A DNA stretch of 64,000 bases, taken from Bacillus sp. es.036 (GTDB lineage Bacteria; Bacillota; Bacilli; Bacillales; Guptibacillaceae). This document shows, in pieces, positions 1 to 64,000 of this stretch (its first letter is position 1; each line of letters opens with the position of its first letter). The notes under the pieces were generated by a model. The model was not told the DNA's origin and did no database searches. It saw only the letters and a program-made list of their open reading frames with translations. The stretch lies in contig NZ_PDIZ01000001.1 of NCBI RefSeq assembly GCF_002563635.1, positions 1,426,001 to 1,490,000 of the forward strand. The letters run 5' to 3'. The translations under genes were made by a program, and so were the position numbers.

Positions 1-87
1 ATGGAGCGTAAGGAGCAAGCATTAAAAGAACAAGGTATCTATAATAGGAATAGCCAAAAAGAACAGGAGTTGAAGGAGAATAAATGA
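1..87 (+). CDS. 3' end of an unidentified gene or a very small ORF
   Basis: Reading frame 1 is open from the first base and ends with TGA at 85-87. It gives at most 28 residues, very rich in Lys, Glu and Gln. The first codon is ATG, but the sequence before it is not visible, so this may be a complete tiny protein or only the tail of a longer one. A hairpin terminator follows at 128-166. I do not recognise the product. Confidence 0.4.
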   Translation: MERKEQALKEQGIYNRNSQKEQELKENK

Positions 88-127
88 TTTCCTTTCATGA
101 CAGTCTCTTAATAAATGCATTATAGCT

Positions 128-168
128 TAGAGCCGCGCGAAAGAATAATCGCTTCGGCTCTATTTTAA
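128..168 (+). terminator. Intrinsic terminator after the first ORF
   Basis: TAGAGCCG (128-135) pairs with CGGCTCTA (155-162), with further pairing possible inside the loop, and is followed by TTTTAATT. It separates the ORF at the left edge from the carboxypeptidase gene. Confidence 0.6.
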
Positions 169-218
169 TTGGAAAGGATGTAGGTCTTATTTTATCTAAA
201 AAAACAATCGGTTATGGA

Positions 219-1658
219 ATGATGTTATCTAGTATTCTTATTTTAAGTATGGGCTGTAAACAAGGGAAAGGCACGTTACATCAAAAAGGAAAATGGTCAT
301 CATCTTTACATAGAATATTAAGCGATCATCGACTCAAAGGAGCAATTGCTGGAGTCAGCGTTCGATCTGCAAAAACTGGGGATTTACTTTTTAATCATAA
401 TGGAGATACAAGACTAACTCCTGCTTCAAATATGAAGCTCATTACTGGAGCTGCTGCCCTCGAAATGCTTGGTTCTGATTACCGTTTTACAACTGAGGTT
501 TGTACAGATGGCGAAATACACGACGGAACTTTAATTGGCAATCTTTATTTAAGAGGAAAGGGAGACCCTACCCTTTTAAGAGAAGACTTTGATCAATTTG
601 TTAGTGAGCTTAAATCAATTGGTGTGAAACGGATCGAAGGAAATGTAGTAGCAGATGAATCGTGGTTTGATGATCAGCATCTTTCTGAAGATATGATTTG
701 GAGCGATGAGCACGAATATTATGGAGCGCAAATTTCAGCGCTTACCGTTTCTCCAAATACCGATTACGATGCAGGAACTATTATGGTGACTGTTTCGGGA
801 GGGGAAATCGGGAGTGCACCAGAAGTCGTGCTTCATCCTAAAACTAATTATGTCGACATTAATAATTTGGCAACGACCGTATCTTCTGAAGAAGAAGGGG
901 AACTTGTTATTAAACGGAATCATGGGTCAAACACGATCACTATTTCAGGTACTATTTCACAGGTTGGTGATCCGAAAACGAATTGGATCGCTGTTTGGAA
1001 TCCTTCCGCTTATGTAATGGACCTTTTTTTCGAATCGCTGCAAACACATCACATCACTCTATCTGGCAAAAAAGAGATTGCGTCTACACCTAGCCATGCA
1101 AAAACGCTTTTATCCAAGAAATCGATGCCGCTTTCTGAATTACTCATACCGTTCATGAAACTAAGTAATAATGGACACGCAGAAGTACTTTTAAAAGAAA
1201 TGGGGAGGGTTCATTTAGGAAAAGGGAGCTTTGAAGCAGGGTTAGAAGTCGTTAAGACTTTTTTGAGAAGTGAAGGGTTAAATCCTAATAACATGTGTCT
1301 ACGAGACGGATCCGGCATCTCGCAACTGAACCTTATTCAACCAAACGAACTTTCGAAGCTTTTATATACATTACAAAGTAAGAATTGGTTTGCATCGTTC
1401 TTTGATTCTCTCCCAGTAGCAGGAGCTCAAGAGCGGTTCGTAGGGGGTACACTACGTGAGCGGTTAAGACAAACTTCTGCTGAAAATGTAATCATCGCTA
1501 AAACTGGTTCGCTAATAGGGGTTACCTCAATGTCCGGTTATATTAAAAGGAAAGAGCCTCTAGTTTTTTCAGTGATTATGAATAACTTTCTTGATGAAGA
1601 AGAAATGGAGAAAATTGAAGATGAAATTATGCTTATATTAGCGGGTGAGGTATTGTAA
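219..1658 (+). CDS. dacB: D-alanyl-D-alanine carboxypeptidase/endopeptidase (PBP4, family S13)
   Basis: A low-molecular-weight penicillin-binding protein that trims stem peptides and can cleave cross-links in peptidoglycan outside the membrane. The three active-site motifs are visible: SNMK (Ser70-Lys73), SNN in the FMKLSNNGHAE segment near 315, and KTG near 428. The length, 479 aa, fits B. subtilis DacC. The N-terminus is hydrophobic and ends in MGC, so it may be a lipoprotein, although the lipobox is not canonical. The annotated ATG has no convincing ribosome site. GGAAAGG lies at 171-177, and a start at ATT 189 would add a Lys-Lys n-region to the signal peptide (see findings). The gene is monocistronic and closed by a terminator. 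Confidence 0.9.
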   Translation: MMLSSILILSMGCKQGKGTLHQKGKWSSSLHRILSDHRLKGAIAGVSVRSAKTGDLLFNHNGDTRLTPASNMKLITGAAALEMLGSDYRFTTEVCTDGEIHDGTLIGNLYLRGKGDPTLLREDFDQFVSELKSIGVKRIEGNVVADESWFDDQHLSEDMIWSDEHEYYGAQISALTVSPNTDYDAGTIMVTVSGGEIGSAPEVVLHPKTNYVDINNLATTVSSEEEGELVIKRNHGSNTITISGTISQVGDPKTNWIAVWNPSAYVMDLFFESLQTHHITLSGKKEIASTPSHAKTLLSKKSMPLSELLIPFMKLSNNGHAEVLLKEMGRVHLGKGSFEAGLEVVKTFLRSEGLNPNNMCLRDGSGISQLNLIQPNELSKLLYTLQSKNWFASFFDSLPVAGAQERFVGGTLRERLRQTSAENVIIAKTGSLIGVTSMSGYIKRKEPLVFSVIMNNFLDEEEMEKIEDEIMLILAGEVL

Positions 1659-1661
1659 TAT

Positions 1662-1683
1662 GGCTGCAATTGCAGCCTTTTTT
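1662..1683 (+). terminator. Intrinsic terminator of the carboxypeptidase gene
   Basis: GGCTGC and GCAGCC form a perfect 6-bp stem around an AATT loop (1662-1677), followed by TTTTTT. It starts four bases after the stop codon. Confidence 0.75.
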
Positions 1684-1745
1684 AATGTAGATTATGAGGA
1701 AATAAGACTCAGAAAAATGGATTTTACGTCAGTTTACATGATGAC

Positions 1746-1754
1746 TGGTATAAT
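1746..1754 (+). promoter_or_regulatory. Candidate extended -10 promoter for the channel-like gene
   Basis: TGGTATAAT is a perfect extended -10 element (TG-N-TATAAT), 135 bp before the next gene. No good -35 is seen at 17 bp; a TTTACA at 1733-1738 is too close. This is a prediction from pattern only. Confidence 0.4.
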
Positions 1755-1888
1755 AGGTATGGATTTGATAAAGAAAGCTAAAGTCTTGAGCGAATTGTGA
1801 TTATTTCAGATATACATAGAAATAGGCATGCAGCCTAAATAAAAAGAAATACAAACGGTGTAATACCGATGAGAGAAAGGGGGATTTC

Positions 1889-2506
1889 ATGCTTAAACGG
1901 CTCTATCAGTACCTTTTATTTATATGTGTGATTTTATCTGTATCAACAATCTGGTATGAGTCTCCCATACAACAGGAGATCTTGATTGGTACATGGATTG
2001 TCTTCTTCATTGATTATATTGTGTTTCTTTATTTATCAAAAAGCCGATGGGACTACATTAAACGTCATCCTTTTGATTTGGTTGCATTGATCCCTCTTGA
2101 CTCCATTTTTCAAGGAGCAAAGCTTGCCAGACTTTATCGATTATGGCGGATTAAAACAATTGCAAAGCGATTTAGTAACCCCATTCTAGGGAAAGCCATG
2201 GGAATGTCACCTCAAACATGGTTTTTCACAAGTTTTGCCTTTGTGATTGTTTCAACATTTCCGTTTTATTTCTATGAGCCTGTTGTCGATTCTTTTCAGG
2301 ATGCTGCGATATGGTCATTCGGTTCAATTATATTTGTTGGACGATTTTCCGTTGAACCAACCTCTTTTATTGGAAAAATGGTGATCATTCTCCTTACGAT
2401 TGTTGGCATTCTTCTTCATGCTTTGATCGTTCGGACAGCTTTTCGATACGTGGATTATTTACGAAAAAAATGGTCATCCAAAGAAGATGACCATTCAGAA
2501 GCCTAG
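1889..2506 (+). CDS. Ion-channel-like membrane protein with a degenerate potassium filter
   Basis: A 205-aa protein with about five hydrophobic segments. It resembles the S1-S6 plan of voltage-gated potassium channels. A basic S4-like stretch (KLARLYRLWRIKTIAKRF, about 78-95) precedes a pore helix at about 138-148 and a last membrane helix at about 162-182. The segment DAAIWSF..FVGRFSVEP lines up without gaps with the usual DALWWAV..TVGYGDxxP, so the selectivity filter TVGYGD is FVGRFS here. Potassium selectivity is therefore doubtful. The ATG follows GAGAAAGGGGG. The stop codon overlaps that of the convergent exporter gene. Confidence 0.7.
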   Translation: MLKRLYQYLLFICVILSVSTIWYESPIQQEILIGTWIVFFIDYIVFLYLSKSRWDYIKRHPFDLVALIPLDSIFQGAKLARLYRLWRIKTIAKRFSNPILGKAMGMSPQTWFFTSFAFVIVSTFPFYFYEPVVDSFQDAAIWSFGSIIFVGRFSVEPTSFIGKMVIILLTIVGILLHALIVRTAFRYVDYLRKKWSSKEDDHSEA

Positions 2507-3528
2507 TAAAACCATTTAACGATAAAGAAAGTTAAAAGAGAGAGCGTGATGGATACAATTGTGATAATCGCCATTGGCTTCAGTGCTTTATTTTTTAAAT
2601 CTTTTAAACTAACGCTTAAACCAAGGCCTACCATAGCAGCGGTTAAACACCACGTTGTAATCTCTGTCACAACATTCATGGCTGAATCAGAGAAGGGGAT
2701 AATGGGCCCGAGAAGGAATGTTCCAGCTAGACTCATGAGCACAAAGCCAACTAAAAACCAAGGAAATGCTACTTTTTGTTGCGTACCCTTGTTTTTGCGT
2801 TTCATTAGATACATGAACAAAAAACATACGGGGACAAGGAGAAAAACCCTTCCAAGCTTGGCGAGTAAGCCCATTGCTAATGCAGTTTCTCCCCCTGGTG
2901 CTGCTGCTAGAGCAACGTGAGCGACTTCATGGAGTGAAATTCCAGACCATACGCCATATTCACTTGATGTTAGTGGCAGGAATGGGCGAAGAATCGTATA
3001 CCCAATGGAAAAAATCGTTCCAAACAAAGCAATAATACCAACGCCGATTGCTGTATCTTCTTCTTTCGCTTCAACGATCGGTGCCACAGCTGCAATTGCA
3101 GCAGCTCCGCAAATCCCTGTACCTGCGCCAAGAAGCAGCGTAATAGACTTATTAGCATTCATTACTTTAGAAAGCCAAACGGATGATAATAGAGCAAATG
3201 CAATAACAAGTGCACCTAGTAATAGAATAGGTAGTCCATCTTGAAGAATCATACTAACATTTAATTTAATTCCATATAAAATGATCGCAAACCTAAGTAG
3301 TTTTTTTGATGAAAATGTGATGCCTTTTCTAAGCCACTCCGGATAGCCAGCCACTTGTCGATATGCGATCGCAATTAAAATCGCCGAGGCTAGTTGTCCA
3401 GTAAGCTTAAACCCTGGCACCATGGCTAGAAAAAAACCTAATAACGCAATAAAAAACGTAAAGGCAATGCCAAGAATCCAGCGTATGGGTTCCGGTAGAG
3501 ATTGCTGATGTCTTAACGTGTTGATCAT
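2503..3528 (-). CDS. YeiH/UPF0324 family putative sulfate exporter
   Basis: A 341-aa polytopic membrane protein with about ten hydrophobic segments and Gly/Ala-rich helices (LLLGAGTGICGAAAIAAVAP near 130-150, GISLHEVAHVALAAAP near 195-210), typical of the YeiH family. The family is annotated as a putative sulfate exporter; the substrate is not proven. It is transcribed divergently from a LysR regulator, the same arrangement as yeiH/yeiE of enteric bacteria, which suggests a role in sulfur or sulfite handling. Its stop overlaps that of the convergent channel-like gene in a CTAG. Confidence 0.85.
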   Translation of the reverse strand: MINTLRHQQSLPEPIRWILGIAFTFFIALLGFFLAMVPGFKLTGQLASAILIAIAYRQVAGYPEWLRKGITFSSKKLLRFAIILYGIKLNVSMILQDGLPILLLGALVIAFALLSSVWLSKVMNANKSITLLLGAGTGICGAAAIAAVAPIVEAKEEDTAIGVGIIALFGTIFSIGYTILRPFLPLTSSEYGVWSGISLHEVAHVALAAAPGGETALAMGLLAKLGRVFLLVPVCFLFMYLMKRKNKGTQQKVAFPWFLVGFVLMSLAGTFLLGPIIPFSDSAMNVVTEITTWCLTAAMVGLGLSVSLKDLKNKALKPMAIITIVSITLSLLTFFIVKWFY

Positions 3529-3605
3529 ATTCTTTCCTCCGTTTCTCCTTCTATAGTTTACTTTACGAAGTATTATAAGTGAAATAATTATATTGAATGG
3601 TTATA

Positions 3606-3621
3606 ATAAGTATTAACTTAT
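3606..3621. promoter_or_regulatory. Inverted repeat in the yeiH/lysR divergent region, candidate LysR operator
   Basis: ATAAGT and ACTTAT form 6-bp arms around ATTA, between the divergent starts and directly before the LysR ribosome site. A position near its own start fits autoregulation by a LysR protein. The core also reads as a degenerate T-N11-A motif. Confidence 0.35.
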
Positions 3622-3637
3622 AGCGAGAGGTGAGGAA

Positions 3638-4507
3638 GTGGATCAGCAATTAAAAGTGTTTGTTACAGTCGTCGATAAACGAAATTTCTCCAGAGCAGCT
3701 GAAGAACTACACATGACACAGCCTGCCGTTAGTCAATATATTAAAAGCTTAGAAGACAGCCTTGGTACTAAGTTACTAGAAAGAAACAACCGATCGGTAG
3801 AAATGAACAAAGCGGGTGAAATTGTTTATCATCATGCAATAGAGTTATTAAACTTATATTCAAAAATGAACTATTTATTGGATGACTTGACGAACAGAGC
3901 AAGTGGTAAACTGACAATCGGTGCAAGTTACACTTATGGTGAATATGTTTTGCCACATGTTATTGCTTCAATACGAGAAAAGTATCCTTTAATTACACCA
4001 GCTGTCACCATTGGAAATTCCAGAGAAATTGGAGATCTTGTTTATTCCCATCAGCTAGATGTTGGTATTATTGAGGGAGACTATCCAGCACGAGACATGA
4101 AAGTAGATAGTTTCACACAGGATGAAATGGTCATAGTAGCAGCCCCTTCACACAAGGATGTCGATCATGGAAGCAATCTGGAAAATGAAATGTGGATTGT
4201 CCGTGAAGAAGGTTCTGGAACGAGAGAAGCGACTGAAAAAATGTGGGAGCTTCTATCGGTAGTACCTTCTCAAAAAATGGCATTTGGAAGTACGCAACTC
4301 ATTAAAGAGTCCGTCGAAGCTGGAATTGGCATAGGTATCCTATCAAAATGGACAATTCGAAAAGAATTGAAACTCGGAACACTAAAGATTCTTGAATTGC
4401 CCAATTTCAGATACACACGAACGTTTTCGATATTAATGCGCTCTCCCTTTCAAACGAAAGTTCTTGAAGTCTTTCTCGATCACGTCCATTCTCATCATAA
4501 AACATAA
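3638..4507 (+). CDS. LysR-family regulator (CysL/YeiE type)
   Basis: A 289-aa LysR-type transcription factor. The N-terminal winged HTH (about 1-60) has the typical NFSRAAEELHMTQPAVSQYIKSLE pattern (written here in part), and a periplasmic-binding-protein-like effector domain follows from about 90. GTG start, preceded by GAGAGGTGAGG. Divergence from the YeiH exporter points to control of that gene. B. subtilis CysL (YwfK), an activator of sulfite reductase, is a plausible relative, but orthology cannot be settled here. Confidence 0.85.
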   Translation: MDQQLKVFVTVVDKRNFSRAAEELHMTQPAVSQYIKSLEDSLGTKLLERNNRSVEMNKAGEIVYHHAIELLNLYSKMNYLLDDLTNRASGKLTIGASYTYGEYVLPHVIASIREKYPLITPAVTIGNSREIGDLVYSHQLDVGIIEGDYPARDMKVDSFTQDEMVIVAAPSHKDVDHGSNLENEMWIVREEGSGTREATEKMWELLSVVPSQKMAFGSTQLIKESVEAGIGIGILSKWTIRKELKLGTLKILELPNFRYTRTFSILMRSPFQTKVLEVFLDHVHSHHKT

Positions 4508-4589
4508 GCATTCAGTAGAGAGTTATTGGTGATCATGATATAGTATAGAAATTGTGAAAGAACGAATGGTTAAAAGGAAGCGATAGATA

Positions 4590-6809
4590 ATGAAAGAAAT
4601 CATAGAAGAATGGCAATTAGCGCTTCGTGCGGAAATAGCACATTTAAAAAAGTTTGGAAGTAGACCAATAAAAATTGTTAACGGTCGATTATTATCCGGC
4701 GATGATTTTCGATACTATTTTGATGCACGTTCGCCTATTCAAATTCCATCTGGGTCAAAAATTCGAATTGAAATGAAACATATAAAACGCGATGGAAGAA
4801 TGTTATCTTCAGAAGGCAAAAATGTCATTCTCGCTCTTGAAGGTGATTTTGGCGATCAAATTAGAGAAGCCGATCTTTACCATGATCCGTGGGAATTGCT
4901 TGATGAGCTGCACGAACGCCTGGAAGAAATAAAGAAAAGTAAAAGAAGGTTAGCACGGGTTAGCAAATTAATGAATCCACCTAAAACGGTTAAACATCCT
5001 GAAGAAAAAATTAAGAGTCATCTTCACGAGTTGATTCTTAGGTCAAAATACAATCCAGTAACTTATGTATGGGGGCCACCAGGAACTGGTAAAACGCATA
5101 ACCTGGCAAGAGCCGCCGCAAACCACTTTTTTAAAGGAAATAGCGTTCTAATTTTATCGCATAGTAATCAAGCTGTTGATGTTTTAATGAGAGAAATAGC
5201 TCTTTTTGCTGAAAAAAGGGAGAAGTTTGAAGAAGGTAAAATCATGCGCTATGGCCTGCAACGTGATGTTCCATCTATATTGCCGCTATATACAGATCAG
5301 TTACTGAGGGCACAACATCCAGATCTTGCTGAAGAGAAAGAGAGTATAGTGGAGGAAAGAAAGAATTTAAAAGACGATTTATCAAATTCCTTTAGCAATC
5401 GTGATTCAACTCAGCTGCTAAAGTTAGAGTCTAAATTAGGAAATGTTCTCGAAAAGATTAGGCGTAAAGAAATGGAATTCGTTCAAAACGCTACGATAAT
5501 AGGAACTACTTTAACAAAAGCGGCGATTGATGAAACGATTTATCGAAAAAGAGTTGATGTTGTTATTATTGATGAAGCTAGTATGGCGTACGTGCCCCAG
5601 GCAGCGTTTGCTGCCTCGCTTGGAAAACGGGTTGTGATATGTGGTGATTTTAAACAGCTTCCCCCTATAGCATCATCCCGGCATCCGCTAGTTTCGAAGT
5701 GGTTAAAAGAAGATGTCTTCCATCGAGCAGGCATCATTGAAACAGTTGAATCTGGTAACCTTCACCCTCAATTGTTTCTTTTAAATGAGCAGAGGCGCAT
5801 GCACCCTGTTATTTCCGCTTTTACAAACAAAACGATTTATCATTCTCTTGTAAAGGATTATCCCAACACTGCGGCGTTAAGAGAAGTCATTACTGAAAAA
5901 CTTCCTTTCAAAGGGAGGGCTTCCGCTCTCATTGATACGAGTCATACAGGTGCTTATTGTTTCACTGGCCACTCGTCAAAATCTCGGATGAACGTATGGC
6001 AACTCTTTTTATCTTTTCAAGCAATTTACGAATCATTGCAATCAGGAATGACCTCGATTGGCTATGTAACACCATACCGTGCCCAATCGAAACTCATGGG
6101 TTTATTGATAGAAGATCTTCTTTCACAGACTGACCAAGCAGATATTCTTTCAGCAACTGTTCATCGATTTCAGGGAAGCGAACGAGATATGATGGTGTTT
6201 GATACAGTAGATAGTGATCCAGAATTCCGTCCTGGAATGCTACTTACAAGAAATAATAGCGAGCGTTTAATCAACGTAGCTATGACCCGTACGAAAGGGA
6301 AATTCATACATGTTAGCAACGTTGACTATTTCAAAAAGCGGATGCCTCAATCAAAAACGCTCAGGCAATTAGTGGAGCACCAGTTACAGAAAAACGAAAG
6401 AATAGGACCTACTCAAATAGGAAAGTGGATTACACATCATCATGCTCAATTAAAATGGAGTCATGCTTTAAACACGGAAGACGTATTTCATGATATTCAG
6501 AAAGCAAACGAAATCATCATTTCCATTCCAAGCGGCACATCGCTAACAAAAGAGTGGATAAAAACGTTGAAATCCTCACCAGGCAAAACAATCATCCTCT
6601 CCCAAACGGTCGTTCAAGCGATTCCGTTGGCGGTTCATATGGCGTATGACGTTCCCTTTCCCTTTGTAGCTATTGATCGAAAAATATTCTATCTTGGCGT
6701 GCCATTTGAAGGAATGAAAAATGTCCTTCCACCTGCGGTTTCAGTAAGATTGGAATCAGCACTTGTTACTGGTGAGATCGTAAATCAAATCCTCCCATTA
6801 GACGCTTAA
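4590..6809 (+). CDS. UPF1-like superfamily 1 helicase with a C-terminal PLD-like region
   Basis: A 739-aa AAA_11/AAA_12-type SF1 helicase. Visible motifs in order: a basic, partly coiled N-terminal region, Walker A GPPGTGKT (about 162-169), Walker B IIDEAS (about 327), motif III GDFKQLPP (about 351), motif IV LNEQRRMHP (about 397), motif V VHRFQGSERD (about 522) and motif VI VAMTRTKGK (about 562). The last 110 or so residues (KANEIIISIPSG..TIILSQ) look like half of a phospholipase D fold without an HKD motif. RBS AAAAGGAAG. It stands alone, so there is no context to assign a nucleic-acid substrate. It could act in repair, RNA metabolism or defence. Confidence 0.8.
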   Translation: MKEIIEEWQLALRAEIAHLKKFGSRPIKIVNGRLLSGDDFRYYFDARSPIQIPSGSKIRIEMKHIKRDGRMLSSEGKNVILALEGDFGDQIREADLYHDPWELLDELHERLEEIKKSKRRLARVSKLMNPPKTVKHPEEKIKSHLHELILRSKYNPVTYVWGPPGTGKTHNLARAAANHFFKGNSVLILSHSNQAVDVLMREIALFAEKREKFEEGKIMRYGLQRDVPSILPLYTDQLLRAQHPDLAEEKESIVEERKNLKDDLSNSFSNRDSTQLLKLESKLGNVLEKIRRKEMEFVQNATIIGTTLTKAAIDETIYRKRVDVVIIDEASMAYVPQAAFAASLGKRVVICGDFKQLPPIASSRHPLVSKWLKEDVFHRAGIIETVESGNLHPQLFLLNEQRRMHPVISAFTNKTIYHSLVKDYPNTAALREVITEKLPFKGRASALIDTSHTGAYCFTGHSSKSRMNVWQLFLSFQAIYESLQSGMTSIGYVTPYRAQSKLMGLLIEDLLSQTDQADILSATVHRFQGSERDMMVFDTVDSDPEFRPGMLLTRNNSERLINVAMTRTKGKFIHVSNVDYFKKRMPQSKTLRQLVEHQLQKNERIGPTQIGKWITHHHAQLKWSHALNTEDVFHDIQKANEIIISIPSGTSLTKEWIKTLKSSPGKTIILSQTVVQAIPLAVHMAYDVPFPFVAIDRKIFYLGVPFEGMKNVLPPAVSVRLESALVTGEIVNQILPLDA

Positions 6810-6892
6810 AAGGGAGTCCATTTGCTTTTCTTCACTTTCGTTACTGTGTTAAAGTTATAGAGACGAAAGAATTGAATGAAAGCGGGTGACTT

Positions 6893-7288
6893 ATGGCGAT
6901 TCAAAAACTTGAACATATTGGTGTACAAGTGCGAAACATTGAAGCATCGAAGGGGTTTTATCAAGGAATGATTGGACTCGAACTACTTGATGAATTTGAT
7001 CATCCTGATGGCGATAAAAAACTCGCTTTTCTTGGGTTTAATGGTGAAATTTTAGTGGAGTTAATAGAAGGCTATGATTCAGATTTACCTACGGAAGGTA
7101 AAGTTCACCATATCGCCTTTACAGTAGAAAATATTGAACAAGAACGCAACCGTCTTCATGATCTTGGTGTAACGTTTATTGATGAAGGTATCAACACATT
7201 GCCTAACGGAGCAAAGTATCTTTTCTTCGCAGGACCAGATGGTGAATGGCTTGAATTTTATGAACCTGCATCTAACTATAGCAAGTAA
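6893..7288 (+). CDS. VOC-family glyoxalase-like protein
   Basis: A 131-aa protein made of two beta-alpha-beta-beta-beta modules of the vicinal oxygen chelate fold: KLEHIGVQVRNIEASKGFY at the start and VHHIAFTVENIEQ in the middle. Possible metal ligands are His8, the first His of VHHIAF, and the Glu in EWLEFYEP near the C-terminus. The family includes glyoxalase I, methylmalonyl-CoA epimerase and dioxygenases; the substrate cannot be told from sequence. RBS GAAAGCGGGTGA. Monocistronic, with a terminator directly after. Confidence 0.8.
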   Translation: MAIQKLEHIGVQVRNIEASKGFYQGMIGLELLDEFDHPDGDKKLAFLGFNGEILVELIEGYDSDLPTEGKVHHIAFTVENIEQERNRLHDLGVTFIDEGINTLPNGAKYLFFAGPDGEWLEFYEPASNYSK

Positions 7289-7298
7289 CACAAAAAGA

Positions 7299-7331
7299 CA
7301 GTGTCCCCGTGTGAAAGGGCACTGCTTTTTT
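7299..7331 (+). terminator. Intrinsic terminator of the VOC gene
   Basis: CAGTGTCC (7299-7306) pairs with GGGCACTG (7317-7324), including one G-U pair, and is followed by CTTTTTT. Confidence 0.65.
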
Positions 7332-7333
7332 CT

Positions 7334-7504
7334 GTTCAAGAGCTCCAATCCTTTCGTTTCTAAGCGCTCGTCTTCGCTTTTCTTGTCTAGCTACGACTCG
7401 CAGAAACGCCTGGATTTCACTCTTTCACAAAACACAAAAAGCGTGTTTGGTTCAAGAGCTCCAATCCTTTCGTTTCTAACCGCTCGTCTTCGCTTTTCTT
7501 GTCT
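7334..7504. repeat. 55-bp direct repeat, two copies, in a gene-free spacer
   Basis: The block starting GTTCAAGAGCTCCAATCC occurs at 7334-7388 and again at 7450-7504. The copies differ at one base (TAAGCGCT against TAACCGCT) and their starts are 116 bp apart. Each carries a GAGCTC palindrome and an AAGCG/CGCTT mini-hairpin. Similar short dispersed intergenic repeats, often ending in an AGCGAAAAGAACAG-like tract, occur in Bacillaceae. The whole spacer 7289-7580 holds no other gene; an ORF spanning the repeats has no family resemblance or ribosome site. Confidence 0.85.
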
Positions 7505-7580
7505 GAGCAGGAAACTCTTAAAAAGGGTGGTCATGCTGTAAGATTGAAGAGAACAAAAGTCATAGAAAGAAGGAATCGTT

Positions 7581-8777
7581 ATGGCCAAACAGCAAGATCT
7601 TCAGAAAGAGAAGATCTGGACGCGTGATTTTATTTTTATTTGCATGGCAAACTTTTTTATTTTTGCAGGATTCCAGATGACTTTACCTACACTACCTTTG
7701 TTTGTGAATGAACTTGGCGGCAGTGATCAGCTAATTGGTTTTGTGGTCGGTATCTTTACCTTATCCGCTTTACTTATTCGACCATGGAGCGGGCACGTAT
7801 TGGAATCACTTGGAAGAAAAATCATTTTCTTAATTGGATTATTGGTTTTTGTCATATCGGTTGGATCTTATGCGTTCACTGGCAGTCTTGTTCTGTTATT
7901 CCTAATGAGAGTAGTCCAGGGACTCGGATGGGGTATGTCGACAACAGCGGTAGGCACAATCGCAACGGATTTAATTCCACAAAAGCGAAGGGGAGAAGGA
8001 ATGGGATATTTTGGCCTTGCAGGAAATTTAGCAATGGCATTTGGTCCAGCTCTTGGTTTATTTCTAATCGCTCTTTCTGGTTTTAAAACAATGTTTTTGA
8101 TTGCAGCCTCTGCCGGTTTGCTTTCATTCATTATCGCTTCAATTATTCGCTATAAGCCTGCGAATAAAACACCGATTGAGAAAAAGAAATGGGACATTTT
8201 TGAGAAAACAGCCTTGATGCCTTCGATATTACTTTTCTTCATTACAATGGTGTTTGGAGGAATTGCTACCTTTCTACCATTGTATGCTGAACAGTTAGGT
8301 ATTGATGGAATTGAATGGTACTTTGTCGTGTTTGCTGTATCGCTTATGCTTGTGCGTGCTTTCGCAGGACGAATCTATGATCGGAAGGGCCATAAAGCTA
8401 TTTTTCTTCCCGGCGCTTTTTTAATTCTAGCGGCAATGATTGATCTTACGTTATTGGCGAATCAATTTATGCTCATTCTTGCAGCTGTATTATTTGGGAT
8501 TGGGTTTGGGTCTGTACAGCCAGCCCTTCAAGCATGGGCAGTTAATGAAGCACCAATTCACCGAAAAGGAATGGCTAATGCTACCTTTTTCTCGTTCTTT
8601 GATTTAGGAGTAGGTCTAGGGGCAATGTTTTTCGGTTTGATCGCATCCACATTTGGCTATGCTGATATTTATTTAACAGCAGGTATATCCGTTCTCATTT
8701 CAATGGTGATTTACGTTATATATTTAAAAAGAAGTGCTGCGGTACAAAGACATCATGAAGCTGTTCAATGGAAATAG
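7581..8777 (+). CDS. Major facilitator superfamily transporter
   Basis: A 398-aa protein with twelve predicted membrane segments in two halves. The cytoplasmic loop between TM2 and TM3 has the MFS signature in the form GHVLESLGRK, and its second-half equivalent is GRIYDRKGHK. An extended RVVQGLGWG motif in TM4 is like that of YfkF/YttB-type drug exporters. The substrate is unknown; efflux is more likely than uptake given this resemblance. ATG start after GAAAGAAGGAA. It stands alone, convergent with the oxidase gene and sharing its terminator. Confidence 0.85.
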   Translation: MAKQQDLQKEKIWTRDFIFICMANFFIFAGFQMTLPTLPLFVNELGGSDQLIGFVVGIFTLSALLIRPWSGHVLESLGRKIIFLIGLLVFVISVGSYAFTGSLVLLFLMRVVQGLGWGMSTTAVGTIATDLIPQKRRGEGMGYFGLAGNLAMAFGPALGLFLIALSGFKTMFLIAASAGLLSFIIASIIRYKPANKTPIEKKKWDIFEKTALMPSILLFFITMVFGGIATFLPLYAEQLGIDGIEWYFVVFAVSLMLVRAFAGRIYDRKGHKAIFLPGAFLILAAMIDLTLLANQFMLILAAVLFGIGFGSVQPALQAWAVNEAPIHRKGMANATFFSFFDLGVGLGAMFFGLIASTFGYADIYLTAGISVLISMVIYVIYLKRSAAVQRHHEAVQWK

Positions 8778-8780
8778 AAA

Positions 8781-8810
8781 AATGAGCTCGTAAGTCGAGC
8801 TCATTTTTTT
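8781..8810. terminator. Bidirectional terminator between convergent genes
   Basis: AATGAGCTCG (8781-8790) and CGAGCTCATT (8796-8805) form a perfect 10-bp stem with a TAAGT loop. A run of T follows on the + strand and A-rich sequence precedes it, so it can serve both the MFS gene and the oxidase gene. Confidence 0.8.
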
Positions 8811-8811
8811 C

Positions 8812-9981
8812 TTATCGACTACTCGGAATGAGCATCTCCTTGTTCACTTCATTTAGATCGCGACACCCTGACAACGCCATCGTTAAATCGAAATCAGCAA
8901 GAAGGTTAGAAAGTATATGCTTCACGCCTGCTTGCCCGGCTACAGCTAATCCGTACATACATGGTCGTGCTACGAGAACGGCTTTGGCCCCAAGAGCAAT
9001 GGCCTTAAATACATCAGCACCTCTTCTAATTCCACTATCCATTAAAACAGGAACTTGATTTTCCACAGCTTCCACAATAGCCGGTAGAGCATCGAGTGCT
9101 GAGATTGCACCATCCACCTGGCGCCCACCATGGTTTGAGACAATAATCCCATCGGCTCCATATTTTAAAGCTAGTTTGGCATCATCGGGATGAAGGATGC
9201 CTTTTAAAATGATGGGCAAAGACGTATACTTTCTTAGCTCTGCTAAATCCTCCCACGTTAGTCCTGCATTTCCAAATACATGAGTCCAATGCATAATTGC
9301 CCCCATAGCATCTTCTTCAGGAGGTACATGGAGTCCAGCGCGAAAAGCAGGATCCGTTAAATAGTTACCAATTCCTTCTCCAATCAGAAAAGGCAAGTAC
9401 ACATTCTGTAGATCTAATTCACGCCATGCCATCATAGGAGTGTCAAGCGTTACGACGATTGCTGAGTATCCAGCGAGTTCCGCTCGTTGAACAAAACTTT
9501 TAGCGATCTCTGGATCTCGACTCCAGTAAAGTTGAAACCACTTAGGTGCGTCTCCCATTATTTCAGAAATTTCTTCCATAGAATGACTTGATGCAGAGCT
9601 TGCAATGTAGGGGATTCCCATTGAAGCAGCAGCTTTCGCTGAAGCAAGTTCGCCTTCTTGATGAATAATGGATTGCACACCAATTGGAGCAACTAACAAC
9701 GGAGCAGGAAGCATCTGACCGTACATGCCTACCTTTAAGTTTCGGTCTTCAACATGACGAAAGACGCGAGGCACGATATTCCATCTCTTAAATGCTTCAC
9801 GGTTCGCATTTTTCGTTTCTTCTGCACCAGATCCTCCAGCTACATAATGATAAGGTCCATCCTCAAGAATATCGCGCGCGCGTGCTTCCCAATCTTCATA
9901 TCTTGTTGGTAAACGCTCCGGATCAGGTGAATGCATTTGTTTGTAAATACCAAACTGAATTTCATTGCCGATATTACTCAT
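8812..9981 (-). CDS. FMN-dependent alpha-hydroxy-acid oxidase (lactate 2-monooxygenase-like)
   Basis: A 389-aa TIM-barrel flavoprotein of the lactate oxidase, glycolate oxidase and LldD family, which oxidises L-2-hydroxy acids. The catalytic His/Arg signature SNHGGRQVDGA is at about 281-291. The FMN-binding LVAPIGVQ segment is at about 95, and the phosphate-binding DSGIRRGADV and ARPCMYG segments lie near the C-terminus. The N-terminal YVAGGSGAEET pattern fits lactate 2-monooxygenases, which release acetate, CO2 and water. RBS AAAGGAG is 10 nt before the ATG. Monocistronic. Confidence 0.85.
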   Translation of the reverse strand: MSNIGNEIQFGIYKQMHSPDPERLPTRYEDWEARARDILEDGPYHYVAGGSGAEETKNANREAFKRWNIVPRVFRHVEDRNLKVGMYGQMLPAPLLVAPIGVQSIIHQEGELASAKAAASMGIPYIASSASSHSMEEISEIMGDAPKWFQLYWSRDPEIAKSFVQRAELAGYSAIVVTLDTPMMAWRELDLQNVYLPFLIGEGIGNYLTDPAFRAGLHVPPEEDAMGAIMHWTHVFGNAGLTWEDLAELRKYTSLPIILKGILHPDDAKLALKYGADGIIVSNHGGRQVDGAISALDALPAIVEAVENQVPVLMDSGIRRGADVFKAIALGAKAVLVARPCMYGLAVAGQAGVKHILSNLLADFDLTMALSGCRDLNEVNKEMLIPSSR

Positions 9982-10148
9982 TGGAACGACTCCTTTATGA
10001 ATGTAGTTAGTTGAATCTTCTTTGCTTTCTATCCAATTCCTTCTTTAAAATGGAAACTTTATTTTAATATAATCAGAGAATAGCAGGATTTTGTATGTCG
10101 GCTTCGAAATAGTAGGATGGCACTAAATTTGCATACTGGGGGACAATC

Positions 10149-11516
10149 ATGAAGCTTTCAGTCATACATACGAACGATATTCATAGTCACTTTAACAACT
10201 TCGCTAAAGCATCATCACTTATTCGGGATTATGCAGATGAACACACGCTAGTGTTAGATGGTGGGGACTTTGCTGATTTTAAAAGTATCGAGCTTCAGGG
10301 AACACGAGGGATTGGTGCAGTGAAGATGTTGGAATCGACCGGTTACGACGCGATTACGATAGGTAATAATGAACTATTTAATGGAAATGATACATTAGAG
10401 CATATGGCGGTTCAGAGCACGGTACCGTTCATTAGTTGTAATCTTCTAAAAGCTAATGGTGAATCGTTCAATGGAGTATGCAGTAGTACGATTCTAATTA
10501 AAAATAAACTTCGCATTTTAATTACGGGTGCTTCTCCAGATTTACAAGAGTTCAATGATTTGATGGGCTTTCAAATTTTAGATTATGTAGAAGCGATCAG
10601 AGCAGAAATCAAGAAGCAACATGGAAACTATGATGTTTGTATTGTTTTAAACCATGTTGGTACACAAGCAGATATCGAATTAGCTGAAGCCATCGATGAA
10701 ATTGACTTGATTTTGTCCGCACATGACCACTTCCTTTATGAGGAAGCAAAAATAGTGAATAATACGATACTAAATTCAGCTGGTATGTATGGTGAACATA
10801 TTGGAATTATTGAAGTTGATGTCTCAAATGAAGGCGTAGAACTACTAGCTTCTTCTACCATATCAACAGCTAACGCGGTTGAAGATAAAGAAATACAAAA
10901 TATATTACAAGTAAGTAGGGAAGAAGCAATCGCTCAGCTAAGTAAACCGCTTTATGCTGTTAGCAAACCATTGTGGCATGACGTACTTGAGGAAAACCCG
11001 ATGACTAATCTAATCGCAGATGGGTTGAAAGACCGTTTTGATTGTGATCTTGGGCTTATAAACAGCGGAATTGCAAATGGCGGTCTCGTCGACTATGTTT
11101 CCAATAAAAAGTTAATTGAAATTTGTCCATCTCCACTAAATCCTACATACTTTGAAATTCTAGGAAAAGACCTTTACTCAGCTCTTGAAAGTTCATTAAA
11201 TAGCTCGGTTTGTATGGCTGATGGAAAAGGACCTGGTTTTCGAGGGAAGTATGTAGGACGGCTTCATGTATCTGGTGCAAAAATTCAACATAATCAAAAT
11301 CAAATTAAGATGATTACGATTAACGATGAAGCTTTCGATCCCGACCGGTGGTATCGTGTAGCTTCATCAGATTACTTGCTAAGAGGTTCTGGGTATCCAG
11401 AGCTAGCAAACAATCGAAACTTTCATTATCAACCAGATGAAATAAAAGATGTTATTAGAGAATACGCCGAGAAGGAAGCTTTCGTAACAAATGCTTACAA
11501 GAAGCGTTGGGTGTAG
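10149..11516 (+). CDS. yunD: YunD-like metallophosphoesterase/5'-nucleotidase
   Basis: A 455-aa two-domain protein. The N-terminal calcineurin-like metallophosphoesterase has HTNDIHSH (7-14), DGGDF (about 37), GNNE (about 77), NHVG (about 175) and AHDHF (about 196) as metal and phosphate ligands. The C-terminal 5'-nucleotidase domain binds the nucleoside. There is no signal peptide, so unlike UshA it should be cytoplasmic, as YunD is in B. subtilis. RBS CTGGGGGAC. It stands alone. Confidence 0.85.
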   Translation: MKLSVIHTNDIHSHFNNFAKASSLIRDYADEHTLVLDGGDFADFKSIELQGTRGIGAVKMLESTGYDAITIGNNELFNGNDTLEHMAVQSTVPFISCNLLKANGESFNGVCSSTILIKNKLRILITGASPDLQEFNDLMGFQILDYVEAIRAEIKKQHGNYDVCIVLNHVGTQADIELAEAIDEIDLILSAHDHFLYEEAKIVNNTILNSAGMYGEHIGIIEVDVSNEGVELLASSTISTANAVEDKEIQNILQVSREEAIAQLSKPLYAVSKPLWHDVLEENPMTNLIADGLKDRFDCDLGLINSGIANGGLVDYVSNKKLIEICPSPLNPTYFEILGKDLYSALESSLNSSVCMADGKGPGFRGKYVGRLHVSGAKIQHNQNQIKMITINDEAFDPDRWYRVASSDYLLRGSGYPELANNRNFHYQPDEIKDVIREYAEKEAFVTNAYKKRWV

Positions 11517-11614
11517 ACTATTTCCGTCTTAAGTCGGAGTAGCTCGTACTCTAGCCGTTTCCAGAAAAAGAAAATGAATCTAAAACTTAGTCCACATCGA
11601 AAGGAAGAAGATAA

Positions 11615-12742
11615 ATGCGCGACGAACGATTAAGTCAGTTAGCTAAGACGCTAGTCCATCACTCCATTGAAGTTAAGATTGGTGAACGCGTGATGGTGAC
11701 GGGTCATCAAATTGCCAAACCGTTAATACGTGAAATCATTAAGGAGATTTATGCAGCTGACGGGGTGCCATTTGTTGAATTACGTGATGATGAAATAGAC
11801 GTTCACTTGGCTGAATTTGCAACACAAGAGCAAGCAGAGATTCAAAAAGGATGGTATGCGAAACAACTAGAAGATGTTCAATCCTTTATTCACATTCGAG
11901 CTGAAGAAAATGATGCGACATTGTCAGAGCTTGCCTCTGATGCAATGAAACTGTATGGAGAAGTTTTCAAAGAGATCGACCATAAAATGGTGAATGAAAG
12001 AAAGTGGGTACTTCTTGATTATCCAACGCCAGCAGCAGCACAAAAAGCAAAAATGGGGACACTTACTTATCAAGATTATTTGTTTGAAGTGTGTAGTCTT
12101 GATTATAAACGAATGGCGAAAAAGCAGCTGCCGCTTTTTGATTTAATGGAAAAGACTGATCGAGTAAGGATCGTTGCACCTGGTACGGATCTCTCATTTT
12201 CTATTTTAAATATCCCAACTATCGCTAGCCACGGAAAGAAAAACATTCCTGATGGAGAAGTGTTTACATCACCCGTACGCGAGAGTGTAAATGGCGTTAT
12301 TTCATTTAATACACCTTGTTCGTATCGAGGGATTACCTTTCACAACGTAAAATTAACGTTGGAGAAAGGTAAAATTGTCCATGCGGAAGCTGATCAAACA
12401 GACAAACTGAACGAGATCTTAAATCTTGACGAAGGAGCACGCTATATTGGGGAATTTGCTATCGGATTGAATCCACTAATTAATCATCCAGTAGGGAATA
12501 CCTTATTTGACGAGAAAATAAATGGTAGTATCCATTTTACGCCTGGACAAGCTTATGATAATGCAGACAATGGAAACCGCTCAATGATTCACTGGGATAT
12601 GGTTTTGATATTACGGAATGAGTATGGTGGGGGAGAACTGTATTTTGATGATCAACTCATTCAAAAAAATGGGGTTTTTATGACAGATGAGTTGCTTGAT
12701 TTAAACCCAGAAAATCTTAATCAAAAAGAAGCAGTACGCTAA
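11615..12742 (+). CDS. M29-family aminopeptidase (AmpS/PepS type)
   Basis: A 375-aa thermophilic-type metallo-aminopeptidase that removes N-terminal residues from peptides in the cytoplasm. Typical segments are VRIVAPGTDLSFSI near 190, NIPDGEVFTSPV near 212 and TLFDEKINGSIHFTPG near 300 with metal-ligand Glu and His, and IHWDMVLI near 330. The family is usually 370-415 aa, so this is full length. RBS AAAGGAAGAAG. The gap of 98 bp from yunD has no obvious promoter, so cotranscription is possible. Confidence 0.85.
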   Translation: MRDERLSQLAKTLVHHSIEVKIGERVMVTGHQIAKPLIREIIKEIYAADGVPFVELRDDEIDVHLAEFATQEQAEIQKGWYAKQLEDVQSFIHIRAEENDATLSELASDAMKLYGEVFKEIDHKMVNERKWVLLDYPTPAAAQKAKMGTLTYQDYLFEVCSLDYKRMAKKQLPLFDLMEKTDRVRIVAPGTDLSFSILNIPTIASHGKKNIPDGEVFTSPVRESVNGVISFNTPCSYRGITFHNVKLTLEKGKIVHAEADQTDKLNEILNLDEGARYIGEFAIGLNPLINHPVGNTLFDEKINGSIHFTPGQAYDNADNGNRSMIHWDMVLILRNEYGGGELYFDDQLIQKNGVFMTDELLDLNPENLNQKEAVR

Positions 12743-12747
12743 TCAGC

Positions 12748-12780
12748 AACCACAGGCAGAATGATGCTTGTGGTTTTTTT
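12748..12780 (+). terminator. Intrinsic terminator of the M29 peptidase gene
   Basis: AACCACAGGCA (12748-12758) pairs with TGCTTGTGGTT (12764-12774), with one G-U pair, followed by TTTTTT. Confidence 0.75.
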
Positions 12781-12783
12781 ATA

Positions 12784-13016
12784 ATAATTAAGTACGATTA
12801 ATGTATGGGATTCAATTAAACTTAAATAATTTAGGATAGATAGGGGAGAGACAATCCAACATTTTAGTCCTAATGAAGCACATTCAAATAAATAAAATCA
12901 GTTTAACGAAGATCGGAAAAAAACAACGGAGATTATAAATTTCAATTACCGTATTAGATTAATATTTTAAATAAATTTTATAAAGAAATATCGCAAAAGA
13001 TAAACTAAGTCAAGAG
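12784..13016. other. AT-rich intergenic spacer with no recognisable gene
   Basis: Between two terminators of convergent genes. The sequence is very AT-rich and has no ORF with a ribosome site and no clear repeat. It may be decayed DNA. Confidence 0.5.
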
Positions 13017-13045
13017 AAAAAGCAGACCGAATTGGCCTGCTTTTC
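13017..13045 (-). terminator. Intrinsic terminator of the redoxin gene
   Basis: AAAAGCAGACC (13018-13028) pairs with GGCCTGCTTTT (13034-13044) with one mismatch. On the minus strand the hairpin is followed by TTTTT from the A run at 13017-13021. Confidence 0.65.
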
Positions 13046-13046
13046 A

Positions 13047-13553
13047 TTAAGCTTTATATGTTTTACCAATATACTGAACAATTTTACGTAACTCTGTAAC
13101 TGTTGGACGACCAAAAGGACTTGTCTGTCTTTGCTGATAGAGAAGTACGCCTTTCTCGTCAATTAAGAAGTAGGCTGGCTCACCATGAGCACCATGATCT
13201 TCATAAGGATCATCTTCACGGTGATAGTGAACATCATATGCTTTAAGTGCCTTGTACTCCTCATCTGCGAGTACTGGAAAAGAGAGGTTCTTTTCTTTCG
13301 CCATTGCTTTTAGATCTTCGAATTTATCAGTAGAAATGGTGGTGATGTGAACATTTTTACCTTCGAAAAAGCCAGTGCTTTCTTCAAGATTTTCAAGATC
13401 ACTCACACAGACAGGACACCAAGAACCTCTAAAGAAAATAACAAGGTGCCATCCACCTTTTTCTTTTCGATATGATTCAAAAGAATACTCTTCGCCATTT
13501 ACTGATGGTAGTGTGAAATTTGGTACTGCGTCTTTCAATGCAAATTTAGACAA
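13047..13553 (-). CDS. Thioredoxin-fold peroxiredoxin-like (AhpC/TSA) protein
   Basis: A cytoplasmic redoxin of 168 aa if translation begins at TTG 13553-13551. That codon follows a perfect AAAGGAGG (13571-13564) at proper spacing; the longer frame to 13601 lacks a ribosome site. The active-site segment FFRGSWCPVC carries a CPVC motif, so this is a CxxC peroxiredoxin-like protein rather than a classical one-Cys AhpC. It probably reduces peroxides or thiols. No partner is encoded next to it. Confidence 0.8.
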   Translation of the reverse strand: MSKFALKDAVPNFTLPSVNGEEYSFESYRKEKGGWHLVIFFRGSWCPVCVSDLENLEESTGFFEGKNVHITTISTDKFEDLKAMAKEKNLSFPVLADEEYKALKAYDVHYHREDDPYEDHGAHGEPAYFLIDEKGVLLYQQRQTSPFGRPTVTELRKIVQYIGKTYKA

Positions 13554-13773
13554 ACTATTTCCTCCTTTGAATAGAAACAATCGCCTTATCATGTAAGGCA
13601 ACTCTTATCATATCCCGAATCGAGAATGAATGATGTAAGAAACCTTCCTCCTTTATAATACAAAATAATTGACAAAAACAGAAAGCAACAACCAGATTTT
13701 TACTTTTAAAGTTCATTTTGAACGAATGACACAATATGCACGTAAACAAAAGTAAATGCTTCTATTCTCGCAC

Positions 13774-13803
13774 AATGATACAAAACATATATTTTGTATC
13801 ATT
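13774..13803. repeat. Perfect inverted repeat, 12-bp arms and 6-bp centre
   Basis: AATGATACAAAA (13774-13785), CATATA, TTTTGTATCATT (13792-13803). It lies 134 bp upstream of the solo tyrosine recombinase. The half site ATGATACA recurs at 13902-13909 inside a second palindrome. The geometry fits a recombination core or a dimeric operator (see findings). The rest of the spacer 13554-13936 holds no gene; it has an unassigned TTGACA at 13669. Confidence 0.8.
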
Positions 13804-13892
13804 ATGAAAATGAATGAAAGCTTATTTTTAAGGGTTTTCCTCTTTTACAGGAGAGGACAGAAGGGTATAATGACACATAATGAGCAAAATCT

Positions 13893-13906
13893 TATCATTA
13901 ATGATA
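13893..13906. repeat. Short palindrome before the recombinase gene
   Basis: TATCATTAATGATA is a perfect 14-bp palindrome about 30 bp before the recombinase start. It shares the ATGATA half site with the larger inverted repeat, so the two may bind the same protein. Confidence 0.6.
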
Positions 13907-13936
13907 CATATTGAATAAAGAAAGAAGGGTGCCTTG

Positions 13937-14479
13937 ATGAACACGGTTCAGCCGATTCGAGATCCTCAGAAGATAAAATTAGTAAAACAAAACCTGCGAA
14001 AGCGAAATTCCAGAGATTGGTTTTTGTTTAATATGGGAATTAACACTGGTTTACGGATTAGTGATTTACTTCCTTTACGTGTTGGTGACGTTCGTAACCA
14101 AACCCATATCATCATAAAAGAAAAAAAGACCGGAAAATCAAAACGCTTTCCAATTAACTATGCACTTAAGGAGCTTATCGAATCGTACACGTTTGATATG
14201 GAAGAACGAGATTTTTTGTTTCCGTCAAACAAAACAGATTTACCTATTCAAAGAGGTCAGGCTTATAAGATTCTAAACCAGGCTGCAGCAGAAGCAGGGC
14301 TTTCTGAAATAGGAACGCATACGATGCGAAAGACGTTTGGTTACTTTTACTACAAACAGACGAAAGATGTGGCAATGCTTCAAAAGATCTTCGGCCATTC
14401 AGCACCATCGATTACCTTAAGATACATCGGAATTGAGCAAGAGCAGATGGATGAATCACTGTTTAACTTTAGTTTGTAA
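13937..14479 (+). CDS. Solo tyrosine recombinase (YoeC-like)
   Basis: A 180-aa catalytic domain of the phage-integrase/XerCD family without the usual N-terminal core-binding domain. The catalytic set is present: Arg in NTGLRISDLL, Lys in KTGKSKR, HTMR (His-x-x-Arg), the second His in FGHSAP and the nucleophile Tyr in LRYIGI. The length matches B. subtilis YoeC, whose function is unknown. ATG 13937 sits 7 nt after AAGAAGGG; the TTG one codon earlier is less well spaced. No phage genes, att duplication or excisionase lie nearby. Confidence 0.85.
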   Translation: MNTVQPIRDPQKIKLVKQNLRKRNSRDWFLFNMGINTGLRISDLLPLRVGDVRNQTHIIIKEKKTGKSKRFPINYALKELIESYTFDMEERDFLFPSNKTDLPIQRGQAYKILNQAAAEAGLSEIGTHTMRKTFGYFYYKQTKDVAMLQKIFGHSAPSITLRYIGIEQEQMDESLFNFSL

Positions 14480-14506
14480 AATTACTTCAAAATCGGTACA
14501 TGTTAT

Positions 14507-14515
14507 ACTTTTTTT
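14507..14515 (+). promoter_or_regulatory. Candidate extended -10 promoter for kynA
   Basis: TGTTATACT is an extended -10 (TG-N-TATACT) about 130 bp before the kynA start. A clear -35 is lacking. The leader between them has two purine-rich ribosome-like sites but no canonical start codon to go with them. Confidence 0.35.
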
Positions 14516-14645
14516 GAGAGGAGGGGAATTAAGCTCATTAAAAGCAAATTAGCGTTAATGATTTAATAGGTTACTATATTAATGAAGAAACACGGAGGAA
14601 GGTTGCGTTTTGGTTTCGCTTACAATTTAAAGGGAGGTTTTGTCA

Positions 14646-15488
14646 TTGGGAAAAAAAGAGCATCGAGATCCAACGGAAGCGTCCATACATACTGATTTTA
14701 AACACAATATGACATATGGAGAATACTTAAACCTTGATAAGATACTTGCAGGGCAGAATAGGTTATCCGACCATCATGATGAAATGCTTTTTATCGTTAT
14801 TCACCAGGTAAGCGAATTATGGATGAAATTAATCTTGCATGAACTAAGAGGGGCAATTGAAGCAATCAAAAAAGATGAATTATCAACTGCTTTTAAAATG
14901 CTTGCGCGTGTTTCGAAAACTCAGACCCAAATCATCCAGGCTTGGGACGTTCTTTCAACGTTAACCCCGTCGGAATACATGCAGTTCCGCGATTCTCTCG
15001 GACAGGCTTCTGGTTTTCAGTCTTATCAATACCGTATGATCGAGTTTGCATTAGGCTATAAAACACCTCACGTGTTAAAGATTTATGAGAAAGATAAAGA
15101 GCTTCACGAAGAACTAAAAGACGCTTATCAAGAACCCGGTATTTATGATGTAGCGATTAAAGCTCTATCAAGGGCGGGATTACCTATTGATAAGGACGTT
15201 CTTCATCGCGATGTGAACGAAACATACAGAAAGAATGACTCAGTGATGCAGGCCTGGCTGACCGTATATCGAGATGTAGAAACGTATTGGGACCTATATG
15301 AACTAGCTGAGAAGCTTGTTGATATTGAAGATTGGCTCCAACAATGGCGTTTCCGTCATATGAAAACAGTCGAAAGGATTATCGGATTCAAACAGGGGAC
15401 AGGGGGCTCGTCTGGCGTTGGTTATTTAAAGAAAGTACTGGATCATCGCTTTTTTCCTGAGCTTTGGGACATTAGAACAGAGCTTTAA
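14646..15488 (+). CDS. kynA: Tryptophan 2,3-dioxygenase
   Basis: A heme enzyme that opens the indole ring of L-tryptophan to N-formylkynurenine, the first step of the kynurenine route. The 280-aa length matches bacterial TDO. Signature segments are [16 protein letters not shown] near 45-60 (substrate pocket), [14 protein letters not shown] near 235-248 with the heme-ligand His, and [11 protein letters not shown] near 252-262. The start is taken as TTG 14646, 8 nt after AGGGAGG; the TTG at 14640 is too close. kynB and kynU are not adjacent, so any pathway genes lie elsewhere. Confidence 0.9.
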
Positions 15489-15520
15489 TATAACGTAATA
15501 TTATTATGTAAACCATCGTT

Positions 15521-15550
15521 AAAAATGCCCTTTTGTTAAGGGCATTTTTT
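15521..15550. terminator. Bidirectional terminator between kynA and araM
   Basis: AAAAATGCCCTT (15521-15532) and AAGGGCATTTTT (15538-15549) form a perfect 12-bp stem with a TTGTT loop. A and T runs on either side serve both convergent genes. Confidence 0.85.
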
Positions 15551-16596
15551 TATATTAATACTTCTTGTAACACGTTATCAGTTTCTAAGAAAGAGAGAGC
15601 CTTTTGTTGGAAGGTTTGATCATGGAGATATGTGTAGCGACTTGGTTTTACTGATGGTGCGAATAAAATCGCCTCTGCCAGAGTTGACTTTTGAATCTTT
15701 TCTTCTTTTACATATTGAAAGAAACCTGTTCGCTCAAATACTTTTTTCATTCGTAATGCTCGATGGTTTTGGACGTTTGCCATAATGTACGTAGCAAGAC
15801 CAACTTGAATCCCATGCATATAAGGTTTCGACAATTGTTTGTCAAGAGCGTGTGAAATTAAGTGCTCTGAACCACTAATTGGAGCACTATTTCCACTAAT
15901 CACGGTGGCCACACCGCCCATGGTTAAGGAACTTACAAGCTCTTTAATAAAGATTGGATTTTGAAGATCAGTCATCGGCGTTCGAATGAAGCTATTGACC
16001 GCTTTTTTACTAAGCATCGCTGCGAAAGCATTTACATGTCCCTTTCCATGCCTTTCTTCAAATTCCCAATCATACAGAGCCGTAATGTTACTCATTAAGT
16101 CACCAACTCCTGCAAGTAAGAAATGAGAAGGAGCCTGTTGAATCACTTCAAGATCCGCAATAATTCCAAAAGGCACCTGTGCAGGAACGGTCGTCTTTTT
16201 TTGATTCACGATAAGAGAACAATTGCTGCTAGCAAAACCATCATTGGAAGCAGATGTTGGCATGCTGATAAAGGGGAGTTTTCTAGAAAATGCAATATAC
16301 TTTCCGTAGTCAATAATCTGACCGCCCCCCATAGCAACGACAACATCATAGGAATCAAGGGTAAAAGCAAATGAAATGAGATCCTGAATGGTTTGACCGG
16401 GTTCCATTTTTTGAACGTTTATCGTCACGTGTTTCGATTTCTGAAAGGACTCGGCATAAGCATCGTAAGTAAACGCATCAAACAAAAACAGGGCATGATG
16501 AAACCCGTGTTTATGAAGAATAGGATCTAGCTGATGACGGATACCTGAACGAATCTCCAAAATAGAAGGAATCGGAATATTCGTTAATGCATGCAT
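15550..16596 (-). CDS. araM: sn-glycerol-1-phosphate dehydrogenase (AraM/EgsA family)
   Basis: A 348-aa metal-dependent NAD(P)H oxidoreductase of the iron alcohol dehydrogenase fold. It reduces dihydroxyacetone phosphate to sn-glycerol 1-phosphate. The nucleotide-binding MGGGQIIDYGK is near 90. Metal ligands are expected in GVGDLMSN (Asp), HLISHALD (His) and HGIQVGLAT (His). In Bacillales the product feeds PcrB to make heptaprenylglyceryl phosphate. It follows the phosphatase gene with a 2-bp gap, so the two are one transcription unit. Confidence 0.85.
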   Translation of the reverse strand: MHALTNIPIPSILEIRSGIRHQLDPILHKHGFHHALFLFDAFTYDAYAESFQKSKHVTINVQKMEPGQTIQDLISFAFTLDSYDVVVAMGGGQIIDYGKYIAFSRKLPFISMPTSASNDGFASSNCSLIVNQKKTTVPAQVPFGIIADLEVIQQAPSHFLLAGVGDLMSNITALYDWEFEERHGKGHVNAFAAMLSKKAVNSFIRTPMTDLQNPIFIKELVSSLTMGGVATVISGNSAPISGSEHLISHALDKQLSKPYMHGIQVGLATYIMANVQNHRALRMKKVFERTGFFQYVKEEKIQKSTLAEAILFAPSVKPSRYTYLHDQTFQQKALSFLETDNVLQEVLI

Positions 16597-16598
16597 GC

Positions 16599-17246
16599 TT
16601 AAACGGTACCTTTCTCATGCAAAAATTCTTCTATCTGTAAAAACGAATCAACCGCAACATAAGGCACATTATTTTCCTTTAATAAATCTTGAAGTGCATC
16701 TTTAGCAAAAGTCAGATCGGCAACTTTCGCAGGATGCGAATCGGGTTCGCTGTCACCAGCAAAATAAACAACATCATATGTTTCCTTTAATTCTGCAATT
16801 ACTTTCGATTTATCAATGCCGTAACGTCTTGAATAGTGTTTATGATTTTCATCAATCGACAAATGGACATTTTTATCTTCATAATATCCTTTATTTGAGA
16901 ATACCGGTACGTCTTTAATGCCATAATGCTCGAGAATATGATGAATGTAATAATCGGTGCCGGCACTTAGTATATAGAAATCCCCACCGCTTTCCTGAAC
17001 CGTTCGAATGAAAGAGGGAACGTGCTCATCAATGGGTAGCGAGAGAATGTCTTGAATAATTTGCTCTTCATGCTGGTCAATCGATTGAAATACCTGGCTA
17101 AGAAAATCAATATCCTGCATTTCACCGGCTTTCCATTTCTTATACAATGGTTTACCTTCAGGATAGTAAGTGTCAATCACAAGCCAGTAGAAATCCTTTT
17201 TTGAAATCGTTCCGTCAAAATCTGACACAAAAGCCCATTTTTTCAT
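16599..17246 (-). CDS. HAD-superfamily phosphatase (MtnX-like)
   Basis: A 215-aa HAD-IB phosphatase. Motif I is DFDGT (9-13), motif II is the Ser of LSAGTD near 95, and motif III/IV is FAGDSEPD near 165. The closest named relative by pattern is MtnX of the methionine salvage path, but no other mtn gene is present. First gene of the unit with araM, with the stop codon of this gene two bases before the araM ATG. The pairing suggests that its substrate lies in glycerol-1-phosphate metabolism; that is inference. Confidence 0.75.
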   Translation of the reverse strand: MKKWAFVSDFDGTISKKDFYWLVIDTYYPEGKPLYKKWKAGEMQDIDFLSQVFQSIDQHEEQIIQDILSLPIDEHVPSFIRTVQESGGDFYILSAGTDYYIHHILEHYGIKDVPVFSNKGYYEDKNVHLSIDENHKHYSRRYGIDKSKVIAELKETYDVVYFAGDSEPDSHPAKVADLTFAKDALQDLLKENNVPYVAVDSFLQIEEFLHEKGTV

Positions 17247-17412
17247 TTATGTATCCTCCTCGTATGATAGCTGATCTCTTAAAATTGTAGCATGCTTTTG
17301 GATTCAAAAGAAATTCAATTCTTTTAGAACAATAACGTACAACAGCATTAAATTGTGTTAAAATGATTTTTAAAAAGTTAAACAATTCAATTTAATCTGA
17401 AGGAGTGCGAGA

Positions 17413-18669
17413 ATGAGTAAAACAATCAGCAAAGTCCAGGTGGAAGATATCATTATCGCAAACCAGGTTTTAAAAGAAGTCGTTGTTCATACACCGTTAC
17501 AGCGGAATGAAATACTCTCCGATCGCTATAACTGCAACGTTTATTTGAAAAGGGAAGATTTGCAAAACATCCGTTCTTTTAAAATAAGAGGGGCATATAA
17601 CCTTATTCAGAGCTTAACAATGGAAGAGAAGGAAAACGGGATCGTATGCGCTAGTGCTGGAAACCATGCACAAGGTGTCGCTTTCTCATGTAAGACGCTC
17701 GGCATTCAAGGTCACATCTTTATGCCGGCTACCACGCCAAGACAAAAGATTTCACAAGTTGAATTATTTGGAGGCTCCTACGTTGAAGTGATTTTAACAG
17801 GAGATACGTTCGATGATTCCTTCCATACAGCTAAAGAGTTTTGTAACAAACAAGACAAAACATTTATTCATCCATTTGATGATTATCGAACGATTGCAGG
17901 TCAGGGAACCGTTGGCCTCGAAATTATGAATGACATTGATGAAGTTGACTACGTGATGCTCGGCATTGGCGGAGGTGGACTTGCTTCTGGTGTCGGATCG
18001 TATATTAAAAGCATTAGTCCAGATACGAAAATCGTTGGAATTGAACCCGAAGGTGCTGCAGGAATGAAACGTTCGATTGAACACGATAGCGTCGTACCCC
18101 TTGACTTTATCGATAAATTTGTAGACGGTGCAGCGGTGAAACAAGTTGGCAAACTGACGCTGGACATTTGCAAGCATCTTCTTGATGATGTTGTTCTAGT
18201 ACCAGAAGGAAAGATTTGCACAACTATTTTGGAACTATACAATCAGAATGCGATTGTAGCTGAACCTGCAGGTGCTTTGTCGATCGCTTCACTCGATTTC
18301 TATAAAGATCAAATTAAAGGAAAAAACGTTGTTTGTGTCATTAGTGGGGGGAATAACGATATTAACCGGATGCAGGAAATTCAGGAACGCTCCTTGATTT
18401 ATGAAGGGTTAAAACACTATTTCATTGTCCATTTTCCTCAGCGGGCTGGCGCCTTAAAGGAATTTATGGCGGATGTATTAGGACCAACTGATGATATTAC
18501 CCGCTTCGAATATACAAAAAAGAACAACCGAGATCGAGGACCAGTCTTAGCAGGGATCGAACTTAAGCATAAAGAAGATTATGAACCTTTGATTGAGCGT
18601 TTAAATCGAAAAGGGTTTTCTTATATTGAAATTAATAAAGATCAGGACCTCTTTAACCTACTTATCTAA
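17413..18669 (+). CDS. ilvA: Threonine ammonia-lyase (threonine dehydratase)
   Basis: A PLP enzyme that converts L-threonine to 2-oxobutanoate, the entry step of isoleucine synthesis. Lys57 in RSFKIRGAYN is the PLP lysine, SAGNHAQG (about 80) and GIGGGGLASG (about 184) bind substrate and PLP phosphate. The C-terminal ACT-like region (from about 330, with the FPQRAGALKEF motif) marks the biosynthetic, isoleucine-regulated form of Bacillus. 418 aa, normal length. RBS AAGGAG. Monocistronic; no T-box leader is seen in the 166-bp upstream gap. Confidence 0.92.
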   Translation: MSKTISKVQVEDIIIANQVLKEVVVHTPLQRNEILSDRYNCNVYLKREDLQNIRSFKIRGAYNLIQSLTMEEKENGIVCASAGNHAQGVAFSCKTLGIQGHIFMPATTPRQKISQVELFGGSYVEVILTGDTFDDSFHTAKEFCNKQDKTFIHPFDDYRTIAGQGTVGLEIMNDIDEVDYVMLGIGGGGLASGVGSYIKSISPDTKIVGIEPEGAAGMKRSIEHDSVVPLDFIDKFVDGAAVKQVGKLTLDICKHLLDDVVLVPEGKICTTILELYNQNAIVAEPAGALSIASLDFYKDQIKGKNVVCVISGGNNDINRMQEIQERSLIYEGLKHYFIVHFPQRAGALKEFMADVLGPTDDITRFEYTKKNNRDRGPVLAGIELKHKEDYEPLIERLNRKGFSYIEINKDQDLFNLLI

Positions 18670-18693
18670 AACGCCTATAATGGGCGTTTTTCT
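18668..18693 (+). terminator. Intrinsic terminator of ilvA
   Basis: AAAACGCC (18668-18675) pairs with GGCGTTTT (18683-18690), loop TATAATG, followed by TC. The hairpin begins inside the stop codon. Confidence 0.7.
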
Positions 18694-18770
18694 TCGTCAG
18701 TGCTTTCTAGTATAAATGGGGCGCTTCTTTCTATATGATAGGAAGAGATTGTATTAAAAAGAGGTGTGCA

Positions 18771-19733
18771 ATGAAACTAAGTATACTTGACCAATCACCC
18801 ATTTTTCATGGAGAAACGGAAGGGGATGCTCTACAGTCCTCAAAAGAATTAGCTGTTCTCGCCGATCGTCTTGGCTATACCCGATACTGGGTCACAGAAC
18901 ATCACGATTTAGAACATGTAGCTTGTCCTGCACCTGAAGTACTCTTAAGCTATATTGGCGCGCACACAGAGGAAATCCGCCTAGGTGCTGGAGCGATTCT
19001 CCTTCCGCACTATCAACCATATAAAGTCGCTGAAGTTTTCCATACGCTTGCGACGCTATTTCCAGGTCGTATTGATCTTGGTCTAGGAAGAGCACCAGGT
19101 GGATCTGCCGAGGCAACAACGGCTCTATCCCCACGGTTCCTCGAAGAAGTTAGGAAGATGCCAGAAAAAGTGGAAGAATTACTTCGCTTTCTTAATCATG
19201 ATTTTCCGAAAGACCATATGTTTCATAACGTTCAAGCAAAACCTGTTCCGAACCAAAGGCCTGAACCGTGGTTACTTGGAACAGGTAAGAAAAGCGCATT
19301 ACTTGCTGCAGAAAATAACATGTCCTATGCTTTTGGTTATTTTATGAGTGACCATGATGGAATGGAACTTCTCAACACGTATCGAACCAATTTTGTTGGC
19401 GAAAGGCCTTATACGATTTTAGCGGTTTCCGTTATATGTAGTGAAACCACCGCACGAGCAGATGAACTTGCCAATTGGACACACGTTGTTAATGAAGCTC
19501 GTACAAAAGGGGAAAAAGCTCTCATATCCGTTGAAGAGGCAAAACGCGTTTCCCTTCCTACTAAATCCAATACAAAACTCATTAGCGGATCATTTGAAAC
19601 GGTAAAACAGAAGCTAATGAAGCTTGAAAAAGAATATGAACCAGATGAACTTATGATTACGACGATCACGCCTAATCGTGAGGAAAGGTTGACTTCTTAT
19701 CAGCTTCTAGGTGAAGCTATACAGAAAGAATAG
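18771..19733 (+). CDS. Luciferase-like (LLM class) flavin-dependent oxidoreductase
   Basis: A 320-aa FMN/F420-type monooxygenase with the bacterial luciferase barrel. The N-terminus MKLSILDQSPIFHG and the segment GYTRYWVTEHHDLEHVACPAP (in part) are typical of the MsnO8 subgroup. GAGAILLPHYQPYKVAE and GRIDLGLGRAPGG follow at about 75-115. The substrate is unknown. Start at ATG 18771 after AAAAGAGGTG; the upstream in-frame ATG at 18735 has no ribosome site. Confidence 0.85.
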   Translation: MKLSILDQSPIFHGETEGDALQSSKELAVLADRLGYTRYWVTEHHDLEHVACPAPEVLLSYIGAHTEEIRLGAGAILLPHYQPYKVAEVFHTLATLFPGRIDLGLGRAPGGSAEATTALSPRFLEEVRKMPEKVEELLRFLNHDFPKDHMFHNVQAKPVPNQRPEPWLLGTGKKSALLAAENNMSYAFGYFMSDHDGMELLNTYRTNFVGERPYTILAVSVICSETTARADELANWTHVVNEARTKGEKALISVEEAKRVSLPTKSNTKLISGSFETVKQKLMKLEKEYEPDELMITTITPNREERLTSYQLLGEAIQKE

Positions 19734-19881
19734 ATGATTTTTCACTAATACGAATAAATCTGTTATGATAGAGTTTGGTTTCTTTTGTTTTTATAACACA
19801 CGTTACGAACTGTCAGCATTTGAACAGTACAAATAGATAAGAAAATAAAAGGACGGATCACGCTAGAAGAGGAGACCGTAC

Positions 19882-21807
19882 ATGACTCAATCACTACCTT
19901 TCGAAATTACAAAGGAAGATTCTTTTTACGAGAAGCTTGGAGACTATGTTGGCGATGTATTTTACGACATTTTACCTGAACATGGTTACGAGCTTCGCGA
20001 TGAACAGATCTTCATGGCTTTTCAAATTGAACAAGCCTTTAAGAATAAGAGCGTTGTTTTTGCCGAAGCAGGCGTAGGAACAGGAAAAACGTTTGTTTAT
20101 TTGCTATATGCGATTTGCTATGCACGGTATACACGAAAACCTGCCATTATTTCCTGTGCGGATGAAACGCTTATTGAGCAGCTCGTAAAAGAAGGCGGAG
20201 ACATTGAGAAGCTTGAGAAAGCTCTTGGGTTAACCGTAGATGTTCGCCTCGCTAAAGCAAGAGAACAGTATGTTTGTGTAAAAAAACTAGATTACCTTTC
20301 ACATCGAACAGATGATGAAGATATTCTGAGCGTTCACGATGAAATTCCAGAGTTTGTCTATGAACCTGCTGCGTCGATGAAATCATTCCATCGATATGGC
20401 GATCGCAAAGAATACCCTTGGGTACCAAATGATAAGTGGGAAAAAATCGCCTGGGATCCGTTACAACAGTGTTCAACTTGTGATTGGCGCCATCGATGTG
20501 GACAAACATTAAATCGTGAATACTATCGACATGCAAGTGATTTAATCATTTGTTCTCATGATTTTTATATGGAACATATTTGGACGAAAGAATCACGCAA
20601 ACGTGAAGGACAACTTCCATTGCTTCCTGAAGCAAGTACAGTTGTTTTTGATGAGGGACACCTCCTTGAATTCTCAGCACAAAAAGGATTAACTTATCGC
20701 TTTCACTCTGAGACCCTCTCAAGTATCCTGACAGGATACATGGACCAGGATGTACGGGAAGAATCCCTCACACTTGTCGAAGAGATTCTTGAGCTTCATG
20801 ATAACTGGTTTGCTCATCTCAGTGACTCAGCAATAGCCGTAGAAGGTTCAGTTCGTAAGGATGTACCTCGTACAGAAACAATGATTGAAATCGCAAAAGC
20901 CATTGCTGAAAAGGTTGATGCATTATTGGAACAGCTTGTTTTTGATTCTGAGCTTCATGTGATGGAAGATTATCACGTCAAGATCATGGAAGAATATCTC
21001 GAATTTTTCGCTTATGGATTAAGAACGTTACTTCACGATGGAGAAGGGATTCACTGGCTTGAGGAAACAGAGACACAAACGTCGCTTGTGATTATGCCAA
21101 GACTTGTAGAAGACATTTTAAGAAAAGAAGTATTTTCGCAAAAAATTCCTTTTGTCTTTTCATCTGCAACGTTATCTCAGGCAGGGGATTTCTCTTATAC
21201 AGCAAGTAGTCTTGGTATTCAAAAATACGCCTCATTTTCTGTGAATTCTCCATTTGATTATGAGACACAAATGAAAATGAACGGAACGGTTTCTCAATCT
21301 GAGAAAGAGAAATGGGAAGAAATGGGCCATGCACTCAACCATAACAAAGGCCATTCTTTATTGCTATTTTCATCACTTGAAGAAATGAACCGATTCCGCA
21401 ACTGGGCCGATCAAGAAAGCTGGAATTTCACAATCATCTATGAAGGCGATCGTGAAATCAGTGAAACAGTAAAAGCTTTTCAGCGAGAACATTCCACCGT
21501 TCTATGCTCGTATCATCTGTGGGAAGGACTTGATGTACCAGGTGAATCGCTTACGCAGGTGCTTATTTCATCCTTGCCATTTCCACCAAACGACCCGGTA
21601 TTTCAGGCGAAGCGAAGTCACTCAGAAAATCCAGTAAACGAAGTGGATCTTCCTTATATGTTGCTACGTTTACGACAGGGAATTGGTCGATTAATTCGAA
21701 GCAGTGCGGATCGTGGGTCTGTACGGATTTGGATGACAGAAGAACAAATCACCACATACGAAAAGCAAGTCCAAGAAGTGTTGCCATTACCAATTAACTG
21801 GAATTAA
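19882..21807 (+). CDS. DinG/XPD-family Fe-S DNA helicase
   Basis: A 641-aa SF2 5'-3' helicase. Walker A AGVGTGKT is at 63-70 and the DEGH box at about 255-259. Motif III is SSATLS near 430, and the C-terminal QGIGRLIRS (motif VI) is near 600. Four cysteines between Walker A and DEGH (near 132, in CSTC near 197-200, and in RCGQ near 208) could bind the 4Fe-4S cluster of the XPD group. It lacks the DnaQ-type exonuclease domain that Bacillus DinG carries, so it is a separate paralogue. RBS GAGGAGA. Monocistronic. Confidence 0.85.
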   Translation: MTQSLPFEITKEDSFYEKLGDYVGDVFYDILPEHGYELRDEQIFMAFQIEQAFKNKSVVFAEAGVGTGKTFVYLLYAICYARYTRKPAIISCADETLIEQLVKEGGDIEKLEKALGLTVDVRLAKAREQYVCVKKLDYLSHRTDDEDILSVHDEIPEFVYEPAASMKSFHRYGDRKEYPWVPNDKWEKIAWDPLQQCSTCDWRHRCGQTLNREYYRHASDLIICSHDFYMEHIWTKESRKREGQLPLLPEASTVVFDEGHLLEFSAQKGLTYRFHSETLSSILTGYMDQDVREESLTLVEEILELHDNWFAHLSDSAIAVEGSVRKDVPRTETMIEIAKAIAEKVDALLEQLVFDSELHVMEDYHVKIMEEYLEFFAYGLRTLLHDGEGIHWLEETETQTSLVIMPRLVEDILRKEVFSQKIPFVFSSATLSQAGDFSYTASSLGIQKYASFSVNSPFDYETQMKMNGTVSQSEKEKWEEMGHALNHNKGHSLLLFSSLEEMNRFRNWADQESWNFTIIYEGDREISETVKAFQREHSTVLCSYHLWEGLDVPGESLTQVLISSLPFPPNDPVFQAKRSHSENPVNEVDLPYMLLRLRQGIGRLIRSSADRGSVRIWMTEEQITTYEKQVQEVLPLPINWN

Positions 21808-21810
21808 ATC

Positions 21811-21844
21811 AAAAGCTCTTTCTCCAATGAGAAAGAGCTTTTTT
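21811..21844 (+). terminator. Intrinsic terminator of the DinG-type helicase gene
   Basis: AAAAGCTCTTTCTC (21811-21824) and GAGAAAGAGCTTTT (21829-21842) form a perfect 14-bp stem with a CAAT loop and a T run. Confidence 0.85.
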
Positions 21845-21881
21845 CAATAGGAGTTGGTATGATAGGTAGAGGAGGGATAGA

Positions 21882-22829
21882 ATGAAAACAAATTGGGAAA
21901 GACACCAAGCGATCATTCATCTTCCAGATGAAGCCATTACATCAATAGTAAAAAGCTATCATCCGAATGCGAGCATTACATCAACGAGTTACCTTTCTGA
22001 GGGCTTAAGTCACACAAATTTGAAAGTCGACATTGCAAATGAAAAGCCTGTAGTTATTCGAATAGCTAGAGATTCTGAGAGTTTATTACGTGAAAAAGAA
22101 ATCCATCACATTCTTCCTACACGTGTACAAAGACCCGATTTTCTGCACTCGACTAAATGGAATGGGTATAATATTGGACTTTTAGAATGGAAGAAAGGTG
22201 TGTTACTACGAGATCAGCTGACGAATTCTTCAGCGCGCGAGATCGGAGAAATGGGGAAATCAATAGGTGAGCAGCTTGGCTGTATTCGGGAAAAGCGTTT
22301 TACTACATATGGATTTCTAGACCCGAACCTTATCGTCAGGGAAGAATTTCGGTTAACTCCTCAGTCATTCATCACGACAATCGAATCGTTTTTCAACCAT
22401 CATGCTTCTAAATGGTTACCGGAACATTTGCCTGAGAAAATTATCGAATTTGCAAAGGGAAATGCGCCCTTACTGCAAAAAGATCAGAGTGGAGCCGGAC
22501 TTGTTCATGGTGATTTTAATGGATTGAACATCTTAATGACAGGAACGGAAGTGAATGCCATTCTGGATTGGGAATTTGCATTATCAGGGAGTATTTATTT
22601 TGACATAGGGAACTTGCTTCGGTACGAATTCAATCACATCGACTCATTTGAACAAGGTTTATTTGAGGGGTTAAAGAATAAAGGGATTTCCCTACCGGAG
22701 CAATGGAAAAAGCTCGCGAAGCTTGCTGATCTTGTAGCGCTATGTAGCTTGCTTGACAGAGTTATGTGTGGAGAAAATAGAGTGAAAGATATTACGCGCC
22801 TTATCAATCAAACGATTCACTCAGAATAG
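21882..22829 (+). CDS. Aminoglycoside phosphotransferase-family kinase
   Basis: A 315-aa protein-kinase-like small-molecule kinase. The Brenner motif HGDFNGLN (about 208-215) holds the catalytic Asp and Asn, and ILDWEFA (about 227-233) the metal-binding Asp. An N-terminal lobe with SEGLSHTNLKV replaces the P-loop. The family phosphorylates aminoglycosides, choline, homoserine or sugars; the substrate is open. RBS GAGGAGGG. It is followed after 21 bp by a histidine phosphatase, likely cotranscribed. Confidence 0.8.
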   Translation: MKTNWERHQAIIHLPDEAITSIVKSYHPNASITSTSYLSEGLSHTNLKVDIANEKPVVIRIARDSESLLREKEIHHILPTRVQRPDFLHSTKWNGYNIGLLEWKKGVLLRDQLTNSSAREIGEMGKSIGEQLGCIREKRFTTYGFLDPNLIVREEFRLTPQSFITTIESFFNHHASKWLPEHLPEKIIEFAKGNAPLLQKDQSGAGLVHGDFNGLNILMTGTEVNAILDWEFALSGSIYFDIGNLLRYEFNHIDSFEQGLFEGLKNKGISLPEQWKKLAKLADLVALCSLLDRVMCGENRVKDITRLINQTIHSE

Positions 22830-22850
22830 TTAAAGAGAGAGGGAAAAGAC

Positions 22851-23420
22851 ATGAGAATAGGTTTTATTCGCCACGGGAGTACATCATGGAATAAAGAAAA
22901 GCGGGCTCAAGGCAGCTCGGATATTCACCTTGATGAACAAGGTCGCCGTGATGCAGCTAAGCTAGGTGAGTCACTCTTAAATGATGAGTGGGATATGATC
23001 GTTTCAAGTGATCTATCACGTGCAAAAGAAACAGCTGAAATTATCGGGCGGTTTCTTCATATTGATGTTAAAACGGATCCAAGGTTGCGGGAAGCTGGCG
23101 GAGGACAAATTGAAGGCACAACGGAGCTAGAGCGAATAGAGAAATGGGGAGAGAAATGGCGTGAGTTAGATCTCGGTATCGAAAAAGAAGAACTCGTTGT
23201 GGCAAGAGCGCATGAAGCATTAAATGACTTACACCACCAACATCCAGGTCAAAACATTCTTATCGTAAGCCATGGATCGTTTCTTCGACATTTCTTTAAA
23301 AGCACACTACCTGAACTAAATCATGAAAAGCATATTGTGAACACATCTTTAACGGTTTTAAGAAGAAAAGGAGACGAGTGGTTAAATGAACTTTATCACT
23401 CAACAAGTCACCTTGAATAA
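22851..23420 (+). CDS. Histidine phosphatase family protein (phosphoglycerate mutase-like)
   Basis: A 189-aa branch-1 histidine phosphatase. RHGSTSWN (7-14) carries the phospho-accepting His and Arg, SSDLSRAKETA (about 52-62) the second Arg, and VSHGSFLR (about 140) the second His. By length and motif it is a phosphatase of the PhoE/CobC type rather than a mutase. RBS AGAGAGAGGG. Second gene of a kinase/phosphatase pair. Confidence 0.8.
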   Translation: MRIGFIRHGSTSWNKEKRAQGSSDIHLDEQGRRDAAKLGESLLNDEWDMIVSSDLSRAKETAEIIGRFLHIDVKTDPRLREAGGGQIEGTTELERIEKWGEKWRELDLGIEKEELVVARAHEALNDLHHQHPGQNILIVSHGSFLRHFFKSTLPELNHEKHIVNTSLTVLRRKGDEWLNELYHSTSHLE

Positions 23421-23525
23421 CAAGTAAAGTTGTCTATAGCTCCATTATGCATCTTTAAAAGGATATTCGATTAGCATCAAGAAGTCTTTCAGTGTGTGTA
23501 ACTTACTTAATGGAGGGAATGAACG

Positions 23526-24491
23526 ATGAAGCTTCCTAACCGTATAGCAGAAGATTTATCTCTTATCGATCTGTACGACCTGTCTCTCGAACAGCGGACA
23601 GGTTGTTATGTCCTGCATGAAGAAGAACTAACCGTTATTGAAACAAGTGCAAGTCCTTCGATTTCACACTTAATTAGCGGGTTAGAAAAATTACATATCG
23701 ACCTGAATGAAGTGCGTCATATCATTGTGACGCACATTCATCTTGATCACGCCGGCGGAGCAGGCCTGCTGCTAAAGAAATGTCCCAATGCGCGTATTCT
23801 TGTTCATTCAAAAGGAGCACGACATTTAGAAAACCCAACTCGTTTAATTGAGGGAGCTAAAGCAGTTTATGGCAAACGATTTAAAGAGTTATTTGAACCG
23901 ATTCTGCCAATACCAGAAGAACGCTTAGTGATTTTAAAAGATTACGATAAAATTAAGATTGGTCAGAATCGGGTATTAACATTTATCGATACACCTGGAC
24001 ATGCAAAACACCATTTTTCCATACATGATTCCAAAACGAACGGCATGTTTGTTGGGGACACACTAGGGGTTTATTATCCACAACTCGATGTCGAAGTATA
24101 TTTACCCTCAACCTCACCAAACCAATTTGATCCAGATGATATGCTAGCATCTGCTGATAAAATCATGTCTTTTCATCCTAGTCTTATTTACTTTGGGCAC
24201 TATGGTCAGTCTAACAACCCGGATGAAGTCATTCGGCAACTAACAACATGGTTATCTGTGTTTTTGAGAATAACTGAAGAAGTAACAAGTCAAGAACAGA
24301 AGAATGATGAGCGATCAGAACACCTTTTCAAAGCGCTTCTAAGTTATGTTCAAGCCGCTTTATTCAAACAAGGCGTGCCTCTTGATCATCCCGTTTATCA
24401 ATACATCAAGATGGACTTACACGTGTCGGCACTTGGCCTATTGGATTACGTTGATCGAAAAAAAAGTAAGAACCACTTAGGGGGATCTTAA
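23526..24491 (+). CDS. MBL-fold metallo-hydrolase
   Basis: A 321-aa metallo-beta-lactamase-fold hydrolase. HIHLDHAGG (70-78) provides His70, His72, Asp74 and His75. Further ligands are the His in DTPGHAKHH (about 160), the Asp in FVGDTLG (about 179) and the last His in YFGHYGQ (about 223). The C-terminal 90 residues are helical. The group includes glyoxalase II-like thioesterases and lactonases; the substrate is unknown. RBS GGAGGG. Its stop codon lies inside the terminator hairpin. Confidence 0.8.
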   Translation: MKLPNRIAEDLSLIDLYDLSLEQRTGCYVLHEEELTVIETSASPSISHLISGLEKLHIDLNEVRHIIVTHIHLDHAGGAGLLLKKCPNARILVHSKGARHLENPTRLIEGAKAVYGKRFKELFEPILPIPEERLVILKDYDKIKIGQNRVLTFIDTPGHAKHHFSIHDSKTNGMFVGDTLGVYYPQLDVEVYLPSTSPNQFDPDDMLASADKIMSFHPSLIYFGHYGQSNNPDEVIRQLTTWLSVFLRITEEVTSQEQKNDERSEHLFKALLSYVQAALFKQGVPLDHPVYQYIKMDLHVSALGLLDYVDRKKSKNHLGGS

Positions 24492-24501
24492 GTGGTTTTC
24501 T
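24471..24501 (+). terminator. Intrinsic terminator overlapping the MBL stop codon
   Basis: AACCACTTA (24471-24479) pairs with TAAGTGGTT (24489-24497) and is followed by TTC. The TAA stop is part of the right arm. Confidence 0.65.
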
Positions 24502-24570
24502 TATGGATACTAAGCAAAACCGTTTATGATATAGTGAATAAGTCTACAGACCAACGTGTGGAGAGGTGCT

Positions 24571-25884
24571 ATGCTAAAATCCAAATCAACGATTCAATCA
24601 TTTCGTTATATTTTTATCACATACGTAGGAACCATCGTCTTATTTGCCATTCTTTATTTGCTGCCTTTTTCGCATTACGGGTCACTACAAGCGGTTGATT
24701 CGCTTTTTATCTCAACAAGTGCTCTTAGCGTAACGGGTTTATCTTCAGTAAATATTTCGACAGACTTCACTCGAATTGGACAGGCATTATTGATTATTGA
24801 AATGCAGCTAGGCGGCATTGGCATACTGGTTCTAGTCAGCTATCTTTTTCTTATGATGGGAAAGAAGCTAACGATGTCCAGCATGCTTTTAATTTCTAAA
24901 GACCAAAATCAATCGCAGCTAAAAACCATTCGTTCGTTAAGTTTGTCGGTATTAATGATTGCGTTAACAGTGGAAGCCATTGGATTTAGTCTCATGTTCA
25001 ATGCAATTAGTGAACAATATAACTCCGTAAAAGAAGCGGTCTTTGTTACCGTTTTTCACAGTGTTGCAAGCTTTACGAATGCAGGATTCGATTTGTTTGG
25101 AGATAGCTTAATTTCTTATCAGCATAATTGGCTATTGCTTTTAACGTCCGCTACAATGATTTTCCTTGGTAGCCTTGGATTTCCCACCATCGTCGAATAC
25201 ATATTAGGCTTTCGTAAAAAGAAAAGTTTATTTACAAAAGTAAATATTAGACTACATAGTTCACTTTTTCTCATTGGACTTATGGTGTATTTCTTTTTAG
25301 AGTACAACGGCGTATTTAATCATTTATCTTTATGGGATAAGTTCGTAAATGTGGTTTTCCTTTCAGCCACCTCCCGAAACGGGGGGTTAACGACTGTCGA
25401 CATTTCAACGCTTGATATCACGACTGTCCTTATTTTAATGAGTTTGATGTTTATAGGTGGATCTTCTTCTAGTACAGGAGGAGGACTGCGCTTAACTACT
25501 TTTGCAGTACTTCTCGCAAAGATGGTATCTGTCGCAAAGTCGGAAGAATACACTACTTTATTTAAAAAAACCATTTCTCAGGATTCCATTAATAAATCCT
25601 TTCTTATCTTTTTAAGCTTCATCTTTTTATTTGGGTTTTCGACCATTGTACTTTCCTATTTTGAATCTCAAGAAATCCTTTTGGTGGCTTTTGAAGTCAT
25701 TTCGGCGTTAACGAATACCGGATTATCAATGGGCATCACTGGAGAACTTACAGGGGTATCAAAGCTATTATTATGCATGCTTATGATTATTGGGCGTATT
25801 GGCGTATTTAGCTTCATTTACGCTGTATTTAAAATCGATAAATCTAGAACACGTTACATCAAAGAAGATCTGGCTGTTGGATAG
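24571..25884 (+). CDS. ktrB: Ktr/Trk-type potassium uptake membrane subunit
   Basis: A 437-aa membrane subunit of the KtrB/TrkH family that carries K+ (often with Na+). All four pore loops with their filter glycines are visible: VTGLSS, TNAGFD, RNGGLT and TNTGLS, each between two membrane helices. Start at ATG 24571, preceded by GGAGAGG; the in-frame ATG at 24556 lies upstream of that site. The regulatory RCK subunit follows after 15 bp, so the pair is an operon. No c-di-AMP riboswitch fits in the short upstream gap. Confidence 0.9.
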   Translation: MLKSKSTIQSFRYIFITYVGTIVLFAILYLLPFSHYGSLQAVDSLFISTSALSVTGLSSVNISTDFTRIGQALLIIEMQLGGIGILVLVSYLFLMMGKKLTMSSMLLISKDQNQSQLKTIRSLSLSVLMIALTVEAIGFSLMFNAISEQYNSVKEAVFVTVFHSVASFTNAGFDLFGDSLISYQHNWLLLLTSATMIFLGSLGFPTIVEYILGFRKKKSLFTKVNIRLHSSLFLIGLMVYFFLEYNGVFNHLSLWDKFVNVVFLSATSRNGGLTTVDISTLDITTVLILMSLMFIGGSSSSTGGGLRLTTFAVLLAKMVSVAKSEEYTTLFKKTISQDSINKSFLIFLSFIFLFGFSTIVLSYFESQEILLVAFEVISALTNTGLSMGITGELTGVSKLLLCMLMIIGRIGVFSFIYAVFKIDKSRTRYIKEDLAVG

Positions 25885-25899
25885 AAGGAGTGAGGAACG

Positions 25900-26559
25900 A
25901 TGCGTAAACAATTTTTAGTAATCGGTGCAGGAAGGTTTGCAAAAGGCATCATCCGTGAGCTATATGAGCAAAAATGTGATGTTGTCGTGTGTGATAAAGA
26001 TGAAGGACCATTAGAAGATATTGACGATTATACGACCCACTCCATTGTCGGAGATTTACGTGAAAACCGCGTGATGGATGATCTTAATGTTGAGCAATAT
26101 GACGCCGTATTTGTCGCGATCGGTACGGACGCGTATTCAGCGATTTTAATTACGAACAGACTTCGTGATCGGAAGGCAAAAAAAATTATTACAAAAGCAG
26201 TTAGTCGCGAAATAGGTGAAATTTTATCTAACTTAGGAGCAGATCAGGTCATTTATCCTGAAGAAGAAGCAGGGATGAAAGTAGCGAAACAAATTATGAT
26301 GCCAAATGTGCTCGAGTATATCGAAATTACAAAAAACGTATCGGCTATTGAAGTTGAGGTTCCGGAAGAACTAGTTGGAAAAACGCTTTTCGAACTCGAT
26401 TTTTCTAGAAAATATGAATTGAACGTCTCCCTTATCTTGCGGAAGGAAGCACCTATTTTGAGTCGCTATGCAGAAGTCGCGTTCCAAAAAGGGGATGTTA
26501 TCTTAATGGTTGGAGAAAATAAGAAAATCGAGCGCTTTAAACACAAATTTTCAATCTGA
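25900..26559 (+). CDS. ktrA: Ktr potassium uptake regulatory (RCK) subunit
   Basis: A 219-aa cytoplasmic gating ring subunit. The RCK_N Rossmann fold begins with VIGAGRFAKGI (6-16, GxGxxxxG) and binds ATP or NAD. An RCK_C domain from about 135 (EYIEITKNVSAIEVEVPEE in part) is the type that binds c-di-AMP in B. subtilis KtrA and KtrC. RBS AGAAGGAG. Partner of the membrane subunit immediately upstream. Confidence 0.9.
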   Translation: MRKQFLVIGAGRFAKGIIRELYEQKCDVVVCDKDEGPLEDIDDYTTHSIVGDLRENRVMDDLNVEQYDAVFVAIGTDAYSAILITNRLRDRKAKKIITKAVSREIGEILSNLGADQVIYPEEEAGMKVAKQIMMPNVLEYIEITKNVSAIEVEVPEELVGKTLFELDFSRKYELNVSLILRKEAPILSRYAEVAFQKGDVILMVGENKKIERFKHKFSI

Positions 26560-26581
26560 ATAAGTAACTCAATAGGAAATG

Positions 26582-26610
26582 AAAATCCGCATAGTTTTGC
26601 GGATTTTTTT
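26582..26610 (+). terminator. Intrinsic terminator of the ktr operon
   Basis: AAAATCCGCA (26582-26591) and TGCGGATTTT (26598-26607) form a perfect 10-bp stem, loop TAGTTT, followed by TTT. Confidence 0.85.
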
Positions 26611-26639
26611 ATGAAAATACAAAAAAATAAAAAAACATT

Positions 26640-26653
26640 TGAATGCGTTTACA
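26640..26653 (+). promoter_or_regulatory. Possible cre (CcpA) site upstream of ppc
   Basis: TGAATGCGTTTACA matches the cre consensus TGWAANCGNTNWCA except at position 5. It lies upstream of the candidate promoter, a position more often used for activation than repression. Weak evidence. Confidence 0.3.
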
Positions 26654-26711
26654 TTGTTGTCCTTTCAGTACAAATCGCTTACTTTTGCATAGAGATCAGG
26701 TGTCATAAAAG

Positions 26712-26741
26712 ATGACAAGAATAAAATTTCTTGTTTATAAT
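26712..26741 (+). promoter_or_regulatory. Candidate sigma-A promoter of ppc
   Basis: ATGACA (26712-26717), an 18-bp spacer and TATAAT (26736-26741), about 60 bp before the ppc start. Confidence 0.45.
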
Positions 26742-26802
26742 AAGTTTATTGAAATATTTTTAATATTTGGTATTAAGTTTTTATTAGAAAGGTTGATCGG
26801 AC

Positions 26803-29553
26803 ATGACAATTGATACGGCACATTCAACGCAACAAAGTCACCACGTTGCCCTAAGGCGTGACATTAACATGCTAGGAAGCCTTCTCGGTGACGTTTTAGT
26901 GCAGCATGGCGGCAAAGAACTTCTTGATATGGTTGAATCGATTCGTGAGAAGACGAAATCCCTCAGAACAGCTGCAGATCTCGAAACTTCTCAGCAGCTG
27001 AAGGAAACCATTCAGACGCTTCAACCACCTATGAGGAAACAAGTCATTCGTGCATTTGCTCTATATTTTCACCTTGTAAATATCGCAGAACAAAATCATC
27101 GTATTCGAAGACGCAGAGACTATCAAATGTTGGAAGAAGAACAGTCTCAGCCTGGATCCATTGCGCACGCAATCTCTTTACTTAAGAAGAACAATGTACC
27201 GGGTGAGCTGATTGAAGATACGTTATCTTCTCTATCACTCGAACTGATTTTAACTGCGCATCCAACTGAAGCAACAAGACGCTCAGTCCTTGAAATTCAT
27301 AAACGTATTGCGAAATCATTACAACAATTGGATAATCCGCTGTTAACAAAGCGAGAACAAAAAGCATTAAAAGCGGATCTACTTAACGAGATTACAATCC
27401 TTTGGCAAACTGATGAATTACGACATAAAAAACCTTCCGTTATGGATGAAGTGAACATGGGGCTGTTTTATTTTGAAGAAACCTTATTTGAAGTGTTACC
27501 TCAAATCCATCAGGAATTAGAAGAGTGTCTACAAGAACATTATCCTGATGCTAAATGGGAAGTACCGAATATATTAAAATTTGGCTCCTGGATCGGCGGA
27601 GATCGAGATGGAAATCCATTTGTAACGCCAGAGGTTACCTGGAGTACACTAAAACGTCAGCGAGAAGTGGTCATTTCAAAATATAAAGAATCAGTGAAAA
27701 ATTTAATGAGACAGCTAAGCCAATCCACAAACCGCATTTCTATATGTAGTGAGTTGATGGAATCCATTGAGGAAGATAAACGTCAACTTCCAAACGCAAA
27801 AGAGTGGGGCGTTCCACACGAGGCTTATCGTGTTAAATTGGCATATGTATTAGAAAAGCTCACTCAAGTGAACGGTGAGAACGGATACAAAAATACGGAA
27901 CAATTTATCGCAGATTTAAAACTTATTAGCAATAGTTTGCGTCAACATTTTCCGGAAGGTGCCCATTTTTCTGAACTAAATAAACTCATTCGTCAAGTAT
28001 CCCTTTTCGGATTTCATCTCGCTACGTTAGATGTTCGAAATCATAGTGGTGAACACGAGGGAGCAATCGCAGAAATTTTAAGCCGCGTCAATATGGCAAA
28101 TAATTATGCAACACTTGAGGAAGAAGAAAAAGTTCAACTACTTACTAGTATTTTAGAGGATCCACGTCCTGTTTTATCGACTTATGAGGACTACTCTGAA
28201 AAAACCCGAAAAATCATTGATATCTTTACAATGATTAAAAAAGCTCACCAAGAATTCGGTACAAAGGCAATTTCTGTTTACTTGATCAGCATGACCCGTT
28301 CAGCAAGTGATCTTCTTGAAGTGCTTGTTCTTGCAAAAGAGGCGAACATTTACCGATTGCATGCTGATGGAAGTGTTGAAAGTGATTTAAATATTGCGCC
28401 TTTACTTGAAACCATCGATGACCTAAAAGCAGGACCTTCCATTATGAAGAGGCTTTTTGAACTCCCGGTCTATAAAAACCACTTAGCCCAGCTCGACAAC
28501 CGTCAGGAAATTATGCTTGGGTATTCAGATGGAAGTAAGGATGGAGGTACACTTACAGCTAACTGGAAGCTTTATCAGGCCCAGCAAGAAATTAGCAGCA
28601 TTGCTTCTGAAAAAAACCTTCGTCTTAAATTCTTTCATGGACGTGGTGGAGCACTCGGTCGTGGTGGTGGCCCACTTCGCAGAAGTCTTTTGTCACAACC
28701 TCCAGAAACATATACAGCTGGGGTTAAAATTACAGAGCAAGGTGAAGTGCTTTCTTCTCGCTATTTGCTTTACGATATCGCTTATCGAAGCTTGGAACAA
28801 GCAACAACGACATTACTTACTTCTGCGGTTTCTGGAATTGAAAAAGATCAGCGTCAGGAAAAATGGCACAAAATGATGGAGGAAATGTCATCTGTTTCAC
28901 TTAAATCTTATCAGTCGCTTGTTTTTGAAGATGACGGATTCCTTGCTTACTTCAAACAAGGAACTCCACTCCCAGAACTTGGCGCATTAAACATTGGTTC
29001 ACGCCCTATGAGCAGAAAAGGAACAGATCATTTTGATGATTTACGTGCAATTCCATGGGTATTTGCCTGGACCCAAAGCCGTCAACTTATGCCAGCATGG
29101 TATGCTTCTGGCACTGGTTTAACGAAACTTGCCGCAACAGAAGAAGGCTTAAAGAATTTAAAAGAAATGTATCAAAACTGGCCATTTTTTGCTTCTCTTA
29201 TCGATAACTTACAAATGGGTTTAATGAAAGCAGACCTTTCTACAGCCGAGAAATATATGTTCTTAATCGATGATGAACAACTTGCAAACCGCATTTTTGG
29301 TAAAATTGTTGATGAATATCATCTTACAAAGGATGTTATCTTAACCATTACAGATCAAGAAGAGCTTCTTGACGGTACGCCAAATATTAAAGATTCCATT
29401 CGTTTACGTAACCCTTATGTTGATCCATTAAGTTCGCTTCAGGTTGAACTAATTTCAACGTATCGTTCTAAGGGTAGCGAGGACGATGAGCTATTGAAAG
29501 AAATTCTGTTAACCATTAACGGCATTGCGGCTGGCCTTCGAAATACAGGCTGA
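26803..29553 (+). CDS. ppc: Phosphoenolpyruvate carboxylase
   Basis: A 916-aa anaplerotic enzyme forming oxaloacetate from PEP and bicarbonate. Catalytic segments: LTAHPTEATRRS near 150 (catalytic His), GGDRDGNPFVTPEVT near 265, FHGRGGALGRGGGP near 612 (glycine loop and Arg), and the conserved C-terminal RNTG. Full length for the bacterial family. RBS GAAAGG. B. subtilis uses pyruvate carboxylase and has no ppc; several alkaliphilic and marine Bacillaceae do carry it. Monocistronic. Confidence 0.95.
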   Translation: MTIDTAHSTQQSHHVALRRDINMLGSLLGDVLVQHGGKELLDMVESIREKTKSLRTAADLETSQQLKETIQTLQPPMRKQVIRAFALYFHLVNIAEQNHRIRRRRDYQMLEEEQSQPGSIAHAISLLKKNNVPGELIEDTLSSLSLELILTAHPTEATRRSVLEIHKRIAKSLQQLDNPLLTKREQKALKADLLNEITILWQTDELRHKKPSVMDEVNMGLFYFEETLFEVLPQIHQELEECLQEHYPDAKWEVPNILKFGSWIGGDRDGNPFVTPEVTWSTLKRQREVVISKYKESVKNLMRQLSQSTNRISICSELMESIEEDKRQLPNAKEWGVPHEAYRVKLAYVLEKLTQVNGENGYKNTEQFIADLKLISNSLRQHFPEGAHFSELNKLIRQVSLFGFHLATLDVRNHSGEHEGAIAEILSRVNMANNYATLEEEEKVQLLTSILEDPRPVLSTYEDYSEKTRKIIDIFTMIKKAHQEFGTKAISVYLISMTRSASDLLEVLVLAKEANIYRLHADGSVESDLNIAPLLETIDDLKAGPSIMKRLFELPVYKNHLAQLDNRQEIMLGYSDGSKDGGTLTANWKLYQAQQEISSIASEKNLRLKFFHGRGGALGRGGGPLRRSLLSQPPETYTAGVKITEQGEVLSSRYLLYDIAYRSLEQATTTLLTSAVSGIEKDQRQEKWHKMMEEMSSVSLKSYQSLVFEDDGFLAYFKQGTPLPELGALNIGSRPMSRKGTDHFDDLRAIPWVFAWTQSRQLMPAWYASGTGLTKLAATEEGLKNLKEMYQNWPFFASLIDNLQMGLMKADLSTAEKYMFLIDDEQLANRIFGKIVDEYHLTKDVILTITDQEELLDGTPNIKDSIRLRNPYVDPLSSLQVELISTYRSKGSEDDELLKEILLTINGIAAGLRNTG

Positions 29554-29556
29554 TAC

Positions 29557-29587
29557 AAATACCCCTCTACATGTAGAGGGGTATTTA
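29557..29587 (+). terminator. Intrinsic terminator of ppc
   Basis: AAATACCCCTCTAC (29557-29570) and GTAGAGGGGTATTT (29573-29586) are fully complementary; the practical loop is CATG. The T tail is short. Confidence 0.75.
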
Positions 29588-29687
29588 TTGTAAAGAACGT
29601 GCACGGTTCTCGCTATTTACCACAAATACTTTTCCCTCCTTTAGAAAAACTAAGATAGTAACAAAATCATCTAAAGGAGGGCAACGC

Positions 29688-30509
29688 ATGTACAAAAAGA
29701 TCATACCTTTATTATTGCCAGGATTACTGCTTCTCGGAGCATGTAACGCCAATAACAACGATGAAGAAGCGTTAAATATAAATAAAACAAGCGCGCCTAC
29801 AGAGGGAATTCAACGGATAAACAGTGGTCAACTTACAATTGATCCCAACTCCTATAGTACAGAAACGCCAAGTGCAAAATTCCCTCATGGAGAAATGGTT
29901 CAAGATGGGCAATTTGAATTCAATGAAGTTCTTCCAGGTGTAGATCCGCGAGAATATTTACCCGAAGGTTTCCCAGAACAATATGGCATTGGAGGCAAAG
30001 AGGAACAACAGCGTCAACAAAAGGTGAGACCAGATCAAAATACTGGTCAAGCTCAGCCAAATGAAAATGCTGCTCCTGAGCAGGAAGAAGCCAATAAAGA
30101 AAAATCACCTACTTCAGAGCCATCAGGTGAAATTACAAAAGAGATTCAACAGGTTATCGACTTAACAAACGCTGAACGAAAAAAGCAAGGACTATCTCCA
30201 CTAAAAGCCATGCCATCATTAAGTGATGTTGCTCAGGAAAAATCACGTGACATGCAGCAAAAAAATTACTTTTCCCATACAAGTCCCACTTATGGTTCTC
30301 CATTTGACATGATGAGGGATTTCGGTGTTGACTTTAACACTGCTGGTGAAAATATTGCTCAGGGACAACAAACTCCCGAAGCCGTTGTTGATGCCTGGAT
30401 GAAGAGTGAAGGTCATCGAAAAAACATTATGAACAGCAGTTTTACTCACATCGGAGTGGGACTTGCACAAGATGGGCATTATTGGACGCAAATGTTTATC
30501 GGAAAATAA
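29688..30509 (+). CDS. CAP (SCP/PR1)-domain lipoprotein, YkwD-like
   Basis: A 273-aa exported protein. The signal peptide ends in the lipobox LLGAC, so Cys19 would be lipidated and the protein anchored outside the membrane. A long low-complexity linker (about 20-150, rich in Gln, Asn, Glu and Pro) leads to a C-terminal CAP domain. That domain has YFSHTSPTYGSP, GENIAQGQ and AWMKSEGHRKNIMN motifs. Relatives include YkwD and spore coat-associated YwmD-like proteins; the function is unknown. RBS AAAGGAGGG. Confidence 0.85.
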   Translation: MYKKIIPLLLPGLLLLGACNANNNDEEALNINKTSAPTEGIQRINSGQLTIDPNSYSTETPSAKFPHGEMVQDGQFEFNEVLPGVDPREYLPEGFPEQYGIGGKEEQQRQQKVRPDQNTGQAQPNENAAPEQEEANKEKSPTSEPSGEITKEIQQVIDLTNAERKKQGLSPLKAMPSLSDVAQEKSRDMQQKNYFSHTSPTYGSPFDMMRDFGVDFNTAGENIAQGQQTPEAVVDAWMKSEGHRKNIMNSSFTHIGVGLAQDGHYWTQMFIGK

Positions 30510-30520
30510 TGAGAACAAAG

Positions 30521-30552
30521 AAAAGGGTCACATTTGTGGCTCTTTTCCCTTT
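30521..30552 (+). terminator. Intrinsic terminator of the CAP lipoprotein gene
   Basis: AAAAGGGTCACA (30521-30532) pairs with TGTGGCTCTTTT (30535-30546), including two wobble pairs, with a T-rich tail. Confidence 0.55.
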
Positions 30553-30675
30553 TCTAGATAAATATTTAGAAATTACATGAAGAAGAAGGAAGTGGATTCA
30601 TTTTGTCGAATCAAGATACTAACCGGTCAGTAAGTATGTGGTTTATCAAAATCGAGTTACAAGGAGAGATTACGT

Positions 30676-31851
30676 ATGGATTTACGATTAACTGACGAAC
30701 AAGTAATGGTGCAAAAAACAATTCGGAAATTTGTAGAGAACGAATTAATTCCATTAGAAAATGATGTGCTTCGTAATGAACGAGCAGGAAAGCCAGGAAT
30801 TTCTGCCGAAAAAATGGAAGAGCTTCAGCAAAAAGCAAAAAAAGCAGGCTTTTGGGGCATTAATACACCAGAAGAGTATGGCGGGGCTAACCTTGGTCAA
30901 ATGATGCTGGCGATTGTGATGATGGAGGTTTCTAAAACGTTTGTCCCGTTCCGCTTCGGTGGATCCGCTGATAATATCCTTTATTACGCAAATGACGAAC
31001 AGAAAGAAAAGTATCTTTTACCAACGATTAATGGTGAAAAGAAATCTTGTTTTGCGATGACAGAGCCTGGCGCTGGATCGGATACGCGTAATATTAAAAT
31101 GACGGCCGTACGTGATGGGGATGAATGGGTTCTTAACGGTGAGAAAACGTTTATTACTGGTGGAAATGAAGCTGATTTTGTCATGGTGATTGCGATTACT
31201 GATAAAGAAAAACATGCCGCAACAGGTAGAGACGGAGTTACTTGCTTTATCGCAGACCGCGAGATGGGTTGGAAGTCCGAATACATTCACACAATGGGAG
31301 AATGGGGACCGGCAGGATTAGTGTTTGATAATGTAAGGGTACCAAATGAGAATATTTTAGGTGAAGTTGATGGAGGTTACAACCTCGGTCTGGAATGGAT
31401 TGGTTTTGCGCGTTGGATCGTCGGTGCAACAGCTGTCGGAGCTGGTGAACGGTTACTTAAAATGGCGATTGACTACGCGAATGAAAGAGAAACGTTTGGT
31501 AAACCAATCGCAGAACGTCAGGCAATCCAATGGCAAATCGCAGATTCTGCTGTTGAGATTGAAGCTGCTAAGTGGCTCGTTTTAAACGCTGCTTATACGC
31601 TCGATGAAGGAAAAGACAATCGCCAGCTCGCTTCCATGGCTAAGCTCTATGGTTCAAATATGGGCAATCGCGTTGTTGACCGTGTCTTGCAAATTCATGG
31701 AGGAATGGGATATACAAAGGAGTTACCAATCGAACGCTGGTATCGTGAAGCTCGTCTTTGGAGGATCTATGATGGCACAGACGAAATTCAACGCTTAATC
31801 ATTGCTCGAAACCTCTTGAAAGGACATGTAAAGGTAGGACAATACGCTTAG
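30676..31851 (+). CDS. Acyl-CoA dehydrogenase
   Basis: A 391-aa FAD flavoenzyme that introduces the alpha-beta double bond in an acyl-CoA. FAD/substrate segments are CFAMTEPGAGSDTRN near 120 and TFITGGNEADF near 158. The C-terminal YDGTDEIQRLIIARNLL holds the region of the Glu base. RBS AAGGAGAG. It heads a three-gene unit with two MaoC-type hydratase subunits (4- and 10-bp junctions), so the enoyl-CoA made here is probably hydrated by them. The acyl chain is unknown. Confidence 0.9.
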   Translation: MDLRLTDEQVMVQKTIRKFVENELIPLENDVLRNERAGKPGISAEKMEELQQKAKKAGFWGINTPEEYGGANLGQMMLAIVMMEVSKTFVPFRFGGSADNILYYANDEQKEKYLLPTINGEKKSCFAMTEPGAGSDTRNIKMTAVRDGDEWVLNGEKTFITGGNEADFVMVIAITDKEKHAATGRDGVTCFIADREMGWKSEYIHTMGEWGPAGLVFDNVRVPNENILGEVDGGYNLGLEWIGFARWIVGATAVGAGERLLKMAIDYANERETFGKPIAERQAIQWQIADSAVEIEAAKWLVLNAAYTLDEGKDNRQLASMAKLYGSNMGNRVVDRVLQIHGGMGYTKELPIERWYREARLWRIYDGTDEIQRLIIARNLLKGHVKVGQYA

Positions 31852-31861
31852 GAGGGTGTTT

Positions 31862-32311
31862 ATGTTTGAATCACTTATTGGTACACGATCAACTCCTGTA
31901 AAGAATATCGTGGAACGCGGCTCTTTAAAAGCGTTCTCAAAATCGATTGGGGATGAATCACCACTTTATCTTGATGAGTCAGTTGGAAAACGCTCAAGGT
32001 ATGGAGAAAACATTGCACCGCCTACATATCCCCGAGTGTTTGATTATGGTGAAATTCAAGGCTTCGACTTGCCTAATGTCGGATTGATTCATGGAAAGCA
32101 ATCTTTCCACTATGAGCGTCCGCTTTTGGTAGGGGAAACCGTCATGTGTTCCACTTCGCTTGAAAAATATTATGAGCGCAATGGAAAGAGTGGTTTACTC
32201 GGATTTATTTTATTAAAGAGGTATGGAGAAGAGCCAGGAGGAAAACTTATTTTTACAGAAGAGCAGGTAGTGATTATTACTGAAGCTGTAAGAGAGGGGA
32301 TGAGCTCTTGA
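31862..32311 (+). CDS. MaoC-like hydratase, FAS1-type dehydratase N-terminal subunit
   Basis: A 149-aa single hot-dog domain of the FAS1_DH_region type. The start is ATG 31862, 5 nt after the perfect TAGGAGGG that includes the upstream stop codon. The catalytic Asp-x4-His pair of R-hydratases is only partly kept (GDESPLYLDE), so this subunit is probably structural or substrate-binding and works as a heterodimer with the next gene product. That pairing is known for ChsH1/ChsH2-type hydratases. Confidence 0.8.
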   Translation: MFESLIGTRSTPVKNIVERGSLKAFSKSIGDESPLYLDESVGKRSRYGENIAPPTYPRVFDYGEIQGFDLPNVGLIHGKQSFHYERPLLVGETVMCSTSLEKYYERNGKSGLLGFILLKRYGEEPGGKLIFTEEQVVIITEAVREGMSS

Positions 32312-32706
32312 ACATAGTAGAAGAATTTAGTGTTGGAACTCCATTGGAAATCAAGCTCCCCCCAGTCTCCAGGTTAGATCTGATCAAATATGCAGGCGCA
32401 TCTGGCGATTTCAATCCAATTCATACGATTGATGAAGAAGCTACTAAAGCAGGACTTCCGGGTATTATTGCACATGGGATGTGGACAATGGGTAACTTAG
32501 CGAAATTGTTCACTCCATACTATGAAGAGGTCTTTCTTGAAGATTATTCTGTAGCCTTCAAAGGAATGGTTTTCTTAAATGATGTGCTTACACTAAAAGC
32601 TGCTCTCGTATCGATCCAGAACGATCGTTATTATTTTGATGTGGCTGCACTTAATCAAAAAAACGAAGCAGTTGTAAAAGGCTCTGCCGTTTTAAAAAGG
32701 TTTTAA
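32308..32706 (+). CDS. MaoC-family (R)-specific enoyl-CoA hydratase subunit
   Basis: A 132-aa hot-dog hydratase. The catalytic signature GDFNPIHTIDEEATKAGLPG (about 32-51) keeps the Asp and His. The start is TTG, overlapping the preceding stop as TTGA, after GAGAGGGGA; this points to translational coupling with the partner subunit. It would hydrate the enoyl-CoA formed by the acyl-CoA dehydrogenase of the same unit. Confidence 0.85.
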   Translation: MNIVEEFSVGTPLEIKLPPVSRLDLIKYAGASGDFNPIHTIDEEATKAGLPGIIAHGMWTMGNLAKLFTPYYEEVFLEDYSVAFKGMVFLNDVLTLKAALVSIQNDRYYFDVAALNQKNEAVVKGSAVLKRF

Positions 32707-32722
32707 TCAAATAAGCGTGCAC

Positions 32723-32752
32723 AAACGAACCTTTTTAGGTTCGTTTCTTTTT
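32723..32752 (+). terminator. Intrinsic terminator of the acyl-CoA dehydrogenase/MaoC unit
   Basis: AAACGAACCT (32723-32732) and AGGTTCGTTT (32737-32746) form a perfect 10-bp stem around TTTT, followed by CTTTTTT. Confidence 0.85.
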
Positions 32753-32859
32753 TGTTCTTTATTAAATTCAATTAATTCCGAAACTTATTTTATTCCAAAT
32801 CGTAGAAGAAGAGAGAGGAAGATACATACTTACCACCAATAGGAAAGGATGATGAACAG

Positions 32860-34422
32860 ATGATGGAATTTATCGGGTTAATAATTTCCGGTATTATTTT
32901 GTTTTTATTACTCTTGGCAGGCGGTATCGGATTTTTCATTTTCAAAAGGCGTTATAAAACCGCCTCCTCTAATCAGGCGCTGATAATCACAGGGCCAAAG
33001 CTAGGAGACGCAGAGAAAGATAATCGCATTTTCGTCGATGACAATGGTCGTAGTATGAAGATCGTACGTGGTGGCGGTATTCGATTAAAGTTGTTTCAAA
33101 CAAGTACCCCGATCGACCTTACCTCATTTCAACTAGAAATTGCTTCACCAAAAGCATATACATCAGAAGGCGTTCCAATTCGAGCTACAAGTGTCGCAGA
33201 AATTAGCATAGGCAGTAGACTTGAAATTGTTGCGAATTATGCAGAGAAATTTCTAGGCAAACCACAAAAAGAGAAAGAGCGTGAATTAAAAGAGGTTCTT
33301 GAAGGTCATCTTCGCGCCATCATTTCATCGCTTACAGTCGATGAAATCTACAAAGATTTTAATTCGGTCAATAAAAAAGTGAAGAATATTGCTGAAGAAG
33401 ATCTCAAGAATCTAGGATTTGAAATTACTTCTTTTGCTCTAAAAGAATTAAAGGATGATGACGAAGAGAACGGATATTTAGAAGCTCTAGGACGTCCACG
33501 TATTGCAGAAGCTAGAAAAGATGCCGATATTGCAGAGGCTAACGCCAGACGTGAAACCCGTATGCACAAAGCGAAAACGGACCAAGAAGCAGAAGAAGAT
33601 GAAATAAGACGTCAGATTGAGATCGCCCGTTCTCAAAAAGACAAAGATGTGAAGGAAGCGGAGTACAAAGCTGAAATTGAACAAGGAAGGGCGCGTTCTG
33701 AGCAGTCCTATAACCTTGAGCAAGCAAGACTTAATCAGAAAGTGAAAGAAGAAGAGATGCAGGTTCAATTCATTGAACGACAGCGCCAAGTCGAATTAGA
33801 ACTAGAAGAACAAAAGCGAAGAAAAACGCAAGCTGATTCGAATGCCTACGATATTCGAGCAAATGCAGAAGCGGAAGCGGAACGCGATCGCATCGATGGA
33901 CAAACGAAAGCAGAAATTGAAAAGCAAAAAGGTTTGGCTGAAGCTGAAGTGATTCGTGAACGTGGTCGTGCTGAAGCTGAAGCTAAAGAACTAATGGCTC
34001 AGGCAATGGAGAAATATGGCGATGCTGCGATTATTGAAATGCTTGTCGACATGTTGCCGAAATATGCGCATGAAATTGCTCAGCCACTTTCTCAAATTTC
34101 TGAGATGAAAGTCATTGATATGGGTGGCGGTAAAGGTTCCACTCAGATTACAGACAATGTAACAAAAACAATGACAGGTCTTCAGGCAAGTCTAAAAGAA
34201 TCAACTGGAATGGATTTAAAAGCCATGCTTGAGAGTTTTGTCTCAAGAGGACATTACAATTCTTTCGATACAAAAGGTTATCCTACAGAAGAAGATGAGA
34301 GCGCCGATTCAGGAATGGAAGAAAACGCTTATGAAAGCGAAGTAGCCTCAACATATGAAGAAGAATTGGAAGAGGAAAGAACAGAATGTCCTGAAAATGA
34401 AGAAAATGAACAAAAAGAATAA
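32860..34422 (+). CDS. floT: Flotillin-like membrane-microdomain protein
   Basis: A 520-aa SPFH/flotillin scaffold of functional membrane microdomains. An N-terminal hairpin membrane segment (about 3-28) and an SPFH/PHB domain (about 30-200) are followed by a long charged coiled coil (about 210-400) with the flotillin Ala-Glu repeats (AEAEAERDR, AEAEAKELMAQ). The acidic tail (about 470-520) is unusually Glu-rich. RBS GGAAAGG. B. subtilis floT lies behind the NfeD gene yuaF; here it stands alone. Confidence 0.9.
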   Translation: MMEFIGLIISGIILFLLLLAGGIGFFIFKRRYKTASSNQALIITGPKLGDAEKDNRIFVDDNGRSMKIVRGGGIRLKLFQTSTPIDLTSFQLEIASPKAYTSEGVPIRATSVAEISIGSRLEIVANYAEKFLGKPQKEKERELKEVLEGHLRAIISSLTVDEIYKDFNSVNKKVKNIAEEDLKNLGFEITSFALKELKDDDEENGYLEALGRPRIAEARKDADIAEANARRETRMHKAKTDQEAEEDEIRRQIEIARSQKDKDVKEAEYKAEIEQGRARSEQSYNLEQARLNQKVKEEEMQVQFIERQRQVELELEEQKRRKTQADSNAYDIRANAEAEAERDRIDGQTKAEIEKQKGLAEAEVIRERGRAEAEAKELMAQAMEKYGDAAIIEMLVDMLPKYAHEIAQPLSQISEMKVIDMGGGKGSTQITDNVTKTMTGLQASLKESTGMDLKAMLESFVSRGHYNSFDTKGYPTEEDESADSGMEENAYESEVASTYEEELEEERTECPENEENEQKE

Positions 34423-34431
34423 CATATGAAG

Positions 34432-34457
34432 AAAGCCTGGCTAAGTCCAGGTTTTTC
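34432..34457 (+). terminator. Intrinsic terminator of floT
   Basis: AAAGCCTGG (34432-34440) pairs with CCAGGTTTT (34447-34455), one G-U pair, loop CTAAGT, with T run. Confidence 0.65.
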
Positions 34458-34478
34458 TTTTGAATACCTGAATGTTGA

Positions 34479-34508
34479 TTGACGCTTTTTATGGAATAGT
34501 GGTAAAGT
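34479..34508 (+). promoter_or_regulatory. Candidate sigma-A promoter of the FAD-linked oxidase gene
   Basis: TTGACG (34479-34484), an 18-bp spacer and TAAAGT (34503-34508), 56 bp before the ATG. Confidence 0.4.
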
Positions 34509-34563
34509 GATGATGTTGTTATCAGAAAAGTTTAAATTTTACATATGAACGGAGGACTGTCAC

Positions 34564-35943
34564 ATGAATATCGTATCTTTGCTAGCCACCTTTCTTGATG
34601 ATGATCAGATAAGCGTAAATGCCACTGTGTTAGAGCAGCATAGTAAAGACGAATCTTATCATACGCCACATGATCCAGACGTGGTCGTTTTTCCAAAAAC
34701 GACAGAAGAAGTTAGTAAAATTTTAAAGGCAGCAAACGAAAATCGAATACCTGTTGTTCCATTTGGTCTAGGTTCTAGCCTAGAGGGTCATGTGATTCCT
34801 TATCAAGGTGGAATCTCTATCGATTTCCAATTGATGAACAAGGTTCTTGAGGTACGACCGGAGGATTTCCTCGTACGGGTGCAGCCCGGTGTCACCCGTT
34901 CACAATTAAATAAAGAATTAAAAAAGCACGGCTTATTTTTCACCGTTGATCCAGGTGCAGATGCCACACTAGGTGGAATGGCCTCAACTAATGCTAGTGG
35001 AACCACCTCTGTTCGGTATGGGGTCATGCGAGATCAAGTTCGTGATATGGAAGTTGTCCTTGCAGATGGTAGGGTTATACATACTGGAAGCAACACAGCA
35101 AAATCGTCATCTGGTTATCACCTGAATGGGCTTTTCGTTGGCTCTGAAGGGACTCTGGGAACATTTACAGAACTGACTCTCAATGTCTATGGGATTCCAG
35201 AAGCCACACTTGCAGGTAGGGTCGTTTTTCCAACAATTGAGCAAGCGGTTTCAACCGTTACAAATATCCTTCATGCTGCAATACCAGTCGCAAGAATTGA
35301 ACTGGTCGATGCGCGTTCCGTTCAACAAGTGAACAAAACAAATGAAACGAACTACATTGAAAAGCCAACGCTATTCATAGAATTTCACGGTAATGAAGCT
35401 GGATTGAACCAGGATGTTGCGTTTGCTAAAAGCATTGCTGAAGACAACCAGTGCGAAGAATTTATTTTTGAACATGATACAAAGAAACGAGCTCTCCTCT
35501 GGGAAGCTCGACACAACCTGGCTTACTCATTTAGTCATGGATCACCTGGTAAGAAAATGATGGTAACGGATGTGTGCGTTCCAATTTCAGAGCTAACTGG
35601 TGCTATTACTGATGCAAGAAAAGCAATTGAAACATACGGATTGGACGGTGCGCTTCTAGGTCATGTGGGAGATGGTAATTACCATGCGATCATTATGATT
35701 AATCCTGATGACCCTGTAGAGCTTGAGAAAGCTACAAAACTAAATCAGCACCTTGTTCACTATGCGCTCGAGCGAGGAGGCACGTGTACGGGAGAACATG
35801 GAGTAGGTACAGGGAAAGCGCAATATCAACAAAAAGAACATGGAGCTGCTTTGGATGTAATGTTAGCAGTTAAACACACTCTTGATCCGAACGGCATTAT
35901 GAATCCGGGTAAAATATTTGCTATTGATAAAGTATCAAGCTAG
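34564..35943 (+). CDS. FAD-linked D-2-hydroxyacid oxidase (GlcD/D-lactate dehydrogenase type)
   Basis: A 459-aa flavoprotein of the VAO/PCMH fold. The FAD-binding half has PFGLGSSLEGHV near 63, VDPGADATLGGMASTNASGT near 128 and GSEGTLGTFTELTL near 197. The FAD-linked oxidase C-terminal domain has GHVGDGNYH near 363 and GEHGVGTGK near 410. The one-subunit form resembles D-lactate dehydrogenase (cytochrome). It is not next to an Fe-S partner, unlike the GlcD encoded at 60800-62272. RBS CGGAGGA. Monocistronic. Confidence 0.85.
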   Translation: MNIVSLLATFLDDDQISVNATVLEQHSKDESYHTPHDPDVVVFPKTTEEVSKILKAANENRIPVVPFGLGSSLEGHVIPYQGGISIDFQLMNKVLEVRPEDFLVRVQPGVTRSQLNKELKKHGLFFTVDPGADATLGGMASTNASGTTSVRYGVMRDQVRDMEVVLADGRVIHTGSNTAKSSSGYHLNGLFVGSEGTLGTFTELTLNVYGIPEATLAGRVVFPTIEQAVSTVTNILHAAIPVARIELVDARSVQQVNKTNETNYIEKPTLFIEFHGNEAGLNQDVAFAKSIAEDNQCEEFIFEHDTKKRALLWEARHNLAYSFSHGSPGKKMMVTDVCVPISELTGAITDARKAIETYGLDGALLGHVGDGNYHAIIMINPDDPVELEKATKLNQHLVHYALERGGTCTGEHGVGTGKAQYQQKEHGAALDVMLAVKHTLDPNGIMNPGKIFAIDKVSS

Positions 35944-35954
35944 CTTATCTACAT

Positions 35955-35983
35955 CCCCTTAATTCGTTTGAGGGGTCTTTTTT
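35955..35983 (+). terminator. Intrinsic terminator of the FAD-linked oxidase gene
   Basis: CCCCTTAA (35955-35962) pairs with TTGAGGGG (35968-35975), one G-U pair, followed by TCTTTTTT. Confidence 0.7.
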
Positions 35984-36038
35984 AATATGTAAAAAAGGAA
36001 CTAACGTTGTACTTCGAGAAGTAAGTGAAGATCATTAA

Positions 36039-36052
36039 TGTAAGCGATTTCA
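36039..36052 (+). promoter_or_regulatory. cre site (CcpA) before the beta-oxidation operon
   Basis: TGTAAGCGATTTCA matches the cre consensus TGWAANCGNTNWCA at every defined position. It ends just before the AGGAGG ribosome site of the first gene, so CcpA bound here would block transcription in the presence of sugar. Confidence 0.65.
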
Positions 36053-36071
36053 AATAGGAGGAATTTCATAC

Positions 36072-36923
36072 ATGTCTATTTACAATCTTGCTGTTATTGG
36101 AGCAGGTACGATGGGGAGAGGGATTGCTTTTTCAGCAGTTCTAGCTGGTCTTTCTGTCACTATACAGGATGTAAGTGATGCGGCTCTTGAACAATCAAAA
36201 AAGTATATGGAAGAACAATTTAATCGATTAGTCAAAAAAGAGAAATTTACATACTCCCACGCAAAAGAACGATTGGAGGCTGTCAAATATACAAATGAAT
36301 TGCGTGAGGCGGTAAATGAGTGCGACCTCGTCATCGAAGCAGTTCTTGAACTAATGGAACTCAAAACAAGTATCTTTAAACAACTTGATGAATATGCACC
36401 AGATCATGCTATCTTAGCTACCAACACATCCACCATGAGCCCCACCGAAATCGCTGCCCAAACAAAGAGACCTGACCAATGTCTTGCCCTTCACTTTTTT
36501 AATCCCGTGCCAAAAATGAAGCTAATTGAAGTCATTTGTGGTTTAGAAACTTCTGAAGAAACCATTAGCCAAGCCATGGCCTTTGGGAAATCCATCGGTA
36601 AAGAATGCGTTCGAATCAATGAATTTCCAGGCTTTGCTGTCAGCCGAATGAATTGTCTAATCGGCAATGAAGCGATGAACATGGTCATGGAGGGTGTTGG
36701 TACACCAGAAGACATCGATAAAGCTATGAAACTAGGGCTAAATCATCCAATGGGGCCTCTTGAACTCGCCGATTTAGTTGGACTCGATACAAGGCTTCGC
36801 AACATGCAATATTTATATGAAACGCTTGGTGAAAAATATCGACCATGCCCGATTTTAACGAAATACGTTAAAGCCGGTCGACTTGGTAGAAAAAGCGGAA
36901 GAGGATTTTATACATACCATTAA
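36072..36923 (+). CDS. 3-hydroxyacyl-CoA dehydrogenase (3-hydroxybutyryl-CoA dehydrogenase type)
   Basis: A 283-aa NAD-dependent enzyme that oxidises 3-hydroxyacyl-CoA to 3-ketoacyl-CoA. The Rossmann motif GAGTMGRGIA (about 7-16), ATNTSTMSPTEIA near 117, the catalytic HFFNPVPKMKLIEV near 138 and the C-terminal domain with GLNHPMGPLELADLVGLD near 220 are all present. RBS AGGAGG. First gene of a three-gene beta-oxidation operon (gaps of 12 and 13 bp). No enoyl-CoA hydratase gene is in this operon. Confidence 0.92.
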   Translation: MSIYNLAVIGAGTMGRGIAFSAVLAGLSVTIQDVSDAALEQSKKYMEEQFNRLVKKEKFTYSHAKERLEAVKYTNELREAVNECDLVIEAVLELMELKTSIFKQLDEYAPDHAILATNTSTMSPTEIAAQTKRPDQCLALHFFNPVPKMKLIEVICGLETSEETISQAMAFGKSIGKECVRINEFPGFAVSRMNCLIGNEAMNMVMEGVGTPEDIDKAMKLGLNHPMGPLELADLVGLDTRLRNMQYLYETLGEKYRPCPILTKYVKAGRLGRKSGRGFYTYH

Positions 36924-36935
36924 AAAGGAGAGAAA

Positions 36936-38087
36936 ATGATGGACTTTCAATTAGATCAGGACATTCAGTTTCTTAAAACCAACATCCGAAATTTTGTTGA
37001 AAATGAAGTCGAAAAAGTTGCCATGACGATTGAGCGCGAAGATCGTATTCCAGAACGGATCATTGAGCTTTCAAAAGACATGGGCCTATTTGGTTTAAGT
37101 ATTCCAGAAGAATATGGAGGCTTAGGAATAGGCATGGTTGGAAAATGCGCTCTTTATGAGGAATTAGGGAAAACACACAATGGTTTTACCACATTAATTG
37201 GGGCTCATACAGGCATTGGCTCTGTTGGAATTGTTGAACTCGGCAATGAAGAACAAAAGCAAAAATATTTACCCGATATGGCAATCGGAGAGAAAATTGG
37301 GGCTTTCGCTTTAACAGAACCGTCTGCTGGTTCAAATGCTTCAAATTTAAAAACGACAGCTGTTAAAGAAGGTAATAAATATATTTTGAATGGAACAAAG
37401 CACTACATTACGAATGCCACTGAAGCAGATATTTTTACTGTAATGGCAGCAACTGATCCATCAAAAGGCGCAAAAGGAATTACTTCATTTATTGTAGAAA
37501 AGGACTTTCCGGGTTTTCAAGTCGGTGCGGTTGAAGAAAAAATGGGTTTAAAAGGATCTCACTCCGCCGAACTTATTTTTGATAATTGTGAAGTACCAGA
37601 GGAAAATGTGCTTGGTGAGGTTGGTAAGGGATACGTCAATGCATTGAAGATTTTAGCTAATGGACGTGCCGGTCTCGCTGCACGAAATCTGGGATCTTCT
37701 CAGAAGCTCCTGGATTTGAGCATGAATTATGTACAAGAACGCATCCAGTTTGGCGTGCCGATTATTGAACATCAGGCCGTCGCGCACATGGTTGCAGAAA
37801 TGGGTGTAGAGATTGAAGCACTCCGATCGTTTACCTACCGTGTAGCGTGGATGGTCGATCAGGGTGAAAAAGTCATTAAAGAAGCGGCTATGCTTAAGTT
37901 ATACGGTTCTGAGGTCTATAACAGAGTTGCAGACAAAGCCCTTCAGGTGCATGGAGGAATCGGCTACATTTCGGATTATCCAATCGAGCGGTATTTTCGA
38001 GATGCACGTATTACACGCATCTATGAAGGTACTTCTGAGATACAAAAGAACATTATCGCGAGTCAGCTAAGAAAAGAATATAGCTAA
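36936..38087 (+). CDS. Acyl-CoA dehydrogenase
   Basis: A 383-aa FAD enzyme, second gene of the beta-oxidation operon. [15 protein letters not shown] near 122 and [10 protein letters not shown] near 160 bind FAD and substrate. [17 protein letters not shown] near the end carries the Glu base expected of short- and medium-chain enzymes. RBS AAAGGAGAG before tandem ATG codons. Related to, but clearly different from, the acyl-CoA dehydrogenase at 30676. Confidence 0.92.
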
Positions 38088-38100
38088 AGGAGGATTAGGA

Positions 38101-39291
38101 ATGAGTGAAAACATCGTAATTGTTGAAGCAGTTAGAACGCCTGTCGGACGGTACGGTGGCGTGTTGAAAAACTTTAATTCGGGTGAGTTAGCCGCTATTG
38201 CCATTAAAGAAACGATCGCAAGAGCAGGGATTACGCCCGAACTTATCGATGAAGTTATCCTTGGTGAAGTACGTCAAACAACGGAGTCGTCGAATGTTGC
38301 CAGGGTTGCTGCTTTAAGAGCAGGGGTGTCTGCTGCTTCACCCGCATTTACAATTAATCGACTTTGCGCTTCTGGAATGCAGGCAATTGCTTCAGCTGTT
38401 CAACAAATCCATTCCAGGCAGGCTGAAATCCTTATAGCTGGAGGAACAGAGAGTTTAAGTAACGCACCTATTTATTTACGTAATAGTCGTATTGGTGGAG
38501 ATAAAACCACATTGATAGACTCCAATTTGGAAGCTGGTCAACAGCCAGTTGAATTATACGGAAATCATTTAGGAATGGGTATTACTGCAGAAAACGTAGC
38601 GGAAAAATACCAGATTTCTCGAGAGGATCAGGATGCTTTTGCTGCTGAGAGTCAGCGACGTGCGGCAGTAGCCATCGAGAATAACGTATTTGCTGAAGAA
38701 ATCGTACCAGTTGAAGCAAAGTCACGACGACAGACCAACCTTGTTAACCATGATGAACATCCGCGCCCAGGAACAACGATAGAAAAGCTTTCGATGTTAA
38801 AGCCAGTATTTAAAGAAGACGGTTCGGTTACTGCTGGAAATTCATGCGGTAGAAACGACGGAGCGGTGGCGATGCTTGTGATGACGGAAGCGAAAGCACG
38901 TGAACTTCAACTTCAACCACTTGCCCGAATTATTGACTGGGCTACCTCGGGCATTTCACCCGAAATCATGGGGGTAGGCCCTGTTCCGGCTGTTAAAAAA
39001 CTTCTAGAACGAACAGGAAAGCAGTTAAATGATATCGGATTAATAGAATTAAACGAGGCATTCGCTGCCCAGGCGCTCGCGGTTATCCGAGAACTTGGGC
39101 TCCAGTCAGATAAAGTAAATGTAAACGGTGGGGCCATAGCGCTTGGTCACCCCCTTGGGGCAACAGGTGCACGCATTTTAACATCTCTTATGTACGAAAT
39201 GAAACGAAGAGATGAGCGTTTCGGTATCGCTACACTGTGCGTTGGTGGTGGACAAGGAATGGCAATGATGGTAGAGAATATGGTTAACTAG
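38101..39291 (+). CDS. Acetyl-CoA acyltransferase (thiolase)
   Basis: A 396-aa thiolase that cleaves 3-ketoacyl-CoA to acetyl-CoA and a shortened acyl-CoA, or condenses two acetyl-CoA. The nucleophile Cys is in NRLCASGMQ (about 91), GGAIALGHPLGATGARI near 345 gives the catalytic His, and TLCVGGGQGMAM near 380 gives the second Cys. RBS AAAGGAGG. Last gene of the operon; its terminator is split by an IS element. Confidence 0.93.
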   Translation: MSENIVIVEAVRTPVGRYGGVLKNFNSGELAAIAIKETIARAGITPELIDEVILGEVRQTTESSNVARVAALRAGVSAASPAFTINRLCASGMQAIASAVQQIHSRQAEILIAGGTESLSNAPIYLRNSRIGGDKTTLIDSNLEAGQQPVELYGNHLGMGITAENVAEKYQISREDQDAFAAESQRRAAVAIENNVFAEEIVPVEAKSRRQTNLVNHDEHPRPGTTIEKLSMLKPVFKEDGSVTAGNSCGRNDGAVAMLVMTEAKARELQLQPLARIIDWATSGISPEIMGVGPVPAVKKLLERTGKQLNDIGLIELNEAFAAQALAVIRELGLQSDKVNVNGGAIALGHPLGATGARILTSLMYEMKRRDERFGIATLCVGGGQGMAMMVENMVN

Positions 39292-39304
39292 AAAAGACGG
39301 GATG
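39292..39304 (+). terminator. Left half of the thiolase terminator, split by the IS
   Basis: AAAAGACGG at 39292-39300, then G and the ATG target copy (39302-39304). The right half CCGTC followed by eight T lies at 40782-40794, beyond the IS. Joined, they make a 9-bp stem with a GATG loop and a T8 tail. Confidence 0.8.
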
Positions 39305-39311
39305 GGTAGTG

Positions 39312-39355
39312 CACCCCGAAAGTTAGAGTTAAAAACTAACTTTCGGGGTGTTTTT
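39312..39355 (+). terminator. Hairpin terminator inside the left end of the IS
   Basis: CACCCCGAAAGTTAG (39312-39326) and CTAACTTTCGGGGTG (39336-39350) are a perfect 15-bp inverted repeat, followed by TTTTT just before orfA. It would stop transcripts entering the IS from outside and also hides the GGGGTG ribosome-like site of orfA in its stem. Confidence 0.8.
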
Positions 39356-39357
39356 GT

Positions 39358-39921
39358 ATGGCAAAGTATAGTGAAAAATTTAAATTAGAAGTGGTAATGG
39401 AGTATCTCCAAGGATCTCTGGGATACACTTTATTAGCCAAAAAGTATGGAATGCCTCATAAATCCCCCATCATTGGTTGGGTTCGTGCTTATCAAACCTT
39501 TGGAGAAGAGGGATTGAAGAGAAAGCGTTCAAGACAAGTCTTCCCTGTCCAATTTAAGTTAAATGTATTAAACTTTATGAAACAGACAGGCGCTTCTTAT
39601 CGGGAGACTGCGATTGCCTTTAAAATGAACAATCCTTCGTTAATTGCGAATTGGTCTAGTACATTACGGAAGGAAGGAATCGGAGGCCTCCAAGAAAAAG
39701 CGAAAGGACGGCCACCTATGCCAAAAAATCACAAACAACAATCATCGAAATCAGAAAAAGAGTTAACGCGTGAAGAACAACTAGAACGCGAAAATGAGCT
39801 TCTGCGATTAGAGATTTCCTATCTAAAAAAGTTAAAAGCTTTTCAGGAGAACCCGAATGCCTATCTCGAAAAGCACAAGCAGCGCTGGTATTCGAACTCA
39901 AAAAAAAAGGATTCAAATTAA
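39358..39921 (+). CDS. IS150-type transposase OrfA
   Basis: A 187-aa DNA-binding protein with two helix-turn-helix units (about 1-55 and 60-110) and a leucine-zipper-like coiled coil (REEQLERENELLRLEISYL, about 140-158). This is the usual IS150 OrfA plan. Near its end the slippery heptamer A-AAA-AAG (39903-39909) allows a -1 shift into the orfB frame. Confidence 0.9.
   Translation: MAKYSEKFKLEVVMEYLQGSLGYTLLAKKYGMPHKSPIIGWVRAYQTFGEEGLKRKRSRQVFPVQFKLNVLNFMKQTGASYRETAIAFKMNNPSLIANWSSTLRKEGIGGLQEKAKGRPPMPKNHKQQSSKSEKELTREEQLERENELLRLEISYLKKLKAFQENPNAYLEKHKQRWYSNSKKKDSN
39903..39909 (+). promoter_or_regulatory. Programmed -1 frameshift site between orfA and orfB
   Basis: The A run at 39900-39908 followed by G gives A-AAA-AAG in the orfA frame. 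The orfB frame is open upstream through this site (reading ALVFELKKKGFKLKDAL), so slippage yields an OrfAB fusion of about 463 aa, the active transposase of IS3-family elements. Confidence 0.75.
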
Positions 39922-39929
39922 AGGACGCT

Positions 39930-40748
39930 TTGCGGAGAGTAGCCATTCCCGAGGCCACCTATCATTACCAGGTAACGCAATTAAAGAACGAAGATCCAAA
40001 TAAAGAGTGGAAAGAAGTGATCAAGGAACTCTTCCATAAGCACGAGGGAAAATACGGATATCGCCGCATTTACTTAGCGCTTCGAAACCAGGGATATGTC
40101 ATCAACCACAAAAAAGTGCAAGGAATGATGAGTGAGTTGGGATTGAAGTGTGAAAAATTCACTCGGAAATCCCGGTATAAATCGTACAAAGGTACGGTTG
40201 GAAAAGTGGCTCAAAACCGATTGAAACGCAGATTCAATACGTCCGTCCGTCTCCAAAAAATCGTCACAGATGTGACTGAATTTAAATGTAGAGGAAATGA
40301 AAAGCTTTATTTGAGCCCGATGATGGACTTATTTAATGGAGAAATTGTTTCTTTTGGGATTTCCAACCGACCCGCACTCAATCTTGTTTTAAAGCCTTTG
40401 ACTGAAGCGTTAGAAACCATTCGAACGGAAGCCAAATACCGGACCACCATCCACTCAGATCAAGGCTGGCATTATCAGCACAACACGTGGGTGAAGACAT
40501 TAAAGAAGAATCGAATCTTCCAGAGTATGTCCAGAAAAGCAACCTGTGCCGATAATGCGGCCATGGAGAACTTCTTCGGGATTCTCAAACAAGAAATGTA
40601 TTATGGAGAAGAGCTTGTCTCTTATGAAGAACTGAAAAGAAAACTTGAGGTATACGTGGACTATTATAACCATGAACGCGTAAAAGCAAAATTGGCTGGT
40701 TTAAGCCCGATACAATATCGAACTCAAACCAGCCAAACAGCTGCATAA
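39930..40748 (+). CDS. IS150-type transposase OrfB (DDE integrase)
   Basis: A 272-aa DDE integrase domain. An HTH_21-type N-terminal part (HEGKYGYRRIYLALRNQGY in part, about 38-55) precedes the rve core. The catalytic triad is visible: Asp in IVTDVTEF, Asp in IHSDQGWHY and Glu in NAAMENFFGILKQE. The TTG start shown is the first in-frame candidate; the protein is mainly expected as the OrfAB fusion by frameshifting. Confidence 0.9.
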   Translation: MRRVAIPEATYHYQVTQLKNEDPNKEWKEVIKELFHKHEGKYGYRRIYLALRNQGYVINHKKVQGMMSELGLKCEKFTRKSRYKSYKGTVGKVAQNRLKRRFNTSVRLQKIVTDVTEFKCRGNEKLYLSPMMDLFNGEIVSFGISNRPALNLVLKPLTEALETIRTEAKYRTTIHSDQGWHYQHNTWVKTLKKNRIFQSMSRKATCADNAAMENFFGILKQEMYYGEELVSYEELKRKLEVYVDYYNHERVKAKLAGLSPIQYRTQTSQTAA

Positions 40749-40861
40749 TAAAAACTCTAACTTTTAGGGGTCACTACCATGCCGTCTTTTTTTTATTCAG
40801 CCGATACTGCTTTACACACTACTCATTAAGCAAAAAAATAACGAACTAAAGGAGGTCAAAA

Positions 40862-41365
40862 ATGAAAATAAGACAATACGAACCTAAAGACTTAGATTCA
40901 ATCATCGAATTATTTCAACAAACCGTTTATAACATTAATCGACAGGATTATTCAGCGAATCAAGTAAATGCATGGGTGAATTCAACGACTAAATCAAAAA
41001 GGTATTCAAAATGGGCACAAGAATTTGGGCAGAATTTCACTTATGTAGCTGAAGAAGAAGGAGAAGTTGTTGGCTTTATTGACATGACCGCAGCCGGCTA
41101 TCTTGATCGATTATATGTGCATCACCATTTTCAGAGAGTGGGAATTGCTACTCTGCTTCTCTCAGAAATTGAAGCAACTGCACAAAAGCATAAGTTATAT
41201 AAGCTCACAACAAAGGCAAGCATTACAGCACGTCCATTTTTTGAAGCGCAACGTTTTCAGACAATTAAGAAACAAACTGTTGAAATAAGCGATCTCAAAA
41301 TAACAAACTTCGTAATGGAGAAAAAGTTGAATTTTTTTAGAGGGAATTCTAGCGTGAAGATTTGA
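40862..41365 (+). CDS. GNAT-family N-acetyltransferase
   Basis: A 167-aa acetyl-CoA-dependent transferase. MKIRQYEPKDLDSIIELFQQTV starts beta-1/alpha-1 (given in part), and YLDRLYVHHHFQRVGIATLLL (about 80-100) is the CoA pyrophosphate loop in the form QRVGIA. The substrate is unknown. RBS AAAGGAGGTC. It follows the IS; before the insertion it lay right after the thiolase terminator. Confidence 0.8.
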   Translation: MKIRQYEPKDLDSIIELFQQTVYNINRQDYSANQVNAWVNSTTKSKRYSKWAQEFGQNFTYVAEEEGEVVGFIDMTAAGYLDRLYVHHHFQRVGIATLLLSEIEATAQKHKLYKLTTKASITARPFFEAQRFQTIKKQTVEISDLKITNFVMEKKLNFFRGNSSVKI

Positions 41366-41477
41366 AATAGTCTATCAATAAGATTTAACAGTTGTATTAA
41401 ACTTAAAGAGAAATTGCTTTGTAAAAGAAAGGATCTTTGAAAAGGGGGACGGTTAAATCGGCAGTCAGTGCATCTCA

Positions 41478-42080
41478 TCATCTATATTTAATTTGAAATT
41501 CTTTTGAGTATCCAATAGCGGCAATAATAGCCCCAGCCGTTTGAGCATAACTTCCTAGCGCCAAAATCTTCTCTCCAAGTTTGACCCGTTTTCTTTTAAT
41601 AAACAAAAGCCCAATTGTCTCTATTGAGAGCGCATAAGTTTGAATGGTCAATCCTGTTGTAATTAATCTAGCATAAGCGGATTGACTTAGGCTTGATCCT
41701 TGAGCTTCAAAGCCAGCACCGATTGTTTGAACCACGCCTCCAATAATATCAATAGATAGACCTTCATCTTGGTCTAAGCTAAGGGCTTGAGAGCCTCCCA
41801 CCACATTAGAAGCATTACCCGCCGCCTGTAGCCAGGAACCGAGAATCCCTAGCATTTCCTCCTGCTTACCCCTTGATAAATTCGTCCGCCCTATAGCTTG
41901 AAGCGAATCTCCTGTTGCCTCAATCGCATTCCCAATCGCATAAAGGTCGCCACCAACTTCATCAATAAGTTCTCCTTTTTTCTCCAATGCAACAAGTGTA
42001 TTTCCGATCGAAACAATACCTGCTCCTAGAACTTGTATCCAAGCTCCTATCAGTATAATCGAATCACTGTACACCTCCAA
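41478..42080 (-). CDS. DUF6944-like repetitive glycine-rich protein
   Basis: A 200-aa protein built of about five or six units of roughly 16 residues with the pattern (I/L)G(A/S)(W/V)(I/L)Q..G......G: IGAWIQVLGAGIVSIG, IGNAIEATGDSLQAIG, LGSWLQAAGNASNVVG, IGGVVQTIGAGFEAQG and LGSYAQTAGAIIAAIG. The spacing of Gly suggests packed amphipathic helices. It resembles the uncharacterised DUF6944 repetitive family of Bacillaceae. No signal peptide. The start is TTG 42080 after GGAGAGG. Function unknown. Confidence 0.7.
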   Translation of the reverse strand: MEVYSDSIILIGAWIQVLGAGIVSIGNTLVALEKKGELIDEVGGDLYAIGNAIEATGDSLQAIGRTNLSRGKQEEMLGILGSWLQAAGNASNVVGGSQALSLDQDEGLSIDIIGGVVQTIGAGFEAQGSSLSQSAYARLITTGLTIQTYALSIETIGLLFIKRKRVKLGEKILALGSYAQTAGAIIAAIGYSKEFQIKYR

Positions 42081-42311
42081 TATTGCATCCTCTCCTTATC
42101 ATTTCTTCATCCTATTCAACAATAAGAAGCAATGTTTGTATACTTATTTTCATAAATCATGAAATGGCTTCATAGTAGAGTAAATATTTCTCTTTATGCT
42201 GGAAAATTCCACCTAAATCTAACAAGTGCACCTTCCGTTTTGTGGAAATTATTACCTTCAATAGACCTACAAATATACCACAAGATTAATGAGAATAGTT
42301 CTCAAGCATCA

Positions 42312-42341
42312 TTGAATATGATAATCATTCTCACTTATAAT
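42312..42341 (+). promoter_or_regulatory. Sigma-A promoter of the siderophore operon
   Basis: TTGAAT (42312-42317), an 18-bp spacer and TATAAT (42336-42341). The first Fur box occupies the spacer. The rest of the 311-bp spacer 42081-42391 holds no gene. Confidence 0.6.
42319..42333. promoter_or_regulatory. Fur box 1
   Basis: TGATAATCATTCTCA matches the Bacillus 7-1-7 Fur box TGATAAT-N-ATTATCA at 13 of 14 defined bases. It lies between -35 and -10, a position for iron-dependent repression. Confidence 0.8.
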
Positions 42342-42357
42342 GGTACTTGCAACGCAT

Positions 42358-42372
42358 TGAAAATGATTATCA
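42358..42372. promoter_or_regulatory. Fur box 2
   Basis: TGAAAATGATTATCA matches TGATAAT-N-ATTATCA at 13 of 14 bases. It lies downstream of the promoter, directly before the AAAAGGATGG ribosome site. Confidence 0.8.
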
Positions 42373-42391
42373 TTTAAAAGGATGGTTCTAT

Positions 42392-43747
42392 ATGACTGTT
42401 AAAGATTTAGCTAATAGCCAGACACTACTTGCCCAACAAGAAAGAAGAGAATCGAATGCAAGATCTTATCCAAGAAGGATACCGATCGCCATTGATAAAG
42501 CCGAAGGCATTTTTGTTACAGACGTGGATGGAAAGCGATACTATGACTGTTTGGCGGGTGCAGGAACACTTGCACTTGGACATAACCATCCTGTAGCGAT
42601 AGAAGCAATGGAGCAGATTCTTCGCGATAAACGACCATTACATACATTAGACATTACAACGCCAGTGAAAGAAGAGTTTGTGAATGAAGTGTATTCAAGC
42701 TTACCAGAACAATTTGCCAATCGAGCTAAAATCCAGTTTTGTGGCCCTACTGGCGGGGACGCCATTGAGGCAGCTTTAAAATTAGTCAAAACAGCAACTG
42801 GAAGAAGCAGCATCCTTACTTTCCAGGGTGGGTACCATGGTTCTACACATGGGACGATGGCGATCAGTGGGAATCATGCTCCTAAACAATATGTTCAAGG
42901 CTTGATGCCCGATACTCACTTCATGCCGTATCCTTACGCCTACCGATGTCCATTCGGAATGAAGGATGAAGAGGGACACAGGGTTTCAAGTACTTATATC
43001 GAAAATCTACTCGATGATCCAGAAAGTGGCATTCTTCCTCCGGCTGCTATGATTCTTGAAGTCGTACAGGGAGAAGGAGGTTCAGTTCCAGCTCCAATTG
43101 AATGGCTTCAAGAAATTAGAAGAATCACGAGTGAGAGAGGAATCCCTCTCATTATTGATGAAATTCAAACAGGCATCGGTCGAACGGGTAAAATGTTCGC
43201 ATTTGAACATGCAGGGATTGTACCGGACGTTATTGTGCTTTCAAAAGCAATCGGAGGAAGTTTACCTCTTTCCGTGGTGATCTATGATCAAGATCTTGAT
43301 AAGTGGAATCCGGGTGCGCACATTGGTACTTTTCGAGGAAACCAAATGGCAATGGCTGCTGGGACTGCTTCATTGAAATTTATTAAAGAGCATGAACTTC
43401 ACAAGCATGCAGCTGCAATGGGTGAACGAATGATTGATGCACTAAAAGATATGCAACACCAGTTCCGTGAAATTGGGGACGTTCGAGGAAGAGGGTTAAT
43501 GATTGGAGTAGAAATCGTAGACCCCAATCAGGTTCAATCTTCTTCAGGAAGTTATCCATCTCACCCTGCATTAGCAAGTCGTATTCAGAGAGAATGTTTT
43601 AATCGAGGTTTGATTTTAGAAGTTGGAGGGAGAAATGGCAGTGTCGTAAGACTTTTACCTCCACTGATTATAACGGATGAGCAAGTTTCAGATGTCCTCA
43701 CAATCATTGAAGAAGCAGTAAAAGTTGCTGTGGAGTCAATCGAATGA
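42392..43747 (+). CDS. rhbA: Diaminobutyrate--2-oxoglutarate aminotransferase
   Basis: A 451-aa class III PLP aminotransferase. It converts aspartate semialdehyde to L-2,4-diaminobutyrate with glutamate as donor, the first step to 1,3-diaminopropane. LAGAGTLALGHNHP near 52, the GGYHGSTHGT segment near 140, IIDEIQTGIGRTG near 252 and the PLP Lys in VLSKAIGGSLP near 281 are present. The start is ATG 42392 after AAAAGGATGG, not the upstream ATG inside Fur box 2. First gene of the siderophore operon; it overlaps the next by ATGA. Confidence 0.92.
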   Translation: MTVKDLANSQTLLAQQERRESNARSYPRRIPIAIDKAEGIFVTDVDGKRYYDCLAGAGTLALGHNHPVAIEAMEQILRDKRPLHTLDITTPVKEEFVNEVYSSLPEQFANRAKIQFCGPTGGDAIEAALKLVKTATGRSSILTFQGGYHGSTHGTMAISGNHAPKQYVQGLMPDTHFMPYPYAYRCPFGMKDEEGHRVSSTYIENLLDDPESGILPPAAMILEVVQGEGGSVPAPIEWLQEIRRITSERGIPLIIDEIQTGIGRTGKMFAFEHAGIVPDVIVLSKAIGGSLPLSVVIYDQDLDKWNPGAHIGTFRGNQMAMAAGTASLKFIKEHELHKHAAAMGERMIDALKDMQHQFREIGDVRGRGLMIGVEIVDPNQVQSSSGSYPSHPALASRIQRECFNRGLILEVGGRNGSVVRLLPPLIITDEQVSDVLTIIEEAVKVAVESIE

Positions 43748-45252
43748 CAATAACGAAAAAAGAAATTAAAGCAAAAGTAATGGAAGAACTCTTTCTTCAT
43801 AGTGGAGAAAGTGGACAAGCTTCTTTTCAAAAGGAAATGACCGAAATGATCGCCATCATCAGTCGAACCTTTCAAGAAGCAACCGCTCCATACATTGGGA
43901 AGCAACCCAAGATGGTTCAAGATGAAATCGCATCACTGTTTAAGTTTCCTAGTGAAACCCAAAATTTCACCGAACTTTTGCAAGAAATAGCGGAACCGAT
44001 ACTAAAAAATAGTCTTCAAGTTTCTCATGAAAAAAGCATCGCTCATTTGCACTGTCCTCCGCTCATACCAGCTATTGCGGCGGAGCTTGTGATTAGTTCT
44101 TTCAATCAGTCTCTTGATTCATGGGATCAAAGCACAGCTGCCACATATTTAGAACAGGAAATGATCAAGTGGCTGACAAAGAAATTTGGCTATACAGCCA
44201 ATTCTGATGGCACATTTACAAGTGGCGGAACCCAATCAAATTATACAGGACTTTTGTTAGCGAGGGATGAATTTTGTTATCGCAAGTGGGGTCGGGATGT
44301 CAAGCGTGATGGGTTACCATCCCAATTTCACAAATTAAGAATTCTTTGCTCTGAGGACGCGCACTTCACCGTACAAAAAACAGCTGCTCAGCTAGGGCTA
44401 GGAGAGAACGCTGTAATAAAGGTAGAAGTTGATGAGTACCACCGGATGTCGCCGATGCACTTAAAAAAACAATTGATAGATTTAAAAGAAAAAGATCTTT
44501 TACCTTTTGCGCTTGTCGGAACTTGTGGCACGACTGACTTCGGGAGCATCGATCCTTTAGTTGAATTAGCCACGATCGCAAAAGAGGAAGAATTATGGTT
44601 CCATGTCGATGCGGCATATGGTGGAGCACTTATACTCTCTGAATCTTACAATTGGAAGCTAGAAGGAATTAAAGCGGCGGACTCCATTACAGTTGATTTT
44701 CATAAGCTTTTCTACCAACCAATCTCATGTGGCGCTTTCCTTGTGAAAAACAGCCAGTCCTTTCGTTTTCTGAATCATCACGCTGATTACTTGAATCCAA
44801 TTGAGGATGAAGGGGAAGGAATTCCAAACCTAGTCAACAAATCAATTGTTACGTCCAGAAGATTTGATGCTTTTAAACTTTTCCTCTCGTTGAAAACCGT
44901 TGGAATCAGTCTTTTTTCTGAAATGATTGACGCTACTTTTTATCTGGCCCAAGAAACAGCGAATTACTTATCTCATCAACCTAATATAAAAGTTGAAAAC
45001 AAAAACCCAGAACTTAACACGGTGATTTTTCGATTTGAACCACAGACTTCTACAGGAGATGTGTGCAAGTTAAATCGAAAAATACAGCAAGAAATGCTGT
45101 TTGAAAGCAAAGCAGCCATTGCTAAAACATCGGTGAATGGTCGAACCTATTTAAAATTCACCATGCTTAACCCTAGAACAAAAATGGAGCACATTTATGA
45201 GATTGTAGAAGAAATTCAAACACTAGGATCGAAATGGAGGGACCACACGTGA
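43744..45252 (+). CDS. rhbB: L-2,4-diaminobutyrate decarboxylase
   Basis: A 502-aa group II PLP decarboxylase that makes 1,3-diaminopropane from diaminobutyrate. GTFTSGGTQSNYTGLLLARD near 156, HVDAAYGGALILS near 287 and the PLP Lys in TVDFHKLFYQP near 318 are visible. Its ATG overlaps the upstream stop (ATGA) and its stop overlaps the next start (GTGA), a sign of coupled translation. Together with the preceding gene it supplies the diamine arm of the siderophore. Confidence 0.92.
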   Translation: MTITKKEIKAKVMEELFLHSGESGQASFQKEMTEMIAIISRTFQEATAPYIGKQPKMVQDEIASLFKFPSETQNFTELLQEIAEPILKNSLQVSHEKSIAHLHCPPLIPAIAAELVISSFNQSLDSWDQSTAATYLEQEMIKWLTKKFGYTANSDGTFTSGGTQSNYTGLLLARDEFCYRKWGRDVKRDGLPSQFHKLRILCSEDAHFTVQKTAAQLGLGENAVIKVEVDEYHRMSPMHLKKQLIDLKEKDLLPFALVGTCGTTDFGSIDPLVELATIAKEEELWFHVDAAYGGALILSESYNWKLEGIKAADSITVDFHKLFYQPISCGAFLVKNSQSFRFLNHHADYLNPIEDEGEGIPNLVNKSIVTSRRFDAFKLFLSLKTVGISLFSEMIDATFYLAQETANYLSHQPNIKVENKNPELNTVIFRFEPQTSTGDVCKLNRKIQQEMLFESKAAIAKTSVNGRTYLKFTMLNPRTKMEHIYEIVEEIQTLGSKWRDHT

Positions 45253-47018
45253 AATTTGCCAAAGACTACGCCGAACAAGCTACGATGCAGAGCTTCCTAA
45301 ATTGTTATTTACGCGAAACTAGCCATTTTACTGAAATAGAAAAACCTGAAGCTTTACGAGAGATATCAGCTCAGAAATTCATTTCCTGTTCACTAGAAAA
45401 CCAGGGAATTGAGCTGATTTTACCAGTCTCTTATTGGTCTCTAACTGGACGACACATCTTTCAATTCCCATTGGTTTATCGCATAGGAAATGGCGCATTT
45501 AACTCGCTTGATTATCTTACATTAACCACGTTAATAGTTAAAGAACTCCTGATCAATCAGAATCGAATAGATGCAGAAGATGAATTGATTATGCGGATCA
45601 TATTAAGCTGTCAAAACATGAAATCGTATATTGAAGAAAGATACAAGGACAAAAAGCGCTTATCGGATGAAACCTTTGATTACATTGAAGCAGAACAGTC
45701 TCTCTTACTTGGACACCTGCTACACCCAACACCCAAGAGCAAACAAGGTTTATCAATAGAAGAAGATCATCTGTACTCACCTGAATTGAATGGTGAATTT
45801 CAACTTCACTATTTTAGTGTTCATCCATCAATCATCTTAGAAGATTCTAGTTTATCACTATCCGCAAGTGAACTGATGAGAAAAGAATTAAAAGAGGATG
45901 AAACCGTTAATCAAGAATGGCTTCATCAATTTGAGAAATGGACTCTTATTCCCGTGCACCCACTTCAAGTCAATGTTCTCTTAAAAAACAAACATGTGGT
46001 TCACTATATTCGAAAAGGCAAACTTGATTATCTAGGGCCAGTAGGGAAGATGTATACGGCTACTTCTTCATTTAGAACGCTTTACAGTCATCAGTCTAAA
46101 TATATGCTGAAATTTTCGGTTCCCGTTAAAATAACAAACTCACTTCGAGTTAACCAACAAAAAGAGCTTGATCGAGGCGTTGAAGTTTCTAGATTACTGA
46201 AAACAACGTTAGGAAAAGAACTAAAGAGATGTCACCCAAAGTTCGATATCATTCGTGATCCTGCTTATTTGAATGTCGCAATTCCGGATCTTGAACATGG
46301 TTTTGCAGTTGTCATACGAGAGAATCCTTTCTATAAAAATAGCGAAAACACGAGCTTAGTCGCTGCTCTTTGCCAGGATCATGCGTATGGCGGGAATGCT
46401 CGTCTACATTCTATGATCACTTCAATTGCGAGAAGAGAAGGACGTGCAATTGAAAAAGTAAGTTTAGAATGGTTTGATCGCTATTTGTCTCTCTCTCTTG
46501 ATCCGATGCTATGGCTTTATCGCAACTATGGTATTGCTCTTGAAGCCCATCAGCAGAATTCCGTCATTAAATTATCGGAAGGTTATCCATCAAGCTTCTA
46601 TTACCGAGACAATCAGGGCTATTACTTCAGCGAATCTATGGCTGATAAGCTCTCAAAACTTCTGCCAGATTTAAATGAGAAAAGCGATACCATTTGTACT
46701 GATGAAGTAGGAAATGAACGTTTTCGCTATTATTTCTTTTTCAATCATTTATTCGGATTAATTAATGCGTTTGGAGTAAACGGATTGATTAAAGAACAAC
46801 ACCTAATAGATCTTTTAAGAGAACGTCTTCTCAGGTATGAGGCGTCATCATCTCTTGTAAAAAGTTTACTAGAAGAGCCTGTTTTGCCGTGCAAAGCGAA
46901 TTTATTAACTCGCTTTTATGACATGGATGAGCTCGTGGGCTCACTGGAGACACAATCAGTTTATACAATGGTCAATAATCCAATTGCACAGGAGGTTACA
47001 GTAAAAAATGGCTTATAA
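45249..47018 (+). CDS. rhbC: IucA/IucC-family NIS siderophore synthetase
   Basis: A 589-aa ATP-dependent synthetase that joins N-acetyl-N-hydroxydiaminopropane to citrate. IPVHPLQVNVLL near 234, KFSVPVKITNSLRV near 292 and HQQNSVI near 434 are typical ATP- and substrate-binding segments, followed by the C-terminal FhuF-like part. The start is GTG 45249, 8 nt after TGGAGGG; the ATG at 45234 is part of that ribosome site. Which of the two synthetases of the operon acts first on citrate is not clear. Confidence 0.92.
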   Translation: MKFAKDYAEQATMQSFLNCYLRETSHFTEIEKPEALREISAQKFISCSLENQGIELILPVSYWSLTGRHIFQFPLVYRIGNGAFNSLDYLTLTTLIVKELLINQNRIDAEDELIMRIILSCQNMKSYIEERYKDKKRLSDETFDYIEAEQSLLLGHLLHPTPKSKQGLSIEEDHLYSPELNGEFQLHYFSVHPSIILEDSSLSLSASELMRKELKEDETVNQEWLHQFEKWTLIPVHPLQVNVLLKNKHVVHYIRKGKLDYLGPVGKMYTATSSFRTLYSHQSKYMLKFSVPVKITNSLRVNQQKELDRGVEVSRLLKTTLGKELKRCHPKFDIIRDPAYLNVAIPDLEHGFAVVIRENPFYKNSENTSLVAALCQDHAYGGNARLHSMITSIARREGRAIEKVSLEWFDRYLSLSLDPMLWLYRNYGIALEAHQQNSVIKLSEGYPSSFYYRDNQGYYFSESMADKLSKLLPDLNEKSDTICTDEVGNERFRYYFFFNHLFGLINAFGVNGLIKEQHLIDLLRERLLRYEASSSLVKSLLEEPVLPCKANLLTRFYDMDELVGSLETQSVYTMVNNPIAQEVTVKNGL

Positions 47019-47571
47019 GCACGTTGAAATAGATCAAGAATATAAAACCATCTCCTTTTCTGAAGTGAGCTTTGAACGTGATGTACATATGATCCATCGG
47101 TGGATGAACGAAGCACATGTTTTCCCATTCTGGCAATTAAATATACCGTTAAAAGCCTATAAACGTCATTTGCTGAAAGCATTAAAAGACAAGCATCAGA
47201 ATCTTTACCTCGGTCTTATAAACAACGAACCAATCAGCTACTGGGAAGCTTACTGGGTAGAAGGAGATATCATGGAAAGCATGTATGAAAATAAACCTTA
47301 TGACCAAGGTATTCATCTCTTAATTGGAGAAACAGACTTCCTTGGTAAGGGATACGCCCTTCCGCTTCTTCGAGAAATGGTGTCTTTACAACTAAAGGAG
47401 AAGAGGACAAAAAGAGTGATTGCTGAACCAGACATTCGAAATAAGAAAATGATTCATGTGTTTGAAAAATGTGGCTTTAGGCCGCAAAAACCGATTAAGC
47501 TTCCTGATAAAACAGGATTATTAATGATTTGTGAGCGTGATCAGTTTGAAAGGAAGTGGAGGAATGAGTGA
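47008..47571 (+). CDS. rhbD: Siderophore acetyltransferase (RhbD/IucB-like GNAT)
   Basis: A 187-aa GNAT of the IucB/AlcB family (RhbD). It acylates the hydroxylamine of N-hydroxydiaminopropane. The family signature HRWMNEAHVFPFWQLNIPL (about 30-48) and HLLIGETDFLGKGYALPLL near 100 (CoA loop GKGYA) are present. RBS AGGAGG. It overlaps the previous gene by 11 bp and the next by 8 bp. Confidence 0.88.
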   Translation: MAYKHVEIDQEYKTISFSEVSFERDVHMIHRWMNEAHVFPFWQLNIPLKAYKRHLLKALKDKHQNLYLGLINNEPISYWEAYWVEGDIMESMYENKPYDQGIHLLIGETDFLGKGYALPLLREMVSLQLKEKRTKRVIAEPDIRNKKMIHVFEKCGFRPQKPIKLPDKTGLLMICERDQFERKWRNE

Positions 47572-48886
47572 ACACGTATATGATGCCATTGGCATAGGGA
47601 TTGGACCATTTAATCTGGGTTTTGCTGCCCTAACAGACGAGCTTGATGAGGTAGATGTCCTTCTGTTTGATCGGAAAGAAGCGTTTGATTGGCATCCTGG
47701 AATGCTGATTGATGGAACCACTTTACAAGTACCATTTTTCGCTGATCTGGTCAGCATGGCTGACGTAAAAAACAAATTTAGCTTTCTAAACTACTTACAA
47801 ATTCAACATCGCATGTATCATTTTTATTTTTTGGAAAAGTTTCATATCCCTCGAAAAGAATACAATCACTACTGTCAGTGGGTATCTAAGCAACTTGATT
47901 CTTGCCGATTTGGTTATGAGGTGGTGGATGTTTCACTACATCAATCAGGAAAAGGAGAATCTGTTTATCTTGTGCAAGTTCAGCATGTTAGAACACTAGA
48001 AATTGACACGTTCCTTACAAAACATCTCGTGATGGGGATAGGCTCAGTACCTTCCGTTCCTAAACCATTCAAGTCTATGCTCAGTGAAACGATTTTTCAT
48101 TCATCAGATTACATGGAGAAGAAACAGCGAGCTGTACAAGGGAAATCGATTGCTGTCGTCGGCTCAGGTCAGAGTGCAGCTGAGATCTTTTTAGACTTAG
48201 CTAAAGAGCAGGAAAAGCACAATTATGAATTAAGCTGGTATACAAGATCAAACGGGTTTTTCCCAATGGAATATTCAAAACTTGGTCTAGAATATTTTTC
48301 ACCAGATTACACGGACTTCTTTTACAGACTTTCACAAGAAAAGAAAGATGGGCTACTGAAAGATCAAGCATTGCTTTATAAAGGAATTAGCGCGGAAACG
48401 ATTTCTGAGATCTATGATGTTTTATATGAGCAATCGATTGGAAATCAACTGCCGGCTCATCTACAAGCAATGAGCCAAATAAACCATCTGGAGATGAATG
48501 AAGAGGTATGCATCGTGCAAGGAAGTCATACCGTGACAAAGGAATCGTTTGATTTTGAATCTGAAGTCATCATTCTTGGTACTGGCTACACACAGAACAT
48601 GCCAAGCTTCTTGCCAGAATCCCTATTAAATAAAGATCAAAAAAATCGTCTTGAAATTACAGAAGATTATCGTTTGAGCACGAAACATAACAGTAATAAT
48701 GAGATTTTTGTACAAAACGGTGAACTTCACACTCATGGGGTTGGGGCACCTGACCTTGGGCTTGGCGCTCATCGAAACGCCGTGATTATTAATCAAATCG
48801 CTAACAAAGAAGTGTATCCCGTTCAGCCCCAAAATGTCTTCCAATCTTTTGGAGTGGTCAAAAAACCTGTATTAACAACTAATTAG
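47564..48886 (+). CDS. rhbE: Lysine/ornithine N-monooxygenase family (diaminopropane N-hydroxylase)
   Basis: A 440-aa flavin N-monooxygenase of the IucD/SidA family, here expected to hydroxylate 1,3-diaminopropane. The FAD motif GIGIGPFNLGFAAL is at about 8-21, the NADPH motif VVGSGQSAAEIF near 203 and the C-terminal DLGLGAHRNAV near 400. The start is ATG 47564 after GTGGAGG; the longer frame from GTG 47531 lies inside the previous gene without a ribosome site. Confidence 0.92.
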   Translation: MSEHVYDAIGIGIGPFNLGFAALTDELDEVDVLLFDRKEAFDWHPGMLIDGTTLQVPFFADLVSMADVKNKFSFLNYLQIQHRMYHFYFLEKFHIPRKEYNHYCQWVSKQLDSCRFGYEVVDVSLHQSGKGESVYLVQVQHVRTLEIDTFLTKHLVMGIGSVPSVPKPFKSMLSETIFHSSDYMEKKQRAVQGKSIAVVGSGQSAAEIFLDLAKEQEKHNYELSWYTRSNGFFPMEYSKLGLEYFSPDYTDFFYRLSQEKKDGLLKDQALLYKGISAETISEIYDVLYEQSIGNQLPAHLQAMSQINHLEMNEEVCIVQGSHTVTKESFDFESEVIILGTGYTQNMPSFLPESLLNKDQKNRLEITEDYRLSTKHNSNNEIFVQNGELHTHGVGAPDLGLGAHRNAVIINQIANKEVYPVQPQNVFQSFGVVKKPVLTTN

Positions 48887-48900
48887 AAAGTGGTGAACGT

Positions 48901-50703
48901 ATGTATTTTGATAAAGACTTAGATCGTATTTTATCAAAAGAAAGCTGGGAACGAGTGAATCATAAACTTCTCGGAAAAATGCTTTCAGAATTTATGTACG
49001 AGGACATGATTACACCTGAAATCATTCAAGAACAAGAAAATCATAGCCTTTTTGAGCTACGTGTTTCTGCCAAGAAAACATATCAGTTCCGTGCAGCAAC
49101 TCGTCTATTTGATAGTTTCGACGTTGATTGGAAATCGATTCGTCTCTTTTCGGACGGAAAAGAAGTGAAGGTAGGAGCCATCGCTTTCCTTCTTGATATT
49201 CAACCGCTGATCGGTATGTCGGCTGAAACGACAGCTCACTTAATAAAAGAAATCAATCAAACCCTTATTGCAGATGCTCATCTGTTATCAAATCGCATCT
49301 CCTCTGATGATTTAGTTGAGGAAGACTATGCTAGATTAGAAGGCTACATGACTGGTCACCCTTGGATCACCTATAACAAAGGACGGATTGGATTTGGCTA
49401 CGATGATTACTTGGACTTTGCCCCTGAACATCAGAATGAAGTAAAGCTTTCCTGGATCGGGGTTAGTCGTGAAATAAGCTCTTTTCAATCCGTTAACGAT
49501 CTAACTTTTGATGCGCTCATAAATTCTGAGCTTAGTCATGATGACCTTCGAAATTTCAAGGAGATTTTACTATCCAAAAGGCTAGATCCTAGCAACTTCC
49601 TCTTCATGCCAGTTCATGAGTGGCAGTGGAAAAATGTTTTGATTCAGAATTTTGCAGAAGAAATTGCGAATCAAGCGATTGTACCGCTCGGGGAATCTAG
49701 TGACTCTTACCTTCCTCAGCAATCCATACGGACGTTTGTCAATCAATCTCATCGAGACAAGCATCATGTTAAGTTGCCAATGAGCATTTTAAATACTCTC
49801 GTCTATCGAGGTTTACCTACAGAACGAACGCTCATCGCACCGCAAATCACCGAATTTATAAAAGGAATCTATGAAAAAGACTCGTTCTTAAGAGAGGAAT
49901 GTAACGTTATCTTACCAGGTGAAATTGCGAGCATTAACGTTGACCATCCTTATTATCAAAGGCTTGAACATGCACCGTATCAATACAAAGAAATGCTTGG
50001 GGTTATTTTTCGTGAAAGCATCTACACATACCTCGAAGAAGGAGAACAAGCCATTACATTAGCCGCATTGCTATATGAAGACCATGACGGTAAAGCCTAT
50101 ATTCAAAGTATGATTGAAAAGTCAGGGATTTCGACACAAGAATGGGTAACTCAATTTTTTGATGTCACGATGAAACCGCTGCTGCATTATTTGTACCAGT
50201 ATGGCACGGTCTTCTCGCCGCATGGACAAAACACCATTCTCGTATTGAAAGAGTACAAACCGTGCCGACTCGCTGTAAAAGATTTCGTAGATGACGTTAA
50301 TATTAGTGATCAATCATTCCAGGAGTTAAGTAGACTGTCACACGAGTTAAAAACGGTTCTTCGCAGTGAACCACCAGAGGGACTTACGCAATTTATTTTC
50401 ACAGGATTATTTATTTGTCATCTGCGCTATTTAACAAATATTCTAGAGCACAACGAAATGATGTCTGAAGATAAATTTTGGAAAATTCTCGCGGAAACGA
50501 TTCATGCCTATCAAGCTAGGTTTCCTCACTTAGAAGAACGGTTTAAGCTATTTGATTTCTTCCAACCATCATTTACGAAGCTATGTCTCAATCGAAATCG
50601 CATGGTCCAAGAAGGTTATTCGTCTGGTGATGATCGGCCCCACGCATCCGAATTCGGTAAAGTAAACAATGCACTTTCTTATTATAAAGGAGTAACAAAA
50701 TAA
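48901..50703 (+). CDS. rhbF: IucA/IucC-family NIS siderophore synthetase, second
   Basis: A 600-aa NIS synthetase, the second condensing enzyme. GHPWITYNKGRIGFGYDDY (about 154-172) and FMPVHEWQWKNVL near 238 precede the NTLVYRGLPTERTL segment near 298 and the ATP-binding HGQNTILVLKEYKP near 442. Two synthetases of this kind, as in rhizobactin 1021 loci, add the two amine arms to citrate. RBS GTGGTGA. A hairpin follows before the next gene. Confidence 0.92.
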   Translation: MYFDKDLDRILSKESWERVNHKLLGKMLSEFMYEDMITPEIIQEQENHSLFELRVSAKKTYQFRAATRLFDSFDVDWKSIRLFSDGKEVKVGAIAFLLDIQPLIGMSAETTAHLIKEINQTLIADAHLLSNRISSDDLVEEDYARLEGYMTGHPWITYNKGRIGFGYDDYLDFAPEHQNEVKLSWIGVSREISSFQSVNDLTFDALINSELSHDDLRNFKEILLSKRLDPSNFLFMPVHEWQWKNVLIQNFAEEIANQAIVPLGESSDSYLPQQSIRTFVNQSHRDKHHVKLPMSILNTLVYRGLPTERTLIAPQITEFIKGIYEKDSFLREECNVILPGEIASINVDHPYYQRLEHAPYQYKEMLGVIFRESIYTYLEEGEQAITLAALLYEDHDGKAYIQSMIEKSGISTQEWVTQFFDVTMKPLLHYLYQYGTVFSPHGQNTILVLKEYKPCRLAVKDFVDDVNISDQSFQELSRLSHELKTVLRSEPPEGLTQFIFTGLFICHLRYLTNILEHNEMMSEDKFWKILAETIHAYQARFPHLEERFKLFDFFQPSFTKLCLNRNRMVQEGYSSGDDRPHASEFGKVNNALSYYKGVTK

Positions 50704-50709
50704 CAGAGT

Positions 50710-50733
50710 GACGGGGGTAATCCCCGTCCTTTT
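50710..50733 (+). terminator. Weak terminator or attenuator within the siderophore unit
   Basis: GACGGGG (50710-50716) and CCCCGTC (50722-50728) form a 7-bp stem, loop GTAAT, then CTTTT. The short U run and the ribosome site AAGGAG just after it suggest partial read-through into the second acetyltransferase gene. Confidence 0.5.
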
Positions 50734-50748
50734 AAGGAGATAGGTAGA

Positions 50749-51393
50749 ATGGCTTTCGAATGCTCGATCACCGAAGAATCCGGTCGGACCATTTCTTTTC
50801 GACCAGTGAATGAAGAAGATGTTCCTATATTACATAAATGGATGCATCAGAAACACATTTACCCATTTTGGAAGTTAAATTTGCCACTTGAAGAAATTAA
50901 AATCTGGGTTAAAAACTCAATTTCGTCACGACATAAACGCGTTTTTATGGGCTATCTGAATGATGAACCTGTTTGTTACGTCATTGGATACGATGTGAGG
51001 CAAGACCCAATAAGACATTTTTATTCGATTGAACCAAGAGATATGGGAATGCATTTGCTTATAGGACCTAGACGACTATTAAACAAGGAAGACGGGGAAA
51101 CAATTATAAGAGCCATGACATGGTTTTTGTTTGAAAAGTTTGGTGCAAATAGAATGATTGGAGAACCTGATTATCGAAATAGGATCGTCATTCCAATACT
51201 AAAAAAACTCGGTGCAAATGTGGTAAAAGAAATTCAAATTAATGAAAAAAGAGCAAAACTCGTGATTGCGAATCGGAACGAGTTTCATCAAAACATAAGT
51301 GACTCCAACATCACTTCTTCATTTCATCTATTAAATTCCCCAGATCATGAGTGGGAAGTTTTTAATGAGGCGGTCAAACATGGATCATCGTAA
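50749..51393 (+). CDS. Second RhbD/IucB-like acetyltransferase
   Basis: A 214-aa GNAT of the same family as the protein at 47008, with the matching HKWMHQKHIYPFWKLNLPL (about 29-47) and MHLLIGPRRLLNKEDGE near 100, and GEPDYRNRIVI near 140. It is not a recent copy: the two differ widely outside these motifs, and this one has an extra 40-residue tail. RBS AAGGAGATAGG. Its position after the hairpin suggests a role in altering or varying the acyl group. Confidence 0.85.
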   Translation: MAFECSITEESGRTISFRPVNEEDVPILHKWMHQKHIYPFWKLNLPLEEIKIWVKNSISSRHKRVFMGYLNDEPVCYVIGYDVRQDPIRHFYSIEPRDMGMHLLIGPRRLLNKEDGETIIRAMTWFLFEKFGANRMIGEPDYRNRIVIPILKKLGANVVKEIQINEKRAKLVIANRNEFHQNISDSNITSSFHLLNSPDHEWEVFNEAVKHGSS

Positions 51394-52360
51394 ACTTGAT
51401 CCACAATCAGAAAAACTACTTAAGCGAATCGCTGCAAGAATGAATGAATTGCAACATCCTCCTCTTGGTTCTCTAACGCCAGAAATGTCACGTTACTACT
51501 ATAACGAAGCTCGCGCATACTTTACACCTATTCCTTCAACTCAAATATGCTCAGTTGAAAGAAGAATCGGCAGTCATCAAATTCCAATTCGTATTTATCA
51601 ACCAGAAGGTTTTCATAATCTTCCTGTATTCATCTACATGCATGGTGGCGGGTGGGTTTTTGGATCACTTGATAGCTGTGAATCTTTTTGTCAATACATA
51701 GCAGAGAAATGCAAATGTATCGTAGTTTCTGTAGGGTATCGACTTGCGCCTGAACACAAATATCCTGCCGCATTGATGGATACAATTGATGCAGTTCTCT
51801 GGACGGTTGAACAGATTTCATCCTATGGAGGAGACATCAACAGACTGTCCATCGGCGGTGAATCTTCAGGTGGGAATTTAGCCGCTGCTGCTTGTATTGC
51901 ACTTCATCAAAAAGTAGCGATTCATCATCAATTTTTAATTAATCCAGTCACAAATTATGCATTTGATTCTCCTTCTTATCTTGAAGATTACCAATTTAAC
52001 TTAACAGCTGAGAAAATGAAATGGTTTTGGCACCATTATCTTACAACCTCTAATGATGGGAAAGAACCTTTTGCTTCTCCTTTACAAGTAGAAGAAAAGA
52101 TAGCTAAAAACCTTCCTCAAGCTTTAATCGTTACTGTTGAATATGATCCTTTAAAAAGTGAGGGAGAAGCTTATGCGAATAAACTAAAAAGAAATGGTGT
52201 AAATGTTACCCACCTTCAGTATGAAAAACTTGTTCATAGTTTCATCAATATGATTGGAGAAGTTAATATAGCTAAATCGGCTGTCGATGAGATGCTTCTT
52301 CATATGAAAGAATTTCTTTACGCTAAGGAAGCAAAAATTCCATCTATGAAACCGGTTTAA
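51380..52360 (+). CDS. Alpha/beta hydrolase of the hormone-sensitive lipase family
   Basis: A 326-aa esterase-type hydrolase. The oxyanion motif HGGGW is near 89, the nucleophile elbow GESSGGN near 166, the Asp in EYDPLKSEGEAY near 260 and the His in KLVHSFIN near 291. Start ATG 51380 inside the end of the acetyltransferase gene (14-bp overlap), after GAGGCGG, so it is coupled to the siderophore unit. A hydroxamate siderophore has no ester to cut, so its role here is open. Confidence 0.8.
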   Translation: MDHRKLDPQSEKLLKRIAARMNELQHPPLGSLTPEMSRYYYNEARAYFTPIPSTQICSVERRIGSHQIPIRIYQPEGFHNLPVFIYMHGGGWVFGSLDSCESFCQYIAEKCKCIVVSVGYRLAPEHKYPAALMDTIDAVLWTVEQISSYGGDINRLSIGGESSGGNLAAAACIALHQKVAIHHQFLINPVTNYAFDSPSYLEDYQFNLTAEKMKWFWHHYLTTSNDGKEPFASPLQVEEKIAKNLPQALIVTVEYDPLKSEGEAYANKLKRNGVNVTHLQYEKLVHSFINMIGEVNIAKSAVDEMLLHMKEFLYAKEAKIPSMKPV

Positions 52361-52418
52361 TCCGTTAACTAAAGGGAAACTACCATGTAATGACAAGTTT
52401 TGTTAATGGAGGGAAATC

Positions 52419-53402
52419 ATGAAGTATCGAAAGTTAGGACAAACCGACTTAAAGGTAAGTGAAGTTAGTTTTGGAACATGGGCGATTGGCGGAGCGTGGG
52501 GCAAGACAAATGACGCCCTAGCTCTCGAATCACTTCAATACGCCATCGATGCTGGCGTTAATTTCTTCGATACGGCAGATGTATACGGAGATGGTCATAG
52601 TGAAGAGCTTTTAGCTAAAGCGACAAAGGGACAGGAAGATAAGATCCATATTGCAACAAAATTTTGCCGTGCAGGAGATATCTATGATCCAGCTACTTAC
52701 TCTGAAGAAAGTGTACGTTCTTACTGTGAAGTGAGCTTAAAACGATTGGAACGCGATCAGATTGATCTGTTTCAAATCCACTGTCCGCCAATTGAAATAG
52801 TAAAAGATGGAGCTGTATTTCAAGTATTAGATAAGTTAAAAGCAGAAGGAAAAATCCGTTATTACGGTGTCAGTGTCGAAACCATTGAAGAAGGGCTACT
52901 ATGTCTTGAATATCCAGGCGTAAGCACATTGCAAGTTATTTTCAACCTTTTTAGACAAAAACCTTTAGAAGAGTTATTTCCTAAAGCGCATGAACAAGGG
53001 GTTGGAATCCTTACTCGTGTGCCGCTTGCAAGTGGTTTATTAACTGGGAAATTCAAGAAAAACTCATCATTCGAAGAAGATGATCATCGTCACTTTAATC
53101 GAAACGGAGAAGCCTTTAATGTTGGGGAAACCTTTGCAGGGATTGAATTTGAAAAGGGCGTTGAATTAAGTAGTGAAATCGATTGGATTGCTCGTGATCG
53201 TGAGAGTATGACAACCGCAGCCTTAAAATGGATCCTTGAACATAAGGAAGTCTCTTGTGTAATTCCTGGCTTTAAAAATAGTGACCAGGTGAAACAGAAC
53301 CTTAAAGCGGTAGAAGTTCCTGATTTTACGAAAGAAGAGATGGAGAAGCTTAAAGCGTTCTATGAGCAAGAAGTTCATGGACTAATTAGAGGAGCTTATT
53401 AA
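52419..53402 (+). CDS. Aldo/keto reductase
   Basis: A 327-aa NADPH-dependent oxidoreductase with the (beta/alpha)8 barrel. The catalytic tetrad is seen as Asp in FFDTADVYG (about 50), Tyr in the same segment, Lys in IATKFCRAG near 87 and His in FQIHCPP near 126. It belongs to the YghZ/YhdN-like group without a strict substrate. RBS ATGGAGGG. It ends 22 bp before the OsmC-family selenoprotein gene, so the two are very likely one operon. Confidence 0.88.
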   Translation: MKYRKLGQTDLKVSEVSFGTWAIGGAWGKTNDALALESLQYAIDAGVNFFDTADVYGDGHSEELLAKATKGQEDKIHIATKFCRAGDIYDPATYSEESVRSYCEVSLKRLERDQIDLFQIHCPPIEIVKDGAVFQVLDKLKAEGKIRYYGVSVETIEEGLLCLEYPGVSTLQVIFNLFRQKPLEELFPKAHEQGVGILTRVPLASGLLTGKFKKNSSFEEDDHRHFNRNGEAFNVGETFAGIEFEKGVELSSEIDWIARDRESMTTAALKWILEHKEVSCVIPGFKNSDQVKQNLKAVEVPDFTKEEMEKLKAFYEQEVHGLIRGAY

Positions 53403-53424
53403 ATAAAGGAAAGGAGTTTTAAAG

Positions 53425-53889
53425 ATGGCAAATCCAATTGAAATTGCTAATATTCGAATTGAGCAGGATAAAGATAAAAGCCGGCGAGCTTATATCGCTG
53501 ATTTCAAAGAACCTATACACTATGGAGTACATGGTGGTGTAAAAGATTTTTACAAAGCCACACCGGAGGTAGAACAACCCTCGACCCTCGATCATATTGT
53601 TGCAGCAGCTGGCGGCTGACTAACCGGTACATTATCCGGTGCGCTGGAAGCGCGCCACATACCAACTTATCCAAATAAGGTATCAGGAAAGTTTGAAGGA
53701 ATCATTGAAGCGCCAGATGGCGTTCTTAAAATCACAAAAATTCGCTGTCACTATAAGTTAATTATTCCTTCTGAGAAGCGGAATGCAGCTGAAAGAGCGC
53801 TTAATGTGTTTGAACGAGGATGTCCTGTAGCACAAACGTTAAAAGGCTCCGTCGCTTTTGAACATGATTGGGAGATTATAGAAGAATAA
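53425..53889 (+). CDS. OsmC-family peroxiredoxin, predicted selenoprotein (Sec65)
   Basis: A full OsmC/Ohr-type reading frame of 154 residues, interrupted only by TGA at 53617-53619 (codon 65). Before it: DHIVAAAGG, the usual run-up to the first catalytic Cys. After it: LTGTLSGALEA and, 68 residues on, ERGCPVAQTL with the second conserved Cys at 133. E. coli OsmC has Cys59 and Cys125, 66 apart. Sec in place of the first Cys would make a peroxide- or organic-hydroperoxide-reducing selenoenzyme. A SECIS-like hairpin starts 18 nt later. RBS AAAGGAG. A simple nonsense mutation is the alternative, but no other damage is seen. Automatic callers would give only 53425-53619. Confidence 0.82.
53638..53656 (+). 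promoter_or_regulatory. SECIS-like hairpin within the OsmC coding sequence
   Basis: GGTGCGC (53638-53644) and GCGCGCC (53650-53656) form a 7-bp stem (one G-U pair) with the loop TGGAA. The loop starts 25 nt after the TGA and has G at its second position. Known bacterial SECIS elements have a small apical loop with G among the first two bases, about 16-37 nt past UGA. The hairpin is far more GC-rich than the DNA around it. Confidence 0.72.
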
Positions 53890-53891
53890 AC

Positions 53892-53929
53892 GAAAGGCTG
53901 ATGAATAAAACCATTCATCAGCCTTTCTT
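53892..53929 (+). terminator. Intrinsic terminator of the AKR/OsmC operon
   Basis: GAAAGGCTGATGAAT (53892-53906) and ATTCATCAGCCTTTC (53913-53927) form a perfect 15-bp stem; the U tail is short. Confidence 0.75.
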
Positions 53930-54068
53930 ATTGGAGGTATTGTATTTTCCAGAAAATTTTTTTAAATGATCAGACTCAATTCGTCTAATCTCTTAACGAA
54001 TAAGTATTGGACAAGCTACTAATCCTTCTCCCGTAACTCAATAGATTACTTATGGAATAATCCGTGTA

Positions 54069-54956
54069 TTATTTCAGCTCAACAACCGGTTCAGCTAGAT
54101 TAATAAACTCTTTCACAGCAAAAGGCAAATATTTATTTCGTTTCCAAATCAATCCGAGTTCTAAGTTTAAATTAGAATGTCTAAGCTTTAACGTTTTAAT
54201 CCTCTCATTATGAATTGAATTGGCAATTTTACTCGGTAGAAGTGCAATACCCAGTTTCGCTTCTACCATTTCAATCATAAAATCTTTTTGTGAGCTTTGA
54301 CATACGATGTTAGGATAAAATTCATTCTTCGAGCATTCTTCTAGAATTCGATCATATAAAGTGAAGTCATCTCGATACAAAATAAAGGACTCATATTCGA
54401 GATCAGCAAGGTGGATTTCAGAGTACACTGCTAACGGATGCTCATCATGAACGATTAACATGAGTGGATCTTTGATAACCTGTATTGCTTCAAAACTACT
54501 ATTTTTTAAAGGTGTGTTACAGATCAATCCAATATCAAGAGAACCGTCATCAACGCCTTGTTTTATCATTTTGGACCCTACTTCAGTGAGTAGGATTTCT
54601 ACTGTAGGATAAAGTGCCTTAAACTGGCTGATTATCTTTGAAAAAAAAGCTGCACCGATGATAGGAGGAATCCCGATTTTGATTTCCCCTTTTTTTAATT
54701 CTGTAATATCTGAGAGCTCTGCTGTTAGGTTTTGAAAAGCATGAAGAACATGCTTGGCATTGACCAAAACAGCCTTACCAGCATCAGTCAATTCTAATTG
54801 CTTAGAACGATAGAAAAGGGGGATGCCAAGCTCTGTTTCTAGATTCTTGATGGCTTTACTAATCGATGGTTGTGACACATGAAGTGTCGATGCTGCTTTT
54901 GTAAAACTTAGCTGTCTCGCCACTTCTGAAAAATACTCAAGATGACGAATCTCCAA
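54069..54956 (-). CDS. LysR-family regulator divergent from malate synthase
   Basis: A 295-aa LysR protein of the CidR/YwbI type. The HTH lies at about 15-40 (SFTKAASTLHVSQPSISKAI in part), and an effector domain of about 200 residues follows. It is divergent from the malate synthase G gene, with inverted repeats in between, so it probably controls the glycolate cluster in response to a C2 acid. The evidence is positional. Confidence 0.85.
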   Translation of the reverse strand: MEIRHLEYFSEVARQLSFTKAASTLHVSQPSISKAIKNLETELGIPLFYRSKQLELTDAGKAVLVNAKHVLHAFQNLTAELSDITELKKGEIKIGIPPIIGAAFFSKIISQFKALYPTVEILLTEVGSKMIKQGVDDGSLDIGLICNTPLKNSSFEAIQVIKDPLMLIVHDEHPLAVYSEIHLADLEYESFILYRDDFTLYDRILEECSKNEFYPNIVCQSSQKDFMIEMVEAKLGIALLPSKIANSIHNERIKTLKLRHSNLNLELGLIWKRNKYLPFAVKEFINLAEPVVELK

Positions 54957-55013
54957 ACCTAATCACTCCTACTGCCGCGATATTTTATGCAAAATTCTGA
55001 ATTATAACCTTAG

Positions 55014-55030
55014 GGCATACTCAATATGCC
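55014..55030. promoter_or_regulatory. Candidate LysR operator between the regulator and glcB
   Basis: GGCATA-CTCAA-TATGCC is a perfect 6-5-6 inverted repeat of the size of a LysR recognition site and contains a T-N11-A core. It lies about 100 bp before glcB, where a LysR activator would bind. Confidence 0.5.
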
Positions 55031-55034
55031 AAAT

Positions 55035-55076
55035 ATGTATTATATTAATAACTATTTTTATTATAAGATAATACAT
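55035..55076. repeat. Long AT-rich inverted repeat upstream of glcB
   Basis: ATGTATTAT (55035-55043) and ATAATACAT (55068-55076), 9-bp arms 24 bp apart. It overlaps the promoter region of glcB. It may be an activation-binding site or chance in AT-rich DNA. Confidence 0.4.
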
Positions 55077-55131
55077 AACAAAAGGACAGTACCACCTCGA
55101 GGTCCTGTTATCTTTACAAGGAGGAAATACA

Positions 55132-57306
55132 ATGGAAAAGTATACGAAGATCGGCTCTTTACAAGTAGCCACTGAACTCTATAACTTTATTAATTCCGAT
55201 GTTATTCCAGGTACAGACGTTTCAAGTGATCAATTCTGGAATGGATTCGGTGAAATTGTGAAAGACCTCTCTCCTAAAAATAAAAGACTACTTTCAATTC
55301 GTGAGGAACTTCAACAAAAAATCAACGAATGGCATCAAGCAAATCCTAAGTACAGTTTCGAGGAGTACAAAACGTTTTTAACAAAATTAAATTATATTGA
55401 GAAGCAAACGGATGAATTTACGATAACCACCACAAATGTGGACGATGAAATAGCTGTTCAGGCTGGACCACAACTAGTTGTGCCAGTAAACAATGGACGT
55501 TACGCAATTAACGCTGCGAACGCAAGATGGGGAAGCCTTTATGACGCATTATATGGAACAGACGCCATTAGCGACGAAAACGGAGCAGACAAAGCTGGCA
55601 ACTATAATCCAGTTCGTGGACAAAAAGTAATTGCGTATGCAAAACGTTTTCTTGATTCAGCAGTCCCATTAAAAGAACGAAGCTATTCCGATATAAAGCG
55701 TTTTTCGATAGAGCAAGGAATGCTCAAAGTGCACTTTTCGGACAATAATGAGAGCGTTTTATTAAATTGGGATCAATTCGCCGGGTATCAAGGTAATGAA
55801 AATAATCCCGATGCCATTCTATTGAAAAACAATGATATTCACCTTGAAATTCAAATTGATCCATCCAATCCAATCGGCAAAACGGATCCTGCAGGCATTA
55901 AAGATGTATATGTAGAGTCTGCTATTACAACGATTATGGATTTTGAAGATTCAGTTGCTGCAGTAGATGCCGAGGATAAAGTACTTGTATATCGAAACTT
56001 TCTCGGCCTAATCAAAGGAGACCTTGTTGCATCCTTTTCAAAAGGAAAAAAAACGATATCACGAACACTGAATCCTGATCGTGAATATGTCTCCCCAGAT
56101 GGTAAAGAATTCTCACTTCGTGGCCGCTCACTCATGTTTGCCCGTAATGTTGGTCACTTAATGACAACAAATGCCGTACTCGATCAATCAAACAGCGAAG
56201 TTCCAGAGGGTATCCTGGATACAGTCATTACAGGACTTATCGCAAAGCACGACATTCTCAAGAATGGCAACTATCAAAATTCATCTAAAGGTTCAATTTA
56301 TATCGTAAAACCTAAAATGCATGGTTCAGAAGAAGTAGCTTTTGCTAATGAATTATTTAATCGAACAGAAGATCTACTTGCATTAAAGCGAAACACAATG
56401 AAAATAGGCGTAATGGATGAAGAACGTCGCACAACCCTCAACCTTCAAAACTGTATTCGAGAAGTGAAGGAACGCGTTGTCTTTATTAATACTGGTTTCC
56501 TAGACCGTACAGGGGATGAAATTCATACTTCGATGGAAGCAGGTCCTGTTATCCGTAAAAATGAAATGAAGAACGCCACTTGGTTACAAAGCTATGAGAA
56601 ATCAAATGTGCAACAGGGGTTGAAAACAGGCTTTTCCGGTGTAGGACAAATCGGGAAAGGGATGTGGGCTATGCCAGACTTGATGGCAGACATGTTAGCG
56701 CAGAAAGGAAGCCAATTACAAGCAGGAGCGAATACGGCTTGGGTACCTTCACCAACTGCAGCTACCCTTCATGCCCTTCACTACCATGAAGCCGATGTTC
56801 CTAATATCCAAAGTGAATTAGCAAAGACCAAATCAACCTATCAAGATGACATTCTTCAAGTACCAATCGAAGATAAGAACTGGAGTAAACAAGAGATTCA
56901 AGAAGAGCTTGATAATAATGCTCAGGGCATTCTTGGGTACGTGGTTCGCTGGGTCGAGCATGGTGTAGGTTGTTCAAAAGTGCCGGACATTCGAAACATT
57001 GAACTTATGGAAGATCGCGCAACCCTTCGTATCTCAAGTCAACATATGGCGAATTGGCTACATCATGGCATTTGTACAGAAGAACAGGTATTAGAAACAA
57101 TGAAACGAATGGCCAAAGTTGTAGACGAACAAAATGCAAGTGACCACGATTATCGTGCCATGGCTGCAAATTACAAAGATTCTGTTGCATTTCAAGCGGC
57201 TTGCGACCTGGTTTTTAAAGGATTGGAGCAGCCAAGCGGATATACAGAACCTATTTTGCATAAACGTCGACAAGAAGCAAAAGCAAAGTTGTATGCCAAT
57301 AAGTAA
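55132..57306 (+). CDS. glcB: Malate synthase G
   Basis: A 724-aa monomeric malate synthase that joins glyoxylate and acetyl-CoA to malate. The length and segments fit isoform G and not the shorter Ace[20 protein letters not shown] near 103 (the inserted domain), [15 protein letters not shown] near 264 (acidic metal site), [13 protein letters not shown] near 326, [15 protein letters not shown] near 466 (conserved His and Asp), and [13 protein letters not shown] near 506. RBS AAGGAGG. With GlcDEF it turns glycolate into a C4 acid. Confidence 0.95.
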
Positions 57307-57313
57307 CTTATCT

Positions 57314-57349
57314 TGCAAAAGTGGCCTTCGGCTACTTTTGCACTCTTTT
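57314..57349 (+). terminator. Intrinsic terminator of glcB
   Basis: TGCAAAAGTGGCC (57314-57326) pairs with GGCTACTTTTGCA (57330-57342) with one G-U pair; CTCTTTT follows. It partly separates glcB from the regulator and glcEFD genes. Confidence 0.7.
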
Positions 57350-57426
57350 ACGCAAAAATAACTGAAAAATCAAAAAAATTCGTTTCAACTTGTCTGATAT
57401 GTGACTTCTGAAAGGTGGTTATTATT

Positions 57427-58146
57427 TTGGAATTTAAGCGTATTTCTTCTCAAAAAATATCTGAGAAAGTTGAAGAACAAATAGTAAAACTAATTAAAGA
57501 AGGTAGTTACAAAGAGGGTGATAAGCTCCCCTCTGTGCGAGAGCTTTGTGATTCCCTTGATGTAGGTCGTTCAGCTGTACGTGATGCGCTGACAACACTA
57601 AAGGGGAGAGGATTAGTAGAAACAAGACAGGGTGAGGGAACGTTTGTGACAGGGTTCAATCCCAAACGTTATTTTCAACATATGTTGATGCCCCATCAGA
57701 AGGAATTGGAATCTCTCTTTCAAGTAAGAGAGATTTTAGAAACGAGCATTGTCAAATTAGCTGCAGTAAATCGGAAAGAACAGGATCTCATTGCCATGAG
57801 AAAAACACTCAATCACATGAGTGAATGTCAATATGATGAAAGCGGTTATCATGATTGTCAATTTCATATGGCAATTGCTAAGGCTTCAGGAAATAGCATT
57901 TTACAAGAATTACTAGAATCGATCTCATCCACAATGGCTAAATCAATGGCAGATTTCCATAGTTTAATTGCTTCAAAACCTGAACTGATTCATGACATCC
58001 ATCATCAGCACGAATTAATCATGGATATGATCGTTTGTGAAGATGCTTCAGGTGCAAACGAAGCCATGTTACTTCACCTATCCTATGTAAAAAAGCATAT
58101 GAGAAAAGGATTTTCGATTCGCTCTGAATTTATTGAAACAATTTGA
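57427..58146 (+). CDS. FadR/GntR-family regulator (GlcC/LldR-like)
   Basis: A 239-aa GntR protein of the FadR subfamily: a winged HTH at about 10-70 (KLPSVRELCDSLDVGRSAVRDAL in part) and an all-helical FCD effector domain from about 90, with metal-site His and Asp. FadR-type regulators of glycolate and lactate (GlcC, LldR, LutR) bind the hydroxy acid. The start is TTG 57427, 9 nt after AAAGGTGG. It overlaps nothing upstream, and glcE starts 14 bp after its stop. Confidence 0.85.
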   Translation: MEFKRISSQKISEKVEEQIVKLIKEGSYKEGDKLPSVRELCDSLDVGRSAVRDALTTLKGRGLVETRQGEGTFVTGFNPKRYFQHMLMPHQKELESLFQVREILETSIVKLAAVNRKEQDLIAMRKTLNHMSECQYDESGYHDCQFHMAIAKASGNSILQELLESISSTMAKSMADFHSLIASKPELIHDIHHQHELIMDMIVCEDASGANEAMLLHLSYVKKHMRKGFSIRSEFIETI

Positions 58147-58160
58147 AGGGAGGGAAGAAT

Positions 58161-59441
58161 TTGGACGAACTGCTGATGGAAGGCCCGTTGACCAAATTGG
58201 CAAACCGATTTGGCAATATTACGCCTCATATACTATATCCAGAGACGGAAGACGAAGTTGCAATGATTTTACAAGAAGCAAATAGAAACGGAAAGAAGCT
58301 CGCTATTGTAAGTGGTGGAACTAAACTGGGATACGGAGGGACAAAGCCTGATTACGACTTTACTCTTTCTCTAAAGAAATTAACCGGTATTGTTGAACAT
58401 ACAGCAGGAGATATGACAGTAACAGTAAAACCTGGTACTACCATGCAGAACCTCCAACAATTTTTGAGGCAACATAATCAGATGGTCCCATTAGACCCAG
58501 CTCACTCATCAGCTTCCACTATTGGTGGGGTCGTTAGTGCTAATGAAAGTGGACCTAAACGCTTGAAATACGGGGCTGCACGTGATCACGTAATTGGCAT
58601 GCGTATTGTTTATCCTGATGGCAAAATAATTCGTACAGGCGGAAAAGTTGTAAAAAACGTGGCCGGCTATGATATGAACAAATTGTTTATTGGCGCGATG
58701 GGAACTCTCGGAGTCATTACAGAAATCACATTAAAGTTACGTCCACTTCCAAAACACTCAAGTACCGTCACGTTAAGTGTACAAGAGGATGCACTTAATG
58801 ATTTAAAATCATTCATTATACAAATTCAGGACTCTACGATTGAACCTGTTTCTCTTGAACTTATTAACCCAATGCTATCCAAGAGTTTATTTCATAAAGA
58901 TGAGTATCACTTAATAATCGCACTTGAAGATGTTAAAAAAGCTGTCCTTTTTCAAGAAGATTGGATTGATGAAAACAAACCAACAGAAGCAATGATGAAC
59001 GTTTTAGAACAGCCTGAAGACTTCTGGACAATATTTAATGAGCTAAAACCAAACAGTCAAAACGATTTTCATGATACGAATTCTGGTGTTATGAAAGTCG
59101 GAACAACCAATATGGGAGTATTCCCACTACTTCAGGAATGCGATCGATTGAATCATGAAGGTAACGTGCAGATTCTTGCACACGCAGGAGTTGGACATGG
59201 TCTTAGTACAATTATCGTCTCAGGGCTCCCTGAAAACGTCGTTCAATGGATTAGCTACATCCAGGCATTTTCTGAGAAACATGGTGGGTACGGTATAGTA
59301 AAACATCTTCCTTTCGAACTTCGGGAACAGTTGGAAGTCTGGGGACAGCAAAAAGGTTCTTTCTCTTTAATGAGAGGAATAAAACAGAAGATTGATCCCA
59401 AAAACACGCTGAATGAACAGCGTTTTATAGGAGGGATATAG
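58161..59441 (+). CDS. glcE: Glycolate oxidase FAD-binding subunit GlcE
   Basis: A 426-aa FAD-binding subunit of glycolate (or D-lactate) dehydrogenase. The PCMH-type FAD fold shows AIVSGGTKLGYGG near 50, LDPAHSSASTIGGVVSANES near 110 (FAD phosphate) and VAGYDMNKLFIGAMGTLGVI near 170. It is shorter than GlcD and lacks the GEHGVG motif, as GlcE does. The start is TTG 58161 after AAGGGAGGG. First of three subunit genes. Confidence 0.88.
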   Translation: MDELLMEGPLTKLANRFGNITPHILYPETEDEVAMILQEANRNGKKLAIVSGGTKLGYGGTKPDYDFTLSLKKLTGIVEHTAGDMTVTVKPGTTMQNLQQFLRQHNQMVPLDPAHSSASTIGGVVSANESGPKRLKYGAARDHVIGMRIVYPDGKIIRTGGKVVKNVAGYDMNKLFIGAMGTLGVITEITLKLRPLPKHSSTVTLSVQEDALNDLKSFIIQIQDSTIEPVSLELINPMLSKSLFHKDEYHLIIALEDVKKAVLFQEDWIDENKPTEAMMNVLEQPEDFWTIFNELKPNSQNDFHDTNSGVMKVGTTNMGVFPLLQECDRLNHEGNVQILAHAGVGHGLSTIIVSGLPENVVQWISYIQAFSEKHGGYGIVKHLPFELREQLEVWGQQKGSFSLMRGIKQKIDPKNTLNEQRFIGGI

Positions 59442-59442
59442 T

Positions 59443-60843
59443 ATGAGTTTAAGAGAAAAAGAACTAATGAAGAACTCACCCCCTTGTTCATCTAACAGTT
59501 TAAGTAATTACCTGTGGGAGGACCATCCTGATGAGGAAAAGTGGGCAGACTGTGTACATTGTGGCATGTGTCTTGAATCATGTCCAACCTATTTAGAGAC
59601 AGGGCAGGAACAACATTCACCACGAGGACGCGTTCATCTTATTAAATCTGTCGCTGAAGGAAAGCTTGAAGTAAATGAACAATTTATGGATCCCGTATTT
59701 CAGTGCCTGGATTGTCGTGCATGTACAACTGCATGCCCTGCAGATGTTGATGTCGGTGGGTTGATTGAAGAAGCACGTGGTCAGGTAAGGCAGGCAATGC
59801 CTTTAAAAGGAGTAAAGCGAGCCGTCAGTAGCTTCTTCTTAAAAGGTATATTTCCTCATCAAAGTCGTCTCCAAGCAGCTGGCGGATTATTAAAATTCTA
59901 TCAAAAGAGCGGGATTCAAAAAGCGGTTCGATCGACTGGAGTCCTCGGTCTTATGCCTGATCATCTTGTAGAAATGGAAGCAGTTATGCCGGAGATTCAT
60001 CAATCGACCCATCAAAAGTATAAAAATGTTGATATTATCCCTGCAAAAGGAAATTCGAAAGCACAAGTTGCAATGTTGAAGGGATGTATCATGGACGTGA
60101 TGTTTAGTGATATTAACCAATCAACCATCAACGTACTTACGCATAACGGAAATGATGTTGTTCTTCCTAAAAATCAGACGTGTTGCGGTGCTTTGCACAT
60201 CCACGCAGGTGACCGAGAAACCGGAAAGAAACTTGCCAAACAAAACATTGAAGCATTTCAAGATGCAGAAAAAGTCGTGGTTAATGCAGCAGGATGTGGA
60301 TGTGCATTGAAGGAGTACCCGGAGCTTTTCCGACATGATCCAGAATGGAAAGCAAAAGCAGAAGTTTTTTCTAAGAAGGTGGAGGATATTTCAAAATATC
60401 TCTATGATACAGGATATGAGAAACCGCTAAGTGCAATCAACAAACGGATTACCTATCACGATGCCTGTCACCTTGCACATGGTCAGGGCGTTCGTCATGA
60501 ACCAAGGCAGCTATTAAAAGATATCCCGGGTGTTGATTATGTTGAACAGCCAAATGCAGATACCTGTTGCGGCAGTGCCGGAATCTATAATATTACAAAT
60601 CCCGAAATGGCTTCCGCTGTTCTAGAACGAAAAATGGAAAATGTACCTAGCGACGTTGAGATGATTTCGATGGGGAATCCGGGATGTATGCTTCAAATGG
60701 CAATGGGGGTTCAGAAATACGGCCGTGGCGGAAAAATAGTACACACCGTTCAGTTACTTGATTGGGCCTATCAAGAAGATGAAATGAAAGGAGTGAAAGA
60801 TGGTGTTATTGTCGAGAAAGAAGAAACCAACAATAGACCATGA
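59443..60843 (+). CDS. glcF: Glycolate oxidase iron-sulfur subunit GlcF
   Basis: A 466-aa subunit with two N-terminal 4Fe-4S motifs, CVHCGMCLESCP near 33 and CLDCRACTTACP near 87. Two CCG domains for heterodisulfide-reductase-like clusters contain TCCGALHIH near 247 and TCCGSAGIYN near 375. It passes electrons from the FAD subunits to the respiratory chain. RBS GGAGGG; it starts 2 bp after glcE and overlaps glcD by 44 bp. Confidence 0.9.
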   Translation: MSLREKELMKNSPPCSSNSLSNYLWEDHPDEEKWADCVHCGMCLESCPTYLETGQEQHSPRGRVHLIKSVAEGKLEVNEQFMDPVFQCLDCRACTTACPADVDVGGLIEEARGQVRQAMPLKGVKRAVSSFFLKGIFPHQSRLQAAGGLLKFYQKSGIQKAVRSTGVLGLMPDHLVEMEAVMPEIHQSTHQKYKNVDIIPAKGNSKAQVAMLKGCIMDVMFSDINQSTINVLTHNGNDVVLPKNQTCCGALHIHAGDRETGKKLAKQNIEAFQDAEKVVVNAAGCGCALKEYPELFRHDPEWKAKAEVFSKKVEDISKYLYDTGYEKPLSAINKRITYHDACHLAHGQGVRHEPRQLLKDIPGVDYVEQPNADTCCGSAGIYNITNPEMASAVLERKMENVPSDVEMISMGNPGCMLQMAMGVQKYGRGGKIVHTVQLLDWAYQEDEMKGVKDGVIVEKEETNNRP

Positions 60844-62272
60844 CATTCTTGCTCTCTCGAAAATTGTAGGGACCAAATCCATTCTACATCATAAAGAAGA
60901 TCTATTATCCTACGATTGTGATGGATTTACGATTCATAAAGCGATGCCTAAAGCTGTGATTTTCCCTAAAAACACAGAGGAAGTATCAGCTGCTGTTAAG
61001 TATTGTGCTAGTCATAACATCCCTTTTCTCGCTCGCGGTGCTGGAACGGGATTAAGTGGAGGAGCGATTCCCCTAAATAATGAAGTTATCATCAGCCTTG
61101 TGAAAATGAAGAATCTTTTAAGTGTCGATTATGAAAACAGAAAGGCAGTGGTTCAGCCTGGATTTGTGAACTTAAAACTAACAAACTCCATTTCTCATAA
61201 AGGGTATTACTATGCACCAGATCCTTCTAGTCAATACGTTTGTACAATTGGAGGAAATGTAGCTGAGAATGCTGGTGGGGCGCACTGTCTGAAATACGGA
61301 GTGACTACGAATCATATTCTCGGTCTTGAGGTTGTGCTTCCAGATGGAGAAGTGATTGAAATCAGCGCTAACGGTGTCCTTGATACTCCCGGATACGATA
61401 TTCTCGGAATCCTAACAGGGTCAGAAGGCACATTAGGGATTGTCACAAAAATCACCGTCCGAATTCTCAAAAACCCGGAATCAAAGAAAACTGTTCTGGC
61501 TTATTTTGAACGAGTGGAAGATGGAAGCCATGCTGTTTCTGACATTATTTCAGCAGGTATAATACCTGCTGCGCTCGAAATGATGGACCAAACCGCGATT
61601 GAAGGAGTAGAAGCAGGGGCTTTTCCCGTTGGACACCCCTCTGATATTGAAGCTCTTTTATTAATAGAAGTAGATGGGATCGCTGAAGGGATTGCTGAAC
61701 AAATTGAACAAATCTTGTCTGTTTGTGAGAATCATCATGTACGTGACGTCAAAGTAGCACGTGATGAGGAGGAACGCGGCCGCTGGTGGGCAAATCGAAA
61801 GACAGGATTTGGAGCGATGGGAGCCATTTCACCAGATTACCTTGTTCAAGACGGTGTTATTCCAAGAAGTAAACTTCCTGAAGTCCTTAAAGAAATAAGG
61901 AATATAAGCAAGGAGTACAACCTTCGAATAGCGAATATTTTCCACGCAGGCGATGGCAATTTGCATCCGCTTATCCTGTTTGATTCTAGAATTGAAGGAG
62001 AAACAGAAAAAGCATTACTTGCGGGTACAGCATGCCTGAAAGCCTGTGCAGATGCAGGAGGATCCATTACAGGTGAGCATGGGGTTGGAATAGAGAAAAA
62101 AGAAGAAATGCGATTTATTTTTAGCGATGAAGAACTTGAAGCTCAAACTTCCATCAGAGACGTATTTAATCCCAATAACTTATTGAATCAAGGAAAGCTT
62201 TTCCCAACTCCAAGCAGATGTATGGATATTAAAAAGGTGGTCAATGAAACTTCACTTACAAAATCAACATAA
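60800..62272 (+). CDS. glcD: Glycolate oxidase FAD-linked catalytic subunit GlcD
   Basis: A 490-aa FAD-linked oxidase that oxidises glycolate to glyoxylate. Signature segments: ARGAGTGLSGGAIPL near 75, GNVAENAGGAHCLKYGV near 152, GSEGTLGIVTKITV near 212, the metal site GDGNLHPLI near 387 and TGEHGVGIEKK near 425. RBS AAAGGAG lies inside the end of glcF, so translation is coupled. Together with GlcE and GlcF it forms one membrane-associated dehydrogenase. Confidence 0.92.
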   Translation: MVLLSRKKKPTIDHDILALSKIVGTKSILHHKEDLLSYDCDGFTIHKAMPKAVIFPKNTEEVSAAVKYCASHNIPFLARGAGTGLSGGAIPLNNEVIISLVKMKNLLSVDYENRKAVVQPGFVNLKLTNSISHKGYYYAPDPSSQYVCTIGGNVAENAGGAHCLKYGVTTNHILGLEVVLPDGEVIEISANGVLDTPGYDILGILTGSEGTLGIVTKITVRILKNPESKKTVLAYFERVEDGSHAVSDIISAGIIPAALEMMDQTAIEGVEAGAFPVGHPSDIEALLLIEVDGIAEGIAEQIEQILSVCENHHVRDVKVARDEEERGRWWANRKTGFGAMGAISPDYLVQDGVIPRSKLPEVLKEIRNISKEYNLRIANIFHAGDGNLHPLILFDSRIEGETEKALLAGTACLKACADAGGSITGEHGVGIEKKEEMRFIFSDEELEAQTSIRDVFNPNNLLNQGKLFPTPSRCMDIKKVVNETSLTKST

Positions 62273-62285
62273 AGGAGCTATTAAT

Positions 62286-63071
62286 ATGAAATTTGGTAGA
62301 TTTAATTACAAGGATAAGATTCAATTTGGTGTAATCGAAAAGAATAATGTCACGGTAATTGAAGGAAACCCACTTACGAATTGGTCCTATACAAGTGAGA
62401 AAGTCTCATTAGATGACATTGAGCTACTTGCTCCAATTGCACCAAAGAACATTATAGGAATTGGGGCGAACTACGTCGATAATAAACAATCACTCCCCAA
62501 TCAAATCCCTGAGATGCCAGTGTTTTTCTTCAAGCCAGCAACCTCAGTGATTGGACCTAGTGAACAGGTGATCATTCCAGATCAACTACACGAAATAAAA
62601 TTCGAGTCTGAACTTGCGGTAATAATTGGGAAAGAAGCGAAGAATATCGACAAAGAAAACGCACTTGACTACGTTTTTGGCTACACTGTCGGAAACGATG
62701 TAACAGCACCTCAATTTTTCCATGAAAATGGTCACTGGACGCTTGGAAAATCTTTCGACACATTTACGCCGCTAGGACCCGTTATTGAAACAGAATTAGA
62801 CCCTTATGACATTCACGTAACAGCAAAGGTAAACGGGGACTTGAAACAAAACAGTCCAACAGAGTGGATGATTGTTCCGATAAAAGAAATGATTGCTTAT
62901 CTTTCAACGGTGATGACATTACATCCTGGTGACGTGATCCTTACAGGAAGTCCTACTGGAGCGCATTTTGTAAAAGACGAAGATACCGTTGAATGTTTTA
63001 TCGAAAAAATCGGTTCTCTAACGAATACGTTCAAGCATGCCTCTACTCGTGTTCACGTCTCCCACAAATAA
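62286..63071 (+). CDS. Fumarylacetoacetate hydrolase-family protein
   Basis: A 261-aa FAH-superfamily enzyme, with metal ligands in FESELAVIIGK (Glu-x-Glu, about 103-113) and in the Asp of the YTVGNDVTA segment near 134. Members include acylpyruvate hydrolases, oxaloacetate decarboxylases and isomerases of hydroxylated dienoates. The start is ATG 62286 after AAAGGAGC; the longer frame runs into glcD. It is 14 bp after glcD, so it belongs to the glycolate operon. What it does there is unknown; decarboxylation or hydrolysis of an oxo acid is possible. Confidence 0.82.
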   Translation: MKFGRFNYKDKIQFGVIEKNNVTVIEGNPLTNWSYTSEKVSLDDIELLAPIAPKNIIGIGANYVDNKQSLPNQIPEMPVFFFKPATSVIGPSEQVIIPDQLHEIKFESELAVIIGKEAKNIDKENALDYVFGYTVGNDVTAPQFFHENGHWTLGKSFDTFTPLGPVIETELDPYDIHVTAKVNGDLKQNSPTEWMIVPIKEMIAYLSTVMTLHPGDVILTGSPTGAHFVKDEDTVECFIEKIGSLTNTFKHASTRVHVSHK

Positions 63072-63224
63072 TCCTGGGAGTTCTTCTGGGTCGTGCTAAA
63101 ACTAGCTTAAGATTTGACTGTCTTCAAACAGATTACATACAACTATACGAAAATAGACAGAATCGATGAAAGAAAGGAGAAACAGGTTTCATTACCAACA
63201 AATATAACTATTGGAGGATGAGCA

Positions 63225-64000
63225 ATGAGTACAGGATTATTAGCAATTCTTTCGTTACTCCCGATTGCTGCAGTAGGAATTTTCCTTGTTGGGTTACGAT
63301 GGCCAGCAAGTAAAGCGATGCCAGTATCATACATCGTCGCAGTTGTACTAGCTCTATTCGTATGGAAAGTTCCGGGCGCTACTGTTGCCGCAGCATCGGT
63401 AAATGGGTTAGTTGTTGCCGCTACTTTGTTATATATCATCTTCGGAGCCATTTTACTCTTAAATACACTACAAGAAAGTGGTGGAATAAAAACGATTCGA
63501 GAGGGCTTTATTGGTATTTCACCTGACCGTCGCATTCAAGTCATCATCATTGCATGGTTATTTGGCTCATTTATTGAAGGATCTGCTGGTTTTGGTACCC
63601 CGGCAGCAGTAGCTGTGCCGCTTCTTGTCGGTCTCGGATTTCCTGCTATGGCTGCCGTTATTGCAGGTATGGTGATCCAAAGCACACCTGTTTCATTTGG
63701 TGCAGTTGGAACGCCAATTCTTGTCGGTGTTCAATCTGGTCTTACTGCTGACGCTAGCATCACGAACGATTTCCTTGCTCTTGTAACAATGGTAGGAGGG
63801 CGAGTCGCCATTCTTCATGCTATCGTAGGTACACTTATCCCTTTATTTGTTGTAGCACTTATGACTCGTTTCTTTGGTAAAAACAAATCATTTCGGGAAG
63901 GGATTAAAGTCTGGAAATTTGCTTTGTTTGCTGCTTTCGCTATGACGATTCCATACGTTATAGTCGCAAATGTCTTAGGTCCAGAATTCCCATCAATGAT
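63225..64000 (+). CDS. L-lactate/glycolate permease (LctP/GlcA family), 5' part
   Basis: Starts at ATG 63225 after GGAGGATG and stays open to the window edge, giving at least 258 codons. The product is a Gly/Ala-rich polytopic membrane protein. [20 protein letters not shown] (about 107-126) and [18 protein letters not shown] near 145 are signatures of the lactate permease family, which imports lactate or glycolate with protons. At the end of a glycolate operon, glycolate or lactate uptake is likely. Confidence 0.9.

Follow-up and report, generated by a model that had tools for sequence, protein, structure and literature searches.

A predicted UxxG-type OsmC selenoprotein of Bacillota with selenocysteine at the reactive cysteine position

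Introduction

OsmC-like selenoproteins are already in print. In the available parts of the marine surveys, the Sargasso Sea tables give three sequences with the motif UxxT, and the GOS table row for the OsmC-like selenoprotein gives 5 (PMC1088965, PMC2398784); such proteins also appear in the accessible text of PMC9312934. A 2026 review distinguishes, in the portion available, 119 selenoprotein families or subfamilies with one OsmC entry, PF02566 with UxxT, and the word OsmC occurs once in its main text (PMC13188914). An OsmC subfamily with the motif UxxG is absent from that list of 119 families as far as the accessible part of the review goes (PMC13188914). By word search, OsmC goes without mention in the main text of deep-Sep (PMC12013277) and in the accessible text of a 2016 survey (PMC5029168), and we found no mention of a UxxG subfamily in the available portions of the literature on OsmC, bacterial selenoproteins and SECIS elements. 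For Bacillales, a 2006 survey counted 3 selenoproteins in its available part (PMC1794560).

Here we describe a locus, osmC-Sec, in a window (the whole 64,000-nt stretch of Bacillus sp. es.036 DNA that was analysed) for which an earlier note, made from the letters alone, had predicted a selenocysteine (Sec)-containing OsmC-family protein. Its product has the OsmC/COG1765 family and Sec in common with the marine OsmC-like selenoprotein, whose prediction from metagenomes the note had rightly mentioned (PMC1088965, PMC2398784, in the parts available). The two differ in motif: the marine form is published as UxxT, whereas UxxG was found in all Sec stretches examined (ULTG, ULVG, ULSG, ULAG, UMYG and UMFG), so the forms are set apart by the published motif and not by sequences. 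They also differ in their described sources, marine metagenomes for the UxxT form and Bacillota, many of them cultured, for the form reported here. To judge from motif and published description, as far as the available text of these sources reaches, the UxxG form in Bacillota appears to be new.

Results

The frame, its internal TGA and the OsmC fold

The TGA at codon 65 is the only internal stop in the frame running from ATG 53425 to TAA 53887-53889 (Table 1), as the earlier note had read it. The in-frame TGA is real, and mechanical ORF calling ends the gene at codon 64. Directly 3' of the TAA lies a 16-pair hairpin (53892-53927), listed as terminator-like on the minus strand; it fits the LysR-type gene at 54069-54956 (-) and may serve both genes.

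Table 1. Coordinates of features at the osmC-Sec locus in the window
Feature	Position	Strand	Basis or remark
Aldo/keto reductase (AKR) gene, 22-nt gap to osmC-Sec	52419..53402	+	Pfam PF00248; upstream neighbour in this clade, no conserved partner
AAGGAG, likely ribosome-binding site	53411..53416	+	From sequence; precedes ATG 53425
OsmC-family selenoprotein gene (predicted)	53425..53889	+	154 codons plus TAA, Sec codon 65; Pfam PF02566; 59 relatives
TGA, codon 65, predicted Sec codon	53617..53619	+	Replaces first reactive Cys; TGA in 59/59 relatives; profile alignment to PDB Cys
bSECIS-type hairpin, 7 pairs, apical loop TGGAA (53645-53649)	53638..53656	+	Folding, pattern, conservation, fit to bSECIS model
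Cys133, presumed resolving Cys	53821..53823	+	Invariant in the 30-sequence alignment A1

When the translated product was scanned, with Sec treated as Cys by the programs, the Pfam OsmC model matched residues 51-147 with 47.5 bits against a cut-off of 27.5. The best fold model has a mean pLDDT of 92.0 and a pTM of 0.84; the other four models are weaker (mean pLDDT 63.5-74.8). In a structure search with this predicted fold, 46 of the 50 matches listed are named OsmC, Ohr or similar, and the remaining four (1ml8, 2egt and 2ql8 twice) are unnamed or called 'putative redox protein'. The Pfam score and the predicted fold both place the protein in the OsmC superfamily. None of the NCBIfam models listed reaches its cut-off in nine members of the group. 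The best is TIGR03562, with 34.8 of 85.8 bits; NF041052 (OsmC_like_Se, 'OsmC-related (seleno)protein') matches residues 50-148 of the window protein weakly and gives 20.9-26.7 bits in seven of the nine and no match in two (L143 and L146), against a cut-off of 95.

A single-protein phmmer search of the PDB gave no match at 0.001. A profile built from alignment A1 (30 sequences: the window's own plus 29 from the 59 related loci described below) matched five PDB sequences at E <= 0.01, the four aligned structures scoring at most 28.1 bits. In the alignments to 1ml8, T. thermophilus OsmC (1ukk) and E. coli OsmC (1qwi and 1nye), all of them Cys proteins, residue 65 falls on the first reactive Cys and Cys133 on the second, and the fold is common to all. 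The best sequence match, 1ml8, is entered as 'hypothetical protein (crp region)' and is not an Ohr; we take it to be E. coli YhfA. The earlier note had placed the TGA at the first reactive Cys and the second conserved Cys 68 residues on, and both statements hold. By these alignments, the two-reactive-Cys arrangement of the superfamily is present, with the first Cys apparently replaced by Sec.

Conservation of the TGA and selection on the frame

Relatives were collected in one scan of genome contigs from 84,980 species, by a method that finds close relatives alone. It returned 59 relatives, 58 to 98% identical, and every one of them has TGA at codon 65, so that the in-frame TGA is conserved at the redox Cys position. 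Judged by record titles, the hosts are Pseudalkalibacillus, Alkalihalobacillus, Cytobacillus, Mesobacillus, Rossellomorea, Fictibacillus, Planococcus, Planomicrobium, Alkalicoccus, Marinithermofilum and others of Bacilli type. Two loci, L035 and L065, are titled Chryseobacterium sp. ISL-80 and Pseudomonas sp. ISL-84, yet have Bacilli-type sequence at the locus and are probably mislabelled.

In comparisons of the window with 12 loci, dN/dS for the part downstream of the TGA, hairpin excluded, was 0.04-0.18 in the eight unsaturated loci; values before the TGA were similar (0.06-0.08 in the five computable loci, with L016 showing no amino-acid change). Judged by these ratios, the frame downstream of the TGA is under purifying selection.

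Distribution beyond the close relatives

A search of 397 genomes from the window's order gave matches at E <= 1e-10 in 50. Forty-five of them carry intact frames, 46 genes in all, and every gene contains a single TGA. The remaining five comprise G085, in two pieces; G349, G265 and G197, partial; and G234, a 126-residue open frame of 45.3 bits. In the class set (398 genomes), 35 genomes match at E <= 1e-6, of which 13 hold 15 intact frames, all with one TGA; three of these 13 are also in the order set, the order, class and phylum sets overlapping in part. The others comprise the broken G085, G486 with a match over 33 positions, and stop-free open frames of at most 41.6 bits. From the phylum set (398 genomes) came five frames in four genomes that lie outside the class; they score 114-254 bits, and each has one TGA. 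The most distant of the four genomes is G1112, and 154 genomes from its class yielded three TGA forms at 114-135 bits, one of them in a genome already in the phylum set, and one open frame at 37 bits.

Four weak open frames (L125, L126, L127 and L151) all have Cys at the Sec place. Gene remnants aside, TGA-free open OsmC frames in the order and class sets score at most 45.3 bits, versus 210-285 bits for intact Sec forms, which supports a Sec-only subfamily; no close Cys form of osmC-Sec was found in the genomes searched. No plasmid copy was matched in PLSDB, and of 28 viral stretches that matched a pattern none was confirmed.

The broken or partial matches G085, G349, G265, G197 and G486 are probably remnants of repeated loss. 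Two gene copies, both with TGA, occur in Marinithermofilum abyssi (L028 and L032) and in each of G019, G462 and G794.

A conserved hairpin downstream of the TGA

The earlier note had put a seven-pair hairpin with loop TGGAA 25 nt after the TGA. Its pairs and loop stand, but the 25 nt separate the TGA from the loop, and the stem already starts 18 nt downstream. For the 20 nt at 53638-53657 the folding energy is -14.3 kcal/mol (z -4.14), with none of 200 shuffles as good; a longer fold of 45 nt from the TGA stands out less (z -1.82, 12/200 shuffles as good). The bSECIS model, as quoted in the available part of PMC13188914, calls for a loop of 3-9 nt with G in the first two places, 16-37 nt from the UGA, and an energy of -7.5 kcal/mol or lower. 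With a loop TGGAA (or GGA if a U-A pair forms) at 25 nt and its energy of -14.3 kcal/mol, the hairpin lies within every one of these limits (PMC13188914, in the portion available), as the note had judged. No Rfam family reached its gathering score in a scan of the window.

The hairpin pattern occurs once in the window, versus 0 expected from shuffles. Written as GGYGCGCTGGNNGCGCG, it is kept in 58 of the 59 related loci, so that both features the note had proposed checking in relatives, codon 65 and the hairpin, are conserved. It is also found in L082-L123 (42/42), L143-L148 (6/6) and L150, many of these being the same genes fetched twice and L101 the window itself; L149, with GCA instead of GCG in the stem, does not match. 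The exception among the 59, L074 5001-5451 (Cytobacillus oceanisediminis CGMCC 1.10115), has lost 11 nt at two GCGCG repeats, which removes half of the hairpin and shifts the frame, through either natural decay or an error made in sequencing across a strong hairpin. The state of the frame in relatives, which the note had also wished to see compared, thus favours a selenoprotein overall, although L074, G085 and the partial remnants show that a small number of the more distant copies are broken.

The six inner pairs form in 59/60 distinct stretches and the seventh in just 30/60; in this count 24/105 loci gave no stretch, one strand having been read, and a two-strand pattern search finds the hairpin in all 24. 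No two-sided compensatory change was seen in the six inner pairs because the amino acids fix most stem letters, and the structural case therefore rests on third codon positions. Ala73 and Ala76 are GCG in 59/59 sequences (the window and L016-L073, with L074 left out), where the share of GCG elsewhere in osmC-Sec genes is 0.14. In the window and L016-L073, Leu74 is CTG in 59/59, which fixes a loop G, and the third positions of Gly72 and Arg77 are C or T alone, the letters that pair with their partners. Compared outside the hairpin, these 59 sequences form 43 groups with <85% nucleotide identity between them.

Sec machinery and its tie to the gene

The host's own genome (4.34 Mb, 3 contigs) has a tRNA-Sec at C1:1228113-1228205, scoring 59.4 bits against a cut-off of 47 and also called by ARAGORN, with anticodon tca. 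It further contains selB at 1228716 (360.7 bits), selD at 1233150 (409.9 bits) and selA at 1234489 (564.8 bits). The tRNA-Sec, selA, selB and a TGA-containing selD lie within ~8 kb. The components required of the host of a bacterial selenoprotein, as the earlier note had foreseen, are all present. The selD gene (G000:C1:1233150-1234070, equal to L081 about 11043-12150, minus strand) is itself a TGA gene, with KGGUGCK and a short hairpin soon after the TGA.

SelA exceeds its cut-off in 181/397 genomes of the order, which does not bear out the note's remark that selenoproteins are rare in Bacillaceae. All 45 intact carriers have SelA (weakest E 3.1e-150), versus 136 of the 352 other genomes of the order, the 136 including the five listed above that have gene pieces or another OsmC. 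The Fisher p for this tie is 1.5e-17, a value that ignores kinship, with 14 of the 45 carriers from one genus. No intact copy was found among the 216/397 order genomes without SelA over the cut-off.

In the own genome, the formate dehydrogenase alpha gene has no internal stop. A TGA-containing formate dehydrogenase alpha at E <= 1e-100 occurs in 8 of 45 carriers and is absent in 37, the own genome included. Control genomes with SelA but no intact osmC-Sec, 45 taken out of 136 by lowest handle number and not at random, have it in 10 of 45 cases. The Sec-type enzyme is therefore uncommon in both groups, which differ little.

Gene neighbourhood

The earlier note had taken the AKR gene upstream and osmC-Sec for a redox unit. 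The same AKR adjoins osmC-Sec in only four closely related loci (L016, L018, L020 and L023) out of 59, and the AKR upstream in L027 is a different one, 25% identical. None of the remaining upstream neighbours scanned is related to this AKR. With ORFs of at least 80 codons and a crude script, a co-directional ORF ending <=150 nt upstream was found in 26/59 loci. Ten of these 26 were Pfam-scanned and gave a decarboxylase, AKR, MgtE, DAG kinase, GNAT, STAS, aminotransferase, DsbA, BrkB and Glu/Leu dehydrogenase. We rejected a conserved operon, the ten neighbours scanned being of ten different kinds. With this variety and the AKR in 4/59 loci, osmC-Sec is best regarded as a stand-alone gene whose context gives no substrate, and the proposed redox unit falls.

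In a genome of another class, a CMD-domain gene (L146 685-1482, 35.7 bits) ends directly before the osmC-Sec gene; we take its Pfam family to be that of AhpD. Further upstream in the window lie siderophore-type genes (47531-50703), with an IucA/IucC family gene at 48901-50703 and a frame at 47531-48886 that by eye resembles an N-monooxygenase.

Discussion

The same TGA arrangement recurs in many related bacteria and thus looks like that of a real selenium protein. It is very probable that 53425-53889 encodes a selenoprotein of OsmC fold in which UGA is read, by way of the hairpin, as Sec65. The central proposal of the earlier note is strongly supported by these sequence comparisons; its interpretation as a whole holds in part, the redox unit and the rarity of selenoproteins being the two side claims that fail. 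We propose that SelB with Sec-tRNA would decode the UGA as selenocysteine, directed by the mRNA hairpin, and that translation would continue to the TAA ending at 53889. Sec65 would sit on the helix where OsmC and Ohr proteins hold their peroxide-attacking Cys, with Cys133 as partner. Most likely it would attack a hydroperoxide or a related electrophile to give a selenenic acid, which would form a selenenylsulfide with Cys133, to be recycled by a cellular dithiol. The gene seems to stand alone and to stay intact solely in SelA hosts, in the order searched for both, and to be broken in some lineages.

As to its role, we favour a peroxidase-like selenol enzyme with some confidence, by analogy with the OsmC/Ohr reactive pair that Sec65 and Cys133 match. 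The protein could instead be a selenoprotein but no peroxidase, for instance a selenol carrier, an enzyme that detoxifies electrophiles or a protein handling sulfide or persulfide, a reading that we hold less probable but worth serious consideration. Peroxidase activity is not assured, because the position of the catalytic Glu of Ohr, which we take to lie ten residues before the Cys, corresponds by count to Leu55. The acidic residue nearby is Asp56, at -9 from Sec65, as in 1ml8 (PSPMEMVLMAAGGC). That the best PDB sequence match is not an Ohr, and that no conserved neighbour points to peroxides, also speaks for a non-peroxidase. Against it, Sec65 and the second Cys are placed as in OsmC, and the distant member L146 follows a gene of what is presumably the AhpD family.

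Low-level UGA readthrough occurs in bacilli, and a near-cognate tRNA could place another residue, such as Trp or Cys, at position 65. We consider this highly improbable: the 216 order genomes in which SelA does not exceed its cut-off gave no intact copy, the hairpin agrees with the bSECIS model and plain readthrough needs none, and the site is that of the reactive Cys. Just as improbable is an ordinary stop, in a decayed OsmC gene or one with a 64-residue product, which would agree with the mechanical ORF call and with the broken or partial copies in some genomes but which we reject on the TGA shared by all 59 relatives and the purifying selection after it, with the tie to SelA and the conserved hairpin also against it.

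With UGA read as Sec, the osmC-Sec product may be a main Sec user in its hosts. More tentatively, the Bacillota OsmC subfamily could be purely of the Sec form, lacking a close Cys counterpart, and it, rather than formate dehydrogenase, could be a main reason for many bacilli to retain Sec machinery. The 37 of 45 carriers without a TGA-containing formate dehydrogenase alpha lend support to the latter idea.

These observations define, among cultured bacilli, a well-supported subfamily of predicted selenoproteins. Standard gene calling would truncate osmC-Sec at codon 64, and searches for Cys/Sec pairs may have missed the subfamily because close Cys forms seem to be lacking. Two questions become testable with it: what leads bacilli that lack a Sec-type formate dehydrogenase to retain selA, selB, selC and selD, and for what reason an OsmC enzyme would require selenium.
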